From: Azospirillaceae bacterium
GTDB taxonomy: Bacteria; Pseudomonadota; Alphaproteobacteria; Azospirillales; Azospirillaceae
DNA length: 55,317 bases
Assembly: GCA_035645145.1 (NCBI GenBank)
Contig: DASQNC010000066.1
Location: 1-55,317, forward strand
Direction of reading: 5' to 3'
The translations under genes were made by a program, and so were the position numbers. The notes under the pieces are model-generated. The model made no database searches and was not told where the DNA came from. It saw nothing but the letters and a program-made list of their open reading frames with translations. Shown here in pieces: positions 1 through 55,317 of this stretch. Position 1 is the stretch's first letter. The number at the start of each line of letters is the position of its first letter.

Positions 1-924
<924 letters not shown>

Positions 925-963
925 TCCGGCCGGTGGTAAAATCCCCACTACGAAGGGGGTACC

Positions 964-2373
964 ATGGCGCACTACCACGAGATCTACGCGTTCCAGCAGG
1001 GCCGTTGGACGCTCGTCCAGGTCATGAACGCGAGCCGGGACGAGGTCGACGATCTTGTGGGCGACCTGTCCCGGCGTGGCGATGTGCTGGGTGTCCGGGT
1101 GCTTCGCGAGGAAGCCACCGGCAACGGAAAGGACCGGATGCGGATGATCCGGCGCGAGGACAAGGCGCCCGGATTGCCGGCCTTCGTGCTCGGGGCCGAT
1201 GGAAAGCCCATGTACGGCGGTCGCGGGCGGCCCGAGGTCGAAACCCGCCGCACACGGCCGCGATCGAGCCGCACCGCCAGTCCGATGCCGGTCCGCCCGC
1301 CGGCCCGCAAACAGGTGTTCACACCGTCCGAGCTGGTGCTTGGCACTCTGACCGCAATCGCCGGCGGAACTTCGCTGATTGCATTGGAGCGGCTGGGAAG
1401 CGTCGCGCCCGAATGGGCCTCGACACTGGGCGTGGCGCGCTTCGCCATGCTTGCTTCGCTCATCGGGTTGGGCGGGGGTGCACTGGTCAGGCTGGTGCGC
1501 AGCGGTGCCTTGTTCGAGGAGGGAATGCCACGGCGGTCGATGCCGGCCGTGCGCACCGCGCCTGCCATGGCCGTGGCGGGCGGCACTCCGACGGGGTTTG
1601 GTGGCCCCGAACGCATCGATGCCAACGAGGATGTCCTGATCCGGCGCGCCATCGCGTTGGTGGAAACCGGGTTCCGGCGCATCCGGGACGAAATGGACGG
1701 GTTCGGTTGGTTCGGCTTCCGGCTGTTCATGGCCGGTATCGCCAGGGGGATGGCTCCGGCCGGCCCGCCGTCACGCCAGCAGCGATACTTGTGGCGCCTG
1801 TTGGAGCGTATCGGCGACGCACCGGCGCAAATCCAGGAATTCCTCGCACGCCGCAATGCCGCATTGCGGGTTCCGCGAAACGCCCAGATGGCCGATGCCG
1901 GCCAGCGTGCCTGGGAAAACGGTGATCCGGACGCGCTCGCCCGGGCCATGGACCGCTGGGCCCGCATGGGCGAAACCGGTGCCCCCGTCCATGGCGCGGT
2001 CGTCTGTCTGGTTCCCGTCCACATGGCCACCGGCCCGCGCACGGCCTTGCTGCGGCTGATCCCCGATCTCGCGTCCGCTCTCGGTGGCCAGCATGTGGGC
2101 ACGGATCATGCGCATGCGGTCGTATTCCCGAACGCAGTCGGCGCGCTGCGATTCGCCGAGGAAATTCTGAAGGCGAACGCCGTCGGGCGGCCGCAGATCG
2201 GCATTGCCGCCGCCATCGACGCCGAGGCAGCGGCGGCCGAAGCACACACGTTGGCCACCCGGGCCGCTATCGGCGAGGTCCTGGTCTCGGGCACCGCCCG
2301 CGACCTGGCCGAACGGGCGGCGCGCTTTGCACCGCCCGACGCAACGGGCGTCGCGAAGCTGATCCGGAGCTGA
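964..2373 (+). CDS. Unknown membrane protein with degenerate cyclase-like C-terminus
   Basis: 469 aa, starting at ATG 964 after a good ribosome site (AAGGGGG). I do not recognise the family. The N-terminal 70 residues look like a small soluble domain, followed by an Arg/Pro-rich linker (about 85-118). Two hydrophobic stretches at about 123-142 and 157-177 can form a membrane hairpin. A charged middle region follows. Residues about 340-465 read like the outline of a class III nucleotide cyclase domain: an HAVVF strand, an ALRFAEEI helix, QIGIAAAID, then GEVLVSGTARDL. However, the metal-binding aspartates and substrate residues are not recognisable. If homologous, it is probably a non-catalytic sensor or binding domain. 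It lies 39 bp after ctaD, but nothing in it points to oxidase assembly. Confidence 0.8.
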   Translation: MAHYHEIYAFQQGRWTLVQVMNASRDEVDDLVGDLSRRGDVLGVRVLREEATGNGKDRMRMIRREDKAPGLPAFVLGADGKPMYGGRGRPEVETRRTRPRSSRTASPMPVRPPARKQVFTPSELVLGTLTAIAGGTSLIALERLGSVAPEWASTLGVARFAMLASLIGLGGGALVRLVRSGALFEEGMPRRSMPAVRTAPAMAVAGGTPTGFGGPERIDANEDVLIRRAIALVETGFRRIRDEMDGFGWFGFRLFMAGIARGMAPAGPPSRQQRYLWRLLERIGDAPAQIQEFLARRNAALRVPRNAQMADAGQRAWENGDPDALARAMDRWARMGETGAPVHGAVVCLVPVHMATGPRTALLRLIPDLASALGGQHVGTDHAHAVVFPNAVGALRFAEEILKANAVGRPQIGIAAAIDAEAAAAEAHTLATRAAIGEVLVSGTARDLAERAARFAPPDATGVAKLIRS

Positions 2374-2485
2374 TGCGCACCTCCGCGTGGCTCCGCTGCT
2401 GCCCACCGGGCGCGACGGTTGGCGTGCGCGTGAAGGGATCGTGCCTTAGCCTGCGGGCGATGGAAACGGAGCCGCGCGGGACATC

Positions 2486-2704
2486 ATGTTCGGGTGGACG
2501 CCGACCCTGGTCGCACTTGCGGCCGCGGTCTCAATCCTTGTTTTCGCGGAGCGGCGGGCCCGTCGTCCCTTCGATCCGCTCCGGCCAAGCCTGGTGCCTT
2601 GGAACCTCGTGATCCTGGTGGCTGGCAGCGCCTGCGTGCTGTTGCTTGCCCACGTGGTTTCACTGGGCACCGGCACGCCCCTGGTCGGGCGTGGGGTGCC
2701 CTGA
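2486..2704 (+). CDS. Small two-helix membrane protein, unknown function
   Basis: 72 aa. There are two hydrophobic helices, about residues 3-20 (TPTLVALAAAVSILVF) and 37-58 (VPWNLVILVAGSACVLLLAHV). They are separated by a short basic loop with RRARRPFDPLRPSLVPW. The loop-plus-helix pattern resembles short conserved alphaproteobacterial proteins that I cannot name. The start is ATG 2486, preceded by a GGGAC that is only a modest ribosome site. Codon use is like the neighbours. Function is unknown. Confidence 0.6.
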   Translation: MFGWTPTLVALAAAVSILVFAERRARRPFDPLRPSLVPWNLVILVAGSACVLLLAHVVSLGTGTPLVGRGVP

Positions 2705-2820
2705 CCCCAAGCCCCGCCCCCGGTGCCGCAACGGCCCGCCAGCGTCCGTGTTGAGTCCTGGAACCGGGATCGCGCCCGCGTTCGGACCACCGCGCAACAG
2801 CGCGAACGGAGGTCGAAACC

Positions 2821-3141
2821 ATGCGGCGTCTCATCACAATTGCCCGTGTCGCCGCCTGCGCCATCGTCGTCCTCGCCACGGGACCGGCTCTGGCCCAATC
2901 GGGCCCCCCTGAATGGGAACGTCGGCAGGACGGGCCTCGCTGGGAACCCCCTTTTGAAACCTGGCGGGCCTTGCGGGATGGCTCGCGCCGGGTGTGGGAA
3001 GGCGTCAAACGGGACGCGGAGGAATTGTGGAACAGCCTTCCCCGCTACGACGCCCCGCGCATGACGCCAGACGGCGACATCATCATCCCACGGGCCAGTC
3101 CACGGCACCGGGCGCCTCCTGAAGGGCTGGCCGACACCTGA
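2821..3141 (+). CDS. Small exported protein, unknown function
   Basis: 106 aa, with a clear signal peptide: MRRLITIAR, then a hydrophobic core, then a likely cleavage site at ALAQS around residues 24-27. The mature part is about 80 residues, rich in Arg, Trp and Pro, and contains a helical stretch (WRALRDGSRRVWEGVKRDAEELWNSL, about 48-73). It has a strong ribosome site (CGGAGG) 9 bp before ATG 2821. No cysteines or lipobox are seen, so a soluble periplasmic protein is likely. It may share a transcript with 2486-2704. The function cannot be inferred. Confidence 0.65.
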   Translation: MRRLITIARVAACAIVVLATGPALAQSGPPEWERRQDGPRWEPPFETWRALRDGSRRVWEGVKRDAEELWNSLPRYDAPRMTPDGDIIIPRASPRHRAPPEGLADT

Positions 3142-3189
3142 GGCTTGGCCCACCATTCCCGACGGACCGGGACCAAAGGGTTCGGCGCG

Positions 3190-4296
3190 TCAGGGATCCG
3201 CCGGGCCGGGATCCCGCGCCGATGAAGTGCGCCCCCACCGCTGCAGCAGCCGAAAGGACAAGGGCACCAACGCGATCACCAGGAAAATCCGGGCCATGTG
3301 GTGGGTCGAGACGAACGCGGGATCGAGACCCAGCGCCAGGGATACCAGGCTCATTTCGGCGAACCCGCCCGGCGCATAGGCCAGGACCAGCGAGGACACC
3401 GGCAGCCCGGTAAACCCGTGGAGGCCGGCGGCGAAAGCGACGGTGACGGCCAGCAGCAATGCCGTCAGGCCGATCGCAACGGCGAAGCTGCGCCCCAGGA
3501 TTCGTATCGGAACGCCGACGAAGCGGGCCCCGATGGATGCGCCGATCACCACCATGGCCACCGCCACCACGACACCGGGTGGTTTGGATCCCGTCAGCCC
3601 GGCCAGATGGATCCCCGCCGATGCGATCATCGGACCGAACATCATGGGTGCCGGCATGCCCAATCGTCTGGCGGGCAGGACGCCCAGGGCGCAGGCCACC
3701 AGCATCAACGCATCCAGCCAGGGAAGATCGGCAAAGGCCGGGCCGACGCCACTCGGTGCGGCGGGCTGGTAGCCCGCAAAGGATTGGAACCAGAACGGGA
3801 TCGCCATGACGACGATGGTGATCCGCAGGCTGTGGGCCAGCGAGATCAGCCGCTCGTCCCCGCCCAGGGCACGGCCGGCCATCACCATCTCGGAAAAGCC
3901 GCCCGGAGCCGCGGTGAAGAAGGCGGTCACCCGGTCGTAGCCGGCCACCCGTCGCAGATAGACCAGCCCCGCCGCCAGGGACGCGCCGATGTAGGCCACG
4001 AGCGCCGACAGCGTCACCACCCACTCGTCCAGGTGTCCAAGAATGGTGGGCGTGAAGGCGCTGCCCAGCATGACGCCCAGCACCATGATCATCAGCGTCC
4101 GCAGCCGCTTCGGCACATCCAACCGCACACCACCAATGGCCGCGGCCATGGTGAAGGCCAGCGAACCGATCATCCAGGCGAGCGGCAATTGGAGCCATGC
4201 GAAGACCGCACCGCCAATGCCACCGATGGCGAAGGCCTGCGCGATCGCGCGTCTCCGGGACCATTTGCCGGGAGGGGTGATGCCGGATGAGTTCAC
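3190..4296 (-). CDS. AbrB-family (AmoA/AbrB-duplication) membrane protein
   Basis: 368 aa if started at GTG 4296. That start overlaps the stop of the upstream gene as GTGA (4293-4296), which suggests translational coupling. A longer frame opening at TTG 4368 would overlap the neighbour by 76 bp and add a Pro/Arg-rich tail unlike the family. The protein is a duplicated bundle of hydrophobic helices. The repeated element TAAPGGFSEM and YAPGGFAEM marks the two halves, a hallmark of the AbrB family of putative transporters or regulators. Helices run from about residue 12 to 360. The substrate is unknown. Being coupled to an AstE-like deacylase suggests it handles the substrate or product of that enzyme, which is inference. 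Confidence 0.85.
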   Translation of the reverse strand: MNSSGITPPGKWSRRRAIAQAFAIGGIGGAVFAWLQLPLAWMIGSLAFTMAAAIGGVRLDVPKRLRTLMIMVLGVMLGSAFTPTILGHLDEWVVTLSALVAYIGASLAAGLVYLRRVAGYDRVTAFFTAAPGGFSEMVMAGRALGGDERLISLAHSLRITIVVMAIPFWFQSFAGYQPAAPSGVGPAFADLPWLDALMLVACALGVLPARRLGMPAPMMFGPMIASAGIHLAGLTGSKPPGVVVAVAMVVIGASIGARFVGVPIRILGRSFAVAIGLTALLLAVTVAFAAGLHGFTGLPVSSLVLAYAPGGFAEMSLVSLALGLDPAFVSTHHMARIFLVIALVPLSFRLLQRWGRTSSARDPGPADP

Positions 4297-5258
4297 GCCA
4301 GGAAACGGCCGAGCCGGACGGCGGTCTGCCCGCGCTTCAGGCGTCGGGACGGCATGATCAGGACGCAATCATCGTATGGGGTGCGCACCTCGCACCCGCC
4401 GTCCCAGCCCAGCAACGTGCCCGCCCGGGGGATCACCTCCATGCCCGTGTAGTCCTCGACGAAATGGAAATCGTCCGTCTCGACGGTGATCGCGTCGGTC
4501 ACGGCGACATCGCGCAGAGGGGCCTGCAGAAGAACATCCGAGGCCGGCATGCGGTGCTCGGCTGCGAAATCCGGGGTGACGATGCCGAAACGGATCAGGA
4601 AACGGAGCGTGGTTTCGACGGCGACGGTCGCCGCCGACTTCTCCCAATGCTGGCCGCACTCCACCAGGATGGCGGTGCGGGTCCCGTCCGGGTCGGCAAA
4701 GGGGCCGTGGTCGATCAGCCGCTTGCCAGACTGATGGCCCGCATCGCCGACGATCCAGCGGGGGAAACCGATGGCACGGGCCAGTGCTCGGCCGCGCGCC
4801 GTTGTTCCGCACAAGGTCAGCGGCGTGCTCTTGTTCTGCATGGAATGCAGATCAAGCAGCGCATCGGCCTGAAGGAACACCGGTAGCAGTTCACGGGCGC
4901 GGCGCGCCTCCGACGTGGCGCGGTCCGACCGCAGGATGTCGGGCGACCAGACGCGGTTCATGTCCTCGTCCAGGAAGCGCGACGTACCCGGTTTCGCCGG
5001 GTCGAAGGCCCTGTAGGCCGCGACATTCGCAAAAGCAAAGGTGAGCCGGCCGACCCGGGGCCGCACCCCCAAGCGGAACAGGTGATCCAATGCCACCGCA
5101 CCGCACAGCTCATTCCCGTGCATCAGCGCGTTGACCACCACGTGTGGGCCGGCCTTGCCACTGTCCCAGGTGGTGACCCAGTCCACACCGGTGTTGCCGG
5201 CACGGTAGGGTGTGATGTCGGGTGCGCTCAACTCGACGGGATGCACGGGCTCGGACAA
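4293..5258 (-). CDS. Succinylglutamate desuccinylase/aspartoacylase-family zinc hydrolase
   Basis: 321 aa, starting at TTG 5258 with GGAG about 9 bp upstream. It is an M14-like zinc amidohydrolase that removes an acyl group from an N-acyl amino acid. Zinc ligands are visible as H47 and E50 (MHGNE) and H138 (LLDLHSM). E200 (AILVECGQHW) fits the catalytic base, and R-rich substrate residues occur around 102-121 (MNRVW). The C-terminal third is the usual beta-rich AstE/AspA domain. No astA, B, C or D genes are nearby, so this is not an arginine-succinyltransferase operon. The partner is the coupled AbrB-like permease. The exact substrate is unknown. Confidence 0.88.
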   Translation of the reverse strand: MSEPVHPVELSAPDITPYRAGNTGVDWVTTWDSGKAGPHVVVNALMHGNELCGAVALDHLFRLGVRPRVGRLTFAFANVAAYRAFDPAKPGTSRFLDEDMNRVWSPDILRSDRATSEARRARELLPVFLQADALLDLHSMQNKSTPLTLCGTTARGRALARAIGFPRWIVGDAGHQSGKRLIDHGPFADPDGTRTAILVECGQHWEKSAATVAVETTLRFLIRFGIVTPDFAAEHRMPASDVLLQAPLRDVAVTDAITVETDDFHFVEDYTGMEVIPRAGTLLGWDGGCEVRTPYDDCVLIMPSRRLKRGQTAVRLGRFLA

Positions 5259-5458
5259 CGATGGTCTCCAGACGTGCGGCGCTGCCTGTGCCGGAGTGGG
5301 GCGGAACGATGGATGGCGGGCACCCGAAACGCCACGCTAGGAGCGCGGCCCGTTCCCACCCCCGGAGCTTCGCCGCTCGGACTCTCCGTCCAGCCGGCGA
5401 ATCCCCGGACCCCGCCTAACGCTTGTGGTTGCCCCTTTGATCCTTCGGCGCCGCTTCT

Positions 5459-6430
5459 TCAGAGCGGCTTCTTGAGCAGGTTCCCCAACTCGCCCGCCAA
5501 ACCGCGGCGGAACGCCAGCACGCACACCACGAAGATGAGGCCTTGGGTGATGGTCACCCATTCGCCAAGGCTGGCCAGGTAGTTCTGCATGGTGACAATG
5601 ACGGTCGCTCCCAACGCGGGACCAAACACCGTGCCCAGGCCACCGACCAGGGTCATCAGGACCACTTCACCCGACATGGACCAATGCACGTCGGTCAGCG
5701 AGGCGAGCTGGAACACGATCGCCTTCATACCGCCGGCCAGACCTGCCAGCGCCGCGGACAGGACGAACGCCAGCAGCTTGTAATGCTCCGGCCGGTAGCC
5801 CAACGAGGTGGTGCGGGCCTCGTTCTCGCGGATCGCCTTCAGAACCTGCCCGAATGGGGAATGGATGATGCGGTAGATGAAAAGGAAGGTGCCCAGGAAC
5901 ACCGCCAGCACGAAGAAGTACATGGCGAGGTCGTTGCGGAGGTCGATGAAACCCAGCAGACGCCCGCGCGGCACCGCCTGGATGCCGTCCTCGCCGCCGG
6001 TGAACGGGGCCTGGAGGCAGAAGAAGAAGACCATCTGCGCAAGGGCCAGGGTGATCATCGAGAAGTAGATGCCCTGGCGCCGGATCGCCAGCCAGCCGAA
6101 CGCCAAGCCCAGCAATCCCGCGACCGCGGTCCCGCCCAGGATGGCGAGTTCGGTCGGCAAACCCCAAGCCTTGGCGGTGTACGCCGAGATGTAGCTGCCC
6201 ATACCGAAATAGGCGGCGTGCCCGAACGACAGCAGTCCGGCGTATCCGATGAGCAGGTTGAAGGCCAATGCGAACAGTGCGAAGCACAGGATCTTCATCA
6301 GGTAGACGGGATACAGCACGAACGGTGCCGCCAGCAGCAACGCGGCCATGATGGCGAAGGCAACGACCTGATGCGGTGGGACGCCCTCGCGGGTGGCGCG
6401 GCGGATCTCGCCTGCGGTGATGGTGGCCAT
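5459..6430 (-). CDS. livM: Branched-chain amino acid ABC transporter permease LivM
   Basis: 323 aa inner-membrane permease, the last gene of the liv operon and 4 bp after livH. It has about nine hydrophobic helices and the family signature FNLLIGYAGLLSFGHAAYFGMG (about residues 59-80). The cytoplasmic EAA-like loop that contacts the ATPase lies at about 195-215 (AIRENEARTTSLGYRPEHYK). LivH and LivM form the channel and LivG/LivF power it. A weak hairpin overlaps its stop codon (5450-5468). The 200 bp beyond it (5259-5458) hold no gene. Confidence 0.96.
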   Translation of the reverse strand: MATITAGEIRRATREGVPPHQVVAFAIMAALLLAAPFVLYPVYLMKILCFALFALAFNLLIGYAGLLSFGHAAYFGMGSYISAYTAKAWGLPTELAILGGTAVAGLLGLAFGWLAIRRQGIYFSMITLALAQMVFFFCLQAPFTGGEDGIQAVPRGRLLGFIDLRNDLAMYFFVLAVFLGTFLFIYRIIHSPFGQVLKAIRENEARTTSLGYRPEHYKLLAFVLSAALAGLAGGMKAIVFQLASLTDVHWSMSGEVVLMTLVGGLGTVFGPALGATVIVTMQNYLASLGEWVTITQGLIFVVCVLAFRRGLAGELGNLLKKPL

Positions 6431-6434
6431 GGGC

Positions 6435-7322
6435 TTACGCGGTCCTTCCGAATAGGCCGGCGGGCTTGATGAGCAAAACGATTGCCATGATGACGAAGAT
6501 CACGGTTGCCGAGGCTTCGGGGTAGAAGACCTTGGTCAGACCCTCGACCAGACCCAGGCCGAAGCCGGTGAGGACCGCACCCCGGATGGATCCCATGCCG
6601 CCGATCACGACCACGGCGAAGACCACGATGATCAGGTCGGCGCCCATGTTGGGGTTGACCGAGTAGATGGGCGCGGCCAGCACGCCGGCAATCCCGGCAA
6701 GTCCGACGCCGAGGCCGTAGGTCAGCGTGATCATGCGCGGGACGTTGATGCCGAACGCTTGGACCAGGGCAGGGTTTTCGGTCGCGGCGCGCAGATAAGC
6801 CCCCAGTTTCGTCCGTTCGATGACGTACCAGGTGGCGAAGCAGATCACGATCGATGCCACGACCACCCAGCCCCGATAGTTGGGCAGGAACATGAAACCC
6901 AGGTTCTGGCCGCCACGCAGCTCGGCCGGAATGGTGTAGGGCAGGCCGGAGGCGCCGAACCGCTGGCGGAACAGGCCCTGGATGATCAGCGCCAACCCGA
7001 AGGTGAGCAGAAGCCCGTACAAGTGGTCCAACTTGTACAGGCGCTTCAGCATCGTGCGCTCGATCAGCATGCCCACCGCCGCGACCGCGAGTGGCGCGAC
7101 GATCAGGGCCGGCCAGTAGCCGATCCCCGCATAGTTCAGCAGGATCCAGGCGACGAACGCCCCCATCATGTACTGGGCGCCGTGGGCGAAATTGATGATG
7201 TTGAGCATGCCGAAGATGACCGCGAGGCCAAGGCTCAACATCGCGTAGAAGGCGCCGTTGATCAGGCCCAGCAGCAGCTGGCCGAACAGGGCGGCGGAAG
7301 GCACTCCGAAGATCGTGAACAT
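6435..7322 (-). CDS. livH: Branched-chain amino acid ABC transporter permease LivH
   Basis: 295 aa, with about eight transmembrane helices. The signature LGLAVIFGMLNIINFAHGAQYMMGAF (about residues 31-56) is diagnostic of LivH, and the EAA-like loop is at about 170-190 (RAATENPALVQAFGINVPRM). It pairs with LivM to form the membrane channel for leucine/isoleucine/valine or related substrates. Many alphaproteobacterial homologues carry other amides or amino acids, so specificity is not fixed by sequence. A stable hairpin (7353-7385) separates it from the binding-protein gene. Confidence 0.96.
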   Translation of the reverse strand: MFTIFGVPSAALFGQLLLGLINGAFYAMLSLGLAVIFGMLNIINFAHGAQYMMGAFVAWILLNYAGIGYWPALIVAPLAVAAVGMLIERTMLKRLYKLDHLYGLLLTFGLALIIQGLFRQRFGASGLPYTIPAELRGGQNLGFMFLPNYRGWVVVASIVICFATWYVIERTKLGAYLRAATENPALVQAFGINVPRMITLTYGLGVGLAGIAGVLAAPIYSVNPNMGADLIIVVFAVVVIGGMGSIRGAVLTGFGLGLVEGLTKVFYPEASATVIFVIMAIVLLIKPAGLFGRTA

Positions 7323-7352
7323 CGGCGGTGGACCGGCTCCGGCAGTCGTGCC

Positions 7353-7385
7353 GCCCGGGCAGGGATATCAATCCCCCACCCGGGC
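7353..7385 (-). promoter_or_regulatory. Intercistronic hairpin between binding-protein gene and livH
   Basis: GCCCGGG (7353-7359) pairs with CCCGGGC (7379-7385), and an inner stem pairs GGGAT with ATCCC. There is no T-run after it on the minus strand. In ABC operons such hairpins commonly protect the upstream mRNA so that the binding protein is made in excess. That role is inference. It could also be a partial terminator. Confidence 0.55.
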
Positions 7386-7395
7386 GCGCTATGGA

Positions 7396-8607
7396 TCAGG
7401 ATTTCACCAGCGGGCAGCCGCCGTCCTTCATGGGACGGAAGGCCTCGGCCGTCGGGATCTCCTTGACCAACTTGTAGTAGTCCCAGGCGCCCTTGGATTC
7501 GGACGGCTTCTTCACCTCGAACAGGTACATCGGGTGGACCTTGCGGCCGTCCTGGCGGATTTCACCCTTTCCGAACAGCGGGTCGTCGGTCGGCATGGCC
7601 TTCATCTCGGCCACGACCTTCGCACCGTCCGCCGTGCTGCGCGTCTTCTCGACGGCTTTCAGGTAGTGCAGCGCGCCCGCGTACACCCCCGCATGAACCA
7701 TGGTCGGCATCATGCCGCGGTTGCGTTCGGCGAAGCGCTTGGAGAAGGCGCGGGTCTGGTCGTTCTGATCCCAATAGAAGGATTCGGTGAGGGCCAGCCC
7801 CTGCGCCGTCTGCAGGCCGAGCGAATGGATGTCGGTGATGAAGACCAGAAGCCCGGCCAGTTTCTGGCCGCCCTGGACGATGCCGAACTCGGCCGCCTGC
7901 TTGATGGAGTTGATGGTGTCGCCGCCGGCGTTCGCCAAGCCGATCACCTTCGCCTTCGACGCCTGGGCCTGCAGCAGGAAGGACGAGAAGTCACTGCTGG
8001 GGAAGGGCGTGCGCACCCCGCCGAGGACCTTGCCGCCGCCCTGTTGGATGAAGGTGGTCGTATCGCGCTCCAGCGCATGGCCGAAGGCGTAATCCGCGGT
8101 CAGGAAGAACCAGGTGTCGCCGCCGGCCTGCACCATGGCCTTGCCGGTGCCGTTGCCGAGCGCCCACGTGTCGTAGGTCCAGTGCACGGTGTTCGGCGAG
8201 CACTGGGTACCCGTCAGGTCGGACGTGGCCGCACCGGAGTTGACGAACACCTTGTTGCGCTCGCGAGCGATCTGGTTGATCGCCAGTGCCACCGACGAGG
8301 TCGGCACGTCGAGGATGACATCCACGTTGTCGCGGTCGAACCATTGGCGGGCGACGTTGGAGCCGACGTCCGGCTTGTTCTGGTGGTCGGCGGCGACGAC
8401 CTCGGCCTTGATGCCCTTTTCGCCGGCCTTGAAGTCCTCAATGGCCATCTGGGCCGCGATCACGGAGCCCTGGCCCGACACGTCGGCGTAGACGCCGGAC
8501 ATGTCGTTCATGACACCCAACCGCACGGTGAGCGGCTGGTTCTGGGCGACTGCGGCGCCGGTCGCCATCACCAGCGCGGCCGAGGCAAGAAGAAGTCTCT
8601 TCAGCAT
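7396..8607 (-). CDS. ABC transporter periplasmic substrate-binding protein (Leu/Ile/Val type)
   Basis: 403 aa with a signal peptide (MLKRLLLASAALVMATGAAVAQ, cleavage near 21-22). The mature start QPLTVRLGVMNDMSGVYADVSG is typical of type I periplasmic binding proteins of the LivJ/amide family, and length and two-lobe layout fit. It captures the ligand and delivers it to LivHM. It lies between livF and livH with its own strong ribosome site (GGGAGGA). The 58-bp gap before it includes a 7-bp GC stem (8638-8644 with 8656-8662). The long form and the ADVSGQGS start resemble homologues that bind urea, amides or aromatic acids as well as leucine, so the ligand is open. Confidence 0.93.
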   Translation of the reverse strand: MLKRLLLASAALVMATGAAVAQNQPLTVRLGVMNDMSGVYADVSGQGSVIAAQMAIEDFKAGEKGIKAEVVAADHQNKPDVGSNVARQWFDRDNVDVILDVPTSSVALAINQIARERNKVFVNSGAATSDLTGTQCSPNTVHWTYDTWALGNGTGKAMVQAGGDTWFFLTADYAFGHALERDTTTFIQQGGGKVLGGVRTPFPSSDFSSFLLQAQASKAKVIGLANAGGDTINSIKQAAEFGIVQGGQKLAGLLVFITDIHSLGLQTAQGLALTESFYWDQNDQTRAFSKRFAERNRGMMPTMVHAGVYAGALHYLKAVEKTRSTADGAKVVAEMKAMPTDDPLFGKGEIRQDGRKVHPMYLFEVKKPSESKGAWDYYKLVKEIPTAEAFRPMKDGGCPLVKS

Positions 8608-8665
8608 GTGTCCTCCCGTTCGTTTTCTTTTTCACCCCGGCCGCGGCATTCGGCGGCGGCCGTGA

Positions 8666-9424
8666 TCAGACGCCCAGGTATTCGTGCAGGGCGTCCATCC
8701 GCTGATCCAATTCGTCGTTCCGGATCATGTCCACGATCCGGCCGTGCTCGACCACGTAGTGCCGGTCGGCCACCGTCGAGGCGAAACGGAAGTTCTGTTC
8801 CACCAGCAGGATGGTGAACCCCTCGCGCTTCAAGCGGCGGATGGTGTTGCCGATCTGCTGCACGATGACGGGGGCCAGGCCCTCGGTCGGCTCGTCCAGC
8901 AGAAGCATCTTGGCGCCGGTGCGCAGGATCCGGGCGATCGCCAGCATCTGCTGTTCGCCACCCGACAGTTTCGTGCCCTGGCTCCTCCTCCGTTCCTTCA
9001 GATTCGGGAACAGATCGAAGATCGTCTCCAGATCCAGGCCACCCGGTGCGATCACCGGCGGCAAGGTCAGGTTCTCCTCCACGTTCAGGCTGGCAAAGAT
9101 CCCCCGCTCCTCCGGGCAGAAGGCGATGCCCAGTTTGGCGATCCGGTTGGAGGGCAGGGTGGCGATCTCCTGCCCGTTGAAGCTGATCGATCCCTGCCGC
9201 TTGGGGATCATGCCCATGATGGACTTCATGGTCGTGGTTTTGCCCGCGCCGTTGCGGCCGAGCAGGGTCACGACCTCACCCTCGTGGACGTCGAACTCCA
9301 CTCCGTGCAGGACATGGGACTCGCCGTACCACGCATTGAGTCCGGAGACCCGCAGGAAAGGGGTTCCGGCCCCGGCATCCATCGAACCGTTTCCGTCGCG
9401 CGGGGTGCGCGTGCCGTCAAGCAT
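8666..9424 (-). CDS. livF: Branched-chain amino acid ABC transporter ATPase LivF
   Basis: 252 aa from ATG 9424. This start overlaps the livG stop by 8 bp and has GGGGA upstream. A longer frame to 9592 only reads antisense-like residues inside livG and is rejected; ATG 9382 is a second possible start. Walker A is GRNGAGKTT (about 54-62), the signature is LSGGEQQM (about 149-156) and Walker B is LLLDEPTEGL (about 171-180). The H-loop follows at LLVEQN. It ends in the LivF-type HGRIVDM..LDQRMDALHEYLGV tail. It is one of two ATPases energising LivHM. Confidence 0.95.
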   Translation of the reverse strand: MLDGTRTPRDGNGSMDAGAGTPFLRVSGLNAWYGESHVLHGVEFDVHEGEVVTLLGRNGAGKTTTMKSIMGMIPKRQGSISFNGQEIATLPSNRIAKLGIAFCPEERGIFASLNVEENLTLPPVIAPGGLDLETIFDLFPNLKERRRSQGTKLSGGEQQMLAIARILRTGAKMLLLDEPTEGLAPVIVQQIGNTIRRLKREGFTILLVEQNFRFASTVADRHYVVEHGRIVDMIRNDELDQRMDALHEYLGV

Positions 9425-10172
9425 GTGCCGTCCCCATGTACGCCTGGATGACATCCGGGTTTTTCGAGACCGAGGCATAGTCGCCTTCGGCCAGCACCTC
9501 GCCGCGGGCGAGGACCGTGATGGTGTTGGCCAGCGCCGAAACCACGCTGAGGTTGTGCTCGACCATGAGGATCGTCCGGTCCTGGGCGACACGGCCGATC
9601 AGGTCGGCGATGCGGCCGACGTCCTCGTGGCCCATGCCGGCCGTCGGTTCGTCCAGCAGCAGCATTTCGGGATCCAACGCCAGGGTGGTCGCGATCTCCA
9701 GGGCGCGCTTGCGGCCGTACGGGAGTTCGGCGGCCGTGTGCGAGATGTAGTCCCGCATCCCGACATCCTCCAACAAGGATGCGGCCCGGTCGTTGTACTC
9801 GGACAGAACCGTTTCCGACCGCCAGAAGTCGAAGGAGCCGCCGCGGTGGCGCTGGAGGGCGATACGAACATTCTCCAGCACGGTGAGGTGCGGGAATACG
9901 GCCGAGATCTGAAAAGACCGCACCAGGCCCATGCGGGCCACGTTGGACGGTTTTTCACGGGTGATATCCCGGCCGTTGTAGAGGATCCGTCCGGCCGAGG
10001 GCTGCAGGAACTTGGTCAGAAGATTGAAGCAGGTGGTTTTGCCAGCCCCGTTCGGGCCAATCAGGGCATGCACGGTGCCTCGGCGCACATTCAGCGCCAC
10101 ATTCTTCACCGCGACGAAGCCGCGAAACTCCTTCGTCAACCCTTCGGTTTGCAGAATCCAGGCGTCAGACAT
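9417..10172 (-). CDS. livG: Branched-chain amino acid ABC transporter ATPase LivG
   Basis: 251 aa, first gene of the liv operon. I chose ATG 10172 (MSDAWILQTEGL) because GGAG lies about 8 bp upstream and the 24 residues encoded further upstream are not LivG-like. Walker A is GPNGAGKTT. The signature region is LPYGRKRALEIA rather than LSGGQ, which is normal for LivG. Walker B is LLLDEPTAGM, followed by LMVEHN. The 217 bp upstream (10173-10389) should hold the operon promoter. An inverted repeat GATGG-N10-CCATC (10246-10265) is the only structure I see there. Confidence 0.95.
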   Translation of the reverse strand: MSDAWILQTEGLTKEFRGFVAVKNVALNVRRGTVHALIGPNGAGKTTCFNLLTKFLQPSAGRILYNGRDITREKPSNVARMGLVRSFQISAVFPHLTVLENVRIALQRHRGGSFDFWRSETVLSEYNDRAASLLEDVGMRDYISHTAAELPYGRKRALEIATTLALDPEMLLLDEPTAGMGHEDVGRIADLIGRVAQDRTILMVEHNLSVVSALANTITVLARGEVLAEGDYASVSKNPDVIQAYMGTAHA

Positions 10173-10389
10173 CGCGCTCCGGCACGCCCCCCTTGATTCG
10201 TTCAGCCGCGGTCGTTTCAGCCGCGTTGCGCCGTAGCACCCCATTGATGGTGCATATCAGCCATCGCACTGAAGCATAGATACCTTCCGTTATGCAATGC
10301 ACAACGATGCCTGCGGCTTAGGGGGCGTAACCTGCGCCGGATGCCACCGATGGGACATCGCCCGCGGACGGCCCGGCCGGTCGGTGGGC

Positions 10390-11187
10390 TCAGGCCGCGA
10401 ATTGCTCCTTCAGGATACGTTCGTCGAGATTGTGTTCCGGGTCGAACAGCAGGACCAGTTCCGTGCCCGTGTCCTCGGCCACGTCCACCCGGCACACGTC
10501 CCGGACTTCCGTGAAGTCCGCCACCGCGCTGACCGGGCGCTTGTCGTCCTCCAGCACCTCGAAGGTGATGGCGACCGAACGGGGCAGCAGTGCCCCGCGC
10601 CAGCGACGCGGCCGGAACGCGCTGATCGGGGTCAGGGCCAGGACGTTGGCGCCCAGCGGCACGATCGGACCGTGGGCGGACAGATTGTAGGCGGTGCTGC
10701 CGGCCGGCGTGGCCACCAGCGTCCCGTCGCAGATCAACTCGTCCAGGCGGACGACGCCGTCCACATGGATCCGTAGCTTCGCCGTCTGGCGGGTTTCGCG
10801 CAGGAGGGAAACCTCGTTGATGGCCAAGCCTTCGACAATGGTGCCGTCCTTCCGGTGCGCCCTCATGCGCAGCGGATGCAGCAGGACCCGCTGTGCGCGG
10901 GCGAGCCGGTCCGGCAAACCGGTTTCGCGATAGTCATTGAGCAGGAAGCCGACCGATCCCCGGTTCATCCCGAAGACGGGGCGCCCCGACCCCATGGTCC
11001 CGTGCAGCGTTTCGATCAGGAAACCGTCGCCTCCGAGCGCCACGACGACATCGGCCGTATCCGGCGGGTGCTGACCGTACCGTGCGACCAGACGGTCGCG
11101 CGCCGCCGTCGCCTCTTCGGTTGGGGCGGCCGTGAAATGCACGCGGGCATAGGCCCGTGCGGGGATGGGGGGGGGCCGGTCCTGCAT
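10390..11187 (-). CDS. nadK: NAD kinase
   Basis: 265 aa cytosolic kinase that phosphorylates NAD to NADP. The GGDG motif (52-55, [11 protein letters not shown]), the NE motif (N124-E125, [10 protein letters not shown]) and the [15 protein letters not shown] segment (160-173) are all present. The length matches the short alphaproteobacterial form. It sits 62 bp downstream of moaA on the same strand. The C-terminal 60 residues ([17 protein letters not shown] region) are the beta-rich NADK domain. ATG 11187 is followed by a proline-rich start ([18 protein letters not shown]). Confidence 0.95.
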
Positions 11188-11249
11188 GGCCCGACCCTAC
11201 CGCAGCGTCCGCACGGGCGCACCTGCCGCGGCCGGGGGCGTGGGGGCCC

Positions 11250-12290
11250 TCATCCGCCCGTCACGCTCATGTGGCGGGACACGGCGGGGCCGCGGGCCCG
11301 GCGGTCGATCACGAAGTCGTGTCCCTTGGGCTTGCGTGCGATCGCGGCCCGGATGGCGTCTATCAGCGCGCCGTCACCCCGGGGGTCGGCCCGCAGCGGT
11401 GTGCGGAGGTCGGCCGCATCCTCCTGGCCCAGGCACATGTACAAGGTGCCCGTGCAGGTGAGGCGCACGCGGTTGCAGCTCTCGCAAAAGTTGTGAGTCA
11501 GGGGGGTGATGAAGCCGAGCTTGATCCCGGCTTCCCTTACGTCCACGTAACGCGCCGGCCCGCCGGTTCGGTAGCCGGTTTCCACCAGTGTCCAGCGCCG
11601 GGCCAGATCGGTTCGCACCAACGACAGCGGCAGGTGCTGGTCGGCCCGGGCCGACCCACCGCCGGCCCCGTCGATGTCCCCCATGGGCATGACCTCGATT
11701 AAGGTCAGGTCGTGTCCCTGATCACCGCACCATTGGACCATGCGGTCGAATTCGCCGTCGTTCACGCCCTTCAGCGCAACGGCATTGATCTTCACGCGCA
11801 GGCCCGCGGCCTTGGCCGCCCGGATCCCGTCCAGCACCTGGTCCAGCCGGCCCCAGCGCGTGATGGCGCGGAAGCGGTCCGGGTCCAGCGTGTCCAGCGA
11901 AACGTTCACTCGGCGGACGCCGCAGTCGGCCAGCTCCGCGGCGAAGCGCGAAAGTTGCGTCCCGTTTGTGGTCAGCGTCAGTTCGTCCAGATCGCCGTTC
12001 GCGAGATGGCGCGACAGGGCGCGGACCAGCCACATGATGTTCCGCCGCACCAGCGGCTCACCGCCGGTCAGCCGCAGCCGCCGTACGCCCAGCCCGACGA
12101 ACACGGAGCACAGCCGGTCGAGCTCTTCGAGGCTCAGCACCTCGGCCTTGGGCAGGAAACTCATGTCCTCGGACATGCAGTACACGCAGCGCAGGTCGCA
12201 CCGGTCGGTCACCGAAACCCGCAGATAGGTGATTGGCCGACCGAACGGATCAACGGTTGGAGCGCGTCGCGAGGGCGTGGGCGCGGCCAT
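11250..12290 (-). CDS. moaA: GTP 3',8-cyclase MoaA (molybdenum cofactor biosynthesis)
   Basis: 346 aa radical SAM enzyme for the first step of molybdopterin synthesis. The N-terminal cluster motif is C31-x3-C35-x2-C38 ([11 protein letters not shown]). The C-terminal second cluster is visible as [14 protein letters not shown]. The protein ends in the conserved GG tail (SVTGG). I chose ATG 12290 ([18 protein letters not shown]); ATG 12329 would add 13 residues. The frame stays open far upstream through the antisense of the AsmA-like gene, which is an artefact. No other moa genes are here. It may be cotranscribed with nadK. Confidence 0.95.
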
Positions 12291-12465
12291 GATGCCTGCT
12301 GTGTCGTCGAGCAATGCGCCTTCCCCCATGTGCCGGTTCGGGCGGGTCTTCCGCCCTGCCGCCGTGGTGCGGCGTGCCGCGCTTTGCGGCTTGCGCCTCC
12401 TGATGATATGGGGTGCGCGGCGGTCCGCAACAGCGGACCCTTGTCCCCGTGGTTGGCGGAGTGCG

Positions 12466-14496
12466 ATGCGCAGGCTTCCGATCGGCTTGGCCGCTGCGGC
12501 GGCCCTGGTTGGAGCCGGGCTTGCCGCCCCGAAACTCCTTTGGTCCGAGGCCCGTCTGCGGCCCGCGATGGAGGCCGCCTTGGCGGATTGGATGGGCGTG
12601 CCGGTCCGCATCGACGGCCCGGTCGGCCTGTCCGTGTTCCCGCTTCCGCAGGTGGCCGCTTCATCCATCCGTGTGGACATGCCGGCGGGGGGGCCGCACA
12701 TCGACCTCGGGCGCATGGAAGCGCGCTTGGCATTGGCGCCCCTGCTGTTCGGGCAAGTGGACCCGCTGGTCACCACCTTCATCGAGCCGGTGGTCCGCTT
12801 CGGCTCCCGGCCCGCAACCGCTTCCGGATCCGACGGCCGACGCGAGCCCGCCACGGCCCGACCGCCGGGGCACCCCCCGGCGGCGCCGGCACGCGTGGCG
12901 GTGGTCAACGGGCGCCTGGAATGGCCGGGGGTCGGCGGGCTTGTCGTCCGCGTCCCCCTCGATCTCGAGGCACAGGTCCGGATCCGTGCGGATATGGCTT
13001 CGATATCCGGGGAGAGCCGCATCGGCCGGCAGCCGGTCCGCTTTGACCTGGAGGTCGGCGATCCCGGTGGATTCGGAGGTGGTGCGGCCACACCGGTCGG
13101 CCTGCGCGTGGCTTGGTCGGATGCCGGGGTCCGCTTCGACGGGACCGTCGTGCCGGGCGACGAGGGGCCGCGGGCCCAGGGGCGCGCGGCCGCGAAGATC
13201 CCGAATCTGCCGGCATTCCTCAGGGATGTTCTCGGCATCGGTGTGGAAGCGGTTCCGGTGGGGCGGCTCGATCTCGAGGCGGACGTGTTCCTGACACCGC
13301 GCGAATCCGGGCTGTCCGGCATCACGGGGCTGGTGGACGGTGCCGATGCCGCTGGCGCGTTCCGGTCCCGCTGGGCCGACCGCCCGGGCATCGAGGGCTG
13401 GGCGGAACTGGGGCGTCTGCCGCTCGACCGCGTCGCGGCCGCACTTTCGTCGGCCGCCCTCAACCGGACCGACCCGTGGGACATTGATCTCCGCCTGCGC
13501 CTGGCGGGGCTGAGCTGGCGACAATTGGATGCCGGCATCTCCGATCTCACCATGCGCCGGACCGCCGACGGATTCCGGGTCGAGCTGGCGGACACGGCAC
13601 TTCTCGACGGCACCGTTGCGGCCACGCTCGCTATTGCCGAGGGCCCGGAGCCGTCGGTCGGTCTCGATCTGCGCGCCAACGCCGTCGATGCCGAACCATT
13701 GACCACGGCTCTCGCCGGGCGGCCGCTCGCGTCGGGGCAATTGCGCGGGCGGCTCGTCCTGCGGGGCGGGGACCCCCGTTCGCCGGATTGGATGCGGACC
13801 CTGGACGGGGGCGGTGCGTTCGGCTTTTCCAACGGCAAAATACATGCCGGCGTGCTCGGGCTTCCGCGCGAGGTGCCGCTCCAGGAACTCACGGCCACCT
13901 TGTCGGTCCAGTCGGGGGCGGTGCTGCTGGATCCCTTGTCCGTCGCCGCGCCTGGGCAACAGGTCGAGGGGCGGGGGCGGATCGACCTGTCCGGGCGGGC
14001 CATTTCCCTGACCTTGACGGGAGCGGGGCAGGGCGCCTTGCCGGCCGGATCGTTCCGCATCGAAGGCCCCTTGGGCGCCGAACGGCTGGTGGGCGGCGAC
14101 ACCGCGCCGCCCGCTGGCACGGTGGATGCACCCTCGCCGCCTGTTTCCCGGCCATCACGGGCCGTGCCGCCCGTCCGCCAACCGGGCGCCGAACCCGCGC
14201 AGCCGTCTGCCGTCCCGTCCGTCCCGGCCAACTCGCAACCGGCTGCACCCGAGCCGCCCGCCGCCCTTGAGCCATCCCCGCCCGCTACGGTGACGCCAGT
14301 GCCCTCCGTTCCGGCCCCGCCGCCCGCGGCGGCGACGGCGCCGGGGCAGCAGCCATCCCCGCCAGCCGGCGAACCGTCGATCCTGGCGCCCCTTCCGTCG
14401 CGGCCGCCGGTGCAGGCGCCGCCGCCGGGGGTCCAGCGGCTGCCGCAGCAACGGCCCGCCCGCCAGGATCCGCTGGCGCCGCTGATTGCACGTTGA
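12466..14496 (+). CDS. AsmA-family protein with proline-rich C-terminal tail
   Basis: 676 aa from ATG 12466, which follows GGCGGAG and begins a membrane anchor ([25 protein letters not shown]). Residues about 25-560 resemble AsmA/bridge-like periplasmic proteins: [29 protein letters not shown] near the start, repeated beta-strand segments, and near 455-545 the C-terminal AsmA block with [13 protein letters not shown] and [18 protein letters not shown]. From about 560 the chain becomes a low-complexity Pro/Ala tail of over 100 residues ending [11 protein letters not shown]. AsmA-like proteins are linked to outer-membrane lipid homeostasis. The role here is inferred from family only. It is divergent from moaA. 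Confidence 0.85.
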
Positions 14497-14510
14497 GGGG
14501 CGGGGCCGGT

Positions 14511-14684
14511 TCACTCGCCGTCGATCACCTCCAGGGCGACCTGCGCGATGTTGATCGTCAATTTGCCGGTGTTTTCAAAATTGACGGTGACCCGTGTGCC
14601 GACCACCGACTGCACCTGACCCATCCCCCACTCCGGCCGCTCGGGATTGCGCACGAAGGCACCGGGCGCAAGCATGTCCGCCAT
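14511..14684 (-). CDS. DUF3553 family small protein
   Basis: 57 aa (MADMLAPGAFVRNPERPEWG...). It matches the short DUF3553 pattern: an FVRNPxxPEWGxGQVQS start, then VTVNFENTGK. This looks like a small beta-barrel of the kind found as a C-terminal domain in UvrD/CarD-like proteins. ATG 14684 is 8 bp from GGAGG; ATG 14690 sits too close to it. It is convergent with the AsmA-like gene (14 bp apart) and divergent from chpT. Function is unknown, perhaps nucleic-acid or protein binding. Confidence 0.8.
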   Translation of the reverse strand: MADMLAPGAFVRNPERPEWGMGQVQSVVGTRVTVNFENTGKLTINIAQVALEVIDGE

Positions 14685-14771
14685 CTCCATCCCCTCCGTA
14701 GAAGGCCGAGCTTCCGGCCATCCGAGCCCGCATGTTAAAAGGCTTCTCCGCTGCCGTGGAGGCTTGGGCCC

Positions 14772-15422
14772 ATGAGGGACCCCGCGCGCCAACCCCCATT
14801 GCCCTCGCACGAAGCCCAGCTTCGCGTGACCGAACTTGTCGCCTCGCGCATCTGCCATGACCTTCTCAGCCCCGTGACCGCCATCGGGAACGGGGTGGAA
14901 CTGATCGAGGAGATGGGCGATGCGTTCGGGGACGAGGCCCTGGGCCTGATCGCAAGCAGCGCCCGGGTGGCGGCGCGCCGGCTCGACATGTTCCGTTTCG
15001 CGTACGGTGCGGCCGGGCAGTCGGTTTCGATGGGCGACGCGGGGCCGGTGGCGGAACGGTATTTCGCCGAGACGCGGGTTGCCCTGCAGTGGGGGCCGAC
15101 CCCGGACCTGCCGGAGGGGGCGGCGCGGCTGGCCCTCCTCATGCTGCTCCTCGCCGAGGAGGCCTTGCCGTCCGGCGGATCGCTTCGGGTCGGCGGCATG
15201 GGGCGCGGGTTGTCCGTGCTCGCGACCGGGCGCAAGGCCGGGCTTCGGCCCGAGGTGGAGACGGCGGCCCTGGGCGGCGCATCGGATGAACCGTTGTCGC
15301 CGCGTTCCATTCTGGGATTCCTGGTCGGACAGGTTGCTTCCGCGGTGCGGGCGGACCTCGTCATCGAGCGTTCGGAGCCCGATGCGATCCGCATCGCGGC
15401 CGTGTTCCCCACGCCCGGCTGA
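14772..15422 (+). CDS. chpT: Histidine phosphotransferase ChpT
   Basis: 216 aa. It is the dimeric phosphotransferase that passes phosphate from hybrid kinase CckA to CtrA and CpdR in alphaproteobacteria. The phospho-accepting residue is H29 in ASRICHDLLSPVTAIGNGVELI, a DHp-like helix. The second half is a degenerate ATPase-like fold (LLLAEEALPSGGSLRV, then ILGFLVGQVASAVRADL) without ATP-binding boxes, as expected for ChpT. It precedes the che operon and is 5.6 kb from ctrA. Its stop falls inside a 15-bp direct repeat and is followed by a hairpin (15426-15463). Confidence 0.92.
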   Translation: MRDPARQPPLPSHEAQLRVTELVASRICHDLLSPVTAIGNGVELIEEMGDAFGDEALGLIASSARVAARRLDMFRFAYGAAGQSVSMGDAGPVAERYFAETRVALQWGPTPDLPEGAARLALLMLLLAEEALPSGGSLRVGGMGRGLSVLATGRKAGLRPEVETAALGGASDEPLSPRSILGFLVGQVASAVRADLVIERSEPDAIRIAAVFPTPG

Positions 15423-15438
15423 ATTCCCCACGCCCGGC
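15405..15438. repeat. 15-bp direct repeat across the chpT stop codon
   Basis: TTCCCCACGCCCGGC occurs at 15405-15419 and again at 15424-15438, a 19-bp period. The first copy encodes the last residues of ChpT and the second lies just past its stop. A third partial copy (GAGTTCCC) follows. It looks like a local tandem duplication. Confidence 0.85.
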
Positions 15439-15463
15439 CGAGTTCCCGCAAGCGCGCGTGGGG
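15426..15463 (+). terminator. Hairpin after chpT
   Basis: CCCCACGC (15426-15433) pairs with GCGTGGGG (15456-15463) across a 22-nt loop. There is no T-run afterwards, so it is a possible but weak terminator between chpT and cheA. Confidence 0.4.
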
Positions 15464-15615
15464 ATGCTCGTTCTGCGTGAAATTTCCCAAGGGGTAACAG
15501 CTTCTTAATGGACATTCGGCATTTTAGTGGCGTACGAAAGATAGTCTCTTACACTTGAGATTACGCCAGGTGGCGAGGTTTTCCCCGCCCCGGCCACTAA
15601 GACGAGGCGGGCGAC

Positions 15616-18288
15616 ATGGATGATCTGCTCAGCGAATTCCTGACCGAAACCGCGGAGAACATCTCGGTTCTCGACGTAGAGCTCGTTCGGCTTGAGCAGA
15701 ACCCGAACAATCCGGAACTGCTGAGCAACATCTTCCGTCTGGTTCACACCATCAAGGGAACATGCGGGTTCCTCGGTCTGCCGCGCCTGGAAGCGGTTGC
15801 GCACGCGGCCGAGAACGTGCTGGGCAAGTTCCGGGATGGCCAGCTGAACGTCTCGGCCGGTGCGGTCTCGCTGATTCTGGAATCGCTTGATGCGATCAAA
15901 TCCATCCTGTCCGTTCTGGAGCGGACCGAGGCCGAGCCGCCGGGCGACGATGCCGACCTGATCGCACGCCTGAACGCATGCGCCGAGGGGGCGGAGGTCC
16001 CGTCCCCTTCGATGGCCGCACCCGCGCTTGCGGCCCCCGCCGACCCGGTGCCCGCAGCGGCCCCGGTCGTGGCAGAGGCGCCCGCCCCTGCGCCGGCTCC
16101 CGCCGCATCCACGCCCGCCGTGATCGTCGAGGCGGCGGCCCCGGCGGTGGTGGAGGCGCCGTCCGCACCAGCACCGCGTGCCGAGGTGCCGGAGGTCCAT
16201 CACGAGGACTCCCGCGCGGCGGTCGACACCCGCGAGTCCCAGGTTGCGCAGCAGTCGATCCGCGTGAACGTGGATCTGCTCGAAAACCTCATGACGATGG
16301 TTTCGGAGCTGGTTCTGACCCGCAACCAGTTGTTGCAGATCCTGCGCAGCCAGAAGGAAAGCGAGTTCGCCGCGCCTCTGCAGCGCCTGAACCATGTGAC
16401 GTCCGAGCTGCAGGAGGGCGTCATGAAGACGCGCATGCAGCCCATCGGCAATGCATGGGCCAAGCTGCCGCGTCTGATCCGCGACCTGTCGCACGAGTTG
16501 GGCAAGAAGATCGACCTGCAGATGCTCGGCGCGGAGACCGAGCTGGACCGGCAGGTGTTGGAACTCATCAAGGACCCGCTGACCCATATGGTCCGCAACT
16601 CGGCGGACCACGGGCTCGAAATCCCGGCCGACCGGGTGAAGGCCGGCAAGCCCGAAATCGGGCGCGTCACGCTGAACGCGTTTCACGAGGGCGGCCATAT
16701 CATCATCGAGATTTCCGACGATGGTCGCGGCCTGAACATCGACGCGATCAAGCGGAAGGCGATCCAGAACGGGCTGGCGACCGAGGCTGAACTGGCCTCG
16801 ATGACCGAGGCCCAGATCCAGCAGTTCATTTTCAAGCCCGGCTTCTCGACCGCGGCGAAGGTCACCAACGTCTCGGGCCGCGGCGTCGGCATGGACGTGG
16901 TGAAGACCAACATCGAGAAGATCGGCGGCACGATCGAGCTGAAGTCCGCCTACGGCAAGGGCTCGACCTTCACCATCAAGATCCCGCTGACCCTGGCGAT
17001 TGTCTCGGCCCTGATCGTCGAGTGCGCCGGCGAGCGTTTCGCCATGCCGCAGATCAGCGTGGTGGAACTGGTGCGCGCGGCTCAGAACAGCGAGCATCGG
17101 ATCGAGCGCATCAGTGGCACGCCCGTCCTGCGCCTGCGCAACCGGCTGCTACCGCTGGTGTCCCTGCGGAAGCTGCTGCGACTGGACCGCAACGGCGAGC
17201 AGGACGCGGAAGAAACCTTCATCATCGTCGCCCAGGTGGGTGCGTACAGCTTCGGCATCATCGTCGACCGGGTGTTCGACACCGAGGAAATCGTCGTCAA
17301 GCCGGTGGCGCCGATCCTGCGCCACATCGAGATCTTCTCGGGCAATACGATCCTTGGTGACGGCAGCGTCATCATGATCCTGGATCCGAACGGCATCGCC
17401 ACGGCTTCGGGCGAGATGGTGGTTCACGACGGTGTTGGGGCGGAGCAGGCGGTGGCGCAGATCGGCCGCAAGGACGACACCCTTGCCCTTCTGGTCTTCC
17501 GGGCCGGTGGCCAGGCGCCCAAGGCGGTGCCGCTGTCGCTGGTCGCACGCCTGGAGGACATCGACCTCACGACGGTCGAGGAGTCGAACGGCATGTCGGT
17601 CGTCCAGTACCGCGGCAAGCTGATGCCGCTGGTTCCGATCGACCCGAACATGCGCCTGGCCAGCGAGGGCCGCCAACCGGTCCTGGTGTTCGCGGATGGC
17701 GAACACACGATGGGTCTGGTCGTGGACGAGATCGTCGACATCGTCGAAGACAACCTGAACGTCGAGCTGCGGGCCGACCGCCCGGGCGTGATGGGCAGCG
17801 CCATCATCGGGGGCAAGGCCACCGAGATCATCGACGCCGGCTACTTCCTGACCCAGGCGTTCCACGACTGGTTCGGTTCGGTCGGCCAGGACATGATCGA
17901 GGAACGGCGGCGCAGCAGGATCCTGCTGGTGGACGACAGCCCGTTCTTCCGCAATCTGCTGACTCCGCTGCTGTCGGTGGCCGGTTACGACGTCACCACC
18001 GTCGAAAGTGCCGCCGAAGCGCTGGCACTCTGCGAAAACGGCCAGGAGTTCGACGTGATCGTGTCCGACATCGAGATGCCGGGCATGAGCGGGCTGGAGC
18101 TGGCCGAGCGCATCAAGCAGGGTGGGCGCTGGCAGAATGTGCCGCTGGTGGCACTGTCCAGCCATGCGAGCGCACGCGACCTGGACCGTGGGCGTCAAGC
18201 CGGGTTCAACGACTACGTCGCGAAGTTCGACAGGGATGCGCTGCTTTACACCCTCTCCCAGGCATTGGGCGAGCGGAGCGCTGCGTGA
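15616..18288 (+). CDS. cheA: Hybrid chemotaxis histidine kinase CheA with two CheW-like domains and a receiver
   Basis: 890 aa. Domain order is: Hpt/P1 at 1-105 with phospho-His H44 (RLVHTIKGT); Ala/Pro linker about 130-205; P3 dimerisation helices about 212-280; HATPase about 310-455 (N-box HMVRNSADHG, G1 DDGRGLN, F-box FKPGFST, G2 GRGVGMDVV at 422); CheW-like domain 1 about 456-597; CheW-like domain 2 about 619-757; receiver about 768-888 with phospho-acceptor D818 (VSDIEMPGMSG). No distinct P2 domain is evident. It phosphorylates CheY and CheB. There is no separate cheW in the operon, so the second CheW domain may stand in for one (inference). The C-terminal receiver could be a phosphate sink. 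Confidence 0.96.
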   Translation: MDDLLSEFLTETAENISVLDVELVRLEQNPNNPELLSNIFRLVHTIKGTCGFLGLPRLEAVAHAAENVLGKFRDGQLNVSAGAVSLILESLDAIKSILSVLERTEAEPPGDDADLIARLNACAEGAEVPSPSMAAPALAAPADPVPAAAPVVAEAPAPAPAPAASTPAVIVEAAAPAVVEAPSAPAPRAEVPEVHHEDSRAAVDTRESQVAQQSIRVNVDLLENLMTMVSELVLTRNQLLQILRSQKESEFAAPLQRLNHVTSELQEGVMKTRMQPIGNAWAKLPRLIRDLSHELGKKIDLQMLGAETELDRQVLELIKDPLTHMVRNSADHGLEIPADRVKAGKPEIGRVTLNAFHEGGHIIIEISDDGRGLNIDAIKRKAIQNGLATEAELASMTEAQIQQFIFKPGFSTAAKVTNVSGRGVGMDVVKTNIEKIGGTIELKSAYGKGSTFTIKIPLTLAIVSALIVECAGERFAMPQISVVELVRAAQNSEHRIERISGTPVLRLRNRLLPLVSLRKLLRLDRNGEQDAEETFIIVAQVGAYSFGIIVDRVFDTEEIVVKPVAPILRHIEIFSGNTILGDGSVIMILDPNGIATASGEMVVHDGVGAEQAVAQIGRKDDTLALLVFRAGGQAPKAVPLSLVARLEDIDLTTVEESNGMSVVQYRGKLMPLVPIDPNMRLASEGRQPVLVFADGEHTMGLVVDEIVDIVEDNLNVELRADRPGVMGSAIIGGKATEIIDAGYFLTQAFHDWFGSVGQDMIEERRRSRILLVDDSPFFRNLLTPLLSVAGYDVTTVESAAEALALCENGQEFDVIVSDIEMPGMSGLELAERIKQGGRWQNVPLVALSSHASARDLDRGRQAGFNDYVAKFDRDALLYTLSQALGERSAA

Positions 18289-18327
18289 CCCATGGGCCGG
18301 TGTCCCGTCGGCGACGGTCCGCCGGAT

Positions 18328-18358
18328 TGGGCGGCCCGGTGGGCAGGCGGGCCGCCCA
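18328..18358 (+). terminator. GC-rich hairpin between cheA and cheY
   Basis: TGGGCGGCCCG (18328-18338) pairs perfectly over 11 bp with CGGGCCGCCCA (18348-18358), loop of 9 nt. There is no T-run. It may attenuate the operon or protect the cheA mRNA, so cheY may partly depend on its own promoter in the 92 bp that follow. Confidence 0.5.
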
Positions 18359-18450
18359 GAGACCCACCTTGATGCATGGGCTTCTTCAGGACGCCGGCAA
18401 TCGGCCCGCGGTTAGGGTCCGTATGGCCGTGCCGCGGCGAGGATGATGGC

Positions 18451-18816
18451 ATGAAGACCTGTCTCGTGGTCGACGACAGCCGCGTGGTTCGCAAGGTCGC
18501 ACGGAAGATCCTGGAGGAGCTCCAATTCCTCTGCGAGGAGGCAGAGGACGGTCAGCAGGCGATGGAACGTTGTGCCGCCAAGATGCCGGACGTCATTCTC
18601 TTGGATTGGAACATGCCAGTGATGACCGGTATCGAGTTTCTGCGCCGTCTTCGAAAGATGTCTGGTGGTGATCATCCTCGGGTCGTCTTTTGCACCACTG
18701 AGAATGACATGGTGCATATTCAGGAGGCGCTGAGTGCGGGCGCCAACGAATACATCATGAAGCCATTTGATAGCGACATCATCCAGGCCAAATTTTCCCA
18801 GGTCGGCTTGGTCTGA
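18451..18816 (+). CDS. cheY: Chemotaxis response regulator CheY
   Basis: 121-aa single-domain receiver. Acid pocket VVDDS (D8, D9), phospho-acceptor D52 (LLDWNMP), the switch threonine in FCTTEND (T82/T83) and K104 (IMKPFD) are all present. I start it at ATG 18451 after GAGG; an upstream in-frame extension to 18376 is not receiver-like. It is a single receiver without an output domain, between cheA and cheB, so it most likely binds the flagellar switch. The core alone does not exclude a DivK-like role, but the gene context favours CheY. Confidence 0.93.
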   Translation: MKTCLVVDDSRVVRKVARKILEELQFLCEEAEDGQQAMERCAAKMPDVILLDWNMPVMTGIEFLRRLRKMSGGDHPRVVFCTTENDMVHIQEALSAGANEYIMKPFDSDIIQAKFSQVGLV

Positions 18817-18848
18817 CGCCCCCTTGCGCCCAGCAGGATCCGCTGAAC

Positions 18849-20000
18849 ATGGATGTCTCCCCGCGCCTCCCGCCGGCCGACGCCAACCACCCGTACCGCG
18901 TCATGGTGGTCGACGACTCGGCGGTCATCCGGGGCCTGCTCACACGGGCACTTGAAAGCGATCCCGGCATTGTCGTCGTGAGCTCGGTCGGCGACGGCCA
19001 GATGGCTGTGAACGCCCTGCAACGCCATGCCGTCGACGTGATCGTGCTCGACATCGAGATGCCGGTCATGGATGGACTGACCGCCATCCCCAAGCTGCTG
19101 GCCGTCGATCCCGCCGTCCGCATCATCATGGCTTCGACGCTGACGCTGCGAGGCGCCGAGGTCAGCCTGAAGGCCCTGCAGTTGGGTGCGGCCGATTATG
19201 TGCCGAAGCCGACGACCACGCGGGCAATCAGCGCGGCGGACGACTTCAAGCGCGACCTTGTGGAAAAGGTGAAGGCACTCGCCGTTTCCGCGCGCGCGTC
19301 CGGATCCGCCAAACGGCACGCCGGCTCGGCCGCGAGCCTGCGCACGACCACGCTGCCCGCGCCCAAGCTGCCCGCAGCCGCCAAGGTGGTCACGCTGCGA
19401 CCGCTGCCCAACCCCGTCAGCCGGCCGGATGTGATCGCGATCGGCAGCTCGACCGGCGGCCCGCAGGCGCTATTCACGGTGCTCGGCCACCTGAAGGGCG
19501 TTCCCCAGCCGATCCTCATCACCCAGCACATGCCGGCCACCTTCACGACCATCCTGGCCGAGCACATCCAGCGGCAATGCGGGCTGGTCTGCGCGGAGGC
19601 GAAGGACGGCGAACCTATTGCCGGGCAGCGTGCCTACGTCGCGCCGGGGGATTTCCACATGCTGGTCGCCAACCGCAACGGCCAGCCGGTGATCCAATTG
19701 ACCAAGGATCCGCCGGAGAATTTCTGCCGCCCAGCGGTCGACCCGATGTTGCGCTCGATCGTCCAGCACTATGGGCGCAGGGTCCTGGCGACGGTCCTCA
19801 CCGGCATGGGGCAGGATGGAATGCGGGGCTGCGAGGTCGTGGCGTCCGGCGGCGGGGTCGTGGTGGCCCAGGACGAAGCGTCGAGTGTCGTCTGGGGCAT
19901 GCCTGGGGCGGTTGCCACTGCCGGGCATGCCAATAAGGTTCTGCCTTTGACGGAGATCGGCCCGTACCTCCGGAAAGCGGCTCTTGGAGCCGTGGCATGA
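18849..20000 (+). CDS. cheB: Chemotaxis protein-glutamate methylesterase CheB
   Basis: 383 aa. N-terminal receiver about 15-135 with acid pair DD (22-23) and phospho-acceptor D68 (VLDIEMPVMDG). Then comes a linker, and the methylesterase domain about 192-378 with catalytic triad S201 (GSSTGG), H227 (QHMP) and D323 (GMGQDG). It removes methyl groups from chemoreceptors when phosphorylated by CheA. It overlaps cheR by 4 bp (ATGA at 19997-20000), so synthesis of the pair is coupled. The start at ATG 18849 has AGGA upstream. Confidence 0.97.
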   Translation: MDVSPRLPPADANHPYRVMVVDDSAVIRGLLTRALESDPGIVVVSSVGDGQMAVNALQRHAVDVIVLDIEMPVMDGLTAIPKLLAVDPAVRIIMASTLTLRGAEVSLKALQLGAADYVPKPTTTRAISAADDFKRDLVEKVKALAVSARASGSAKRHAGSAASLRTTTLPAPKLPAAAKVVTLRPLPNPVSRPDVIAIGSSTGGPQALFTVLGHLKGVPQPILITQHMPATFTTILAEHIQRQCGLVCAEAKDGEPIAGQRAYVAPGDFHMLVANRNGQPVIQLTKDPPENFCRPAVDPMLRSIVQHYGRRVLATVLTGMGQDGMRGCEVVASGGGVVVAQDEASSVVWGMPGAVATAGHANKVLPLTEIGPYLRKAALGAVA

Positions 20001-20824
20001 GGCCGGAGGATTTCGAGCTGTTCGCGACGCTGCTTCGGCAGCGTTCCGGCCTCGTGGTGACCCCGGACAAGGCCTACCTGCTCGAATCGCGGTTGATGCC
20101 GATCGCCCGCAGGCAGAACCTGAAGGGGCTCGAGGAATTGGCTCAGGCCATAAGGGCCCGGCGCGACGAGGCGCTCCTGAGGGATATCACGGAGGCCATG
20201 ACGACCAACGAGTCGTCGTTCTTCCGGGACCAGAAGCCGTTCGACCAGTTCCGCACACTGGTGTTGCCGGCGCTGTTGCAGGCCCGTGCCAGCCGGCGCC
20301 ACATTCGGATCTGGTCTGCGGCCTGCTCCAGCGGCCAGGAGGCCTATTCGCTGGCGATGCTGCTGATGGAGGAAAAGGCCAAACTCGCCGGCTGGCGCAT
20401 CGAGATCGTGGGCACCGATCTCTCCACCGAGATGGTCGAACGGGCGCGTTCCGGAATTTACACCCAGTTCGAAGTTCAGCGCGGCCTGCCGATCACCCTC
20501 CTGGTCAAGCATTTCAAACAGGTCGGGGATAAGTGGCAGGTCTCACAGGATCTGCGGAACATGGTCCAGTTCCGTGAATACAATCTGCTGACCGATCTGT
20601 CCCCTCTCGGCCAGTTCGATGTTGTGTTCTGCCGCAACGTGCTGATCTATTTCGACCAGCCAACCAAGGCGAAGGTGCTGGAAGCCATTGCCCGGCAGAT
20701 GCCGCACGATGGCGTCCTGTATCTGGGCGGTGCGGAGACGGTTCTGGGGATCACCGAGCGCTTCAAGCCCATGGACGGGCAGCGGGGCCTCTACCAATTG
20801 GCAACGGCCGCCGCGACTGGTTGA
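19997..20824 (+). CDS. cheR: Chemotaxis protein methyltransferase CheR
   Basis: 275 aa SAM-dependent glutamate methyltransferase acting on chemoreceptors. The N-terminal helical domain (about 1-75) contains the conserved MTTNESSFFRD segment. The SAM-binding motif is WSAACSSGQEAYSLAM, followed by IVGTDLS and CRNVLIYFD. No C-terminal TPR is attached. It is the last gene of the che operon. Two hairpins follow it and it faces ctrA. No chemoreceptor gene is in the window. Confidence 0.97.
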   Translation: MRPEDFELFATLLRQRSGLVVTPDKAYLLESRLMPIARRQNLKGLEELAQAIRARRDEALLRDITEAMTTNESSFFRDQKPFDQFRTLVLPALLQARASRRHIRIWSAACSSGQEAYSLAMLLMEEKAKLAGWRIEIVGTDLSTEMVERARSGIYTQFEVQRGLPITLLVKHFKQVGDKWQVSQDLRNMVQFREYNLLTDLSPLGQFDVVFCRNVLIYFDQPTKAKVLEAIARQMPHDGVLYLGGAETVLGITERFKPMDGQRGLYQLATAAATG

Positions 20825-20852
20825 TGGTTGGCCAGGATGCCGCATGACTGTT

Positions 20853-20880
20853 CCCCCTCGAAGGGAGGGGGCTTTCCCTT
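20853..20880 (+). terminator. Candidate terminator after cheR
   Basis: CCCCCTC (20853-20859) pairs with GAGGGGG (20865-20871), followed by CTTTCCCTT. It is a short stem with a pyrimidine tract in the right place to end the che operon. Confidence 0.5.
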
Positions 20881-20887
20881 ACGGCAG

Positions 20888-20918
20888 ACGCCGCCGGGGC
20901 AGCGTGCGCCGGCGGCGT
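20888..20918 (+). terminator. Second hairpin after cheR
   Basis: ACGCCGCCGG (20888-20897) pairs perfectly with CCGGCGGCGT (20909-20918). The 10-bp stem is strong but has no T-run. It may back up the preceding terminator. Confidence 0.45.
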
Positions 20919-20983
20919 GGAGCCCGGCCCGATCCGCAGTGGACCGGGGGCGGCCGTGCTCGAAGTGTTTGCCAGCCAAGTCA

Positions 20984-21021
20984 AATTGACCGGTCAGGTG
21001 CTTCCGCCCGACCGGTCAATT
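20984..21021. terminator. Symmetrical inverted repeat between cheR and ctrA
   Basis: AATTGACCGGTC (20984-20995) and GACCGGTCAATT (21010-21021) form a perfect 12-bp stem with a 14-nt loop, 4 bp past the ctrA stop. It probably terminates ctrA and could act in both directions. Each arm also holds the palindrome GACCGGTC, and the two copies lie 22 bp apart, so a protein-binding role is an alternative. Confidence 0.5.
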
Positions 21022-21025
21022 GCGC

Positions 21026-21751
21026 CTATCCGGCACTGACCTTCCGCGGCTGTTCGGGCGCCGTGTCCGATGCCTCGTTTGGATCGCGTAGCACGTAGCC
21101 GCGGCCCCAGACGGTTTCAATGTAGTTTTCGCCGCCGGTCGCTGTGGTGAGCTTCTTGCGAAGCTTGCACACGAAAACGTCGATGATCTTGAGCTCCGGC
21201 TCGTCCATGCCGCCGTAGAGATGGTTCAGGAACATCTCCTTGGTCAGCGTCGTGCCCTTGCGCAGGGATAGGAGTTCGAGGATCCCGTATTCCTTGCCTG
21301 TGAGGTGAAGCGGCCGGCCCTCCACGTCCACCGTGCGTGCATCGAGGTTCACCACCAGCTTGCCGGTGCGAATGACGCTTTGGGCGTGACCCTTGCTGCG
21401 GCGGATGATGGCCTGGATCCGGGCGACCAATTCACGCTTGTCGAACGGCTTGGTCAGGTAATCGTCCGCGCCGAATCCCAAGCCCTTCAGCTTCGCGTCC
21501 AGTTCGGTCAGCCCGGACAGGATCAGGATGGGCGTTTCGACTCTGGCGGCCCGCAGGCGGCGCAAAACCTCGTAGCCGTCGATGTCCGGCAGCATCAAGT
21601 CCAGGATGATAATGTCGTAGTCATAGATCTTGCCGATCTCAAGCCCGTCTTCCCCGAGCTCCGTGACGTCGACAATAAATCCTTCGGACTTGAGCATCAG
21701 CTCGACGCTCTTCGCCAGCGACGGATCGTCCTCGACCAGAAGAACACGCAT
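21026..21751 (-). CDS. ctrA: Cell-cycle master response regulator CtrA
   Basis: 241 aa OmpR-type regulator. Receiver 1-118 with acid pair DD (8-9), phospho-acceptor D51 ([13 protein letters not shown]) and K103 (LTKPFDK); the DNA-binding winged helix is about 125-225 with [32 protein letters not shown], which is characteristic of CtrA. The C-terminal tail ends VSAG and not in the two alanines that serve as a degradation signal in Caulobacter CtrA. In motile Rhodospirillales CtrA often controls flagella and chemotaxis rather than viability (established for the group; inference here). It is divergent from fliI. Confidence 0.97.
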
Positions 21752-21924
21752 CCTCGATCTCCGAAACTCGCGAGGCTAAGTCGCTAAGGTTTTCTCAAAA
21801 TATTTACCGGATAACCATACCTTCGTTCCACCGCCTGCCCCGGTTTCGCCACAGCTGGGGCGCCGGTGGACGCAGGCGGCGTTGTCCTGGCACAATCGTT
21901 AACACATCCGCTTAGGATTTTGCG
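21752..21924. promoter_or_regulatory. Divergent ctrA-fliI intergenic region
   Basis: These 173 bp must carry both promoters. I see a GTTAAC (21898-21903), a possible CtrA half-site, 22 bp before fliI. It directly follows TGGCAC (21888-21893), which resembles a sigma-54 -24 element but lacks the -12 GC at the right spacing. I could not place a full CtrA box or a confident promoter. Confidence 0.35.
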
Positions 21925-23259
21925 ATGACCAACGGCGCTGCGGCCCTCCTAGACGCAATTTCTTCTATTCCGGTCACACGGATGACCGGCCGGGTCGCTG
22001 CGGTCCAAGGCCTTATGGTTGAGGTGTCCGGCATCGAACGCTTCCTGGCGGTCGGTGGGCGATGCAACATCCACGCTCGCGACGGGAGGATCGTGCCTTG
22101 CGAGGTGGTCGGATCGCGTAAGGATCGGGCACTCCTCATGCCGTTCGGCAACCTTGAAGGCGTGGGAGTTGGGTGCTTCGCGGAAGCGGTAGAGGGGCGC
22201 CCGTCAATACGCCCGTCGCACGCGTGGCTCGGGCGTGTTGTTAACGCTTTGGGCGAGCCGGTCGATGGCAAGGGGCCCCTGGTTGGCGGGCACATGCCCG
22301 TCCCCATTCGCAACAACCCACCATCGGCCCACGCCCGCAAGCGGGTCGGCAGCAAGATCGATCTGGGGGTGCGGGCGCTGAACACGTTCCTGACCTGCTG
22401 CCGCGGGCAACGCATGGGCATTTTCGCGGGATCGGGCGTCGGCAAATCGGTGCTGATGTCCATGCTGGCCCGGTACACTTCGGCCGACGTCAGTGTCGTC
22501 GGCCTGATCGGGGAGCGTGGGCGCGAGGTTCAGGAGTTCCTGGAGGAGGATCTGGGCGAGGAGGGATTGAAGCGGGCCGTCGTCGTCGTCGCAACCTCCG
22601 ACGAGGCCCCGCTGATGCGGCGGCAGGCGGCCTACCTCACCTTGTCCATTGCCGAGTATTTCCGCGATTCGGGACAGGATGTGCTGTGCCTGATGGACAG
22701 CGTCACTCGATTCGCCATGGCCCAACGCGAGATCGGATTGTCGGCCGGTGAGCCGCCGACCACCAAGGGATACCCGCCGACGGTTTTCGCGGAGCTGCCA
22801 CGGCTGCTGGAGCGGGCGGGTCCGGGCACGGACGAGGGCTCGATCACCGGCCTGTTCACCGTGCTGGTGGACGGTGACGACCACAACGAGCCGATTGCCG
22901 ACGCGGTTCGCGGCATCCTGGATGGCCATATCGTGATGGAGCGGAAGATCGCGGAGCGTGGCCGCTATCCGGCGATCAATCTCCTGAAATCGGTGTCGCG
23001 CACCATGCCCGGCTGCAATAGCGACGCGGAGAATGGCTTGGTGCGCAAGGCCCGACAGCTTCTGTCCACCTACGAGGACATGGCGGAACTGATCCGGCTG
23101 GGCGCCTACCGGCGGGGCAGCGATCCGCAGGTGGACGAGGCCATCCATTACCAGCCGGAGCTTGAGGCGTTCCTGAACCAGGGTAAGCGCGAACACACCG
23201 ATCTGAGTGGCGGTTACGCCGAACTCGCCCGCATCCTTGGCGTGGAATGGCCACAATGA
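21925..23259 (+). CDS. fliI: Flagellum-specific ATPase FliI
   Basis: 444 aa export ATPase related to F1-beta. Walker A is GSGVGKS (169-175), followed by [19 protein letters not shown], the Walker B region [20 protein letters not shown] and the type-III-specific [25 protein letters not shown]. The C-terminal domain ends GVEWPQ. With FliH and FliJ it unloads and energises export substrates at the FlhA/FlhB gate. It is first in a short fliI-fliJ transcript and divergent from ctrA. It has a weak ribosome site (AGGA). Confidence 0.97.
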
Positions 23260-23302
23260 TCCCGTTCCGGGGGGGCGTCTCCTTTGATGGGGACGGATTG
23301 CC

Positions 23303-23728
23303 TTGAGCAACCTGCGTCCCCTGATCCGGCTCGCGAAGTTCGAATTGGACGAGAAGCGCCGCCAACTGGCGGAGCTGCACGCGGAATCCGACCGGCTCCA
23401 CCGAGCCGTGGTGGATCTCGATGCCGAGGTGGAGCGGGAACGCGAAGCGGCCGACCAGTCGCAGATCGCGGCGGCCGCTTTCGGTCCTTACCTCAAACGC
23501 GCTCGCGCCCAGCGCCAGGCGCTGCTCAACAGCCTCGCACAATTGGAAGCCCGGATCGCCGCGATGGCCGACGAATTGGCCGAGGCGTTCCTGGAGCTGA
23601 AACGTTACGAACTGGTGCAGGAGGCCCGCGTTCAGGCCGCCAAGGCGGAATGGGCGCGGAAGGAAACCGTCTTTCTGGACGAGGCGGGGGCGGTCGGCCA
23701 CCGCCGCAAGCAACAAGGTGCAGGCTGA
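23303..23728 (+). CDS. fliJ: Flagellar export chaperone FliJ
   Basis: 141 aa, almost entirely predicted alpha-helix with heptad-like Leu/Ala spacing from about 8 to 120 (LAKFELDEKRRQLAELHAESDRL), as expected for the FliJ coiled coil that inserts into the FliI ring. It starts at TTG 23303; ATG codons just upstream are in another frame. GGGGAC lies 11 bp before it. Sequence conservation in FliJ is low, so the call rests on size, coiled coil and position directly after fliI. It is convergent with the FliK-like gene (25 bp apart). Confidence 0.9.
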   Translation: MSNLRPLIRLAKFELDEKRRQLAELHAESDRLHRAVVDLDAEVEREREAADQSQIAAAAFGPYLKRARAQRQALLNSLAQLEARIAAMADELAEAFLELKRYELVQEARVQAAKAEWARKETVFLDEAGAVGHRRKQQGAG

Positions 23729-23753
23729 GAGTGGACGGCCTGCCCCGGGCTCA

Positions 23754-25580
23754 TCAGGCGATCACGCCCCGATGGGTCCGGGCCGCATCCGGTCCCAAGG
23801 GAATCCACCCGCTGTCGGCGCCCGACCGGAACGAAAGCTGGCCGAGATAGCGGATTTCCGCCAGTGCCTCGTCGTAGATGTCCGTAAGCTCGGTGCGCAT
23901 TCGGCCCGGCAGCGGATCGCGTGTCCGTAGCATCATGTCGAGCCGGCGTGCGCTCGGACGCACGAAGCCGTCCAACTGAAGCGGGCCAAGGCGGCTCAAA
24001 GTGACGTCCACCAGGAACCGGGTCCCGCCGCCCTTGCGCTTCCGGCCGCCGTCCTCGTCGTCGTCATCGTCCTTCCGCTTCACGCGGATGGTGGCCTGCT
24101 CCAGTTCGCCGTTGTTGGCGATGGGGACGGGAAAGCTGCGCCACTCGACGGCTGCCTCGGCTTGGCGCTGCATCGACCTCACATCTTCGCCCAGGCGGTC
24201 CAGCAGGTCGCCGCGGCCCACCTGCTCCAGCGCCTGCGCCGCGCGTTCGCCCAACCAGGCGCGCGGATCGATTCCGCTGCGGGCAATGCCCATGAACAGG
24301 GCGATGCCGGCCGCCATTCGCCCGTTCGGATGCGCAAGCAGGGCGTTGGAGAACGTCCGCGCCGCCTGCGGATCCGCGTTCTGCAAGGTGGACAAGGCCT
24401 GCTTCAGTGCCGGCCACTCGGTGCCCGCGACCGGGTCGAAGGCCGCCGGCGCCATTGTGGGCGCCGGCGCCGCGCCTTCAAGCCGGACCCGCGTACCGGG
24501 GGGCAGATCCGCCACGGCCTGCAGGACGAGGAGCGTCCGGCCGGCCGTCAGAATCGGCTGGCCGCCACTGGTCGTTCCGGACACGACCGCCGTAAGGCGG
24601 CGTCCCGTTGCGTCCGCGGCCCCCATGCCTGGATCGTGTCGGCCGGGTGCCTCCTGCGGGGCCTGGTCGGGCGGGGTGACCTCGACGATCCGGACCTGGC
24701 CGGTGCTGACGGGCAGCGCCGGGACTCCCGGCAACGGCTGGGGGAATTGCGCGGGCGGCGCGGCTCCGCCGGTCGGACTTGCGGCCGGCCCGGGTGGGGC
24801 AGTCTGGGCTTGGCTGGTCGGCGATGGGGGCACGCCCGGTGCGGTGGGGGCTCCCGGCAGGACGCTTCCGGTTGGCGGGCCGGCAAAGGCCGGCGGCCCT
24901 GCGGGAAATCCGGTGACGGGCGCTTGGCCCGTGGGCGCCTGACCCATGGCGGCTTGGCCGCCCGGCGCCTGTCCGGCGGGCAATTGATGACCGAGGCCCG
25001 TCTGGCCCATCGGTGCCTGTCCCGCACCGGGGTGTCCGGCAACTCCGGGAGCCGGAACGGCAGGCATCGGCAAACCCGGAACGGGAAGGGGCTGGGTCGG
25101 CTGGGGTGGGGCGGGAAAAACCTGGGCCGGAACCGTCATTCCGACAACCAGCTTCGGCAGGGTCGGGAGCGGAAGTGGCGTCGTCGCGGCCGGGGGCTGG
25201 GTGGTGGGGACCTGGGGAACTGGTGCCTGGGGGACGGGGGCCTGCGCCGCGGGGGGCTGTCCCTGGGGCAGCAGCAGGACGGTGGCCGGTGGGTTGCCGG
25301 CCGGCACTTGGACCGTCACGGGACCCGGCGGGACCGGCGCTGGGCTGCGAACGGTTACCTCGCCCATTTGGGTGCGGATCCGCACCAGGGTCTCAAGAGC
25401 AGCGGTCTTCTGGGAGTCGACCACCGTGCCCTGGACCACCACCGGTCGTGCCACGTCCCGCAACCGTTCCGGTAAATGTTCGGGGGTGGCCGGGGTCGGC
25501 TGGGCGTCCCCGTCGGGGGCGGGCTGGGCCGGCTGTGCGGGTGGGGTGGGTTGCGGGGGCGGAGGGGTGATGCCGGTCAC
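23754..25580 (-). CDS. Proline-rich FliK-like flagellar protein beside flhF
   Basis: 608 aa from GTG 25580, which overlaps the flhF stop as GTGA (25577-25580). A much longer frame upstream is antisense of flhF and is rejected. Residues about 1-330 are Pro/Gln/Ala/Gly-rich, with many APVPQ, GQAP and TPP repeats. Residues about 345-608 are ordered. They include a helical part (WPALKQALSTLQNADPQAARTF) and a C-terminal block (FLVDVTLSRLGPLQLDGFV) that reads like the FliK hook-length domain, interrupted by an acidic/basic insert KRKDDDDDEDGGRKRK. A separate, more standard FliK is at 35397-36776, so this is probably a paralogue or another export-linked protein. Confidence 0.8.
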   Translation of the reverse strand: MTGITPPPPQPTPPAQPAQPAPDGDAQPTPATPEHLPERLRDVARPVVVQGTVVDSQKTAALETLVRIRTQMGEVTVRSPAPVPPGPVTVQVPAGNPPATVLLLPQGQPPAAQAPVPQAPVPQVPTTQPPAATTPLPLPTLPKLVVGMTVPAQVFPAPPQPTQPLPVPGLPMPAVPAPGVAGHPGAGQAPMGQTGLGHQLPAGQAPGGQAAMGQAPTGQAPVTGFPAGPPAFAGPPTGSVLPGAPTAPGVPPSPTSQAQTAPPGPAASPTGGAAPPAQFPQPLPGVPALPVSTGQVRIVEVTPPDQAPQEAPGRHDPGMGAADATGRRLTAVVSGTTSGGQPILTAGRTLLVLQAVADLPPGTRVRLEGAAPAPTMAPAAFDPVAGTEWPALKQALSTLQNADPQAARTFSNALLAHPNGRMAAGIALFMGIARSGIDPRAWLGERAAQALEQVGRGDLLDRLGEDVRSMQRQAEAAVEWRSFPVPIANNGELEQATIRVKRKDDDDDEDGGRKRKGGGTRFLVDVTLSRLGPLQLDGFVRPSARRLDMMLRTRDPLPGRMRTELTDIYDEALAEIRYLGQLSFRSGADSGWIPLGPDAARTHRGVIA

Positions 25581-26554
25581 GGCAGGTTCCCGGGCCTGTT
25601 CGGGTGCGAGAGGATCAGTGCGGCCAGGGCACCGGGGCTCAACTGTTGCAGCCCGTCGTGAACCCGCGCCGTTGTGCTCAGGCCGCAGAATGCCAGATTG
25701 ACTCCGCCGGCCGCGGCCAGCAGGCCGCCGAAGCGGCGGCTGATGTCGGTCCGGGTGGGAAGCAGTCGCTTCGCTCCCAACTTGCGGAACCGCTGTGCAA
25801 TCTCGACGGCCTCGGTTGCGTCGCCACCCGCCGGCAGCACCAGAACCGGTTCGATGGGAACCGCGCGCAGATAACCGGCCAGTTCCTCCATGTCCGAATC
25901 GTCGAAGGGGTTCCGGCCCGCGGTGTCGATCCAGACCTGGTCGCAGTCCTTGTGCACCGAAAGGGCGCCGGCCAGCGAGGCCGCATCCTCGACGGTGATC
26001 AGTTTCGTCTGCAGAAGGCGTGCGAAACCGGACAACTGCTCCACGCCGCCGGCCCGCACCGTGTCGGTGGTGATAAGCCCCACCGTCCTGTTGCCCATCA
26101 CCGCCCGTGCGCACAGCTTGGCGATGCTCAGTGTCTTGCCCACCCCGGGTGGGCCGACGAGGGCCATGGCCGTGGGGATGCGGCCCTCGGGCAGGGGATC
26201 GAAGCGGAACACGGTTGCGAGTGCGGCCGCGAGGGCAACCTGTGCCTCGTCGGCGTTCAGCCGCTCCATCGCGTCCAGAAGGCGTTCGATGATCTCCGGT
26301 GTGATGCCGGTGCGCCGCAGCGCGTCCTTGACCTCGTCCGCCACATGCTCCGGGACGCCCATGATCGGTTCCACCGCCTCCGGGGTGGCGGGACGCCGCT
26401 CGGGAGGCATGGCACCGTCTTCGACCGCGGCGGTGACGCGGACGCCGTCGGGTTCCTCGCGTGTGGAGATGATGACCGCATCGTCGCCCAGGGCCTCGCG
26501 CACCAAGCGGATGGCTTCGGCCATGGATGGCGCCTGGAAGCTCTTAAGGCGCAT
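25577..26554 (-). CDS. flhF: Flagellar biosynthesis GTPase FlhF
   Basis: 325 aa SRP-family GTPase that sets the site or number of flagella. A short N-terminal B domain (1-50) opens with MRLKSFQAPSMAEAIRLVREALG. The NG domain has a P-loop GPPGVGKT (134-141), then TTDTVRAGGVEQL, DTAGRNPFDD and the C-terminal GLSTTARVHDGLQQL. The middle linker is short, so it is smaller than enteric FlhF. Its usual partner FlhG/FleN is not in the window. It lies between flhA and the FliK-like gene and is coupled to the latter by GTGA. Confidence 0.94.
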   Translation of the reverse strand: MRLKSFQAPSMAEAIRLVREALGDDAVIISTREEPDGVRVTAAVEDGAMPPERRPATPEAVEPIMGVPEHVADEVKDALRRTGITPEIIERLLDAMERLNADEAQVALAAALATVFRFDPLPEGRIPTAMALVGPPGVGKTLSIAKLCARAVMGNRTVGLITTDTVRAGGVEQLSGFARLLQTKLITVEDAASLAGALSVHKDCDQVWIDTAGRNPFDDSDMEELAGYLRAVPIEPVLVLPAGGDATEAVEIAQRFRKLGAKRLLPTRTDISRRFGGLLAAAGGVNLAFCGLSTTARVHDGLQQLSPGALAALILSHPNRPGNLP

Positions 26555-26574
26555 GGATCATCCAACTCCCACCA

Positions 26575-28689
26575 TCAGATCTGCCCCAGGGTTTTGATCT
26601 TGGCCTTGGGGTGGATCTCGTTCTGGGACATCACGATGGTCTGGGGGCGGAACCGTTCGACGATGGAGCGGACATAGGCACGGATACCGGGACTGGTCAG
26701 CAGCACCGGGCTTTCGCCCATGTTGGCGAACTTCTCGAAATTGCTGCGAATGGTAGTCATGAATTGCTGGAGGCGTGAGGGCGACATCGACAGTTGCCGG
26801 TCGTCGCCATCGCCCACGAGCGCCTCGGCGAAGGCCTGCTCCCACTCCGGCGAAAGGATCAGCAGCGGGATGAAGCCGCTCGGTCCGGTGTTCGCGTCCG
26901 ACAACTGGCGCGCGAGGCGCGCCCGGACATGCTCCGTGATCGAGCTGATGTTGCGGGTGTAGCCCGACGCCTCGGCGATGCCCTCCAGAATGGTGGGCAG
27001 GTCGCGGATCGACACCCGCTCGGACAGCAGGTTCTGAAGCACCCGTTGCAGGCCGCCGATGGTGATGTGCTGCGGGATGATGTCGGCCACCAGCTTTTGG
27101 TGAACCTTGTCCATCTCGTCCAGCAGCTTCTGCGTCTCGGCGTAGGAGAGGAGTTCCGCCATGTGATCGCGCACCAGCTCGGTCAGGTGGGTGACGACCA
27201 CGGTCGGCGGGTCGACGACGGTGTAGCCCTTGAACAGCCCTTCCTCGCGGTAGGTGTTGTCCACCCACATGGCGGGCAGGCCGAATGTCGGCTCGACCGT
27301 CTTTTCGCCGGGAAGCTGGATCTGGTCGCCGCGCGGGTCCATCACCAGCAGCATGTTGGGACGGATCTCGCCACGACCGGCCTCGATCTCCTTCACCCGG
27401 ATGACGTAGCTGTTGGGCGGGAGCTGCAGGTTGTCCTGGATGCGGACCGAAGGCATCACGAACCCCATCTCCGTCGCCATCTGGCGGCGCAATGCCCGGA
27501 TCTGGTCGGTCAGGCGGTTGCCTTGCTCGGTGTTGATGAGCGGCAGCAGGCCGTAGCCCAGTTCCATGCGCACGAGGTCGATCTGGAGCGCGGTGGAGAT
27601 CGGCTCTTCGGCGACCGGCGCCGGCTTCTGTTCGATTGCCAGCAGGGCCGCCTCCTGCTGCACCTTCTCCTCGCGCATGCGCGGCAGCTTGTAGGCGTAA
27701 TAGCCGGTCACACCCGCCAGTGCCAGGAACGGGAGCATCGGCATCCCCGGCAGCAGGGACAGCAGCACCAGCGTCGCGGAACTGAGGCCGAGACCCGCGG
27801 GGTGGCCCGACAACTGGCCGAAGATCTGCTTGTCGGTATCGACCTCGCTGGTGCCCTTGGTGGTCATGATACCGGCGGCGACCGACACGATCAGCGACGG
27901 AATCTGCGAGACCAGGCCGTCGCCGATGGTCAGCTTCGTGAAGGTGTCGGCGGCCTGCACGAAGGGCATGCCCTGCTGCCACATCGCCACGATCACGCCG
28001 ACGAGGACGTTGATGAGCGTGATGGCGAGGCCCGCCACGGCATCGCCGCGGACGAACTTCGACGCACCGTCCATGGAGCCGAGGAACTGGGATAGGTCGT
28101 CCAGGTCCGAGCGGCGCTTGCGGGCCTCGGCCTCGTCGATCAGGCCGGCCGACAGGTCCGCATCGATCGCCATCTGCTTGCCGGGCATGGCGTCGAGCGC
28201 AAAGCGCGCGGACACTTCCGCGATGCGTCCCGAACCCTTGGTGATGACGACGAAGTTCACCAGCGTCAGGATCGCGAAGACCGTGACGCCGATGATGAAG
28301 TTGCCGCTCATCACGAAGCCGGCGAAGGCGGCGATGATGCCGCCGGCGGCGTCGGGCCCCTCGTGGCCGTGGGTCAGGATGAGGCGCGTCGAAGACAGGT
28401 TCAACGAAAGCCGCAGCAGCGTCGAAATCAGGAGGATCGACGGGAAGGAGGTGAACTCCAGCGGCTTGCGGATGAAAATCGCCGTCATGAGGATCATGAC
28501 GGAGAACGTGATCGAAAGCGCCAGACCGAAGTCCAACAGCCATGTCGGCAATGGCATGATCATGACCACCAGGATCAAGCCGATGCCGATCGCCAGGCCG
28601 ATCTGGCCCGTCAGCACGTTGCCGCGCAGGAATCCCATTGCGCCGCCGAGGTCGAATCCGCCCCGTGTGCTGGTGGTCTGTTCTGTCAT
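26575..28689 (-). CDS. flhA: Flagellar type III export gate protein FlhA
   Basis: 704 aa. N-terminal membrane half (about 25-330) has eight hydrophobic helices and the FHIPEP-type segment FVRGDAVAGLAITLINVLVG (about 215-234). The cytoplasmic half (about 360-704) is the nonameric ring that receives FliI/J cargo; MWVDNTYREEGLFKGYTVVDP and LQRVLQNLLSERVSIRDLPTILE are well-conserved blocks. The length matches the family. ATG 28689 starts 26 bp after the flbD stop. It is part of the fli operon. Confidence 0.97.
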   Translation of the reverse strand: MTEQTTSTRGGFDLGGAMGFLRGNVLTGQIGLAIGIGLILVVMIMPLPTWLLDFGLALSITFSVMILMTAIFIRKPLEFTSFPSILLISTLLRLSLNLSSTRLILTHGHEGPDAAGGIIAAFAGFVMSGNFIIGVTVFAILTLVNFVVITKGSGRIAEVSARFALDAMPGKQMAIDADLSAGLIDEAEARKRRSDLDDLSQFLGSMDGASKFVRGDAVAGLAITLINVLVGVIVAMWQQGMPFVQAADTFTKLTIGDGLVSQIPSLIVSVAAGIMTTKGTSEVDTDKQIFGQLSGHPAGLGLSSATLVLLSLLPGMPMLPFLALAGVTGYYAYKLPRMREEKVQQEAALLAIEQKPAPVAEEPISTALQIDLVRMELGYGLLPLINTEQGNRLTDQIRALRRQMATEMGFVMPSVRIQDNLQLPPNSYVIRVKEIEAGRGEIRPNMLLVMDPRGDQIQLPGEKTVEPTFGLPAMWVDNTYREEGLFKGYTVVDPPTVVVTHLTELVRDHMAELLSYAETQKLLDEMDKVHQKLVADIIPQHITIGGLQRVLQNLLSERVSIRDLPTILEGIAEASGYTRNISSITEHVRARLARQLSDANTGPSGFIPLLILSPEWEQAFAEALVGDGDDRQLSMSPSRLQQFMTTIRSNFEKFANMGESPVLLTSPGIRAYVRSIVERFRPQTIVMSQNEIHPKAKIKTLGQI

Positions 28690-28714
28690 CCTGACCGGGC
28701 CTTATCCGTGTGGC

Positions 28715-30190
28715 TTAGGGGGTCGCGCCGTCGAGTTCCCCCTGGCCCGGGGGCGGGATGGGGACGCCTTCCTCGTTGTATTGCTTCAGCTTGTTGCGCA
28801 GCGTCCGGATCGAGATGCCGAGGATGTTCGCGGCATGGGTCCGGTTGCCCAGCGTGTGGTGCAGGGTTTCCAGGATCAGGTCGCGTTCCACGTCGGCGAC
28901 CGTGCGCCCCACCAGGGCCGCGGTGGGCCTTGCCGGGACGGCCTGGGATCCCGGGACGGACGGGTTGCCATGGGTGTAGGCGGCATGCGCGTTGGCATGT
29001 GCGTTGGACCGCGCCGCGGCGTGGTTGGCCGAAGGCGCCGCCAGAAGGGTGGTCGCCGCGACCAGGGCCTGTGCGGGATCCCGCGCCAGGGATTGGCCCG
29101 CCAGGATGATCGCGTCGGGTTCGATGACCTCGCCGCGGGTCAGCAGGACCGCACGGTGCATCGTGTTCTCGAGTTCACGCACATTGCCGCGCCAGTGATG
29201 GGCCAGGATCTTGGCGCGTGCCGACGGTGACAGGGTCCGCGCATCCACACCGTTGGACTCGGCGTACTTGGCCACGAAATGATCGGCCAGAATGGAAATG
29301 TCGGCCGGCCGTGCGCGCAATGGCGGAAGCTGCAGGTTGACCACGTTCAGCCGGAAATAGAGATCCTCGCGGAACGTGCCGTCCTCGACCGCCTGCTCCA
29401 GGTCGCGGTTCGAGGTCGCAATCAGCCGGATGTTCACCTTCACGGGATCGGTGCCGCCGACGCGGTCGATCTCCCGCTCCTGGATCGCGCGCAGCAGCTT
29501 GGCCTGCAGGCGGATGTCCATCTCGCTGATCTCGTCCAGGAGCAGCGTTCCGCCGTTGGCCTCCTCGAACTTGCCGATCCGCCGGGCGACCGCGCCCGTG
29601 AAGGCGCCCTTCTCGTGCCCGAACAGCTCGGATTCCAACAGATGCTCGGGGATGGCGGCGCAATTGACCGAAACGAACTTTTCGTTGGCGCGCCGGCTCT
29701 TCTTGTGGATGTAGCGCGCCATCACTTCCTTGCCGGTGCCGCTTTCCCCGGTGATGAGGACCGTGGCGTCCGACGGGGCGATCTGGTCCGTCATGCGCAG
29801 GATCGCCTGCATGGACGGGTCCGCGCTGATGAACTGGTTCGCCTCTTCGGCCACGGCCTCCAGGACGGCGGCGATCAGCTCCGCATCCGGGGGCAGGGGG
29901 ATGTACTCCTTGGCCCCGGCGCGGATGGCCCGCACGGCGGCCTGGGCATCCGTGCCCACCCCGCAGGCGACAACGGGAACGTGGATGCGTTCCGCCTTCA
30001 GACCTTCGACGAAGCGCGCGATGTCGAGTTTCACGTCGATCATCACCAGGTCGCCGCCCTGGCCGTTCCGAAGCGCCGCGATCGCACGGTCCACGGTCTC
30101 GATGTGGGCGACCTTGGCGCCCCGCTGCATCGCGATCTTCCCGGCGGCCGTGATGTGGCCTTCCAGCGTTCCGACGATCAGCAGGCGCAT
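28715..30190 (-). CDS. flbD: Sigma-54-dependent flagellar activator FlbD
   Basis: 491 aa. N-terminal receiver-like domain (1-115) keeps an aspartate at 52 (VMIDVKLD) but lacks the paired acidic residues near the start (MRLLIVGTLEGHI) and the conserved KP lysine (YIPLPP instead). Classical phosphorylation is therefore doubtful, as noted for FlbD in Caulobacter. AAA+ domain about 122-355 with Walker A GESGTGKE (148-155), GAFTGA (195-200), which contacts sigma-54, and LLLDEISEM. After a variable His/Asn/Ala linker, a Fis-type helix-turn-helix ends the protein (NRTHAANILGISIRTLRNKLKQY). It should activate the sigma-54 promoters of flgE, fliK and flgK. Confidence 0.95.
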   Translation of the reverse strand: MRLLIVGTLEGHITAAGKIAMQRGAKVAHIETVDRAIAALRNGQGGDLVMIDVKLDIARFVEGLKAERIHVPVVACGVGTDAQAAVRAIRAGAKEYIPLPPDAELIAAVLEAVAEEANQFISADPSMQAILRMTDQIAPSDATVLITGESGTGKEVMARYIHKKSRRANEKFVSVNCAAIPEHLLESELFGHEKGAFTGAVARRIGKFEEANGGTLLLDEISEMDIRLQAKLLRAIQEREIDRVGGTDPVKVNIRLIATSNRDLEQAVEDGTFREDLYFRLNVVNLQLPPLRARPADISILADHFVAKYAESNGVDARTLSPSARAKILAHHWRGNVRELENTMHRAVLLTRGEVIEPDAIILAGQSLARDPAQALVAATTLLAAPSANHAAARSNAHANAHAAYTHGNPSVPGSQAVPARPTAALVGRTVADVERDLILETLHHTLGNRTHAANILGISIRTLRNKLKQYNEEGVPIPPPGQGELDGATP

Positions 30191-30244
30191 GTCAAACTCC
30201 CGGGCCGTTCCGTACGGCCGTTCCCTACGGGTCGTTCCGGCCGG

Positions 30245-30556
30245 TCAGTTCCGGTCGGCCTTGATGATTTCCGTCATGGTGATGCCGAGACGGTCCTCGA
30301 CCACCACGACCTCGCCACGGGCGACGAGGCGGTTGTTGACATAGATGTCGATAGCCTCGCCGACCTTGCGGTCGAGTTCGAGGACGGCGCCGCGGCCCAG
30401 CTTCAGAAGCTGGCTGACCTTCATGGTCGCCTTGCCCAGCACGGCCGAGATCTGGACGGGAATGTCGTACACCGCCTCCAGGTCCTTGGCTTGGGAAGGG
30501 CCGAAATCGCCGCCGTGGTCGAGTTCGTTCAGGTTCAGGTTGTCGCTGTTCGCCAT
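30245..30556 (-). CDS. fliN: Flagellar motor switch protein FliN
   Basis: 103 aa SpoA-domain protein. After a short variable N-terminus comes VYDIPVQISAVLGKATMKVSQLLKLGRGAVLELDRKVGEAIDIYVN, the core of the switch C-ring protein. ATG 30556 has GAGGAAG upstream; a longer frame to 30826 overlaps fliH and is rejected. It forms the cytoplasmic C-ring with FliG and FliM. fliM itself is not in the window. Confidence 0.96.
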   Translation of the reverse strand: MANSDNLNLNELDHGGDFGPSQAKDLEAVYDIPVQISAVLGKATMKVSQLLKLGRGAVLELDRKVGEAIDIYVNNRLVARGEVVVVEDRLGITMTEIIKADRN

Positions 30557-30570
30557 GTCTTCCTCTCGCC

Positions 30571-31224
30571 TCAAGCGCCCGCGAGGATCCGCTGCGCGGC
30601 CGCATCCACATCCGCCCAGAACCGGGCCTCGTCCCGCGACGCGCTGCCGTCGCTCCACTCCACCTGTGCGTCGGACGGGCCGAGCCCTTCGTCCACGACC
30701 ACGCTGAGCGCGCCGCCGAAACCGCGCTGCTCGGCCAGTCGGGTCAGGTGCGCCGCAACCGCATCCGCCAGGACCGGGCCGATGCGGACGACGACGCGGG
30801 GTTCGTCCCGCAACTCCGCCAGACAATCCTGGATCATCGCCGCCACCTCATCGAGGCCGTGCCGGCGCGCCGTCTCGGGCAGCAGACGACGGGCAATGCC
30901 AAGGCCCAGCGCCGCGGCGGTCTCGATCCGGTCGCCGCGCATGCCATCCAGCGTATCGGCCAGCCGGCCGAGTTCGGTCGCGATCTGGCTCAATGCCATC
31001 GCCGACAGCCGCGCGGTCGTGTGCTGTTCGGCCGCCTGGCCTTCGGCCAGGCCAGCCATATGGCCTTCCTGCCGCGCGGCCTCGCAGGCGGCCTCGAACT
31101 CGGCCAAGGTGAAGGTGGGCTCCGGTTCCGGCTCCGGCTCGGCGGGCTCGACCGGGGCGGGCTCCGGCACCTCCTCCGCAGGGTCGAAGGAGTGCTCGAA
31201 CAGGAATTTGCGGATGGCGGCCAT
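30571..31224 (-). CDS. fliH: FliH-like flagellar export regulator
   Basis: 217 aa. The N-terminus is acidic and Pro/Glu-rich (PEPAPVEPAEPEPEPEP, about 21-37). A long helical stretch follows (about 40-130, with AACEAARQEGHMAGLAEGQAA, a G-x3-G pattern typical of FliH). The C-terminal part (about 140-217) resembles the peripheral-stalk-like domain. FliH binds FliI and restrains its ATPase. The call rests on position between fliG and fliN plus the GxxxG-containing helix, because overall conservation is low; in Caulobacter the corresponding gene is called flbE. Confidence 0.85.
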   Translation of the reverse strand: MAAIRKFLFEHSFDPAEEVPEPAPVEPAEPEPEPEPTFTLAEFEAACEAARQEGHMAGLAEGQAAEQHTTARLSAMALSQIATELGRLADTLDGMRGDRIETAAALGLGIARRLLPETARRHGLDEVAAMIQDCLAELRDEPRVVVRIGPVLADAVAAHLTRLAEQRGFGGALSVVVDEGLGPSDAQVEWSDGSASRDEARFWADVDAAAQRILAGA

Positions 31225-31243
31225 GGGGTCCTGCGTTCCGCGG

Positions 31244-32266
31244 TCAGTAGATCAATTGATCCTCGCCCTTGCCCTCGGACAGGAGGATTTCCCCCCTCGC
31301 CGCAAGGTCCTTGGCGGTCTGCACCATGTAGATCTGGGCCTCGTCCACGTCCTTGAGCCGGACCGGACCCATTGCAGCCATTTCCTCGCGCAGGAGCTTG
31401 GCCGCGCGCTCGGCCATGTTGGTGAAGAACAGATCGCGCACCGTTTCCGAGGCGCCCTTCAGGGCAAGCGCCAGCTTGGACTTCTCCACGTTGCGCAACA
31501 GTGTCTGGACACCCTGGGGATCGAGCTTCGACAGGTCCTCGAAGGTGAACATCAGCGCCTTGATGCGCTCGGCCGAGTCCCGGTTCCGCTCCTCCAATGC
31601 CGCCAGGAAGCGCTGTTCGGTCTGGCGGTCGAGATTGTTGAAGATCTCGGCCATCATCTCGTGGGCGTCGCGACGGTTGGTGCGTGCGAGGTTCGACATG
31701 AACTCGGTCCGCAGCGTGCGCTCGACGTCCTCCAGGACCTCCTTCTGCACCGCCTCCATGCGCAGCATGCGCATGACCACTTCCATGGCGAAGCTTTCGG
31801 GCAGCATGCCCAGGACGCGCGACGCGTGCTCGGGCTTGATCTTGGACAGCACCACCGCAACGGTCTGCGGGTACTCGTTCTTCAGGTAGTTGGCGAGCAC
31901 CACCTCGTTCACATTGCCCAGCTTGTCCCACATGGTCCGGCCGGCCGGACCACGGATCTCCTCCATGATCTGGTCGACCTTGTCCTTCTCAAGGACCTTG
32001 GTCAGCAGGCGCTCGGTGCTGTCGAAGGAGCCCACCAGCGAACCGGTGGACGACATCTGCTCCGCGAACTCGACGAACAGTCGCTCGATGATGTTCGCGC
32101 TGATCGTGCCCAGACTGGACATGGTCTGGGACAGCTCGCGGATCTCCTCGTCGTCCATATGCTGGAACAGGCGGGCCGCCTGCTCTTCGCCGACAGCCAG
32201 GAGGAAGATCGCCGCCTTTTCGGCGCCGGTGAGCGAGCGGTAGTCCTCGCGGACGCGCGTGGCCAT
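31244..32266 (-). CDS. fliG: Flagellar motor switch protein FliG
   Basis: 340 aa. N-terminal domain ([35 protein letters not shown]) binds FliF, the middle domain holds the EHPQ-like segment ([28 protein letters not shown]), and the C-terminal torque domain carries the charged face ([10 protein letters not shown]-type [11 protein letters not shown] and [25 protein letters not shown]). The length matches the family. ATG 32266 has AAGGAC upstream. It lies 24 bp after fliF in the same operon. Confidence 0.97.
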
Positions 32267-32290
32267 GGCTGGTCCTTCTGTCTACGCGGG

Positions 32291-33955
32291 CTAGGCGTCC
32301 TGGTAGATCCAGTTCCGGAGGACGGAGACCGCCTCTTCCGGGTGTTTTTGCACGATTTCGCCGACCTTTCGCACCGAGGAGGCCCGGACGCGGCCCTCCA
32401 CACGGTTGATGTCGATCATCTGTTCGAAATCGTCCTCGGCCTCCGCGGCCTCCAGGGCGAGATCCTGGCTGAGCGCCGTATGCGGGCCGGTCAGCTGGGG
32501 TAGGGCGTTTTCCATGGCCAGAAGCTGGTCGGCGGCTTCCTCCGCACGGGCGGCCTGGGCCTCGAACATGCGGGCGATGAGTGGCCGGACGACCAGGAGG
32601 ATCACCAGCACCACCACGATGGCGAGCAGCACCATCTCGGCGATGTTGATGATGTCGTCGCGGCTCATCCCCATGAACACGCCCTGGTCGGCCGAGGGCA
32701 GCTGGTCCTCGGCCGTGGCGAAGCGCATGTTCACGACTTCGATGGTGTCGCCTCGGACCGGATCGAAGCCGATTGCGGACCGGACCAGCGCCTCGATCTG
32801 GCGCATTTCCTCCGGTGCGCGGGCGACGTACTGCGACTTGCCGTCGGGGCCGGGCTGGTAGCTGCCGTCGACGAGCACCGCGACGGACACGCGTCGGACC
32901 TGGCCCGGTTCGCGGACGTGGTCGCGCGTGGTGCGGCTGATTTCGAAGTTGGTGGTTTCCTCGGTGCGCGCCTGACGGTTGCGTGTGGCGGCACCGCTGC
33001 CCTGCGCCTCGGATTGGCTGCTCGGCAGTTGGTTCTGGACGGAAACATTGTCCAGCCCGTCGCGCTCGGAGCTCTCGTTGTGCTCGTTGACGGTCTGCGT
33101 CGAGCGCGGAACGCTGGACTCGGGATCGAAGATTTCGGACCGGGTCGCCACGCGGTCGAAGTCGAGGTCGACGGCAACCTCGGCGCGGACCCGGCCGAAG
33201 CCCAGCGAGCGCCCGAGCAGATCCTCGACCGTGCGGACCATCCGCTGCTCAAGGGCCTGGCGACGCTCCTGGGCATTGGCCTGAAGGGCTTCGGGGTTGT
33301 CGCTGCCGCTGCCGCGGGCAAGCAGGTTGCCACGCTCATCCACGATGGAGATGCGGCCCGGCTCCAGGTTCGGAACGGCCGTGGAGACGATGTGCTGGAT
33401 GGCCGAGACCTGCTCGCGGCTCAGCTGCTGCCCGGGACGCAGGCGCAGGAACACGCTGGCGGTTGCGGTCTGCCGCTCCCGGCTGAAGATTTCGCGCTTG
33501 GGCAGTACGAGATGGACGCGCGCCTGATGGATCGGTTGCAGCGTCTGGATGGTACGGGCCAGCTCGCCCTCGAGGGCGCGGAGCTGATTCACGTTCTGCA
33601 TGAACGTGGTGGTGCCGAATCCCTCGGGCTGGCTGAACAGCTCGTAGCCGACGGTGCCGCCGGAGGGCAGCCCCGCCTGGGCGAGTTGCATCCGGACCCG
33701 GCCGACCTCGGTTTCCGGAACCATGATCCGCCGGCCGTCCGCCTGGACGGTATAGGGCACCCGGAGCTGATCGAGCTTTTGGCCGATGGCTCCGGCATCG
33801 CGAGGATCCAGTTCGGTGTAGAGCAGCGCCATGTTGGGCCGCTGCAGATTGGTCGCCGCATAGACCAGGAAGCCGATCAATGCGACGGCAACGGCACCCA
33901 TGGCCGCGAGACGCGCGGGGCCGAGATTGCGAAGGCTCTGAAGCAGACCGTTCAC
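32291..33955 (-). CDS. fliF: Flagellar MS-ring protein FliF
   Basis: 554 aa, starting at GTG 33955 with GGAGAG upstream. There is a transmembrane helix at about 15-36 (LAAMGAVAVALIGFLVYAA), then periplasmic ring-building domains with YTELDPRDAGAIGQKLDQLRVPY and the LVLPKREIF block. The second membrane helix is at about 430-452 (MVLLAIVVVLVILLVV). The C-terminus (VGEIVQKHPEEAVSVLRNWIYQDA) is the FliG-binding tail. It is first in the long minus-strand operon running to the FliK-like gene. A palindrome matching those near the sigma-54 promoters lies about 110 bp upstream (34065-34079). Confidence 0.97.
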   Translation of the reverse strand: MNGLLQSLRNLGPARLAAMGAVAVALIGFLVYAATNLQRPNMALLYTELDPRDAGAIGQKLDQLRVPYTVQADGRRIMVPETEVGRVRMQLAQAGLPSGGTVGYELFSQPEGFGTTTFMQNVNQLRALEGELARTIQTLQPIHQARVHLVLPKREIFSRERQTATASVFLRLRPGQQLSREQVSAIQHIVSTAVPNLEPGRISIVDERGNLLARGSGSDNPEALQANAQERRQALEQRMVRTVEDLLGRSLGFGRVRAEVAVDLDFDRVATRSEIFDPESSVPRSTQTVNEHNESSERDGLDNVSVQNQLPSSQSEAQGSGAATRNRQARTEETTNFEISRTTRDHVREPGQVRRVSVAVLVDGSYQPGPDGKSQYVARAPEEMRQIEALVRSAIGFDPVRGDTIEVVNMRFATAEDQLPSADQGVFMGMSRDDIINIAEMVLLAIVVVLVILLVVRPLIARMFEAQAARAEEAADQLLAMENALPQLTGPHTALSQDLALEAAEAEDDFEQMIDINRVEGRVRASSVRKVGEIVQKHPEEAVSVLRNWIYQDA

Positions 33956-34064
33956 GGACGCTCGCTCTCCGAGGCGTTGCGCATAGTCGGGTATCGAGAA
34001 TCAGGGGCGCATGGCGTCAGGCCGTGGTCCGGGGACCGTCACCTGCGCCACCCTGATTCGTCGA

Positions 34065-34079
34065 CGGCAGTTTTTGCCC
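34065..34079. promoter_or_regulatory. Candidate FlbD site upstream of fliF
   Basis: CGGCA-GTTTT-TGCCC, one mismatch from the palindrome CGGCA-N5-TGCCG seen upstream of flgE/fliK and flgK. It lies 110-124 bp before the fliF start in a 243-bp gap with no gene. In Caulobacter FlbD represses fliF, so an autoregulatory site is plausible (inference). A sigma-54-like TGGG...TGC overlaps it, but with 9 bp instead of 10 between GG and GC. Confidence 0.45.
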
Positions 34080-34198
34080 ACCCGGAAGAAGCTAAGACTA
34101 TCCGATCGATACAGCAAGGGATTATTGATTACCCCCGTATCGTTCGAACCTTGTACTTCGTTGAATACGAAAATCGGGCCGGGAACCCGCTGTTTCGA

Positions 34199-34531
34199 TT
34201 ACCGGAGCGCGCCATGCATCTCGTCTATGCTCAGCGTCGCATCCCGGTAGTCCTTCAGACGGGTCACCCGCAGGCCGCGGACGCCGTGCGCGTCGATGAG
34301 ACGTTCCCAGGACCGGAATTCGTCTTCGGACAGGCGATAGCGGGCGCAGGCCTGTTGCAGGTCGATCAGACCGCCACGCACCGCCGCCACGACCTCGGCC
34401 TTGCGGCGGGTCACCCACCGTTCCGTTTCCGGGGGCGGAAGGTCGTCCATGGTGATGAGACGCCCATTCGGCCCCGGGACCGACTTGACAGGGCGGGACC
34501 TTAAACCATCCACCGCGGTCTGCGACGACAT
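34199..34531 (-). CDS. sciP: CtrA antagonist SciP (DUF1153)
   Basis: 110 aa helix-turn-helix protein. The DUF1153 core is unmistakable: PNGRLITMDDLPPPETERWVTRRKAEVVAAVRGGLIDLQQACARYRLSEDEFRSWERLIDAHGVRGLRVTRLKDYR. In Caulobacter SciP binds CtrA and blocks activation of CtrA targets, including flagellar genes. I start at ATG 34531 (MSSQTAVDG) after GGAAGGG; a 12-residue longer form is possible. It is on the same strand as fliF but 243 bp upstream of it. A CtrA-like box is found at 34595-34610. Confidence 0.93.
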   Translation of the reverse strand: MSSQTAVDGLRSRPVKSVPGPNGRLITMDDLPPPETERWVTRRKAEVVAAVRGGLIDLQQACARYRLSEDEFRSWERLIDAHGVRGLRVTRLKDYRDATLSIDEMHGALR

Positions 34532-34594
34532 TCTAAAAACCCTTCCACCCGAAGCTGTATCTACCACTATCGATAACGACTATCAGTGCGGAAG

Positions 34595-34610
34595 GTTAAC
34601 AAGATCTGAA
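34595..34610 (-). promoter_or_regulatory. Possible CtrA-binding box upstream of sciP
   Basis: On the minus strand it reads TTCA-N7-TTAAC, one mismatch from TTAA-N7-TTAAC, 64-79 bp before the sciP start. sciP is CtrA-activated in Caulobacter. Weak on sequence alone. Confidence 0.3.
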
Positions 34611-34632
34611 AAATGTCGCGCAAATCCCACGT

Positions 34633-34677
34633 ACGTCGCCCGCGCTGCGTGCATATGCATACAGGGCGGTGCGACGT
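34633..34677 (-). terminator. Imperfect hairpin after flgD
   Basis: ACGTCGCCCGC (34633-34643) pairs with GCGGTGCGACGT (34666-34677) with one bulged base. The loop holds the palindrome TGCATATGCA (34650-34659). It lies 24 bp past the flgD stop and has no T-run. Confidence 0.35.
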
Positions 34678-34700
34678 GTGCCGATGTGCGGTTGAGTGGC

Positions 34701-35378
34701 TTAGGCGGGCCTCAAGACGGCGAGAATATCGGCCAACTTCACCCGGGACTTGCCGAGCACCAGGGCGACGTCGCCGCCATCGTGCTCCACGGACTTGACC
34801 GTGCCGATGGTGCGCGGTCGGTATTCGATGTCCTTCCCCTGTGCGTCCTTCGCCTGCACGGCGAATTTGTAGACGCCTGCGGGGGCTGTGCTGCCATCCG
34901 CGCGTTTGCCGTCCCACTCCACGCGTTGGGTCTCGCCATCCGCACCTGGGGTGACGCTCAACGTCTGGACCGTCTTGCCGGTGGAATCGACGATCACGGC
35001 CTTGATCGACGCGGCCTTCTTGGAAAGGTCGAAGCCGAACTCGGCCTTGCCATCCGCCAGTTCCATCTGGTCGCCAACCGTTTCGACCCTCTTGCCGACA
35101 TAGCCCAGGGCCTCGCTGATGGACGAGGTCCGAATGGTGGCGATCAGGTCGTCCAGCTTCTGGTTCGACTTGATCTGCTGCTCGACGCCCGTGAACTGCA
35201 CCAGCTGCTGCGTGAACTGGGTCGGATCCTGCGGCTGCAGTGGATCCTGGTACTGCAACTGCGTGGTCAGCATCTTGAGGAACATGTCGGTGTTCTTCGA
35301 AAGCTGCTGAAGCGCGCTCTCGTTGGCGTTCGAGCCGGCGGTCTTGGGCGCGTTGCTCGGGGGCGTGATGGTCGTCAT
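34701..35378 (-). CDS. flgD: Flagellar hook assembly (capping) protein FlgD
   Basis: 225 aa. The N-terminal conserved block DMFLKMLTTQLQYQDPLQPQDPTQFTQQLVQFTGVEQQIKSNQKLDDL (about 31-78) is the export and cap region. The C-terminal part folds as Tudor/FnIII-like domains, with VEWDGKRADGSTAPAGVYKFAVQAKD. The length matches alphaproteobacterial FlgD. It lies 18 bp after fliK and is probably cotranscribed with it from the sigma-54 promoter at 36816-36831. It is a cap on which FlgE subunits assemble. Confidence 0.96.
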   Translation of the reverse strand: MTTITPPSNAPKTAGSNANESALQQLSKNTDMFLKMLTTQLQYQDPLQPQDPTQFTQQLVQFTGVEQQIKSNQKLDDLIATIRTSSISEALGYVGKRVETVGDQMELADGKAEFGFDLSKKAASIKAVIVDSTGKTVQTLSVTPGADGETQRVEWDGKRADGSTAPAGVYKFAVQAKDAQGKDIEYRPRTIGTVKSVEHDGGDVALVLGKSRVKLADILAVLRPA

Positions 35379-35396
35379 GGCGATCCGTACCTTTTC

Positions 35397-36776
35397 TTAC
35401 ACGCGCACATCGAGGCGGCCGTTGCCGACGCGGGCATAGGCGACCTGTGCGGCGGCGGCCTCTTCGGCCTTGGCATTGTTTCCACGGTTCCCGCCGCGCG
35501 ATCCCCGGCCGGAGCCGTTCTCACCCGAGCCCTCGCGGCCGGCGAAGCCCGACCGCGGGTCCTCGCGCAGGCTGAAGCTGAGGCTTCCGGTGTCCGTCTT
35601 CACGCCCGCGTCCGACAGCGCGCGTTCCAAACCACGGGCATCGCGTTGCAGCAGTTCCAGTGTCTGCGGGCTGTCCACCGCGATCTGCGCCTTGACCCGG
35701 CCGTCGGCGGCGAATTCGAGCTTCACATCGATGCGGCCCAACTCGGCCGGCCGCAGATGGAAGGAGATCTGGTCCTGCCCGTCCGAGACGGCCTTCTGCA
35801 GCCGCACCGTGATCTGGTCCATGGCGTGGGGCTGCGCGGGCGCCCCCTGCTGCGGCGCCATATTGGTGGCGCGGAGCTGGCTGGCGAAATCCGTCTGTTG
35901 GGCTTGCTGGTGCGCCTGAAGCTGGGCCGCGGCGAAGGGCGTCCCGTCGTGGCCCTTCGGCAGTCCGGCGGCGCCGTTCTCGGGCTTGTCTCCACGGTCC
36001 CGTCCAGGCCCACCGGTGTCATTCCCGAAAAGGGCCGTGGCGACAGCCGGTGTCCCCCGGGCGGTCTCCGCGCCGCCCGAATGCGGGGCTTGGGCGTGCT
36101 CGGCGGCATCCGCGTCGGCCGTCCGGCCGGCCAGCGCCTGCGCGGTGCCTGCGATTTGCTGGGCGCCGGCCCCTGCCGCCTTGGTGACGTCCGCATCAGC
36201 CGTGGGCTCAACGGCCTTGGCAAGGGATTCCGTGGGCGCCATCGGCACGGTGTTGTCGGTCGCTCCACCGCCTTGCGGCGCGACCTGGGAGGCCGCCTGC
36301 TGGTGGGGCAATGCCGCCAAGAGGGGGGTCGCGGCTGCCGCTTCGGGCGCCAGCAGGTCACTTTCTAGCGTTTGCGCATCGACCGTATGACCGAGCAAGG
36401 CATCCGCCAAGTCGCCCTCGGCCTTGCCGTCCTGGGCCCCACCGTCCTGGGCCTCGCCACCCTGGAGGGCGATCCCTTCCGTGGCCGCCGGCGGGGGGGC
36501 GGTGGGCATGACGAGCGCTGCCAGGAGCGCCAATGCCGGGTCCGAGGGTGTCGGAATGTGTTCGGTGGGGACGGCGCCAATGGGCGCCGCGACCGCCGGT
36601 GCTGCGGCTGGTGCCGGCATGGCGGTCGGGAGTGGCAATGCGCCGTCGGCCGCGCCATCCAGGAAACCGGCGACGGCAGCCGCAAAGGCCGTGGCCGCCG
36701 TCGCGTTGCCGGTGCCACCTGCAAGGGGAGTGGCCGGTGTCGCTGTCGGTGTGGGCTGGATGATGAAGGGATTCAT
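35397..36776 (-). CDS. fliK: Flagellar hook-length control protein FliK
   Basis: 459 aa. The first 290 residues are low-complexity Ala/Pro/Gln/Asp, as usual for the FliK ruler. The Flg_hook domain is at about 315-400: VRLQKAVSDGQDQISFHLRPAELGRIDVKLEFAADGRVKAQIAVDSPQTLELLQRDARGLERALSDAG. The tail is Gly/Asn/Arg-rich. It measures hook length and switches export specificity through FlhB. It is first gene of fliK-flgD, 40 bp downstream of the -12 element of a sigma-54 promoter. Confidence 0.93.
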   Translation of the reverse strand: MNPFIIQPTPTATPATPLAGGTGNATAATAFAAAVAGFLDGAADGALPLPTAMPAPAAAPAVAAPIGAVPTEHIPTPSDPALALLAALVMPTAPPPAATEGIALQGGEAQDGGAQDGKAEGDLADALLGHTVDAQTLESDLLAPEAAAATPLLAALPHQQAASQVAPQGGGATDNTVPMAPTESLAKAVEPTADADVTKAAGAGAQQIAGTAQALAGRTADADAAEHAQAPHSGGAETARGTPAVATALFGNDTGGPGRDRGDKPENGAAGLPKGHDGTPFAAAQLQAHQQAQQTDFASQLRATNMAPQQGAPAQPHAMDQITVRLQKAVSDGQDQISFHLRPAELGRIDVKLEFAADGRVKAQIAVDSPQTLELLQRDARGLERALSDAGVKTDTGSLSFSLREDPRSGFAGREGSGENGSGRGSRGGNRGNNAKAEEAAAAQVAYARVGNGRLDVRV

Positions 36777-36815
36777 GGCCGGGGGCCCTCGACGGGATGT
36801 TCCGGCATTGGGGTA

Positions 36816-36831
36816 AGCAACATCGGTGCCA
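36816..36831 (-). promoter_or_regulatory. Sigma-54 promoter for fliK-flgD
   Basis: On the minus strand: TGGCACC-GATG-TTGCT, with exactly 10 bp between the GG and the GC. It differs from the consensus TGGCACG-N4-TTGC only at the seventh base. It lies 40 bp before the fliK ATG. Confidence 0.88.
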
Positions 36832-36931
36832 ACCCTGTGTGTTGATGCCCCGCCGGCTTGTGCGGGCGTGGCGTGCTGCGTTTGCCTATTGCGCGCACAT
36901 CATTAATTCATGCGCACCCACGATCCGCGCG

Positions 36932-36946
36932 CGGCAAGGGCTGCCG
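36932..36946. promoter_or_regulatory. Candidate FlbD operator, copy A
   Basis: Perfect palindrome CGGCA-AGGGC-TGCCG. Its centre is about 107 bp from the GG of the flgE promoter and about 110 bp from that of the fliK promoter, a normal enhancer distance for sigma-54 activators. The FlbD assignment is inferred from context. Confidence 0.55.
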
Positions 36947-36953
36947 TGTGTGG

Positions 36954-36968
36954 CGGCAGCAACTGCCC
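36954..36968. promoter_or_regulatory. Candidate FlbD operator, copy B
   Basis: CGGCA-GCAAC-TGCCC, one mismatch from perfect symmetry. Its centre is 22 bp from copy A, two helical turns, so both would lie on the same DNA face. Confidence 0.5.
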
Positions 36969-37044
36969 GGCAATATCCGTGTCACGCATGCGTGTCGCGT
37001 GATTTGGATGTCCGAACATCCCAGTTGCCCCGTCCCCGCGACCT

Positions 37045-37060
37045 TGGCACGGGGCTTGCT
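37045..37060 (+). promoter_or_regulatory. Sigma-54 promoter for flgE
   Basis: TGGCACG-GGGC-TTGCT is a perfect match to TGGCACG-N4-TTGC(A/T), with 10 bp between GG (37046-37047) and GC (37058-37059). It lies 43 bp before the flgE ATG. Confidence 0.92.
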
Positions 37061-37102
37061 TGGTGGGGTGGCGATACTCCACCGGGTTACTGGAGCAGTA
37101 AA

Positions 37103-38665
37103 ATGAGCTTGTTCGGCGCTTTGAACGCCGGTGTCGCCGGTATGAATGCGCAATCCCGCGCGATCGGCCACATCTCTGACAACCTCGCCAACGTGCAGAC
37201 CGTCGGCTACAAGCGCGTCGACACCAAGTTCGAGACGCTGGTCACCAGCTCGAACGCCGGGTCGCACGTGCCGGGCGGCGTGATTTCCTCGCCGGTTTAC
37301 CGTAACGGTCTCCAGGGCAACCTGATCGGGACCCAGTCGGCCACCGACATCGCCATCAAGGGTGCCGGCTTCTTCGCCATCTCGGATCGCCCGGACGGTC
37401 AAGGCACCTTCTACTCGCGTCGCGGTGACTTTTCGCTCGATCGCCGGGGTTACATGGTGAACGGCGCCGGGCAGTATCTGCGCGGGTGGCCCGTGAACAC
37501 CAATGCGAACGGGGACATCACCGTCAACGCCTCGTCGCCGAAGACGATCCAGATCGACCCCACGCCCGTGCCGCCCAAGGCGACCACCACCGTCACATAT
37601 GGTGCGAACCTGCCGAGCAATGCGGCGGTGCGTGAGGTGGAGGAGTATGCCCTCACGACGGGTGGTAGTAATTTGCAGGTTGTGGTAAACGGTACAACCA
37701 TAGGTCCGCTTGCCGGTCCGTTTGGCACTGCCACCGCCGCTGCAAGCGCCCTTGCGGCGGCAATCAATGCCGATGCGACGCTGACAGGTGCCGGCTACAG
37801 TGCGTCCAATGCCGGTGGCGTTCTGCGGATCAGCGGTCCGACCGACGGTTCCTCCTTCACATCCTCTAATCTGACGGGTACTGCGCCGTTCGCCGCCGTT
37901 AGTCCGACGCAGGCTGTGGCCGGTGTCAGGCCTGCGCCCTTCACGTCTTCAATGACGGCCTACGACACCCTGGGCAATGAGCACACCGTCAATCTGACTT
38001 GGACAAAGCTGCCGCAGGCAAACTTCTGGCAGTTGGATGTGAATATTCCGACGGCGACCAGCGGTGGTAGCCTTGGACCTTACAACGCCCAATTCGACAC
38101 GGACGGCAAGTTCCTGGGCTTCGATACCAACGGATCGTTGGCCAGCCTCGAAGACACCGATGGCATTGTCACGATGGCCGCTGTCACCTTCCCCGGCGCG
38201 GCGGGCCAGAACCTTACGCTGGACTTCGCGGCGGAGGGGCTCACCCAGTTCGCCGACGCAAAGCGCCAGCTGGCGCCGCGGGGGCTGAACCAGGACGGTT
38301 ACGGGGCCGGCCAGTTCCGGGATCTGGTGATCGACGAGGAAGGCTTCGTCACCGCCAACTACACCAACGGGACGACCCGCACCCTGTACCAGATTCCGCT
38401 GGCCAACTTCGCCAATCCCGGGGCGCTGGTTCGGGCGGACGGCGGATACTTCGTCGAAACCCGCGACAGCGGCATGGCGACCATGAACGCCGCCGGGTCG
38501 GGCGGCACCGGCGGGCTGACGCCCAGCGCGCTGGAAGGCTCGAACGTGGACATCGCGGACGAGTTCTCGAAGATGATCGTCACCCAGCGCGTCTTCTCCG
38601 CAAACGCGAAGACCATCTCGACCAGTGATGACATGCTGGAGCAGGTGATCCAGCTCAAGCGCTGA
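37103..38665 (+). CDS. flgE: Flagellar hook protein FlgE
   Basis: 520 aa. The N-terminus MSLFGALNAGVAGMNAQSRAIGHISDNLANVQTVGYKR and the C-terminus SNVDIADEFSKMIVTQRVFSANAKTISTSDDMLEQVIQLK are the conserved axial-protein helices. ATG 37103 follows GGAG. Frames reaching upstream of it cross the sigma-54 promoter and are not translated. It polymerises into the hook under the FlgD cap. The central, surface-exposed part (about residues 179-322) uses noticeably different codons, with many GGT, AGT, GTT and GTA, from the flanks, which suggests a domain swapped by recombination. Confidence 0.96.
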   Translation: MSLFGALNAGVAGMNAQSRAIGHISDNLANVQTVGYKRVDTKFETLVTSSNAGSHVPGGVISSPVYRNGLQGNLIGTQSATDIAIKGAGFFAISDRPDGQGTFYSRRGDFSLDRRGYMVNGAGQYLRGWPVNTNANGDITVNASSPKTIQIDPTPVPPKATTTVTYGANLPSNAAVREVEEYALTTGGSNLQVVVNGTTIGPLAGPFGTATAAASALAAAINADATLTGAGYSASNAGGVLRISGPTDGSSFTSSNLTGTAPFAAVSPTQAVAGVRPAPFTSSMTAYDTLGNEHTVNLTWTKLPQANFWQLDVNIPTATSGGSLGPYNAQFDTDGKFLGFDTNGSLASLEDTDGIVTMAAVTFPGAAGQNLTLDFAAEGLTQFADAKRQLAPRGLNQDGYGAGQFRDLVIDEEGFVTANYTNGTTRTLYQIPLANFANPGALVRADGGYFVETRDSGMATMNAAGSGGTGGLTPSALEGSNVDIADEFSKMIVTQRVFSANAKTISTSDDMLEQVIQLKR

Positions 38666-38687
38666 TCCCGGGGCTCGGCGCAGCGTG

Positions 38688-38764
38688 AACGCGCCGGTTC
38701 CGCCCGTTCCATTGACCGTACCCGGATGGTCATCAGGAATGGGCGGGGCCGGCGCGTTGCGTTT
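38688..38764 (+). terminator. Terminator of flgE
   Basis: A long interrupted stem: AACGCGCCGG (38688-38697) pairs with CCGGCGCGTT (38749-38758), then CCGCCC with GGGCGG, TTCC with GGAA, and an inner TGACC/GGTCA. It is followed by GCGTTTT. Confidence 0.7.
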
Positions 38765-38872
38765 TACGGGGTCCTGATTGGCCCTGCCTGCAAGGGGATC
38801 CCGGATTACGTGTGTAAAGGTCTTGGGATTGCTTTGCGGCGAGGGGCGGTTTGGCCCCCACAGGGCAGCCTC

Positions 38873-38907
38873 AATATAAAAAAAGCAGCACCGTTTTGTG
38901 GTGCTGC
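38873..38907 (-). terminator. Rho-independent terminator of the FlaG-like gene
   Basis: On the minus strand: GCAGCACC, a 7-nt loop, GGTGCTGC, then TTTTTTT. It is the cleanest intrinsic terminator in the window, 70 bp past the stop at 38977. Confidence 0.92.
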
Positions 38908-38976
38908 CCATGGGATTCGTTAGGTGTGGTTGGTCGTCGCCGACGGTGCCCCGCGGCCCCGGTTGGAGCTTGCGGC

Positions 38977-39471
38977 TCAGGCAACGATGGCGATGCGCGG
39001 CCCTGACGCCAACGAGGGCTTTTCGACAGCTTCGGCCTCGGCGGGGGGCGTGGGGGCATTCGCCGACGCACCTTCGACCGGTCTGGCTGCTGTCCGGTTC
39101 AGCACCGAGGCTGCTTCCGCAATTCCATCCTGGTGATCGGACTGAACGCGGGATTCCCCCTCGGCGCTCTGTTGCCGGCGGTACGCTTCGACTTGCATCT
39201 CCGACGGATACTGCCGTTGTACATCGCCCGTGGCCGGATCAAGGAAGGACACGACCACGACATTTGCTTCTGCGTCGAAGCTCAGCCGCGGGCTGACGTA
39301 GAACTCCGTCGGCTGCTCATCCTGGAAGGGCGCGCCTTCATCCTCTTCCATCTGTGCGGCAAGGGGAGGCGGGCCATTCGGATTGGCGCTGGGGTCGGAG
39401 CGCAGCTCTGACGGCTGCCCGTCAACGGGCGAGCGAATCGCAAGAGCGCTCTGGACGGCTGGCGTAATCAT
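38977..39471 (-). CDS. FlaG-like flagellar protein
   Basis: 164 aa. The only ordered part is about residues 56-98 (FYVSPRLSFDAEANVVVVSFLDPATGDVQRQYPSEMQVEAYRR). This reads like the FlaG motif, in which a strand, a DPxTGEVIRQIPP turn and a helix follow each other. Both ends are Ala/Pro/Glu-rich and probably disordered. It has a strong ribosome site (AGGAGG) and its own terminator, so it is a monocistronic gene between flgE and flgK. FlaG proteins influence filament length or assembly. Assignment is by motif and location, and a general flagellar protein of unknown role is the alternative. Confidence 0.75.
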   Translation of the reverse strand: MITPAVQSALAIRSPVDGQPSELRSDPSANPNGPPPLAAQMEEDEGAPFQDEQPTEFYVSPRLSFDAEANVVVVSFLDPATGDVQRQYPSEMQVEAYRRQQSAEGESRVQSDHQDGIAEAASVLNRTAARPVEGASANAPTPPAEAEAVEKPSLASGPRIAIVA

Positions 39472-39571
39472 GGCATCCTCCTATCGTTTTAGTTTCGATT
39501 GTCGGGTGCGGAAAGTCAATGTTGTTCGCGCCGGGCAGGGGTGGAAAGAAGTGCCTGCGAATAGGATTGGC

Positions 39572-39586
39572 CGGCAATAGATGCCG
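39572..39586. promoter_or_regulatory. Candidate FlbD operator upstream of flgK
   Basis: Perfect palindrome CGGCA-ATAGA-TGCCG, inside a wider CCGGCA-N5-TGCCGG. Its centre is 75 bp from the GG of the flgK sigma-54-like promoter. It is also about 100 bp upstream of the divergent FlaG-like gene. Confidence 0.55.
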
Positions 39587-39652
39587 GGCGGCTACGCTCT
39601 TTCCGTGCTCGGAACGGGCGCGTTCCGTTTCAGCCGGCCGGGTTGCCGGAAT

Positions 39653-39668
39653 TGGTACGGAATTTGAA
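39653..39668 (+). promoter_or_regulatory. Sigma-54-like promoter for flgK
   Basis: TGGTACG-GAAT-TTGAA. The -24 element and spacing fit, but the -12 GC is GA. It is probably a weak sigma-54 promoter. If correct, transcription starts too late for the ATG at 39668 and supports ATG 39716 as the flgK start. Confidence 0.5.
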
Positions 39669-39715
39669 TGGAGGAGGCGGACGGAGCCGTTTTCTCGTTT
39701 CAAGGGCTTGGTGCC

Positions 39716-41275
39716 ATGTCGCTTGATGTTTCGCTGCGCACTGCGATCAGCGGTCTCGCGGTCACCCAAAAGGGTTTGGATGTGGTTTCGCGCAACGTCG
39801 CGAACGTTCAGACCCCGGGTTACACGCGCAAGATCCATCAGCAGGCGCCCTTGGATCCGCAGGTTGGCGGCGCGCGGGCGCTGGATCCGATCCGGATCGT
39901 GAACGAGGCGCTGCAGCGCGACTACATCAAGCAGAATGGGGTGGTCGGCTATCTCGAGACCCGGGAGTCGATCCTGAAACGTATCGAGGTCGCCCACGGA
40001 AACCCCGAGGACCACAACTCGCTCGCCAGCTTGTACGGCAAGCTCCAGGAGGGTTTCGCTTCGCTTGCTGGCACGCCTGAATCCGGGCCCTACCGGCAGC
40101 GCGTCGTGGACGAGGCAAGGCGGCTGGCCGAGGGTATGAACGGCCTCGCCGAAGTTTACAATAAGGAGCGCGACCGCACGCAGGAGGAAATTGCCGCCTC
40201 CGTCCGGAGGATGAACACGCTCACCGCGCAGATCGCGGACTTGAACCGTCAGATCAGCATGGCGGTGGTTCAGGGGCGCGGCGTCCCGGACCTGGAGGAT
40301 CAGCGCGACGAGTTGGTCCGGAACCTGTCCGAGCAGATGGACATCAACACGGTCAAGCGCGCCGATGGCGTGGTGGTGGTCCTGACCAGTAACGGGCGTA
40401 CGCTGGTCGAGCGGTCAGCGCAGCCGCTGACGTTCCAGATGACAAAGACCGACGAGCGGTCCTACTACGACCGTGACGGCCGATCGGGGATCAATCCGAT
40501 CCTGCTGAACGGGGAGGATGTCACCCCCGAACTGCAGGGGGGCAAATTGGGCGCCCTGATCGAGTTGCGCGATAAGACCATTCCCCAGTTCCAGGCCCAG
40601 CTGGACGAGTTTGCCTACCGGCTGGCAACCGCGTTCGAAAGCGCCTGGGGAACGAACGACAATGGCACGCCCGCCGATTACACGGACGACATCCATTCGG
40701 GGCTGAAGCTGTTTGTGGACTCGGACCCGGCGCAGCCACGGGATGTGCCCGTGAAGTATCCGGCTGGCGTTGCGCCGCCGCTGAGCAACCCTGCCGAGCG
40801 CCAGCGCATCGGTTTCGCGTCCCGCATCATGATCAACCCCACCGTTTCGGCCGACCCCAATCTGGTGCAACGTGGCACGAACATGAGCCCGGCGATCACC
40901 AGCCCGGCCGACACGCGTCTGATCGATGCCGTTCGCAGGAATGTCCTTGAACGCGCCGACACGCCCTTCGACACCGCGGGCTTGGGGCCGTTCGGGAAGA
41001 TTTCCACCGGGCTGCCGCCGGCCGGCAGTTTTGCGGACTACGCGACCGAGGTCGTCGCCTATCAGGCCGTGACGCGCAGCGACACCACCGTGGGCATCCA
41101 GGGTGAGGTTCGGTACCGCGAAGCGCTCAGCACCCGTCTCCAGGACGAGACCGGGGTGAACCTGGACCAGGAAATCACCCTGCTGATCCAGCTGCAGCAG
41201 ACCTACGGTGCGAACGCCCGTGTGGTCACCACCAACCAGCAGATGTTCGACGATCTCCTCCGGGCCTTCGGCTAA
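39716..41275 (+). CDS. flgK: Flagellar hook-associated protein 1 FlgK
   Basis: 519 aa from ATG 39716. The N-terminal axial helix MSLDVSLRTAISGLAVTQKGLDVVSRNVANVQTPGYTRK and the C-terminal helix DEEITLLIQLQQTYGANARVVTTNQQMFDDLLRAFG-type (NLDQEITLLIQLQQ...) are both typical of FlgK. The coiled-coil part at about 140-200 (ERDRTQEEIAASVRRMNTLTAQIADLNRQI) also fits. It forms the junction between hook and filament. It is cotranscribed with flgL (22 bp gap). Confidence 0.96.
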   Translation: MSLDVSLRTAISGLAVTQKGLDVVSRNVANVQTPGYTRKIHQQAPLDPQVGGARALDPIRIVNEALQRDYIKQNGVVGYLETRESILKRIEVAHGNPEDHNSLASLYGKLQEGFASLAGTPESGPYRQRVVDEARRLAEGMNGLAEVYNKERDRTQEEIAASVRRMNTLTAQIADLNRQISMAVVQGRGVPDLEDQRDELVRNLSEQMDINTVKRADGVVVVLTSNGRTLVERSAQPLTFQMTKTDERSYYDRDGRSGINPILLNGEDVTPELQGGKLGALIELRDKTIPQFQAQLDEFAYRLATAFESAWGTNDNGTPADYTDDIHSGLKLFVDSDPAQPRDVPVKYPAGVAPPLSNPAERQRIGFASRIMINPTVSADPNLVQRGTNMSPAITSPADTRLIDAVRRNVLERADTPFDTAGLGPFGKISTGLPPAGSFADYATEVVAYQAVTRSDTTVGIQGEVRYREALSTRLQDETGVNLDQEITLLIQLQQTYGANARVVTTNQQMFDDLLRAFG

Positions 41276-41297
41276 GCTAGGAACAGGATTTTAAGCC

Positions 41298-42680
41298 ATG
41301 ACCTCCGTTTCGACGCTTGGTACCTACCAGCGGCTGATGCTGCAGAACAGCCTGACGCAGCAGAGAATCTCGGACATCCAGACCCAGATCGGCAGCGGCA
41401 AGAAGGGGACCGCCTACGGCGATTTTGGCCCTGCCGACAGCCGGACGTCGCTTGATCTGCGGCCCGTCGTGGATCGGCTGGAGGCCTATCAGCGGAACAT
41501 CGCGCTCAGCAAGCAGCGCACGGACTCCATGGAAACCTCCCTGCGCCGGGTCAGCGACATCGCCCAGCGGGTCTTCGATCGGATAACCGTGCAACTGGGG
41601 CCGGGCAATTCCGACGTAGCCATCCTCCAGGAGGAGGCCCGGAAGGGACTGCGCGAGCTTGTCTCGGTTCTGAACACCGAGGTCGGTGGACGGCAGCTGT
41701 TCGCCGGTGGCGAGGTGGGCAGGGCTCCCATCAGCCTGGACGGCATCGATGCGCTGATCACGGCTTTCGAGAGTGCGACGGCGGCCGACCTGGCCGTGAA
41801 CGGCGGCCGGGACCTGATCACCGACTACACCAACATCAGCCGCCGGTTGAATACCGCGGACCCTGCCACGCCGGTCACTCTGCTGAACCGGCCGCTGACG
41901 GGTTTGTATCCCCCCAGCCTGTACGCCGCCAGTAACAGCATCGAGACGGCCTCGACGATTGCCGACGGGCTGCGACAGGTTATTTCCCAGCCGACCCTAT
42001 ACAATAACAATACCATCGTCGATCCGAACGCGCGCAGCCAAGTGACGTCGACGACCAGCGTCACCCTCCCGGTGGCGGGCGGCACGGTCCTTACGTTCGC
42101 GGCGACCGATCCGGGCCCGGCGCTGAGCGTCGGCATGAACGTCGAAATCAATGACGGCGCAACTCCGCCGACCCGGACGCTCACCGGCGAAGTGATGTCG
42201 TACGATGGCGGAACCGTCCAGATCCGCGTCATCGGTTCCAATGGGCCGGCCGGTGCCCACGCCAGCTGGAACATCAGCGGCGATGCTCCGAACCAGGCGC
42301 TACGCGCGGACGCGTGGCAGTTCCGCGAGATGATGCGCGGGATGGCCATTGCCGCGACCATCGAGCTGCCTCAAAATCCGACCGCCGCGCAGTCGGAGGG
42401 GTTCCGCAACGTGCTTCAGCACGCCCGCGACTCCATCATGAATGGTAAAAAGGAGTTGGATAACCAGATCGGCGTCCTGGGCAACACCGCCAAGCAGATC
42501 GAGGCCGTGGGCAAGAACCACGACATGATGGGCAAGGCATACCAGATCACTCTGGGGCACGCCGAAGACGTCGACATGGCGGACGCCATCTCCAAGCTCC
42601 AGCTGGCGCAGGTTCAGTTGCAGGCGTCGTTCCGGGTGACCGCGCAAATTCGCGATCTGACCCTGATCAACTTCCTGTAA
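41298..42680 (+). CDS. flgL: Flagellar hook-associated protein 3 FlgL
   Basis: 460 aa flagellin-like junction protein. N-terminal helices MTSVSTLGTYQRLMLQNSLTQQRISDIQTQIGSGKKG and C-terminal helices VDMADAISKLQLAQVQLQASFRVTAQIRDLTLINFL are the coiled-coil filament core. The central insert (about 230-330) is Thr/Val-rich and variable. It is second gene of flgK-flgL. No flagellin gene is in the window. Confidence 0.95.
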   Translation: MTSVSTLGTYQRLMLQNSLTQQRISDIQTQIGSGKKGTAYGDFGPADSRTSLDLRPVVDRLEAYQRNIALSKQRTDSMETSLRRVSDIAQRVFDRITVQLGPGNSDVAILQEEARKGLRELVSVLNTEVGGRQLFAGGEVGRAPISLDGIDALITAFESATAADLAVNGGRDLITDYTNISRRLNTADPATPVTLLNRPLTGLYPPSLYAASNSIETASTIADGLRQVISQPTLYNNNTIVDPNARSQVTSTTSVTLPVAGGTVLTFAATDPGPALSVGMNVEINDGATPPTRTLTGEVMSYDGGTVQIRVIGSNGPAGAHASWNISGDAPNQALRADAWQFREMMRGMAIAATIELPQNPTAAQSEGFRNVLQHARDSIMNGKKELDNQIGVLGNTAKQIEAVGKNHDMMGKAYQITLGHAEDVDMADAISKLQLAQVQLQASFRVTAQIRDLTLINFL

Positions 42681-42790
42681 AGGCGTACTGGCGAAGAATG
42701 TGCGCGGCGGTCCCGTCGGGGCTGCCGCGCCCGTTCAGGATACGCACTTTGGCGGCAGCCGCCGCCGACTCCTCAAATCAAGGCACCGGA

Positions 42791-44149
42791 ATGCAGGACA
42801 ATTCCTTGAACGCATCCGAGCCCGAGGTTGGTGCCCGGACGGATGCCGCCGCCGCCGCGCTTTACGACACGCTGGAGCTGGCGATCCGGCATCTGGACCG
42901 TGGCGAGCCCGCGTTGGCTCTGCCGCTGCTGGAGCAGGCGGTGAGCTCTGCGCCGGAGTTCCCGTTCGCGGTCCGTCTCCTCGGCGATGCCAAGCGTGAG
43001 CTGGGTGATTTCGAGGCCGCCGAGACGGAATACAAGCTCGCGATGATGCTCGACCCGAACGTCTCCGGCGTCGATCTGGGGTTGGGACAGGTGATGCTCG
43101 CCACCGGGCGCCTGGATGAGGCGGCCCAGCATCTGGCGAAGGCGGTGGCGGCCAATCCCGATCTGTGGCCGAGTCTCCATGAACTCGGTTCCGCTTTGCT
43201 GGATGCGGGGCGCCCGGCGGACGCGATGCTGGCCTTCCATGCCATCCGCGAGGTGGCGCCGGACGCGGACGGTGTGGCGTTGCTGGCTATCGGGGTCTGC
43301 CTGCGCGCCATGGGACGGGACGACGACGCCATCGCCGCGTACCGGGCGGCGGCCGAGGCCCAGCCGGCACTCGCGGAGGCGCACGAGAATTTGGCCACCG
43401 CCCTGTACGCCTCCGGCCGGGCGGACGAGGCCGGGCAGGCGGTCCGGAATTGGCTGGCCGCCTTGCCGAATGATCCGGTGGCAGCCCATCTGGCGGGCGC
43501 CCTTGGCGCTGCGAACAAGCCGCCGGCCGCGTCCGCCGCGTACATCCGGGCCACCTTCGATCGGCAGGCCGCCCACTTCGACCAGGCTTTGGCCAGCGTC
43601 GACTACAGTGTGCCCAACCTGATCGCCGCGAAGGTGGCGGGGATCCTGAACCCCAAGCCTGCCGGACTGGACGTTGTCGACATCGGCTGCGGTACCGGCC
43701 TGTCCGGGGCCGTCCTTCGGCCCTGGGCCCGTACGCTGGTCGGAGTCGATCTGTCACCCAGCATGCTTGAGATCGCGCAGGCGCGGGGCATTTACGATCG
43801 GTTGGAACTGACCGAAGCCCAGGCCTTTCTGCAGGCCCATCCTGCAACATACCACCTGATCACGGCCGCCGACGTGTTGATCTATGCCGGCGACCTGGCG
43901 GGATGGGTGCAGTCGCTGGCCGGCGCACTGCGTGTCGGTGGAGCTGTCGCGGCGAGTGTGGAAACCCACGAGGGGCCCGAACCGTGGCGCCTGCTGGCCA
44001 GCGGACGTTACAGCCATGCCGTTCCTCCCCTGGTCGCCACGTTCGAGGCGGCGGGGCTGACGGTCAAGTCGGTCGAACCGGCGGTCTTGCGCAAGGAGCG
44101 CGGCACGGCGGTCGAAGGCACCGTGCTGATTGCCGTCAAAGGACGGTGA
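42791..44149 (+). CDS. TPR-repeat SAM-dependent methyltransferase
   Basis: 452 aa from ATG 42791 (MQDNSLNASE); ATG 42698, 18 bp after flgL, would add 31 residues. Residues about 20-235 are TPR-like repeats (EPALALPLLEQAVSSAPEFPFAVRLLGDAKRELGDFEAAETEYKLAMMLDPN and three to four more). Residues about 255-450 are a Rossmann methyltransferase with VVDIGCGTGLSG (about 295-306), LVGVDLSPSML and DVLIYAGDL. It matches the predicted TPR-containing methyltransferase class (COG4976-like). Located between flgL and pseB, it may methylate flagellin or its glycan (inference). The TPR half could recognise the flagellin, as in the Caulobacter flagellin glycosyltransferase FlmG. Confidence 0.88.
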   Translation: MQDNSLNASEPEVGARTDAAAAALYDTLELAIRHLDRGEPALALPLLEQAVSSAPEFPFAVRLLGDAKRELGDFEAAETEYKLAMMLDPNVSGVDLGLGQVMLATGRLDEAAQHLAKAVAANPDLWPSLHELGSALLDAGRPADAMLAFHAIREVAPDADGVALLAIGVCLRAMGRDDDAIAAYRAAAEAQPALAEAHENLATALYASGRADEAGQAVRNWLAALPNDPVAAHLAGALGAANKPPAASAAYIRATFDRQAAHFDQALASVDYSVPNLIAAKVAGILNPKPAGLDVVDIGCGTGLSGAVLRPWARTLVGVDLSPSMLEIAQARGIYDRLELTEAQAFLQAHPATYHLITAADVLIYAGDLAGWVQSLAGALRVGGAVAASVETHEGPEPWRLLASGRYSHAVPPLVATFEAAGLTVKSVEPAVLRKERGTAVEGTVLIAVKGR

Positions 44150-44266
44150 ACGGCAGGCCGGCCCGAATTTGCAAAGCCTTTACCATCTTCAATCCATGAT
44201 GCGGGACAGGTCGCAACCGTCGATCTACGACGTGTTTGCGCCAGAGACAGCTGCAGGTGCGGTTCG

Positions 44267-45268
44267 ATGAATTCCTGGGACGAAAACGTCTTCGACCTCA
44301 ACGGTCGGTCGATCATGATCACCGGAGGCACCGGTTCGTTCGGTCGGAGCTTCGTCCGTGAGATCCTGCGCCGCTACAAGCCGCGCCGCGTGGTCATATA
44401 CTCGCGCGACGAGCTGAAGCAGTACGAGATGCAGACCGATCCGGAGTTCGCGAACCGCCCCGAACTGCGCTTCTTCATCGGGGATGTCCGTGACCTGGCC
44501 CGGCTGGAGCTGGCCATGGACGGCATCGAGATCGTGGTCCATGCCGCCGCCTTGAAGCAGGTGCCGACGGCGGAATACAACCCGATGGAGTGCATCCGCA
44601 CCAACGTCATGGGTGCGGAGAACGTCATGCTGGCGGCGATACGCGGCAATGTGGAGAAGGTGATCGCGCTGTCCACCGATAAGGCGGCCAGCCCGGTCAA
44701 CCTGTACGGCGCAAGCAAGCTCGCGTCGGACAAGATCATGATCGCGGCCAACAATCTGGCCGGCCGGCGCAACACGCGCTTTGCCGTGGTCCGCTATGGC
44801 AACGTTGTGGGATCGCGCGGCAGCGTCGTCCCCTTCTACCGTCGCCTGATCCAGGATGGGGCGAAGTCGTTGCCGATCACCGACCCGCGCATGACGCGGT
44901 TCTGGATCACGCTGCCGCAGGGCGTCGGGTTCGTCCTGCATTGCCTCAACCGCATGAAGGGTGGCGAGATCTTCATTCCGAAGATCCCCAGCATGCGCAT
45001 CGTGGATCTGGCGCGGGCCATGGCGCCCCACCTGGATACGCACGTGGTGGGCATCCGCCCCGGCGAGAAGCTGCACGAAGCGATGATCACCGAGGACGAC
45101 AGCTATTACACGCTGGAGTTCGACGACCATTATGTGATCGAACCGACCTTTGTCGATTCGGATGCGGCCCGCCACCCGGGTGGACGGCCGGTCCCGGAGG
45201 GGTTCCGGTACGCCAGCAACCTGAACGGCCACTGGCTGAGCGCCGAGGAGATGCTGCGCCTCATCTGA
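44267..45268 (+). CDS. pseB: UDP-N-acetylglucosamine 4,6-dehydratase (inverting)
   Basis: 333 aa short-chain dehydrogenase/epimerase-fold enzyme, the first step of pseudaminic acid-type sugars (FlmA in Caulobacter). NAD-binding motif TGGTGSFG (19-26), catalytic D138-K139 (LSTDKAA) and Y147-x3-K151 (LYGASK) are present. Conserved AALKQVPTAEYNPMECIRTNV and YGNVVGSRGSVVPFY blocks are diagnostic. It is followed 43 bp on by pseC. The remaining pathway genes (pseH, pseG, pseI, pseF) are not in the window. Confidence 0.95.
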   Translation: MNSWDENVFDLNGRSIMITGGTGSFGRSFVREILRRYKPRRVVIYSRDELKQYEMQTDPEFANRPELRFFIGDVRDLARLELAMDGIEIVVHAAALKQVPTAEYNPMECIRTNVMGAENVMLAAIRGNVEKVIALSTDKAASPVNLYGASKLASDKIMIAANNLAGRRNTRFAVVRYGNVVGSRGSVVPFYRRLIQDGAKSLPITDPRMTRFWITLPQGVGFVLHCLNRMKGGEIFIPKIPSMRIVDLARAMAPHLDTHVVGIRPGEKLHEAMITEDDSYYTLEFDDHYVIEPTFVDSDAARHPGGRPVPEGFRYASNLNGHWLSAEEMLRLI

Positions 45269-45311
45269 GACGCGGCCCCCTTGGTGGTGGCGGAGCCGAG
45301 GAGATGAAACG

Positions 45312-46514
45312 GTGACCGGACGATTCCTCCCCTACGGCCGCCAACTGATCGAGGCCGACGACATTGCCGCCGTGACGGCCGCCCTGCAGGGCGACTATCT
45401 CACCACCGGCCCGATGGTGGAGCGGTTCGAGGAGTCCCTGCGCCAGGCCACCGGCGCGCCCTTCGCCGTCAGTTGCGCCAATGGAACGGCGGCCTTGCAC
45501 ATGGCCATGCTGGCGTTGGACCTGAAGCCCGGCGATGTCGCCGTGGTGCCGGCCGTGACGTTCCTGGCAACGGCCAACGGCGCGCGGTTCTGCGGTGCCG
45601 ATGTCGTGTTCGCCGACGTCGATCCGCAGACGGGTCTGATGACGCCCGACACCTTACGGGAGGCCCTGGGCCGGTCCGGGGGGCGGGCGCGCGTCGTGTT
45701 GCCGGTCCACCTGAACGGTCAGCCTTGCGACATGCCGGCGATCCGGGCCATTGCCGACGAAGCCGGTCTCGCGGTTGTCGAGGACGCCTGCCACGCGCTG
45801 GCCACCCGCCATGCGGAGCCCGAACCGGCCCTCGTGGGCGCGTGCCGGTGGAGCGACATGGCGTGCTTCTCGTTCCACCCGGTCAAGGCCATCGCAATGG
45901 GCGAGGGCGGGGCGGTCACGACCCGCGACGAGCGTCTGGCCGACCGCCTGCGGCTGTTCCGCAGCCATGGCATGGAGCGGCGGCCCGACCGCTGGGTGGG
46001 GCGGGACGCCGGGTTCGACCCGCCGGGCGATCCGTGTCCCTGGTACTACGAGCAGCAGGTGCTCGGGTACAACTACCGCCTGACGGACATCCAGTGCGCC
46101 CTGGGCGTGAGCCAGTTGGCCAAGCTGCCGCGGTTCATGGAACGGCGGCGCGCCCTGGTGGCGGCCTACGACCGCCTTCTTGCCCCGTTCTCGAACCTCG
46201 TCCGGCCGGTTGGCCGGGTCCCGACCGCGGAAACCGGCTGGCATCTCTACGCCGTCCATGTGGATTTTGCGGCGGCGGGCACCACCCGCACCCGGTTGAT
46301 GCGCGCGCTGGCGGCCGAAGGGGTTGGGACCCAGGTCCATTACATCCCCGTGCCCGACCAGCCGTTCCACAAGGCATCGGCCGAAGGCGCTCAATTCCCC
46401 GGAGCGCAGGCCTACTACGACCGGGCGCTGTCGCTGCCGCTCCAGGCCGGGATGGACGAGGCGGACGTGGCCTTCGTGGTTCGCACGCTGGTGCGGGTGC
46501 TCGCCGGCCAATAG
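45312..46514 (+). CDS. pseC: UDP-4-amino-4,6-dideoxy-N-acetyl-beta-L-altrosamine transaminase
   Basis: 400 aa PLP aminotransferase of the DegT/DnrJ/EryC1 family (FlmB in Caulobacter). It starts at GTG 45312 after GAGGAG. PLP lysine K192 (FSFHPVKAIAMGEGG), D158 in VVEDACHALAT, and SCANGTAALHMA (54-65) for the phosphate cup are present. The QVLGYNYRLTDIQCALG block is typical. It converts the PseB keto product to an amino sugar. Its last 100 bp overlap, tail to tail, the 3' end of galE. Confidence 0.95.
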   Translation: MTGRFLPYGRQLIEADDIAAVTAALQGDYLTTGPMVERFEESLRQATGAPFAVSCANGTAALHMAMLALDLKPGDVAVVPAVTFLATANGARFCGADVVFADVDPQTGLMTPDTLREALGRSGGRARVVLPVHLNGQPCDMPAIRAIADEAGLAVVEDACHALATRHAEPEPALVGACRWSDMACFSFHPVKAIAMGEGGAVTTRDERLADRLRLFRSHGMERRPDRWVGRDAGFDPPGDPCPWYYEQQVLGYNYRLTDIQCALGVSQLAKLPRFMERRRALVAAYDRLLAPFSNLVRPVGRVPTAETGWHLYAVHVDFAAAGTTRTRLMRALAAEGVGTQVHYIPVPDQPFHKASAEGAQFPGAQAYYDRALSLPLQAGMDEADVAFVVRTLVRVLAGQ

Positions 46515-47494
46515 GCGTTCCCCCCCGTTTTCGCAAACCAGTGGAGGGCGTCGGCGACGATCGTCTCGATCCCGGCGCGCTGCGGGAACCACCCTAGAAG
46601 CCTACGTGCGCGTCCGTTGTCGGCAACGAGGCGCGACGGATCACCGGCCCGCCTGGGATTGATCTCGACAGGAACCCGCCGGCCGGACACGCGCTTGATG
46701 GCGGATAGGATTTCGCGCACCGAGTGACCAGTGCCCGTGCCCAAGTTCACATCCAGGCTCCCGCCGCCGGCGAGAAGGTGGTCCAGCGCCGCCACATGGG
46801 CGCTGGCGAGATCCATGACATGGATGTAGTCGCGTACGGCGCTGCCATCGGGCGTGTCGTAGTCGGTGCCGAACAGGCGGAACGCCGGGGCATGGCCCAA
46901 CATCGCCAGGATCGCGAGCGGGATGGCGTGGGTTTCCGGATCGTGCCGTTCACCGATCTCGCCGTCCGGGTCGGCGCCGGCTGCGTTGAAATAGCGCAAC
47001 CGGACGGTTCGGACTCCGTGGGCCGTTTCCGCGTCGCGGAACAGGTCCTCGGCCATTTTCTTCGAGCGCCCGTATGGACTGAGGGGATTGGGTGGGCACG
47101 CCTCGGCGACGGGCACATACGCGGGCGTGCCGTAGATTGCGCAGGTGCTGGAAAAGACGGCGGCCCGCAAGCCCGTCCGGCGCATGGCTTCGACCAGGCT
47201 CGCCGTGCCGCCCACATTGTTCAGGTAGTACAGGCCCGGGCACTCGGTGGACTCGCCCACATAGGCGTATGCGGCGAAGTGCACGATGGCCGACGGCTCG
47301 TGATGATGGATACAGGCGATCAGGCGCTCGGTGTCCAGCAGGTTGCCGGTCTCCAAGGGCCCCCAAAGCACAGCCGATTTGTGGCCGCGTTCAAGGCTGT
47401 CGTAGACCACCGGGATGTGACCGGCGGCCGCCAAGGCCTTGCATGTGTGACTGCCGATGAAGCCAGCGCCGCCGGTAACCAGAACCTTGGCCAT
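46415..47494 (-). CDS. galE: UDP-glucose 4-epimerase
   Basis: 359 aa from ATG 47494 (MAKVLVTGGAGFIGSHTCKAL). TGGAGFIG gives the NAD site and Y-x3-K is YGRSKK (SPYGRSKKMAEDL). RYFNAAGADPDGEIGERHDPETHAIPL and GTDYDTPDGSAVRDYIHVMDLA are typical GalE blocks. It interconverts UDP-glucose and UDP-galactose for surface polysaccharide or glycan. The recognisable protein ends near WFAKTG; the last 30 or so residues are read from the antisense of pseC and look unselected. Confidence 0.94.
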   Translation of the reverse strand: MAKVLVTGGAGFIGSHTCKALAAAGHIPVVYDSLERGHKSAVLWGPLETGNLLDTERLIACIHHHEPSAIVHFAAYAYVGESTECPGLYYLNNVGGTASLVEAMRRTGLRAAVFSSTCAIYGTPAYVPVAEACPPNPLSPYGRSKKMAEDLFRDAETAHGVRTVRLRYFNAAGADPDGEIGERHDPETHAIPLAILAMLGHAPAFRLFGTDYDTPDGSAVRDYIHVMDLASAHVAALDHLLAGGGSLDVNLGTGTGHSVREILSAIKRVSGRRVPVEINPRRAGDPSRLVADNGRARRLLGWFPQRAGIETIVADALHWFAKTGGNAYWPASTRTSVRTTKATSASSIPAWSGSDSARS

Positions 47495-47622
47495 TGGGGG
47501 GACCTTCCCTCGCAAGGCGCCGCCCCATATCCCCCTCCTGCCGATCTACCGGGAGCGGGCGGGGTGGGGGATATTGAGTGGACGCGGGGCCCCACCGCAG
47601 GGGGCAATCCAGGAGGAAAGGC

Positions 47623-47814
47623 GTGGACGAGGCACAAGTTCCGTTGTTGGAGCGGCTGCAGTTGAAACTGTTGGCATCGGCCGCGCAGTCGACGGGCGCG
47701 GCGCTGCGCGAGGCGCTGTGCACCGAACCCGACCGGGATCTCGTGCGGCGCCTGGCCGCCGAGGCCCAGTCCCTTCTGGCGGAATTCCTGGAGGACTACG
47801 GCGGCACGTCCTGA
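47623..47814 (+). CDS. Small alpha-helical protein, unknown function
   Basis: 63 aa from GTG 47623, with a perfect ribosome site (AGGAGG at 47611-47616). The sequence is mostly charged helix (EAQVPLLERLQLKLLASAAQ, DRDLVRRLAAEAQSLLAEFLEDYG). No signal peptide, membrane segment or cysteine is seen. It lies between galE and cydB, facing cydB. I do not recognise it. Confidence 0.6.
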   Translation: MDEAQVPLLERLQLKLLASAAQSTGAALREALCTEPDRDLVRRLAAEAQSLLAEFLEDYGGTS

Positions 47815-47869
47815 GCGTCGGCCCGGCACGGGGCTTCGCAGCGGGCGGGTGGAACCGCTCGGCAGGGGC

Positions 47870-48886
47870 TCAGTGGTAGAAGCCCTCGGCGCTGATTTTG
47901 CCGCGGAACACCCAGTAGCAATAGGCGGTGTAGACGAGGATGGTCGGGATCAGGAAAACCATGCCGACCAGCAGGAACATCTGCGTTTCCGGCGGCGACG
48001 CCGCCTGCTGGATCGTGACCGAGAACGGGATCAGGTATGGCCACAGGCTGACGGCGATCCCGATGTAGGACAGTAGGAACAGACCCATCGCCAGGATGAA
48101 GGGGCGCACTTCGCCCCGACCCGCAGCCGACCGCCACAAGGACACCGCCAGTACCGCGGTGACGATCGGGACAGGCGATAGCAGCAGGATGTTCGGCCAA
48201 CTGAACCAGCGCTCCACGATCTGCGGGTGCAGGGTTGGGGTTAGCAGGCTGACCAGGACGATGAAGGCGAGCACGGCGTAGAGCAGGAGGCGGGTGACGC
48301 TGCGTGCCCACGCCTGCAGGCCGTTTTCACTGCGCCAGATCAGCCACGTTGCGCCCAGCAGCGCATAACCGAAAACCAGGGCCAATCCGACCAGCAGGCT
48401 GAACGGCGTCAGCCAATTCAGCGGCCCGCCGACATAGGTGCGCCCCTCGACCGGAATGCCTTGGATGAAGGTGCCGAGCGCCACACCCTGCATGAACGTC
48501 GCCACCAGGGACCCGAAGTGGAAGCTCCGATCCCACAGCCAACGACTGGTCCGCGCCTTGAACCGGAACTCGAAGGTGACGCCGCGGAAGATCAGCGCCA
48601 CAAGCATGAACAGGATGGGCAGGTAAAGGGCCGGGAGGATCACCGTGTAGGCAACCGGGAACGCCGCGAACAGGCCCGCCGCGCCCAGGATCAGCCAGGT
48701 TTCGTTGAAGTCCCAGATGGGCGCGACCGAGTTCATCATCACATCCCGGTCGGTGTCCGTCGGCGCGAACGGGAACAGGATGCCGAGGCCGAGGTCGAAC
48801 CCGTCCATCAGCACGTACATGAACACGGCAAACCCGATGATGCCGGTCCAAATGAGTGTCAAGGTGGGGGAGAAGGCGGCGTCCAT
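47870..48886 (-). CDS. cydB: Cytochrome bd-type quinol oxidase subunit II
   Basis: 338 aa with about eight transmembrane helices. LMDGFDLGLGILFPF (about 26-40) and NSVAPIWDFNETWLILGAAGLFAAFP (about 52-77) are the conserved CydB blocks. It ends in GKISAEGFYH. It starts 6 bp after the cydA stop, without a clear ribosome site, so translation is probably coupled. No CydX-like small gene follows. Confidence 0.96.
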   Translation of the reverse strand: MDAAFSPTLTLIWTGIIGFAVFMYVLMDGFDLGLGILFPFAPTDTDRDVMMNSVAPIWDFNETWLILGAAGLFAAFPVAYTVILPALYLPILFMLVALIFRGVTFEFRFKARTSRWLWDRSFHFGSLVATFMQGVALGTFIQGIPVEGRTYVGGPLNWLTPFSLLVGLALVFGYALLGATWLIWRSENGLQAWARSVTRLLLYAVLAFIVLVSLLTPTLHPQIVERWFSWPNILLLSPVPIVTAVLAVSLWRSAAGRGEVRPFILAMGLFLLSYIGIAVSLWPYLIPFSVTIQQAASPPETQMFLLVGMVFLIPTILVYTAYCYWVFRGKISAEGFYH

Positions 48887-48892
48887 GGCGAT

Positions 48893-50305
48893 TCAATCCG
48901 CGGCCGGTCCGAAACGTTCATCGGGTTTGGACAGGGGGCGCTTCGGCCGGTGCGCTTCGTTGCGCGACAGGGCCGTGGTTTGGGACAGGGGCACCGTGGG
49001 CCCGATCGCGAGGACCCGCAGGATGTAGTAGGTGCCCGCCGAGAACACGAAGGCATAGACCACGACGTAGGTGAGCAGTGACGCCAGCGCCGTGGGTCCG
49101 GTCAACGACGGCGTCACGGATTCGGATGTCCGCAGCAGGCCGTAAACGGTCCACGGTTGGCGGCCGATCTCCGTGGTGAACCAGCCGCACAGGATGGCGA
49201 TGAACCCGATGGGCAGGCAGGCCACGCACACCCGCTGGAACCAGCGCGCGGTGTAGAGGCGGCCTCTCAACCGGAGATACAGGCTGACGAAGCCGATCAG
49301 TGCCATCAGCAGCCCGATGCCGACCATGATGCGGAAGGTGAAGAACACGATCTCCACCGGTGGCCGGTTTTCCGGCGGCACCTCCTTGAGACCGGGGACC
49401 CTGCCTTCCAGCTCATGGGTCAGGATCACGCTGGACAGGCCCGGGATCGCGATTTCGTAGTGGTTCCGCTCGGCTTCGCGGTCCGGGATGCCGAACAGGA
49501 TCAACGGTGCGCGTGGGCCGCCGTCCCAGTGGCCTTCCATGGCCGCCAACTTCGTCGGCTGGTGGTCGAGCGTGTTCAGTCCGTGCAGGTCCCCCATGAC
49601 GATCTGCCAGGGGGCGAGCACCGTGATCAGGCCCAGGCTCATGGAAAAGCCGATGCGCGCGTGCTCCACGAACCGCTGTTTCAAAAGGTACCAGGCACTG
49701 GCCGCCGCCACGACGAACGCGGTGGTCAGGTAGAAGGCGGTGACCGTATGCAGCAGGCGGTACGGGAAGGACGGGTTGAAGACCACGTTCCACCAGCTGG
49801 TCACGTAGAACCGGCCGTCATCCCCTATGCGGAAGCCGTCCGGTGTGTGCATCCAGCTGTTGGCGGACAGGATCCAGAATGACGAAAGGATGGTTCCCAG
49901 CGCCACCGCGACGGCGGCGAGGAAGTGCATCACGGGGGGAACGCGGTCGCGGCCGAACAGCAGGATTCCGAGGAAGGCCGCCTCGAGGAAGAAGGCGGTC
50001 ACGACCTCGTACTGGATCAGGGCGCCGAGAACGAACCCCGTGCGGTCGGACCAGACCGACCAGTTCGTACCGAACTGGTACGACATGACGATCCCCGACA
50101 CCACGCCCATACCGAACGAGACGGCGAAGACCTTGGTCCAGAACTCCGACAAGGTCCGGTAGACCGGCCGGTCGGTGCGCAGCCACAGCGCTTCGAGCAC
50201 CACGATCCAGGACGCAAGTCCGACCGTGAAGCCGGGGAACAGGATGTGGAAGGAAACCGTGAACGCGAACTGAATCCGGGACAGGATCAACGGATCGAGT
50301 TCCAT
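48893..50305 (-). CDS. cydA: Cytochrome bd-type quinol oxidase subunit I, cyanide-insensitive class
   Basis: 470 aa from ATG 50305 with GGGAGG upstream. It oxidises quinol and reduces oxygen to water in the membrane. Axial haem ligands are in SRIQFAFTVSFHILFPGFTVG (His) and the Met/His region. GRQPWTVYGLLRTSESVTP is conserved. The loop after helix 6 is short, as in CioA-type oxidases, and lacks the long C-terminal Q-loop insert of E. coli CydA. With CydB it forms a high-affinity or stress-tolerant terminal oxidase. The CIO assignment is by loop length and sequence type. Confidence 0.94.
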   Translation of the reverse strand: MELDPLILSRIQFAFTVSFHILFPGFTVGLASWIVVLEALWLRTDRPVYRTLSEFWTKVFAVSFGMGVVSGIVMSYQFGTNWSVWSDRTGFVLGALIQYEVVTAFFLEAAFLGILLFGRDRVPPVMHFLAAVAVALGTILSSFWILSANSWMHTPDGFRIGDDGRFYVTSWWNVVFNPSFPYRLLHTVTAFYLTTAFVVAAASAWYLLKQRFVEHARIGFSMSLGLITVLAPWQIVMGDLHGLNTLDHQPTKLAAMEGHWDGGPRAPLILFGIPDREAERNHYEIAIPGLSSVILTHELEGRVPGLKEVPPENRPPVEIVFFTFRIMVGIGLLMALIGFVSLYLRLRGRLYTARWFQRVCVACLPIGFIAILCGWFTTEIGRQPWTVYGLLRTSESVTPSLTGPTALASLLTYVVVYAFVFSAGTYYILRVLAIGPTVPLSQTTALSRNEAHRPKRPLSKPDERFGPAAD

Positions 50306-50475
50306 GGTGCACCTCCCGTGATCCCGGCATGTGGCGGCCCCGGTGGGATCCGCCCCAAGGACGACCGCCACGTCCGCTCCGCCCCGGCTCCCCGGCTCAA
50401 CGCCTGGAATGGATCTGGGTTTCCTCGACGGGCCGCACAGGGACAGGTTGTCTCGGGTGCGTTCCCCCGGAAGGG

Positions 50476-50500
50476 AAAAGGGCGCGGACCAGCCGCGCCC
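50476..50500 (-). terminator. Rho-independent terminator of the Gly/Thr-rich gene
   Basis: On the minus strand: GGGCGCGG, 5-nt loop, CCGCGCCC, then TTTTC. An outer CGGAAGG/CCTTCCG stem extends it (50468-50474 with 50501-50507). It lies 33 bp past the stop at 50533 and upstream of cydA. Confidence 0.75.
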
Positions 50501-50532
50501 CCTTCCGTGACGTGCGCCCCGTCGGGCGGGGA

Positions 50533-51021
50533 TCAGCGGGTCGGGCTGCCTCCGCTACCGCCGGCCGGACCGCCGCCGGTGGCCCCGCCACCTGTGGCGC
50601 CGCCGCCGGTCGTACCGCCACCCGTGGTGCCGCTACCCGTGGTGCCACCGCCCGTGGTGCCACCGCCCATGGTGCCGCCGCCCGTCGTGGTTCCGCCGGT
50701 CGTGGTTCCGCCCGAATTGGCGGTGGGATCAGCGGGGTTGTTTTCGGTCGTCGAGCCGGCGGGTGTGCCGTCGGGGTTCGGGGTCCGCAGGCCCGTCTGA
50801 CCGGGAACGGTGCTCTGTCCCGGAACAGACCCTTGGCTTGCGCCGAGCGGATTGTCGGTGCCCGTGCCGACCGTGGACCCGGAGGTGCCGCCGACCGGCG
50901 GAACCGTCGGCGGCGGAATGATGCCGGTGCCGGGCATCGGAGCGCGTTCGGACTGCGCGAACGCCGCGCCGGCAGCCATCAGGGCGATGGCCGAAACCGC
51001 ACTGAATACGACCTTCCGCAT
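50533..51021 (-). CDS. Exported Gly/Thr-repeat protein, unknown function
   Basis: 162 aa with a signal peptide (MRKVVFSAVSAIALMAAGAAFAQ, cleavage about 22-23). The mature part is a Pro/Gly/Ser/Thr-rich spacer and then, from about residue 103, near-perfect GGGTT or GGGAT repeats (TTGGGTMGGGTTGGG...). There are no cysteines. It has a good ribosome site (GGAGG) and its own terminator. It may be a periplasmic or cell-surface low-complexity protein. The repeat tract is probably unstable in length. Confidence 0.8.
   Translation of the reverse strand: MRKVVFSAVSAIALMAAGAAFAQSERAPMPGTGIIPPPTVPPVGGTSGSTVGTGTDNPLGASQGSVPGQSTVPGQTGLRTPNPDGTPAGSTTENNPADPTANSGGTTTGGTTTGGGTMGGGTTGGGTTGSGTTGGGTTGGGATGGGATGGGPAGGSGGSPTR
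50560..50708 (-). repeat. GGGTT-coding tandem repeat tract
   Basis: The coding strand repeats units of 15 to 18 bp encoding T-x-G-G-G, with small variations (GTGGTACC/GGCGGTG type). It lies wholly inside the exported protein gene. Repeat number is probably prone to slippage. Confidence 0.7.
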
Positions 51022-51173
51022 GAACTTACCTCCGTCTGGGTTGGACCTGTTTCGGCTCTTGCCGCGGCAGAAGGGTTAGAACCGCTTCCGAAGGCCCAAA
51101 CACGGGGGGAGGGGATGCTGTTCAGATCCACCGGCGCACCTTATCCGGTTGCGGGCCGAACCCGGCCGGCGGA

Positions 51174-52316
51174 TCAGCGGGATTCGGCCAGTGTGGTGGT
51201 CCCGATGCGCTGCATCACCGCGTCGAGGCGGCCTTCGCCCTCGCGGGCGAGCCATGTCAGCGCAGCCCGGCCGTCCGGGCGAAGTTCGAGGCGGAGGCGG
51301 TTGCGGTCCGGTTCGTCGAACACAAGGGCGCCGCGCTCCAGCCGGCCCTCGCGCCGGATGGTCTCGCCGGCCTGACCCGGTTCCGGCCCCGCACCGAGTT
51401 GATAGACCAGGGTCGCGCGTTGGGGATCGGCCCGTTCAACTGTGATCTCGATCTCCCGGCCGTTCGGATAGAAGCCGTACCAACGGCCGATGAACGGCGC
51501 GCGCGCCGCGCCGCCTGCCGACGCCTGGGCCGCGGCCACCGTTTCGGTGCGCCGGCCCCATTGCGACTCGCACGGCGGATCGCCGGCCTGGGGGGCTGTC
51601 TCGGCGAAGCGGGCGACGCAGGCACCGAAGCGGCGGACGAATAATCCGCTCGCCGAGGCCGCGTGGCCGATCAGGTCGGTCGGCTGGTCCAGCACCAGAT
51701 GCGGCAGGCCCTTCGCGGCCAGGATCGATTCCACCCGCTCCGCACGGCCGCCGGGGTCGAAGGCATCGCCATGGAAGAAGGCCAGCATCACCCGCGCCCT
51801 GCGGACGCGCTCGACGATCGTATAGAGGACCTTTGCGTTCATCTTCCAGGTGTTCGGGGCCTCCTGGAAGCTGCCGTAGGCGGCCGGGGCGGTGCCGATC
51901 ACCGCATCGATGCTGTCGGTGGCTCCGGCGGCCATCAGCGAGATGAACGCCCCGTAGGACTGGCCCGCCAGGACGATGCGGCCGTAGCCGCGCGTCCTGA
52001 ACTCGTCGGCACGGGCCGCCAACGCGGTGGCGCTGTCGTTCAGCGTGTCCGACCGGCGCAGGCGGTTGAAGCGGACGACGTCGAACCCCGCTTCGCGCAG
52101 GGTGCGAAGGTACAAGGGCGAGGAGGCTTCGGAGTCCTCGGAGTGGACCGAGCGGCCGTGGCTCCAGACCACGATGCCTTTCGCTTGGCCGGGGCCCAGT
52201 TCGGGCTGGTCGGAGAACACCGGCTCGATCCACATCCGTGCCGTTGCCGGTGCGGCAAAACCCGCCACCGCCGCCAGGACCAGAACCGCCCGCCGAACGC
52301 CTTTGCCCAACGACAT
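51174..52316 (-). CDS. Exported alpha/beta-hydrolase-like protein
   Basis: 380 aa with a signal peptide (about 1-27, ending ATA-R). The hydrolase core keeps GQSYG (118-122, nucleophile S120), an acid in FHGDAFDPGG (about 183-190) and H218 (LIGHAA). VVWSHGRSVHSEDSEA is the oxyanion-side segment. The last 100 residues (FIGRWYGFYPNGREIEITVERADPQRATLVYQLG) form a separate beta-rich domain. It resembles lipase/esterase or acyl-esterase families, but the substrate is unknown. It is on the minus strand and separated from the Gly/Thr-rich gene by 152 bp. Confidence 0.82.
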   Translation of the reverse strand: MSLGKGVRRAVLVLAAVAGFAAPATARMWIEPVFSDQPELGPGQAKGIVVWSHGRSVHSEDSEASSPLYLRTLREAGFDVVRFNRLRRSDTLNDSATALAARADEFRTRGYGRIVLAGQSYGAFISLMAAGATDSIDAVIGTAPAAYGSFQEAPNTWKMNAKVLYTIVERVRRARVMLAFFHGDAFDPGGRAERVESILAAKGLPHLVLDQPTDLIGHAASASGLFVRRFGACVARFAETAPQAGDPPCESQWGRRTETVAAAQASAGGAARAPFIGRWYGFYPNGREIEITVERADPQRATLVYQLGAGPEPGQAGETIRREGRLERGALVFDEPDRNRLRLELRPDGRAALTWLAREGEGRLDAVMQRIGTTTLAESR

Positions 52317-52465
52317 GCCCCTGCCCCTCCGCTTAGGTCGGGCGTGAAGCTGGCTCGGCCATGGTTAATGGCGGGTTTCCCTTCGGCGTGGGGGATGGTG
52401 AAATCACAGCGACATCCCGGATCGGGCACGCCGCCGTTGCAACCGGTCGGGGCGGGGGCTGTTGA

Positions 52466-52780
<315 letters not shown>

Positions 52781-52879
52781 GGCCGGTGCAGGGCCGCCGC
52801 CGGCAAGGACGGCACGTTGCGCCCGCGCCCGGCTGCCCTTAGGCTCCCATCCCGTGAACACGGATGGGGGCTCGGGGAC

Positions 52880-54271
52880 ATGACGGACACGGTTGCCAAG
52901 GCGCGGGCTGCACTGGATAGCGGGCGGGCTTCGAGCCGCGCGCTCGTCGATGCCGCTTTGGATCGCATCGCCGACCCGGCGGGCGAGGGCGCCCGCACCT
53001 TCACCCGTGTCTACCCCGCTGCCGCCAGGGCGGCCGCCGACGCGTTCGACGGGCTGCACCGGGCCGGAGTGGCGGCGGTGTCGCCGTTGGCCGGACTGCC
53101 CGTGTCGGTGAAGGACCTGTTCGACGTGGCGGGGGAAACCACGACCGCCGGGGCCGCTGTCCGCGCCGAAGCGCATCCAGCCGCCCGCGACGCCCGGATC
53201 GTGGCGCGGCTGCGACGCGCGGGGGCGGCCATCGTCGGCAAGACCACGATGACGGAATTCGCGTTCCATGGCCTTGGCCTGAACCCGCACCACGGAACGC
53301 CGCGCAATGCCTATGGCCGCATTGGCCAGGGTGCGGCCGGGGAGGGGCTGATACCGGGCGGATCGTCGTCCGGGGCCGCGGTTTCGGTGACGGACGGCAT
53401 GGCGGTGGTGGCGGTCGGCACGGACACCGGCGGATCCGTCCGGGTTCCCGCCGCCATGAACGGCCTTGTCGGTTTCAAGCCCACCGCCCGGCGTGTGCCG
53501 CAGGAGGGATGCTTCCCCCTCTCCACACAGCTCGACTCCATCGGGCCGCTGGGCCGGACGGTGGCCTGCTGCGTGGCCTTGGATCGCGTCCTGGCGGGGC
53601 ACGATCCCGAGGATGGCGAGCCGGCCGCACTGCCGGCCGCGACCTTGTCCCTGTTCGTGCCGACCAACTACCTTTTCGACGAGGTCGCACCGGACGTGGC
53701 CCGCGCGTTCGACCGCGCGCTCGCACGGTTGCGCGATGCGGGTGTGCGGGTGGTGGAGGGACCACTGCCCAGCATCGAGATAATGCGCGAGCTGGTGGGC
53801 TACGGCGGCTTCTCGAGCGCCGAGTCGTGGGCCAAGCTCAAGCACCACGTGTTGGAGGAGTCCCACCGCATGGATCCGCTGGTGGTCGCCCGCGTGCGCC
53901 GGGGCGAGACGATCACCGCGGCCGACTGGATCGCCATGACGGAAGGGCGCCGGGCGTTTATCCGCGAGACCTGGGCCGCTTGCGCCGGCTTCACGGCGAT
54001 CGCATGCCCGACATCGCCCGTGACCGCGCCGCGGATCGCCGACATGGAGGCCGACCTGGATCTCCGCGGGCGTCAGAACATGCTGATCCTGCGGAACACC
54101 ATGGTCGGGAATTGGCTCGACGCATGCGCGGTCACCATTCCCTGCCATGCGCCGGGGGATGCGCCCGTCGGGTTCATGATGACGGCGCCGGGCGGCCGGG
54201 ACGACCACCTGCTGGGTGCCGCTCTGACCGTCGAGTCGCTGATCGCCGCCCAGGCCGGTTCGACACGTTGA
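52880..54271 (+). CDS. Amidase signature-family hydrolase
   Basis: 463 aa from ATG 52880 (MTDTVAKARAALDSG), following GGGGAC. Ser-cisSer-Lys triad: K78 (PVSVKDLFD), the cis-serine in GGSSSG (160-165), and nucleophile S186 (GTDTGGSVRVPAAMNG). This pattern is that of the GatA/aryl-acylamidase family. It is not GatA of a GatCAB operon, because no gatB or gatC is near. Substrate unknown. Its stop falls in a 17-bp tandem duplication that also carries the start of the next gene. Confidence 0.93.
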   Translation: MTDTVAKARAALDSGRASSRALVDAALDRIADPAGEGARTFTRVYPAAARAAADAFDGLHRAGVAAVSPLAGLPVSVKDLFDVAGETTTAGAAVRAEAHPAARDARIVARLRRAGAAIVGKTTMTEFAFHGLGLNPHHGTPRNAYGRIGQGAAGEGLIPGGSSSGAAVSVTDGMAVVAVGTDTGGSVRVPAAMNGLVGFKPTARRVPQEGCFPLSTQLDSIGPLGRTVACCVALDRVLAGHDPEDGEPAALPAATLSLFVPTNYLFDEVAPDVARAFDRALARLRDAGVRVVEGPLPSIEIMRELVGYGGFSSAESWAKLKHHVLEESHRMDPLVVARVRRGETITAADWIAMTEGRRAFIRETWAACAGFTAIACPTSPVTAPRIADMEADLDLRGRQNMLILRNTMVGNWLDACAVTIPCHAPGDAPVGFMMTAPGGRDDHLLGAALTVESLIAAQAGSTR

Positions 54272-54288
54272 CCGGTTCGACACGTTGA
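54255..54288. repeat. 17-bp perfect tandem duplication
   Basis: CCGGTTCGACACGTTGA is present at 54255-54271 and 54272-54288 with no spacer. Copy 1 contains the amidase TGA (54269-54271). Copy 2 contains the TTG start of the copper chaperone (54285-54287). Confidence 0.97.
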
Positions 54289-54752
54289 ATCGCCCGCTGC
54301 CGTTTGCCGTTTGCGCCGTTCTGACAATCCTGGCGGCGCACCCCTCGGCTGCGCAGGTCGAGGCGGGCCGTGCCTGGGCGCGGGCCACCCCGCCCGGTGC
54401 CCGCACCGGGGTCGTCTATCTGACCGTCGAGAACCGGAACGCCGCCCCCGACCGGCTGGTGCGGGCCGAGACCCCGGTGGCCGAGCGTGCGGAGCTGCAC
54501 ACCCATGACATGGAGGCCGGCGTGGCCCGGATGCGGCCGCTGGCCGGGGTGGAGATGGCGCCCGGGCAGACGACCGTCCTCGCCCCCGGCGGTCTTCATG
54601 TCATGCTGGTCGGGCTGCACCGGCAATTGAAGCGCGGCGAGGCGTTCGCGCTGACCCTTGTCTTCGAGCGTGCGGAGCCGGTCACGCTCGAAGTCCGGGT
54701 CGAAGGACCGGGTGCCGGCGGCCCCTCGCAAGGGCACCACCACGGTCATTGA
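54285..54752 (+). CDS. PCu(A)C-type copper chaperone
   Basis: 155 aa from TTG 54285, with a signal peptide (about 1-23, AAHPSAAQV). The cupredoxin-like domain carries the copper motif: His and Met in ELHTHDMEAGVARMRPL, then HVM in APGGLHVMLVGL. It ends in a His-rich tail (SQGHHHGH) that can also hold metal. PCu(A)C proteins supply copper to the CuA or CuB site of aa3- and cbb3-type oxidases in the periplasm. The ctaD fragment is at the other end of the window, 53 kb away, so the link is functional not genomic. Confidence 0.92.
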   Translation: MNRPLPFAVCAVLTILAAHPSAAQVEAGRAWARATPPGARTGVVYLTVENRNAAPDRLVRAETPVAERAELHTHDMEAGVARMRPLAGVEMAPGQTTVLAPGGLHVMLVGLHRQLKRGEAFALTLVFERAEPVTLEVRVEGPGAGGPSQGHHHGH

Positions 54753-54754
54753 CA

Positions 54755-54788
54755 CCACCCAGCGGAAGTTTTGACTTCCGCTGGGTGG
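54755..54788 (+). terminator. Strong hairpin after the copper chaperone gene
   Basis: CCACCCAGCGGAAGT (54755-54769) pairs perfectly over 15 bp with ACTTCCGCTGGGTGG (54774-54788), with a TTTG loop. There is no T-run, so it is either a terminator or a stable mRNA end. Confidence 0.65.
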
Positions 54789-54978
54789 CGGGCGCGACCG
54801 CGCCCCGCGCCGCCATGGTTTTCAACAGGGGGCGCGTAAGCCGAGCGGAGCGCCGGCGTTTGAGGAACGAGCCGAGTGCATGGAGACATCCGCCCGGCGG
54901 TGTGGGACCTCGCGTTCGTCCAGAAATTTCCTGAGAAACCAAAGAGTTGCGCGCTTCCACGGCGTGCACGGGCGCCCC

Positions 54979-55006
54979 TTGACAGCAAATTGGGACGAAC
55001 TTACAT
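54979..55006 (+). promoter_or_regulatory. groES: Housekeeping-type promoter of groES
   Basis: -35 TTGACA (54979-54984), 16 bp, -10 TTACAT (55001-55006). The CIRCE operator lies 10 bp downstream, so a bound repressor would cover the start site. Confidence 0.7.
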
Positions 55007-55015
55007 CGCCTGCCG

Positions 55016-55042
55016 TTAGCACTGCCCGGCTGGGAGTGCTAA
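55016..55042. promoter_or_regulatory. CIRCE operator for HrcA
   Basis: TTAGCACTG-N9-GAGTGCTAA matches the CIRCE inverted repeat TTAGCACTC-N9-GAGTGCTAA with one mismatch in the left arm. HrcA binding here represses groESL until heat stress. Confidence 0.92.
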
Positions 55043-55084
55043 CGCAGTTCGAGTGGCATTCGCTTAAAGCAAGGAGTGTCAGAC

Positions 55085-55317
55085 ATGCGTTTCCGCCCGT
55101 TGCACGACCGCGTGGTCGTCCGCCGCATTGAGCAGGACCAGAAGACCGCCGGCGGCATCATCATCCCCGACACCGCCAAGGAAAAGCCGATGGAAGGCGA
55201 AGTCCTGGCCGTCGGTCCGGGTGCCCGCGACGAGAACGGCAAGGTCGTCCCGCTGGACGTCAAGGTCGGCGACCGCGTCCTGTTCGGCAAGTGGTCGGGG
55301 ACCGAGGTGAAGCTCGA
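55085..55317 (+). CDS. groES: Co-chaperonin GroES, 5' part
   Basis: ATG 55085, after AAGGAG, opens [14 protein letters not shown] and continues with the [13 protein letters not shown] mobile loop and [15 protein letters not shown]. The gene runs off the end of the window at about residue 77 of roughly 95. GroES is the lid of the GroEL folding chamber in the cytoplasm. It is controlled by the upstream promoter and CIRCE. groEL presumably follows outside. Confidence 0.97.

Follow-up and report, generated by a model that had tools for sequence, protein, structure and literature searches.

The closest described control region is that of Caulobacter crescentus. Judging from its title in the reference list of PMC3096577, the paper of Mullin and Newton (1993) deals with ftr2 and ftr3 as 'downstream' elements of the divergent units flaN and flbG, and a second title in this list, Gober and Shapiro (1992), speaks of a 3' enhancer in Caulobacter. 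According to passages of two papers FlbD acts at ftr in Caulobacter and is controlled by FliX (PMC3096577, PMC3930126). Passages of these and of a third paper describe FlbD as an NtrC-type activator under the control of FliX and of early basal-body assembly (PMC3096577, PMC3930126, PMC7064773). Closer to the organism at hand, a passage on Rhodospirillum centenum mentions, as unpublished results, that FlbD mutations disturb the polar flagellum and not the lateral flagella (PMC2890560), and in Azospirillum brasilense FlbD is tied to lateral flagella, as far as the passage seen goes (PMC3169532).

Text searches for the letters of ftr and for flaN/flbG returned no paper giving ftr sequences. Fumeaux 2014 is cited for FlbD binding sites. 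We take flaN to be flgK and flbG to head the fliK operon of Caulobacter, in agreement with the gene order found here. A further point of reference are NtrC-type tandem enhancers, e.g., that of glnA, in which two dyad sites lie a few helical turns apart and roughly 100 bp upstream.

The window, i.e., the whole stretch of 55,317 nucleotides of an Azospirillaceae bacterium analysed here, contains the hook genes in an uncommon order. On the reverse strand are fliK, coding for hook-length control (35397-36776; PF02120, E 4.7e-15), and flgD, coding for the hook cap (34701-35378; best model NF005176, E 9e-41). On the forward strand is flgE for the hook protein (37103-38665; NF004242, 373.4 bits, cut-off 365). 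The genes originally named in this place, flgE and fliK-flgD, are thus those which the family models indicate, the best flgD model being below its cut-off while several FlgD models match. Between fliK and flgE are two σ54 promoters pointing apart, TGGCACC-GATG-TTGCT (TGGCACCGATGTTGCT) for fliK-flgD at 36831-36816 on the reverse strand (score 18.2) and TGGCACG-GGGC-TTGCT (TGGCACGGGGCTTGCT) for flgE at 37045-37060 on the forward strand (score 20.7); the weights of the scores are our own and were set from the σ54 consensus. Checked base for base, both are exact TGGCACN5TTGCW sites, with GG at -24, GC at -12 and consensus spacing, separated by 213 bp. The original prediction, which had called them near-perfect, was exact in letters and positions.

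The ATG of fliK (36776) follows 39 bases past its σ54 site, that of flgE (37103) 42 bases past its own. From the geometry of σ54 promoters transcription would be expected to start around 36805 for fliK-flgD, about 29 nt ahead of the fliK ATG, and around 37071 for flgE. Both promoters appear to be real: a σ54 site is present ahead of flgE in 27 of 27 usable loci from other genomes of the same family and upstream of fliK in 53 of 64 anchored FlbD loci of the class.

Two palindromes are located between the promoters. The first, CGGCA-AGGGC-TGCCG (CGGCAAGGGCTGCCG), is exact and spans 36932-36946; the second, CGGCA-GCAAC-TGCCC (CGGCAGCAACTGCCC), has one mismatch and spans 36954-36968. The centres, 36939 and 36961, are 22 bp apart, to the base the spacing originally claimed. 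From these centres the GG pair of the flgE promoter is about 85.5 and 107.5 bp away and that of the fliK promoter about 109.5 and 131.5 bp, which agrees with the predicted range of 85-132 bp. Probably, both palindromes are FlbD binding sites of the ftr type. Two features count against this: the mismatch in palindrome 2 and the central five bases of both palindromes, which depart from the A/T-rich centre of the class consensus. Altogether we consider it about 80% probable that the region is a two-site FlbD enhancer which serves both flgE and fliK-flgD.

In Caulobacter an IHF site is reported between enhancer and promoter. In the window an AT-rich patch at 36896-36912, between the palindromes and the fliK promoter, has a weak IHF-like match with two mismatches and is a possible bend site. 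The match is not significant, as 62 of 259 tiles of 213 bp across the window contain one equally good or better, and an IHF site as a firm component was rejected.

The presumed activator is encoded nearby. As originally stated, the neighbouring operon encodes FlbD (28715-30190, reverse strand): the NCBI equivalog model NF050807 matches with 771.8 bits against a cut-off of 750, and PF00158 and HTH_8 domains are present. A fliX gene is found on another contig of the genome (C25:494077-494481; PF10768, 125.9 bits, cut-off 25), about 0.17 kb from a σ54-like site of flgI; fliX and flgI are adjacent and divergent (L250:10077-10720), and the flgI side has a one-mismatch palindrome and the σ54-like site. 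A single rpoN is present (one TIGR02395 match, 432 bits, over the cut-off). The recognition region of FlbD is nearly invariant. The expression used to locate it found the region in 64 of 90 flbD loci and failed in 26, among them a Brevundimonas locus (L096) in which it is evident by eye; 45 of the 64 cores are identical to that of the window and all 64 fit GNRTHAA.ILGISIRTLRNKL.

Compared with the described systems, the window has two σ54 promoters pointing apart around two ftr-like sites, as is characteristic of a divergent unit of the flaN/flbG type. Going by titles and passages, it resembles flaN/flbG of Caulobacter in that divergent σ54 flagellar units are governed from two ftr elements. 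It differs in the position of the sites, which in Caulobacter are 'downstream' or 3' according to the titles, whereas in the window both are upstream of both promoters. The gene pair differs as well if, as we presume, flaN corresponds to flgK and the fliK operon begins with flbG. With NtrC-type enhancers the window has in common a pair of dyad sites, separated by a few helical turns, at roughly 100 bp upstream; here, however, the activator is flagellar, control is by FliX instead of a known partner kinase, and two promoters surround one pair of sites. Since the Caulobacter titles describe the same kind of control region, the divergent two-site layout is already known in kind. The unusual partner in the window is flgE. 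Neither the Caulobacter precedent nor the uncommon place of flgE was part of the original prediction.

Are the palindromes just G+C-rich repeats that arose by chance, or a terminator-like feature between divergent genes? The frequency in the genome would allow this. CGGCA-N5-TGCCG is present in 40 copies in 3.89 Mb compared with 54 copies of the reversed control; the palindrome alone therefore carries no signal, and we rejected it as a rare self-standing one. Similarly, the σ54 pattern TGGCACN5TTGCW by itself is not above chance, with 65 sites at up to one mismatch (5 exact plus 60) versus 98 for the reversed control. A different picture emerges when the two are considered jointly. An exact palindrome is located within 200 bp upstream of 5 of the 65 σ54 sites where 0.13 are expected (Poisson p = 3e-7), and at 51-101 bp upstream of four of the five exact σ54 sites where 0.01 is expected; the fifth paired promoter is a one-mismatch σ54 site with an exact palindrome at 77 bp. 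Among the 50 listed of the 54 copies of the reversed palindrome, no pairing with a σ54 site was observed. The two promoters of the window share one palindrome in this count. With the window left out, 3 of 63 σ54 sites remain paired where 0.13 are expected (p = 3e-4), and of the 3 exact ones 2 remain so (p = 2e-5). The genome scan for CGGCA-N5-TGCCG near σ54 promoters, which the original prediction had suggested as a check, thus shows enrichment of the pairing and not of the palindrome alone. The original condition for refutation, equal frequency at random coding positions, holds for the palindrome by itself and fails for the palindrome with a σ54 promoter. This position-specific pairing, together with the class-wide conservation relative to permuted arms described below, makes a chance repeat very improbable, and a terminator would have no role between diverging promoters.

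Which genes carry the combination? An exact palindrome plus a σ54 site precede a flagellin gene (PF00669), a flgF-like rod gene, fliK, flgE and a gene on contig C71. At flgI a σ54-like site has a one-mismatch palindrome upstream, and at flgK an exact palindrome is accompanied by a weak promoter. The palindrome therefore recurs at flagellar σ54 promoters other than those of the window's hook genes. The flgK copy is a third palindrome within the window (39572-39586, exact), followed by the weak σ54-like site TGGTACGGAATTTGAA at about 39653-39668, below the threshold of the scan. Probably, flgK begins not with the first ATG of its open frame but further downstream, with an ATG near 39716. Between flgE and flgK is a small gene on the reverse strand (38977-39471) which is weakly FlaG-like (PF03646, E 0.025, below the cut-off); a similar stretch is located between flgE and flgK in a relative (G076, locus L254). 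Another palindrome, at C25:494760, is located past the flgI promoter and was rejected as functional because it is inside the initial codons of flgI; the one-mismatch copy upstream is more likely to be the site in use.

The palindromes might be recognised by a σ54 activator other than FlbD. The genome encodes four further strong PF00158 proteins, a pair on C25 and one on C71 among them, and the surroundings were read for one; furthermore, FlbD binding in the window is a prediction from sequence, and the class sample consists of FlbD-bearing genomes. The one lone exact σ54 site without a palindrome (C44:85085) is informative in this respect. Its distance from the domain of a different σ54 activator is about 0.65 kb, and the gene which follows looks by eye like one for a periplasmic binding protein. 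That an exact site so close to another activator has no palindrome, and that palindromes are concentrated at the flagellar promoters of this genome and accompany fliK in 22 of the 35 family groups, all selected for FlbD, argues for FlbD and leaves little probability for a different activator. On the same contig GTCCGGGTTCCCGGAC-type palindromes are positioned between the exact σ54 site and the activator domain (L002:1620-1690), possibly a separate enhancer system.

We then turn to the class. FlbD was detected in 189 of 385 sampled alphaproteobacterial genomes at E 1e-120, in 107 above the cut-off. A scan of named genomes with an FlbD alignment gave at least 80 loci; the first 11 of these, with 58-74% identity, appear to be true FlbD. 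In total 90 flbD loci were read, these 11 from named genomes and 79 others, some with added upstream stretches. As fliK was detected in 59 and flgD in 58 of the 90 loci, flgD was used as the anchor where present; 64 loci had a fliK/flgD anchor and 26 had none. A usable σ54 site upstream was available in 53 of the 64. Eleven were dropped, ten because no σ54 site at the set distance exceeded the threshold and one because it is at the edge of a contig; in four of the ten (L210, L221, L230, L240) a σ54-like site near the anchor was removed by the distance filter. The term fliK-side promoter denotes position, fliK starts not being annotated singly. Thresholds were chosen after the σ54 scores and, for the first set of loci only, the palindromes had been seen; in the second set the palindromes were scored fresh.

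Of these 53 loci, all selected for having FlbD, 35 have a palindrome with at most one mismatch 40-150 bp ahead of the fliK-side promoter, and in 21 of them it is exact. Twenty-nine palindromes with permuted arms averaged 0.03 loci (exact) and 0.6 loci (up to one mismatch). When all 5-base inverted repeats with spacers of 2-9 were ranked in the fliK-side upstream regions, CGGCA with spacer 5 headed the list. The second set reproduces the effect in weaker form, with 11 of 21 loci versus 24 of 32 in the first. Counted by FlbD-selected family group, the palindrome is present in 22 of 35, any permuted arm in at most 3. The median distance from centre to GG is 95.5 bp in the 35 loci. Eighteen of the 53 fliK-side promoters have no recognisable palindrome, which counts against the proposed enhancer. 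As judged from these loci, the combination of fliK-side palindrome and promoter is common to much of the FlbD-bearing part of the class. One record titled Bordetella sp. (a MAG, L095) has a fliF-fliG-fliN-flbD-flhA cluster of the alphaproteobacterial type; the name is probably wrong.

A more serious alternative concerns the number of sites. The window may contain two independent one-site enhancers side by side, each palindrome for one promoter and nothing shared. Two sites are not needed in general, since a single exact palindrome accompanies other promoters of this genome, namely those of the flagellin gene, the flgF-like gene and the C71 gene. In the class, tandem second copies are a minority of 8 of 53 loci (spacings 18, 19, 19, 19, 21, 22, 23, and 32 bp), which counts against a two-site reading, and of the 35 fliK promoters with a palindrome 27 have no second copy in range. 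Furthermore, the flgE relatives in two genomes (G076, G033) have a palindrome ahead of flgE with no fliK detected opposite. On the other hand, both sites of the window are in looping range of both promoters, and NtrC-type enhancers act in both directions. Finally, two copies between back-to-back promoters are not peculiar to the window. They recur in three loci with fliK opposite flgK (L100, L179, L200), in which two CGGCA-N5-TGCCG-like sites 18-19 bp apart start 81-110 bp upstream of the fliK promoter. We thus regard separate enhancers as unlikely and prefer a shared two-site enhancer.

How did flgE come to be part of this arrangement? In the relatives the order is fliK flgD (flgE) fliF fliG flbE fliN flbD flhA. 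Where flgK could be placed among the 90 loci, it precedes fliK on the other strand in 6 cases and shares the strand of fliK in 2. A flgE match is present in 41 loci, every time on the strand of fliK, and in 40 ahead of fliF, the other having no fliF match. A flgE opposite fliK was observed in none of the 90 loci in a one-sided search in which 49 had no flgE match at all and several ended near fliK. The window thus pairs fliK with flgE, unlike the 6 loci of relatives in which fliK was seen opposite flgK. In L100, L179, and L200 flgK is opposite and flgE is on the fliK strand ahead of fliF; in the window flgE is in the place of flgK. Thirteen loci have a divergent σ54 site within 420 bp; among them the opposite gene reads as FlgK-like in five (L100, L178, L179, L200, L220) and as a different one in L229.

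A class search gave ten more FlgE loci. Eight (L288-L294, L297) have flgE after fliK-flgD, with no TTGCW-type σ54 site in the 500 bp before flgE; L296 has flgE after flgD, and L295, in which fliK was not detected, has a σ54 site before flgE. Within the family of the window 29 flgE loci were fetched, two of which (L045, L057) were left out because the matches begin inside the protein. The remaining 27, all from other genomes, are those with a σ54 site ahead of flgE without exception; a palindrome near this promoter is present in just 3, which counts against the proposed enhancer, and in three loci fetched more widely (L253-L255) no fliK was detected. The search covered just one further genome of this genus (G052, 96% complete), which has no FlgE match at E 1e-30 and is possibly from a non-flagellated organism or a broken assembly. 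A strict pattern for the whole divergent unit retrieved only the genome of the window among 385, a result which says little since the pattern was built from the window's own spacings.

In view of the fliK/flgK layout of L100, L179, and L200, of the σ54 site which accompanies flgE throughout the family, of the scarcity of the palindrome there and of the absence of a detected fliK in L253-L255, the fliK/flgE pair appears to have arisen locally, by rearrangement of genes around an older control region. This suggests that the enhancer can stay while the surrounding genes are reshuffled, flgE here having its own strong promoter opposite fliK.

The gene on C71 deserves a separate account (C71:82961-83980; L252:5959-6981, reverse strand). 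An exact σ54 site and an exact CGGCA-N5-TGCCG are located upstream. The protein of 340 residues has no match in Pfam or NCBIfam, and a full-text search for NPLQHIP retrieved no paper. Relatives are present in 151 of the 385 class genomes, 119 among the 189 with FlbD and 32 without it. An alignment of eight members shows a common core around 'DFLDVINPLQHIPVV..LYRE.TGDTI'. In the best 20 loci, counting that of the window's genome, a σ54 site is located close to the expected start in 18. A palindrome at a distance of 40-150 bp accompanies 11 of these 18 sites, 6 times in exact form, compared with an average of 0.07 for permuted arms. Judged by its promoter, this 'INPLQHIP' protein is probably a new member of the FlbD regulon and probably made together with the late flagellar genes.

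What may happen at a shared two-site enhancer? FlbD together with FliX would be switched on once the early basal body and the export gate are assembled. FlbD dimers would bind both palindromes, two helical turns apart, and then oligomerise. Looping of the DNA would allow open-complex formation by σ54 RNA polymerase at the flgE and the fliK-flgD promoters. Since one FlbD enhancer would drive both promoters, the hook subunit, the hook ruler and the hook cap would be turned on in one stage of assembly. Binding, looping, the use of the site pair by both promoters and the timing are what we infer from the layout.

A bolder version, possible though doubtful, is that the hook operon was split around its own enhancer: flgE would have left a fliK-flgD-flgE order, inverted and come under the promoter opposite; a single FlbD assembly would now drive both units from promoters of different strength, maybe setting their ratio. 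CGGCA-N5-TGCCG plus a σ54 site would moreover constitute a class-wide FlbD code which names members of the regulon without experiments and points to the 'INPLQHIP' protein.

With these gradations, the findings extend FlbD/ftr control of hook genes, described in Caulobacter, to another alphaproteobacterial family by way of a sequence rule which can be checked by machine. The same rule, palindrome plus σ54 site, picks out a conserved protein of unknown function.
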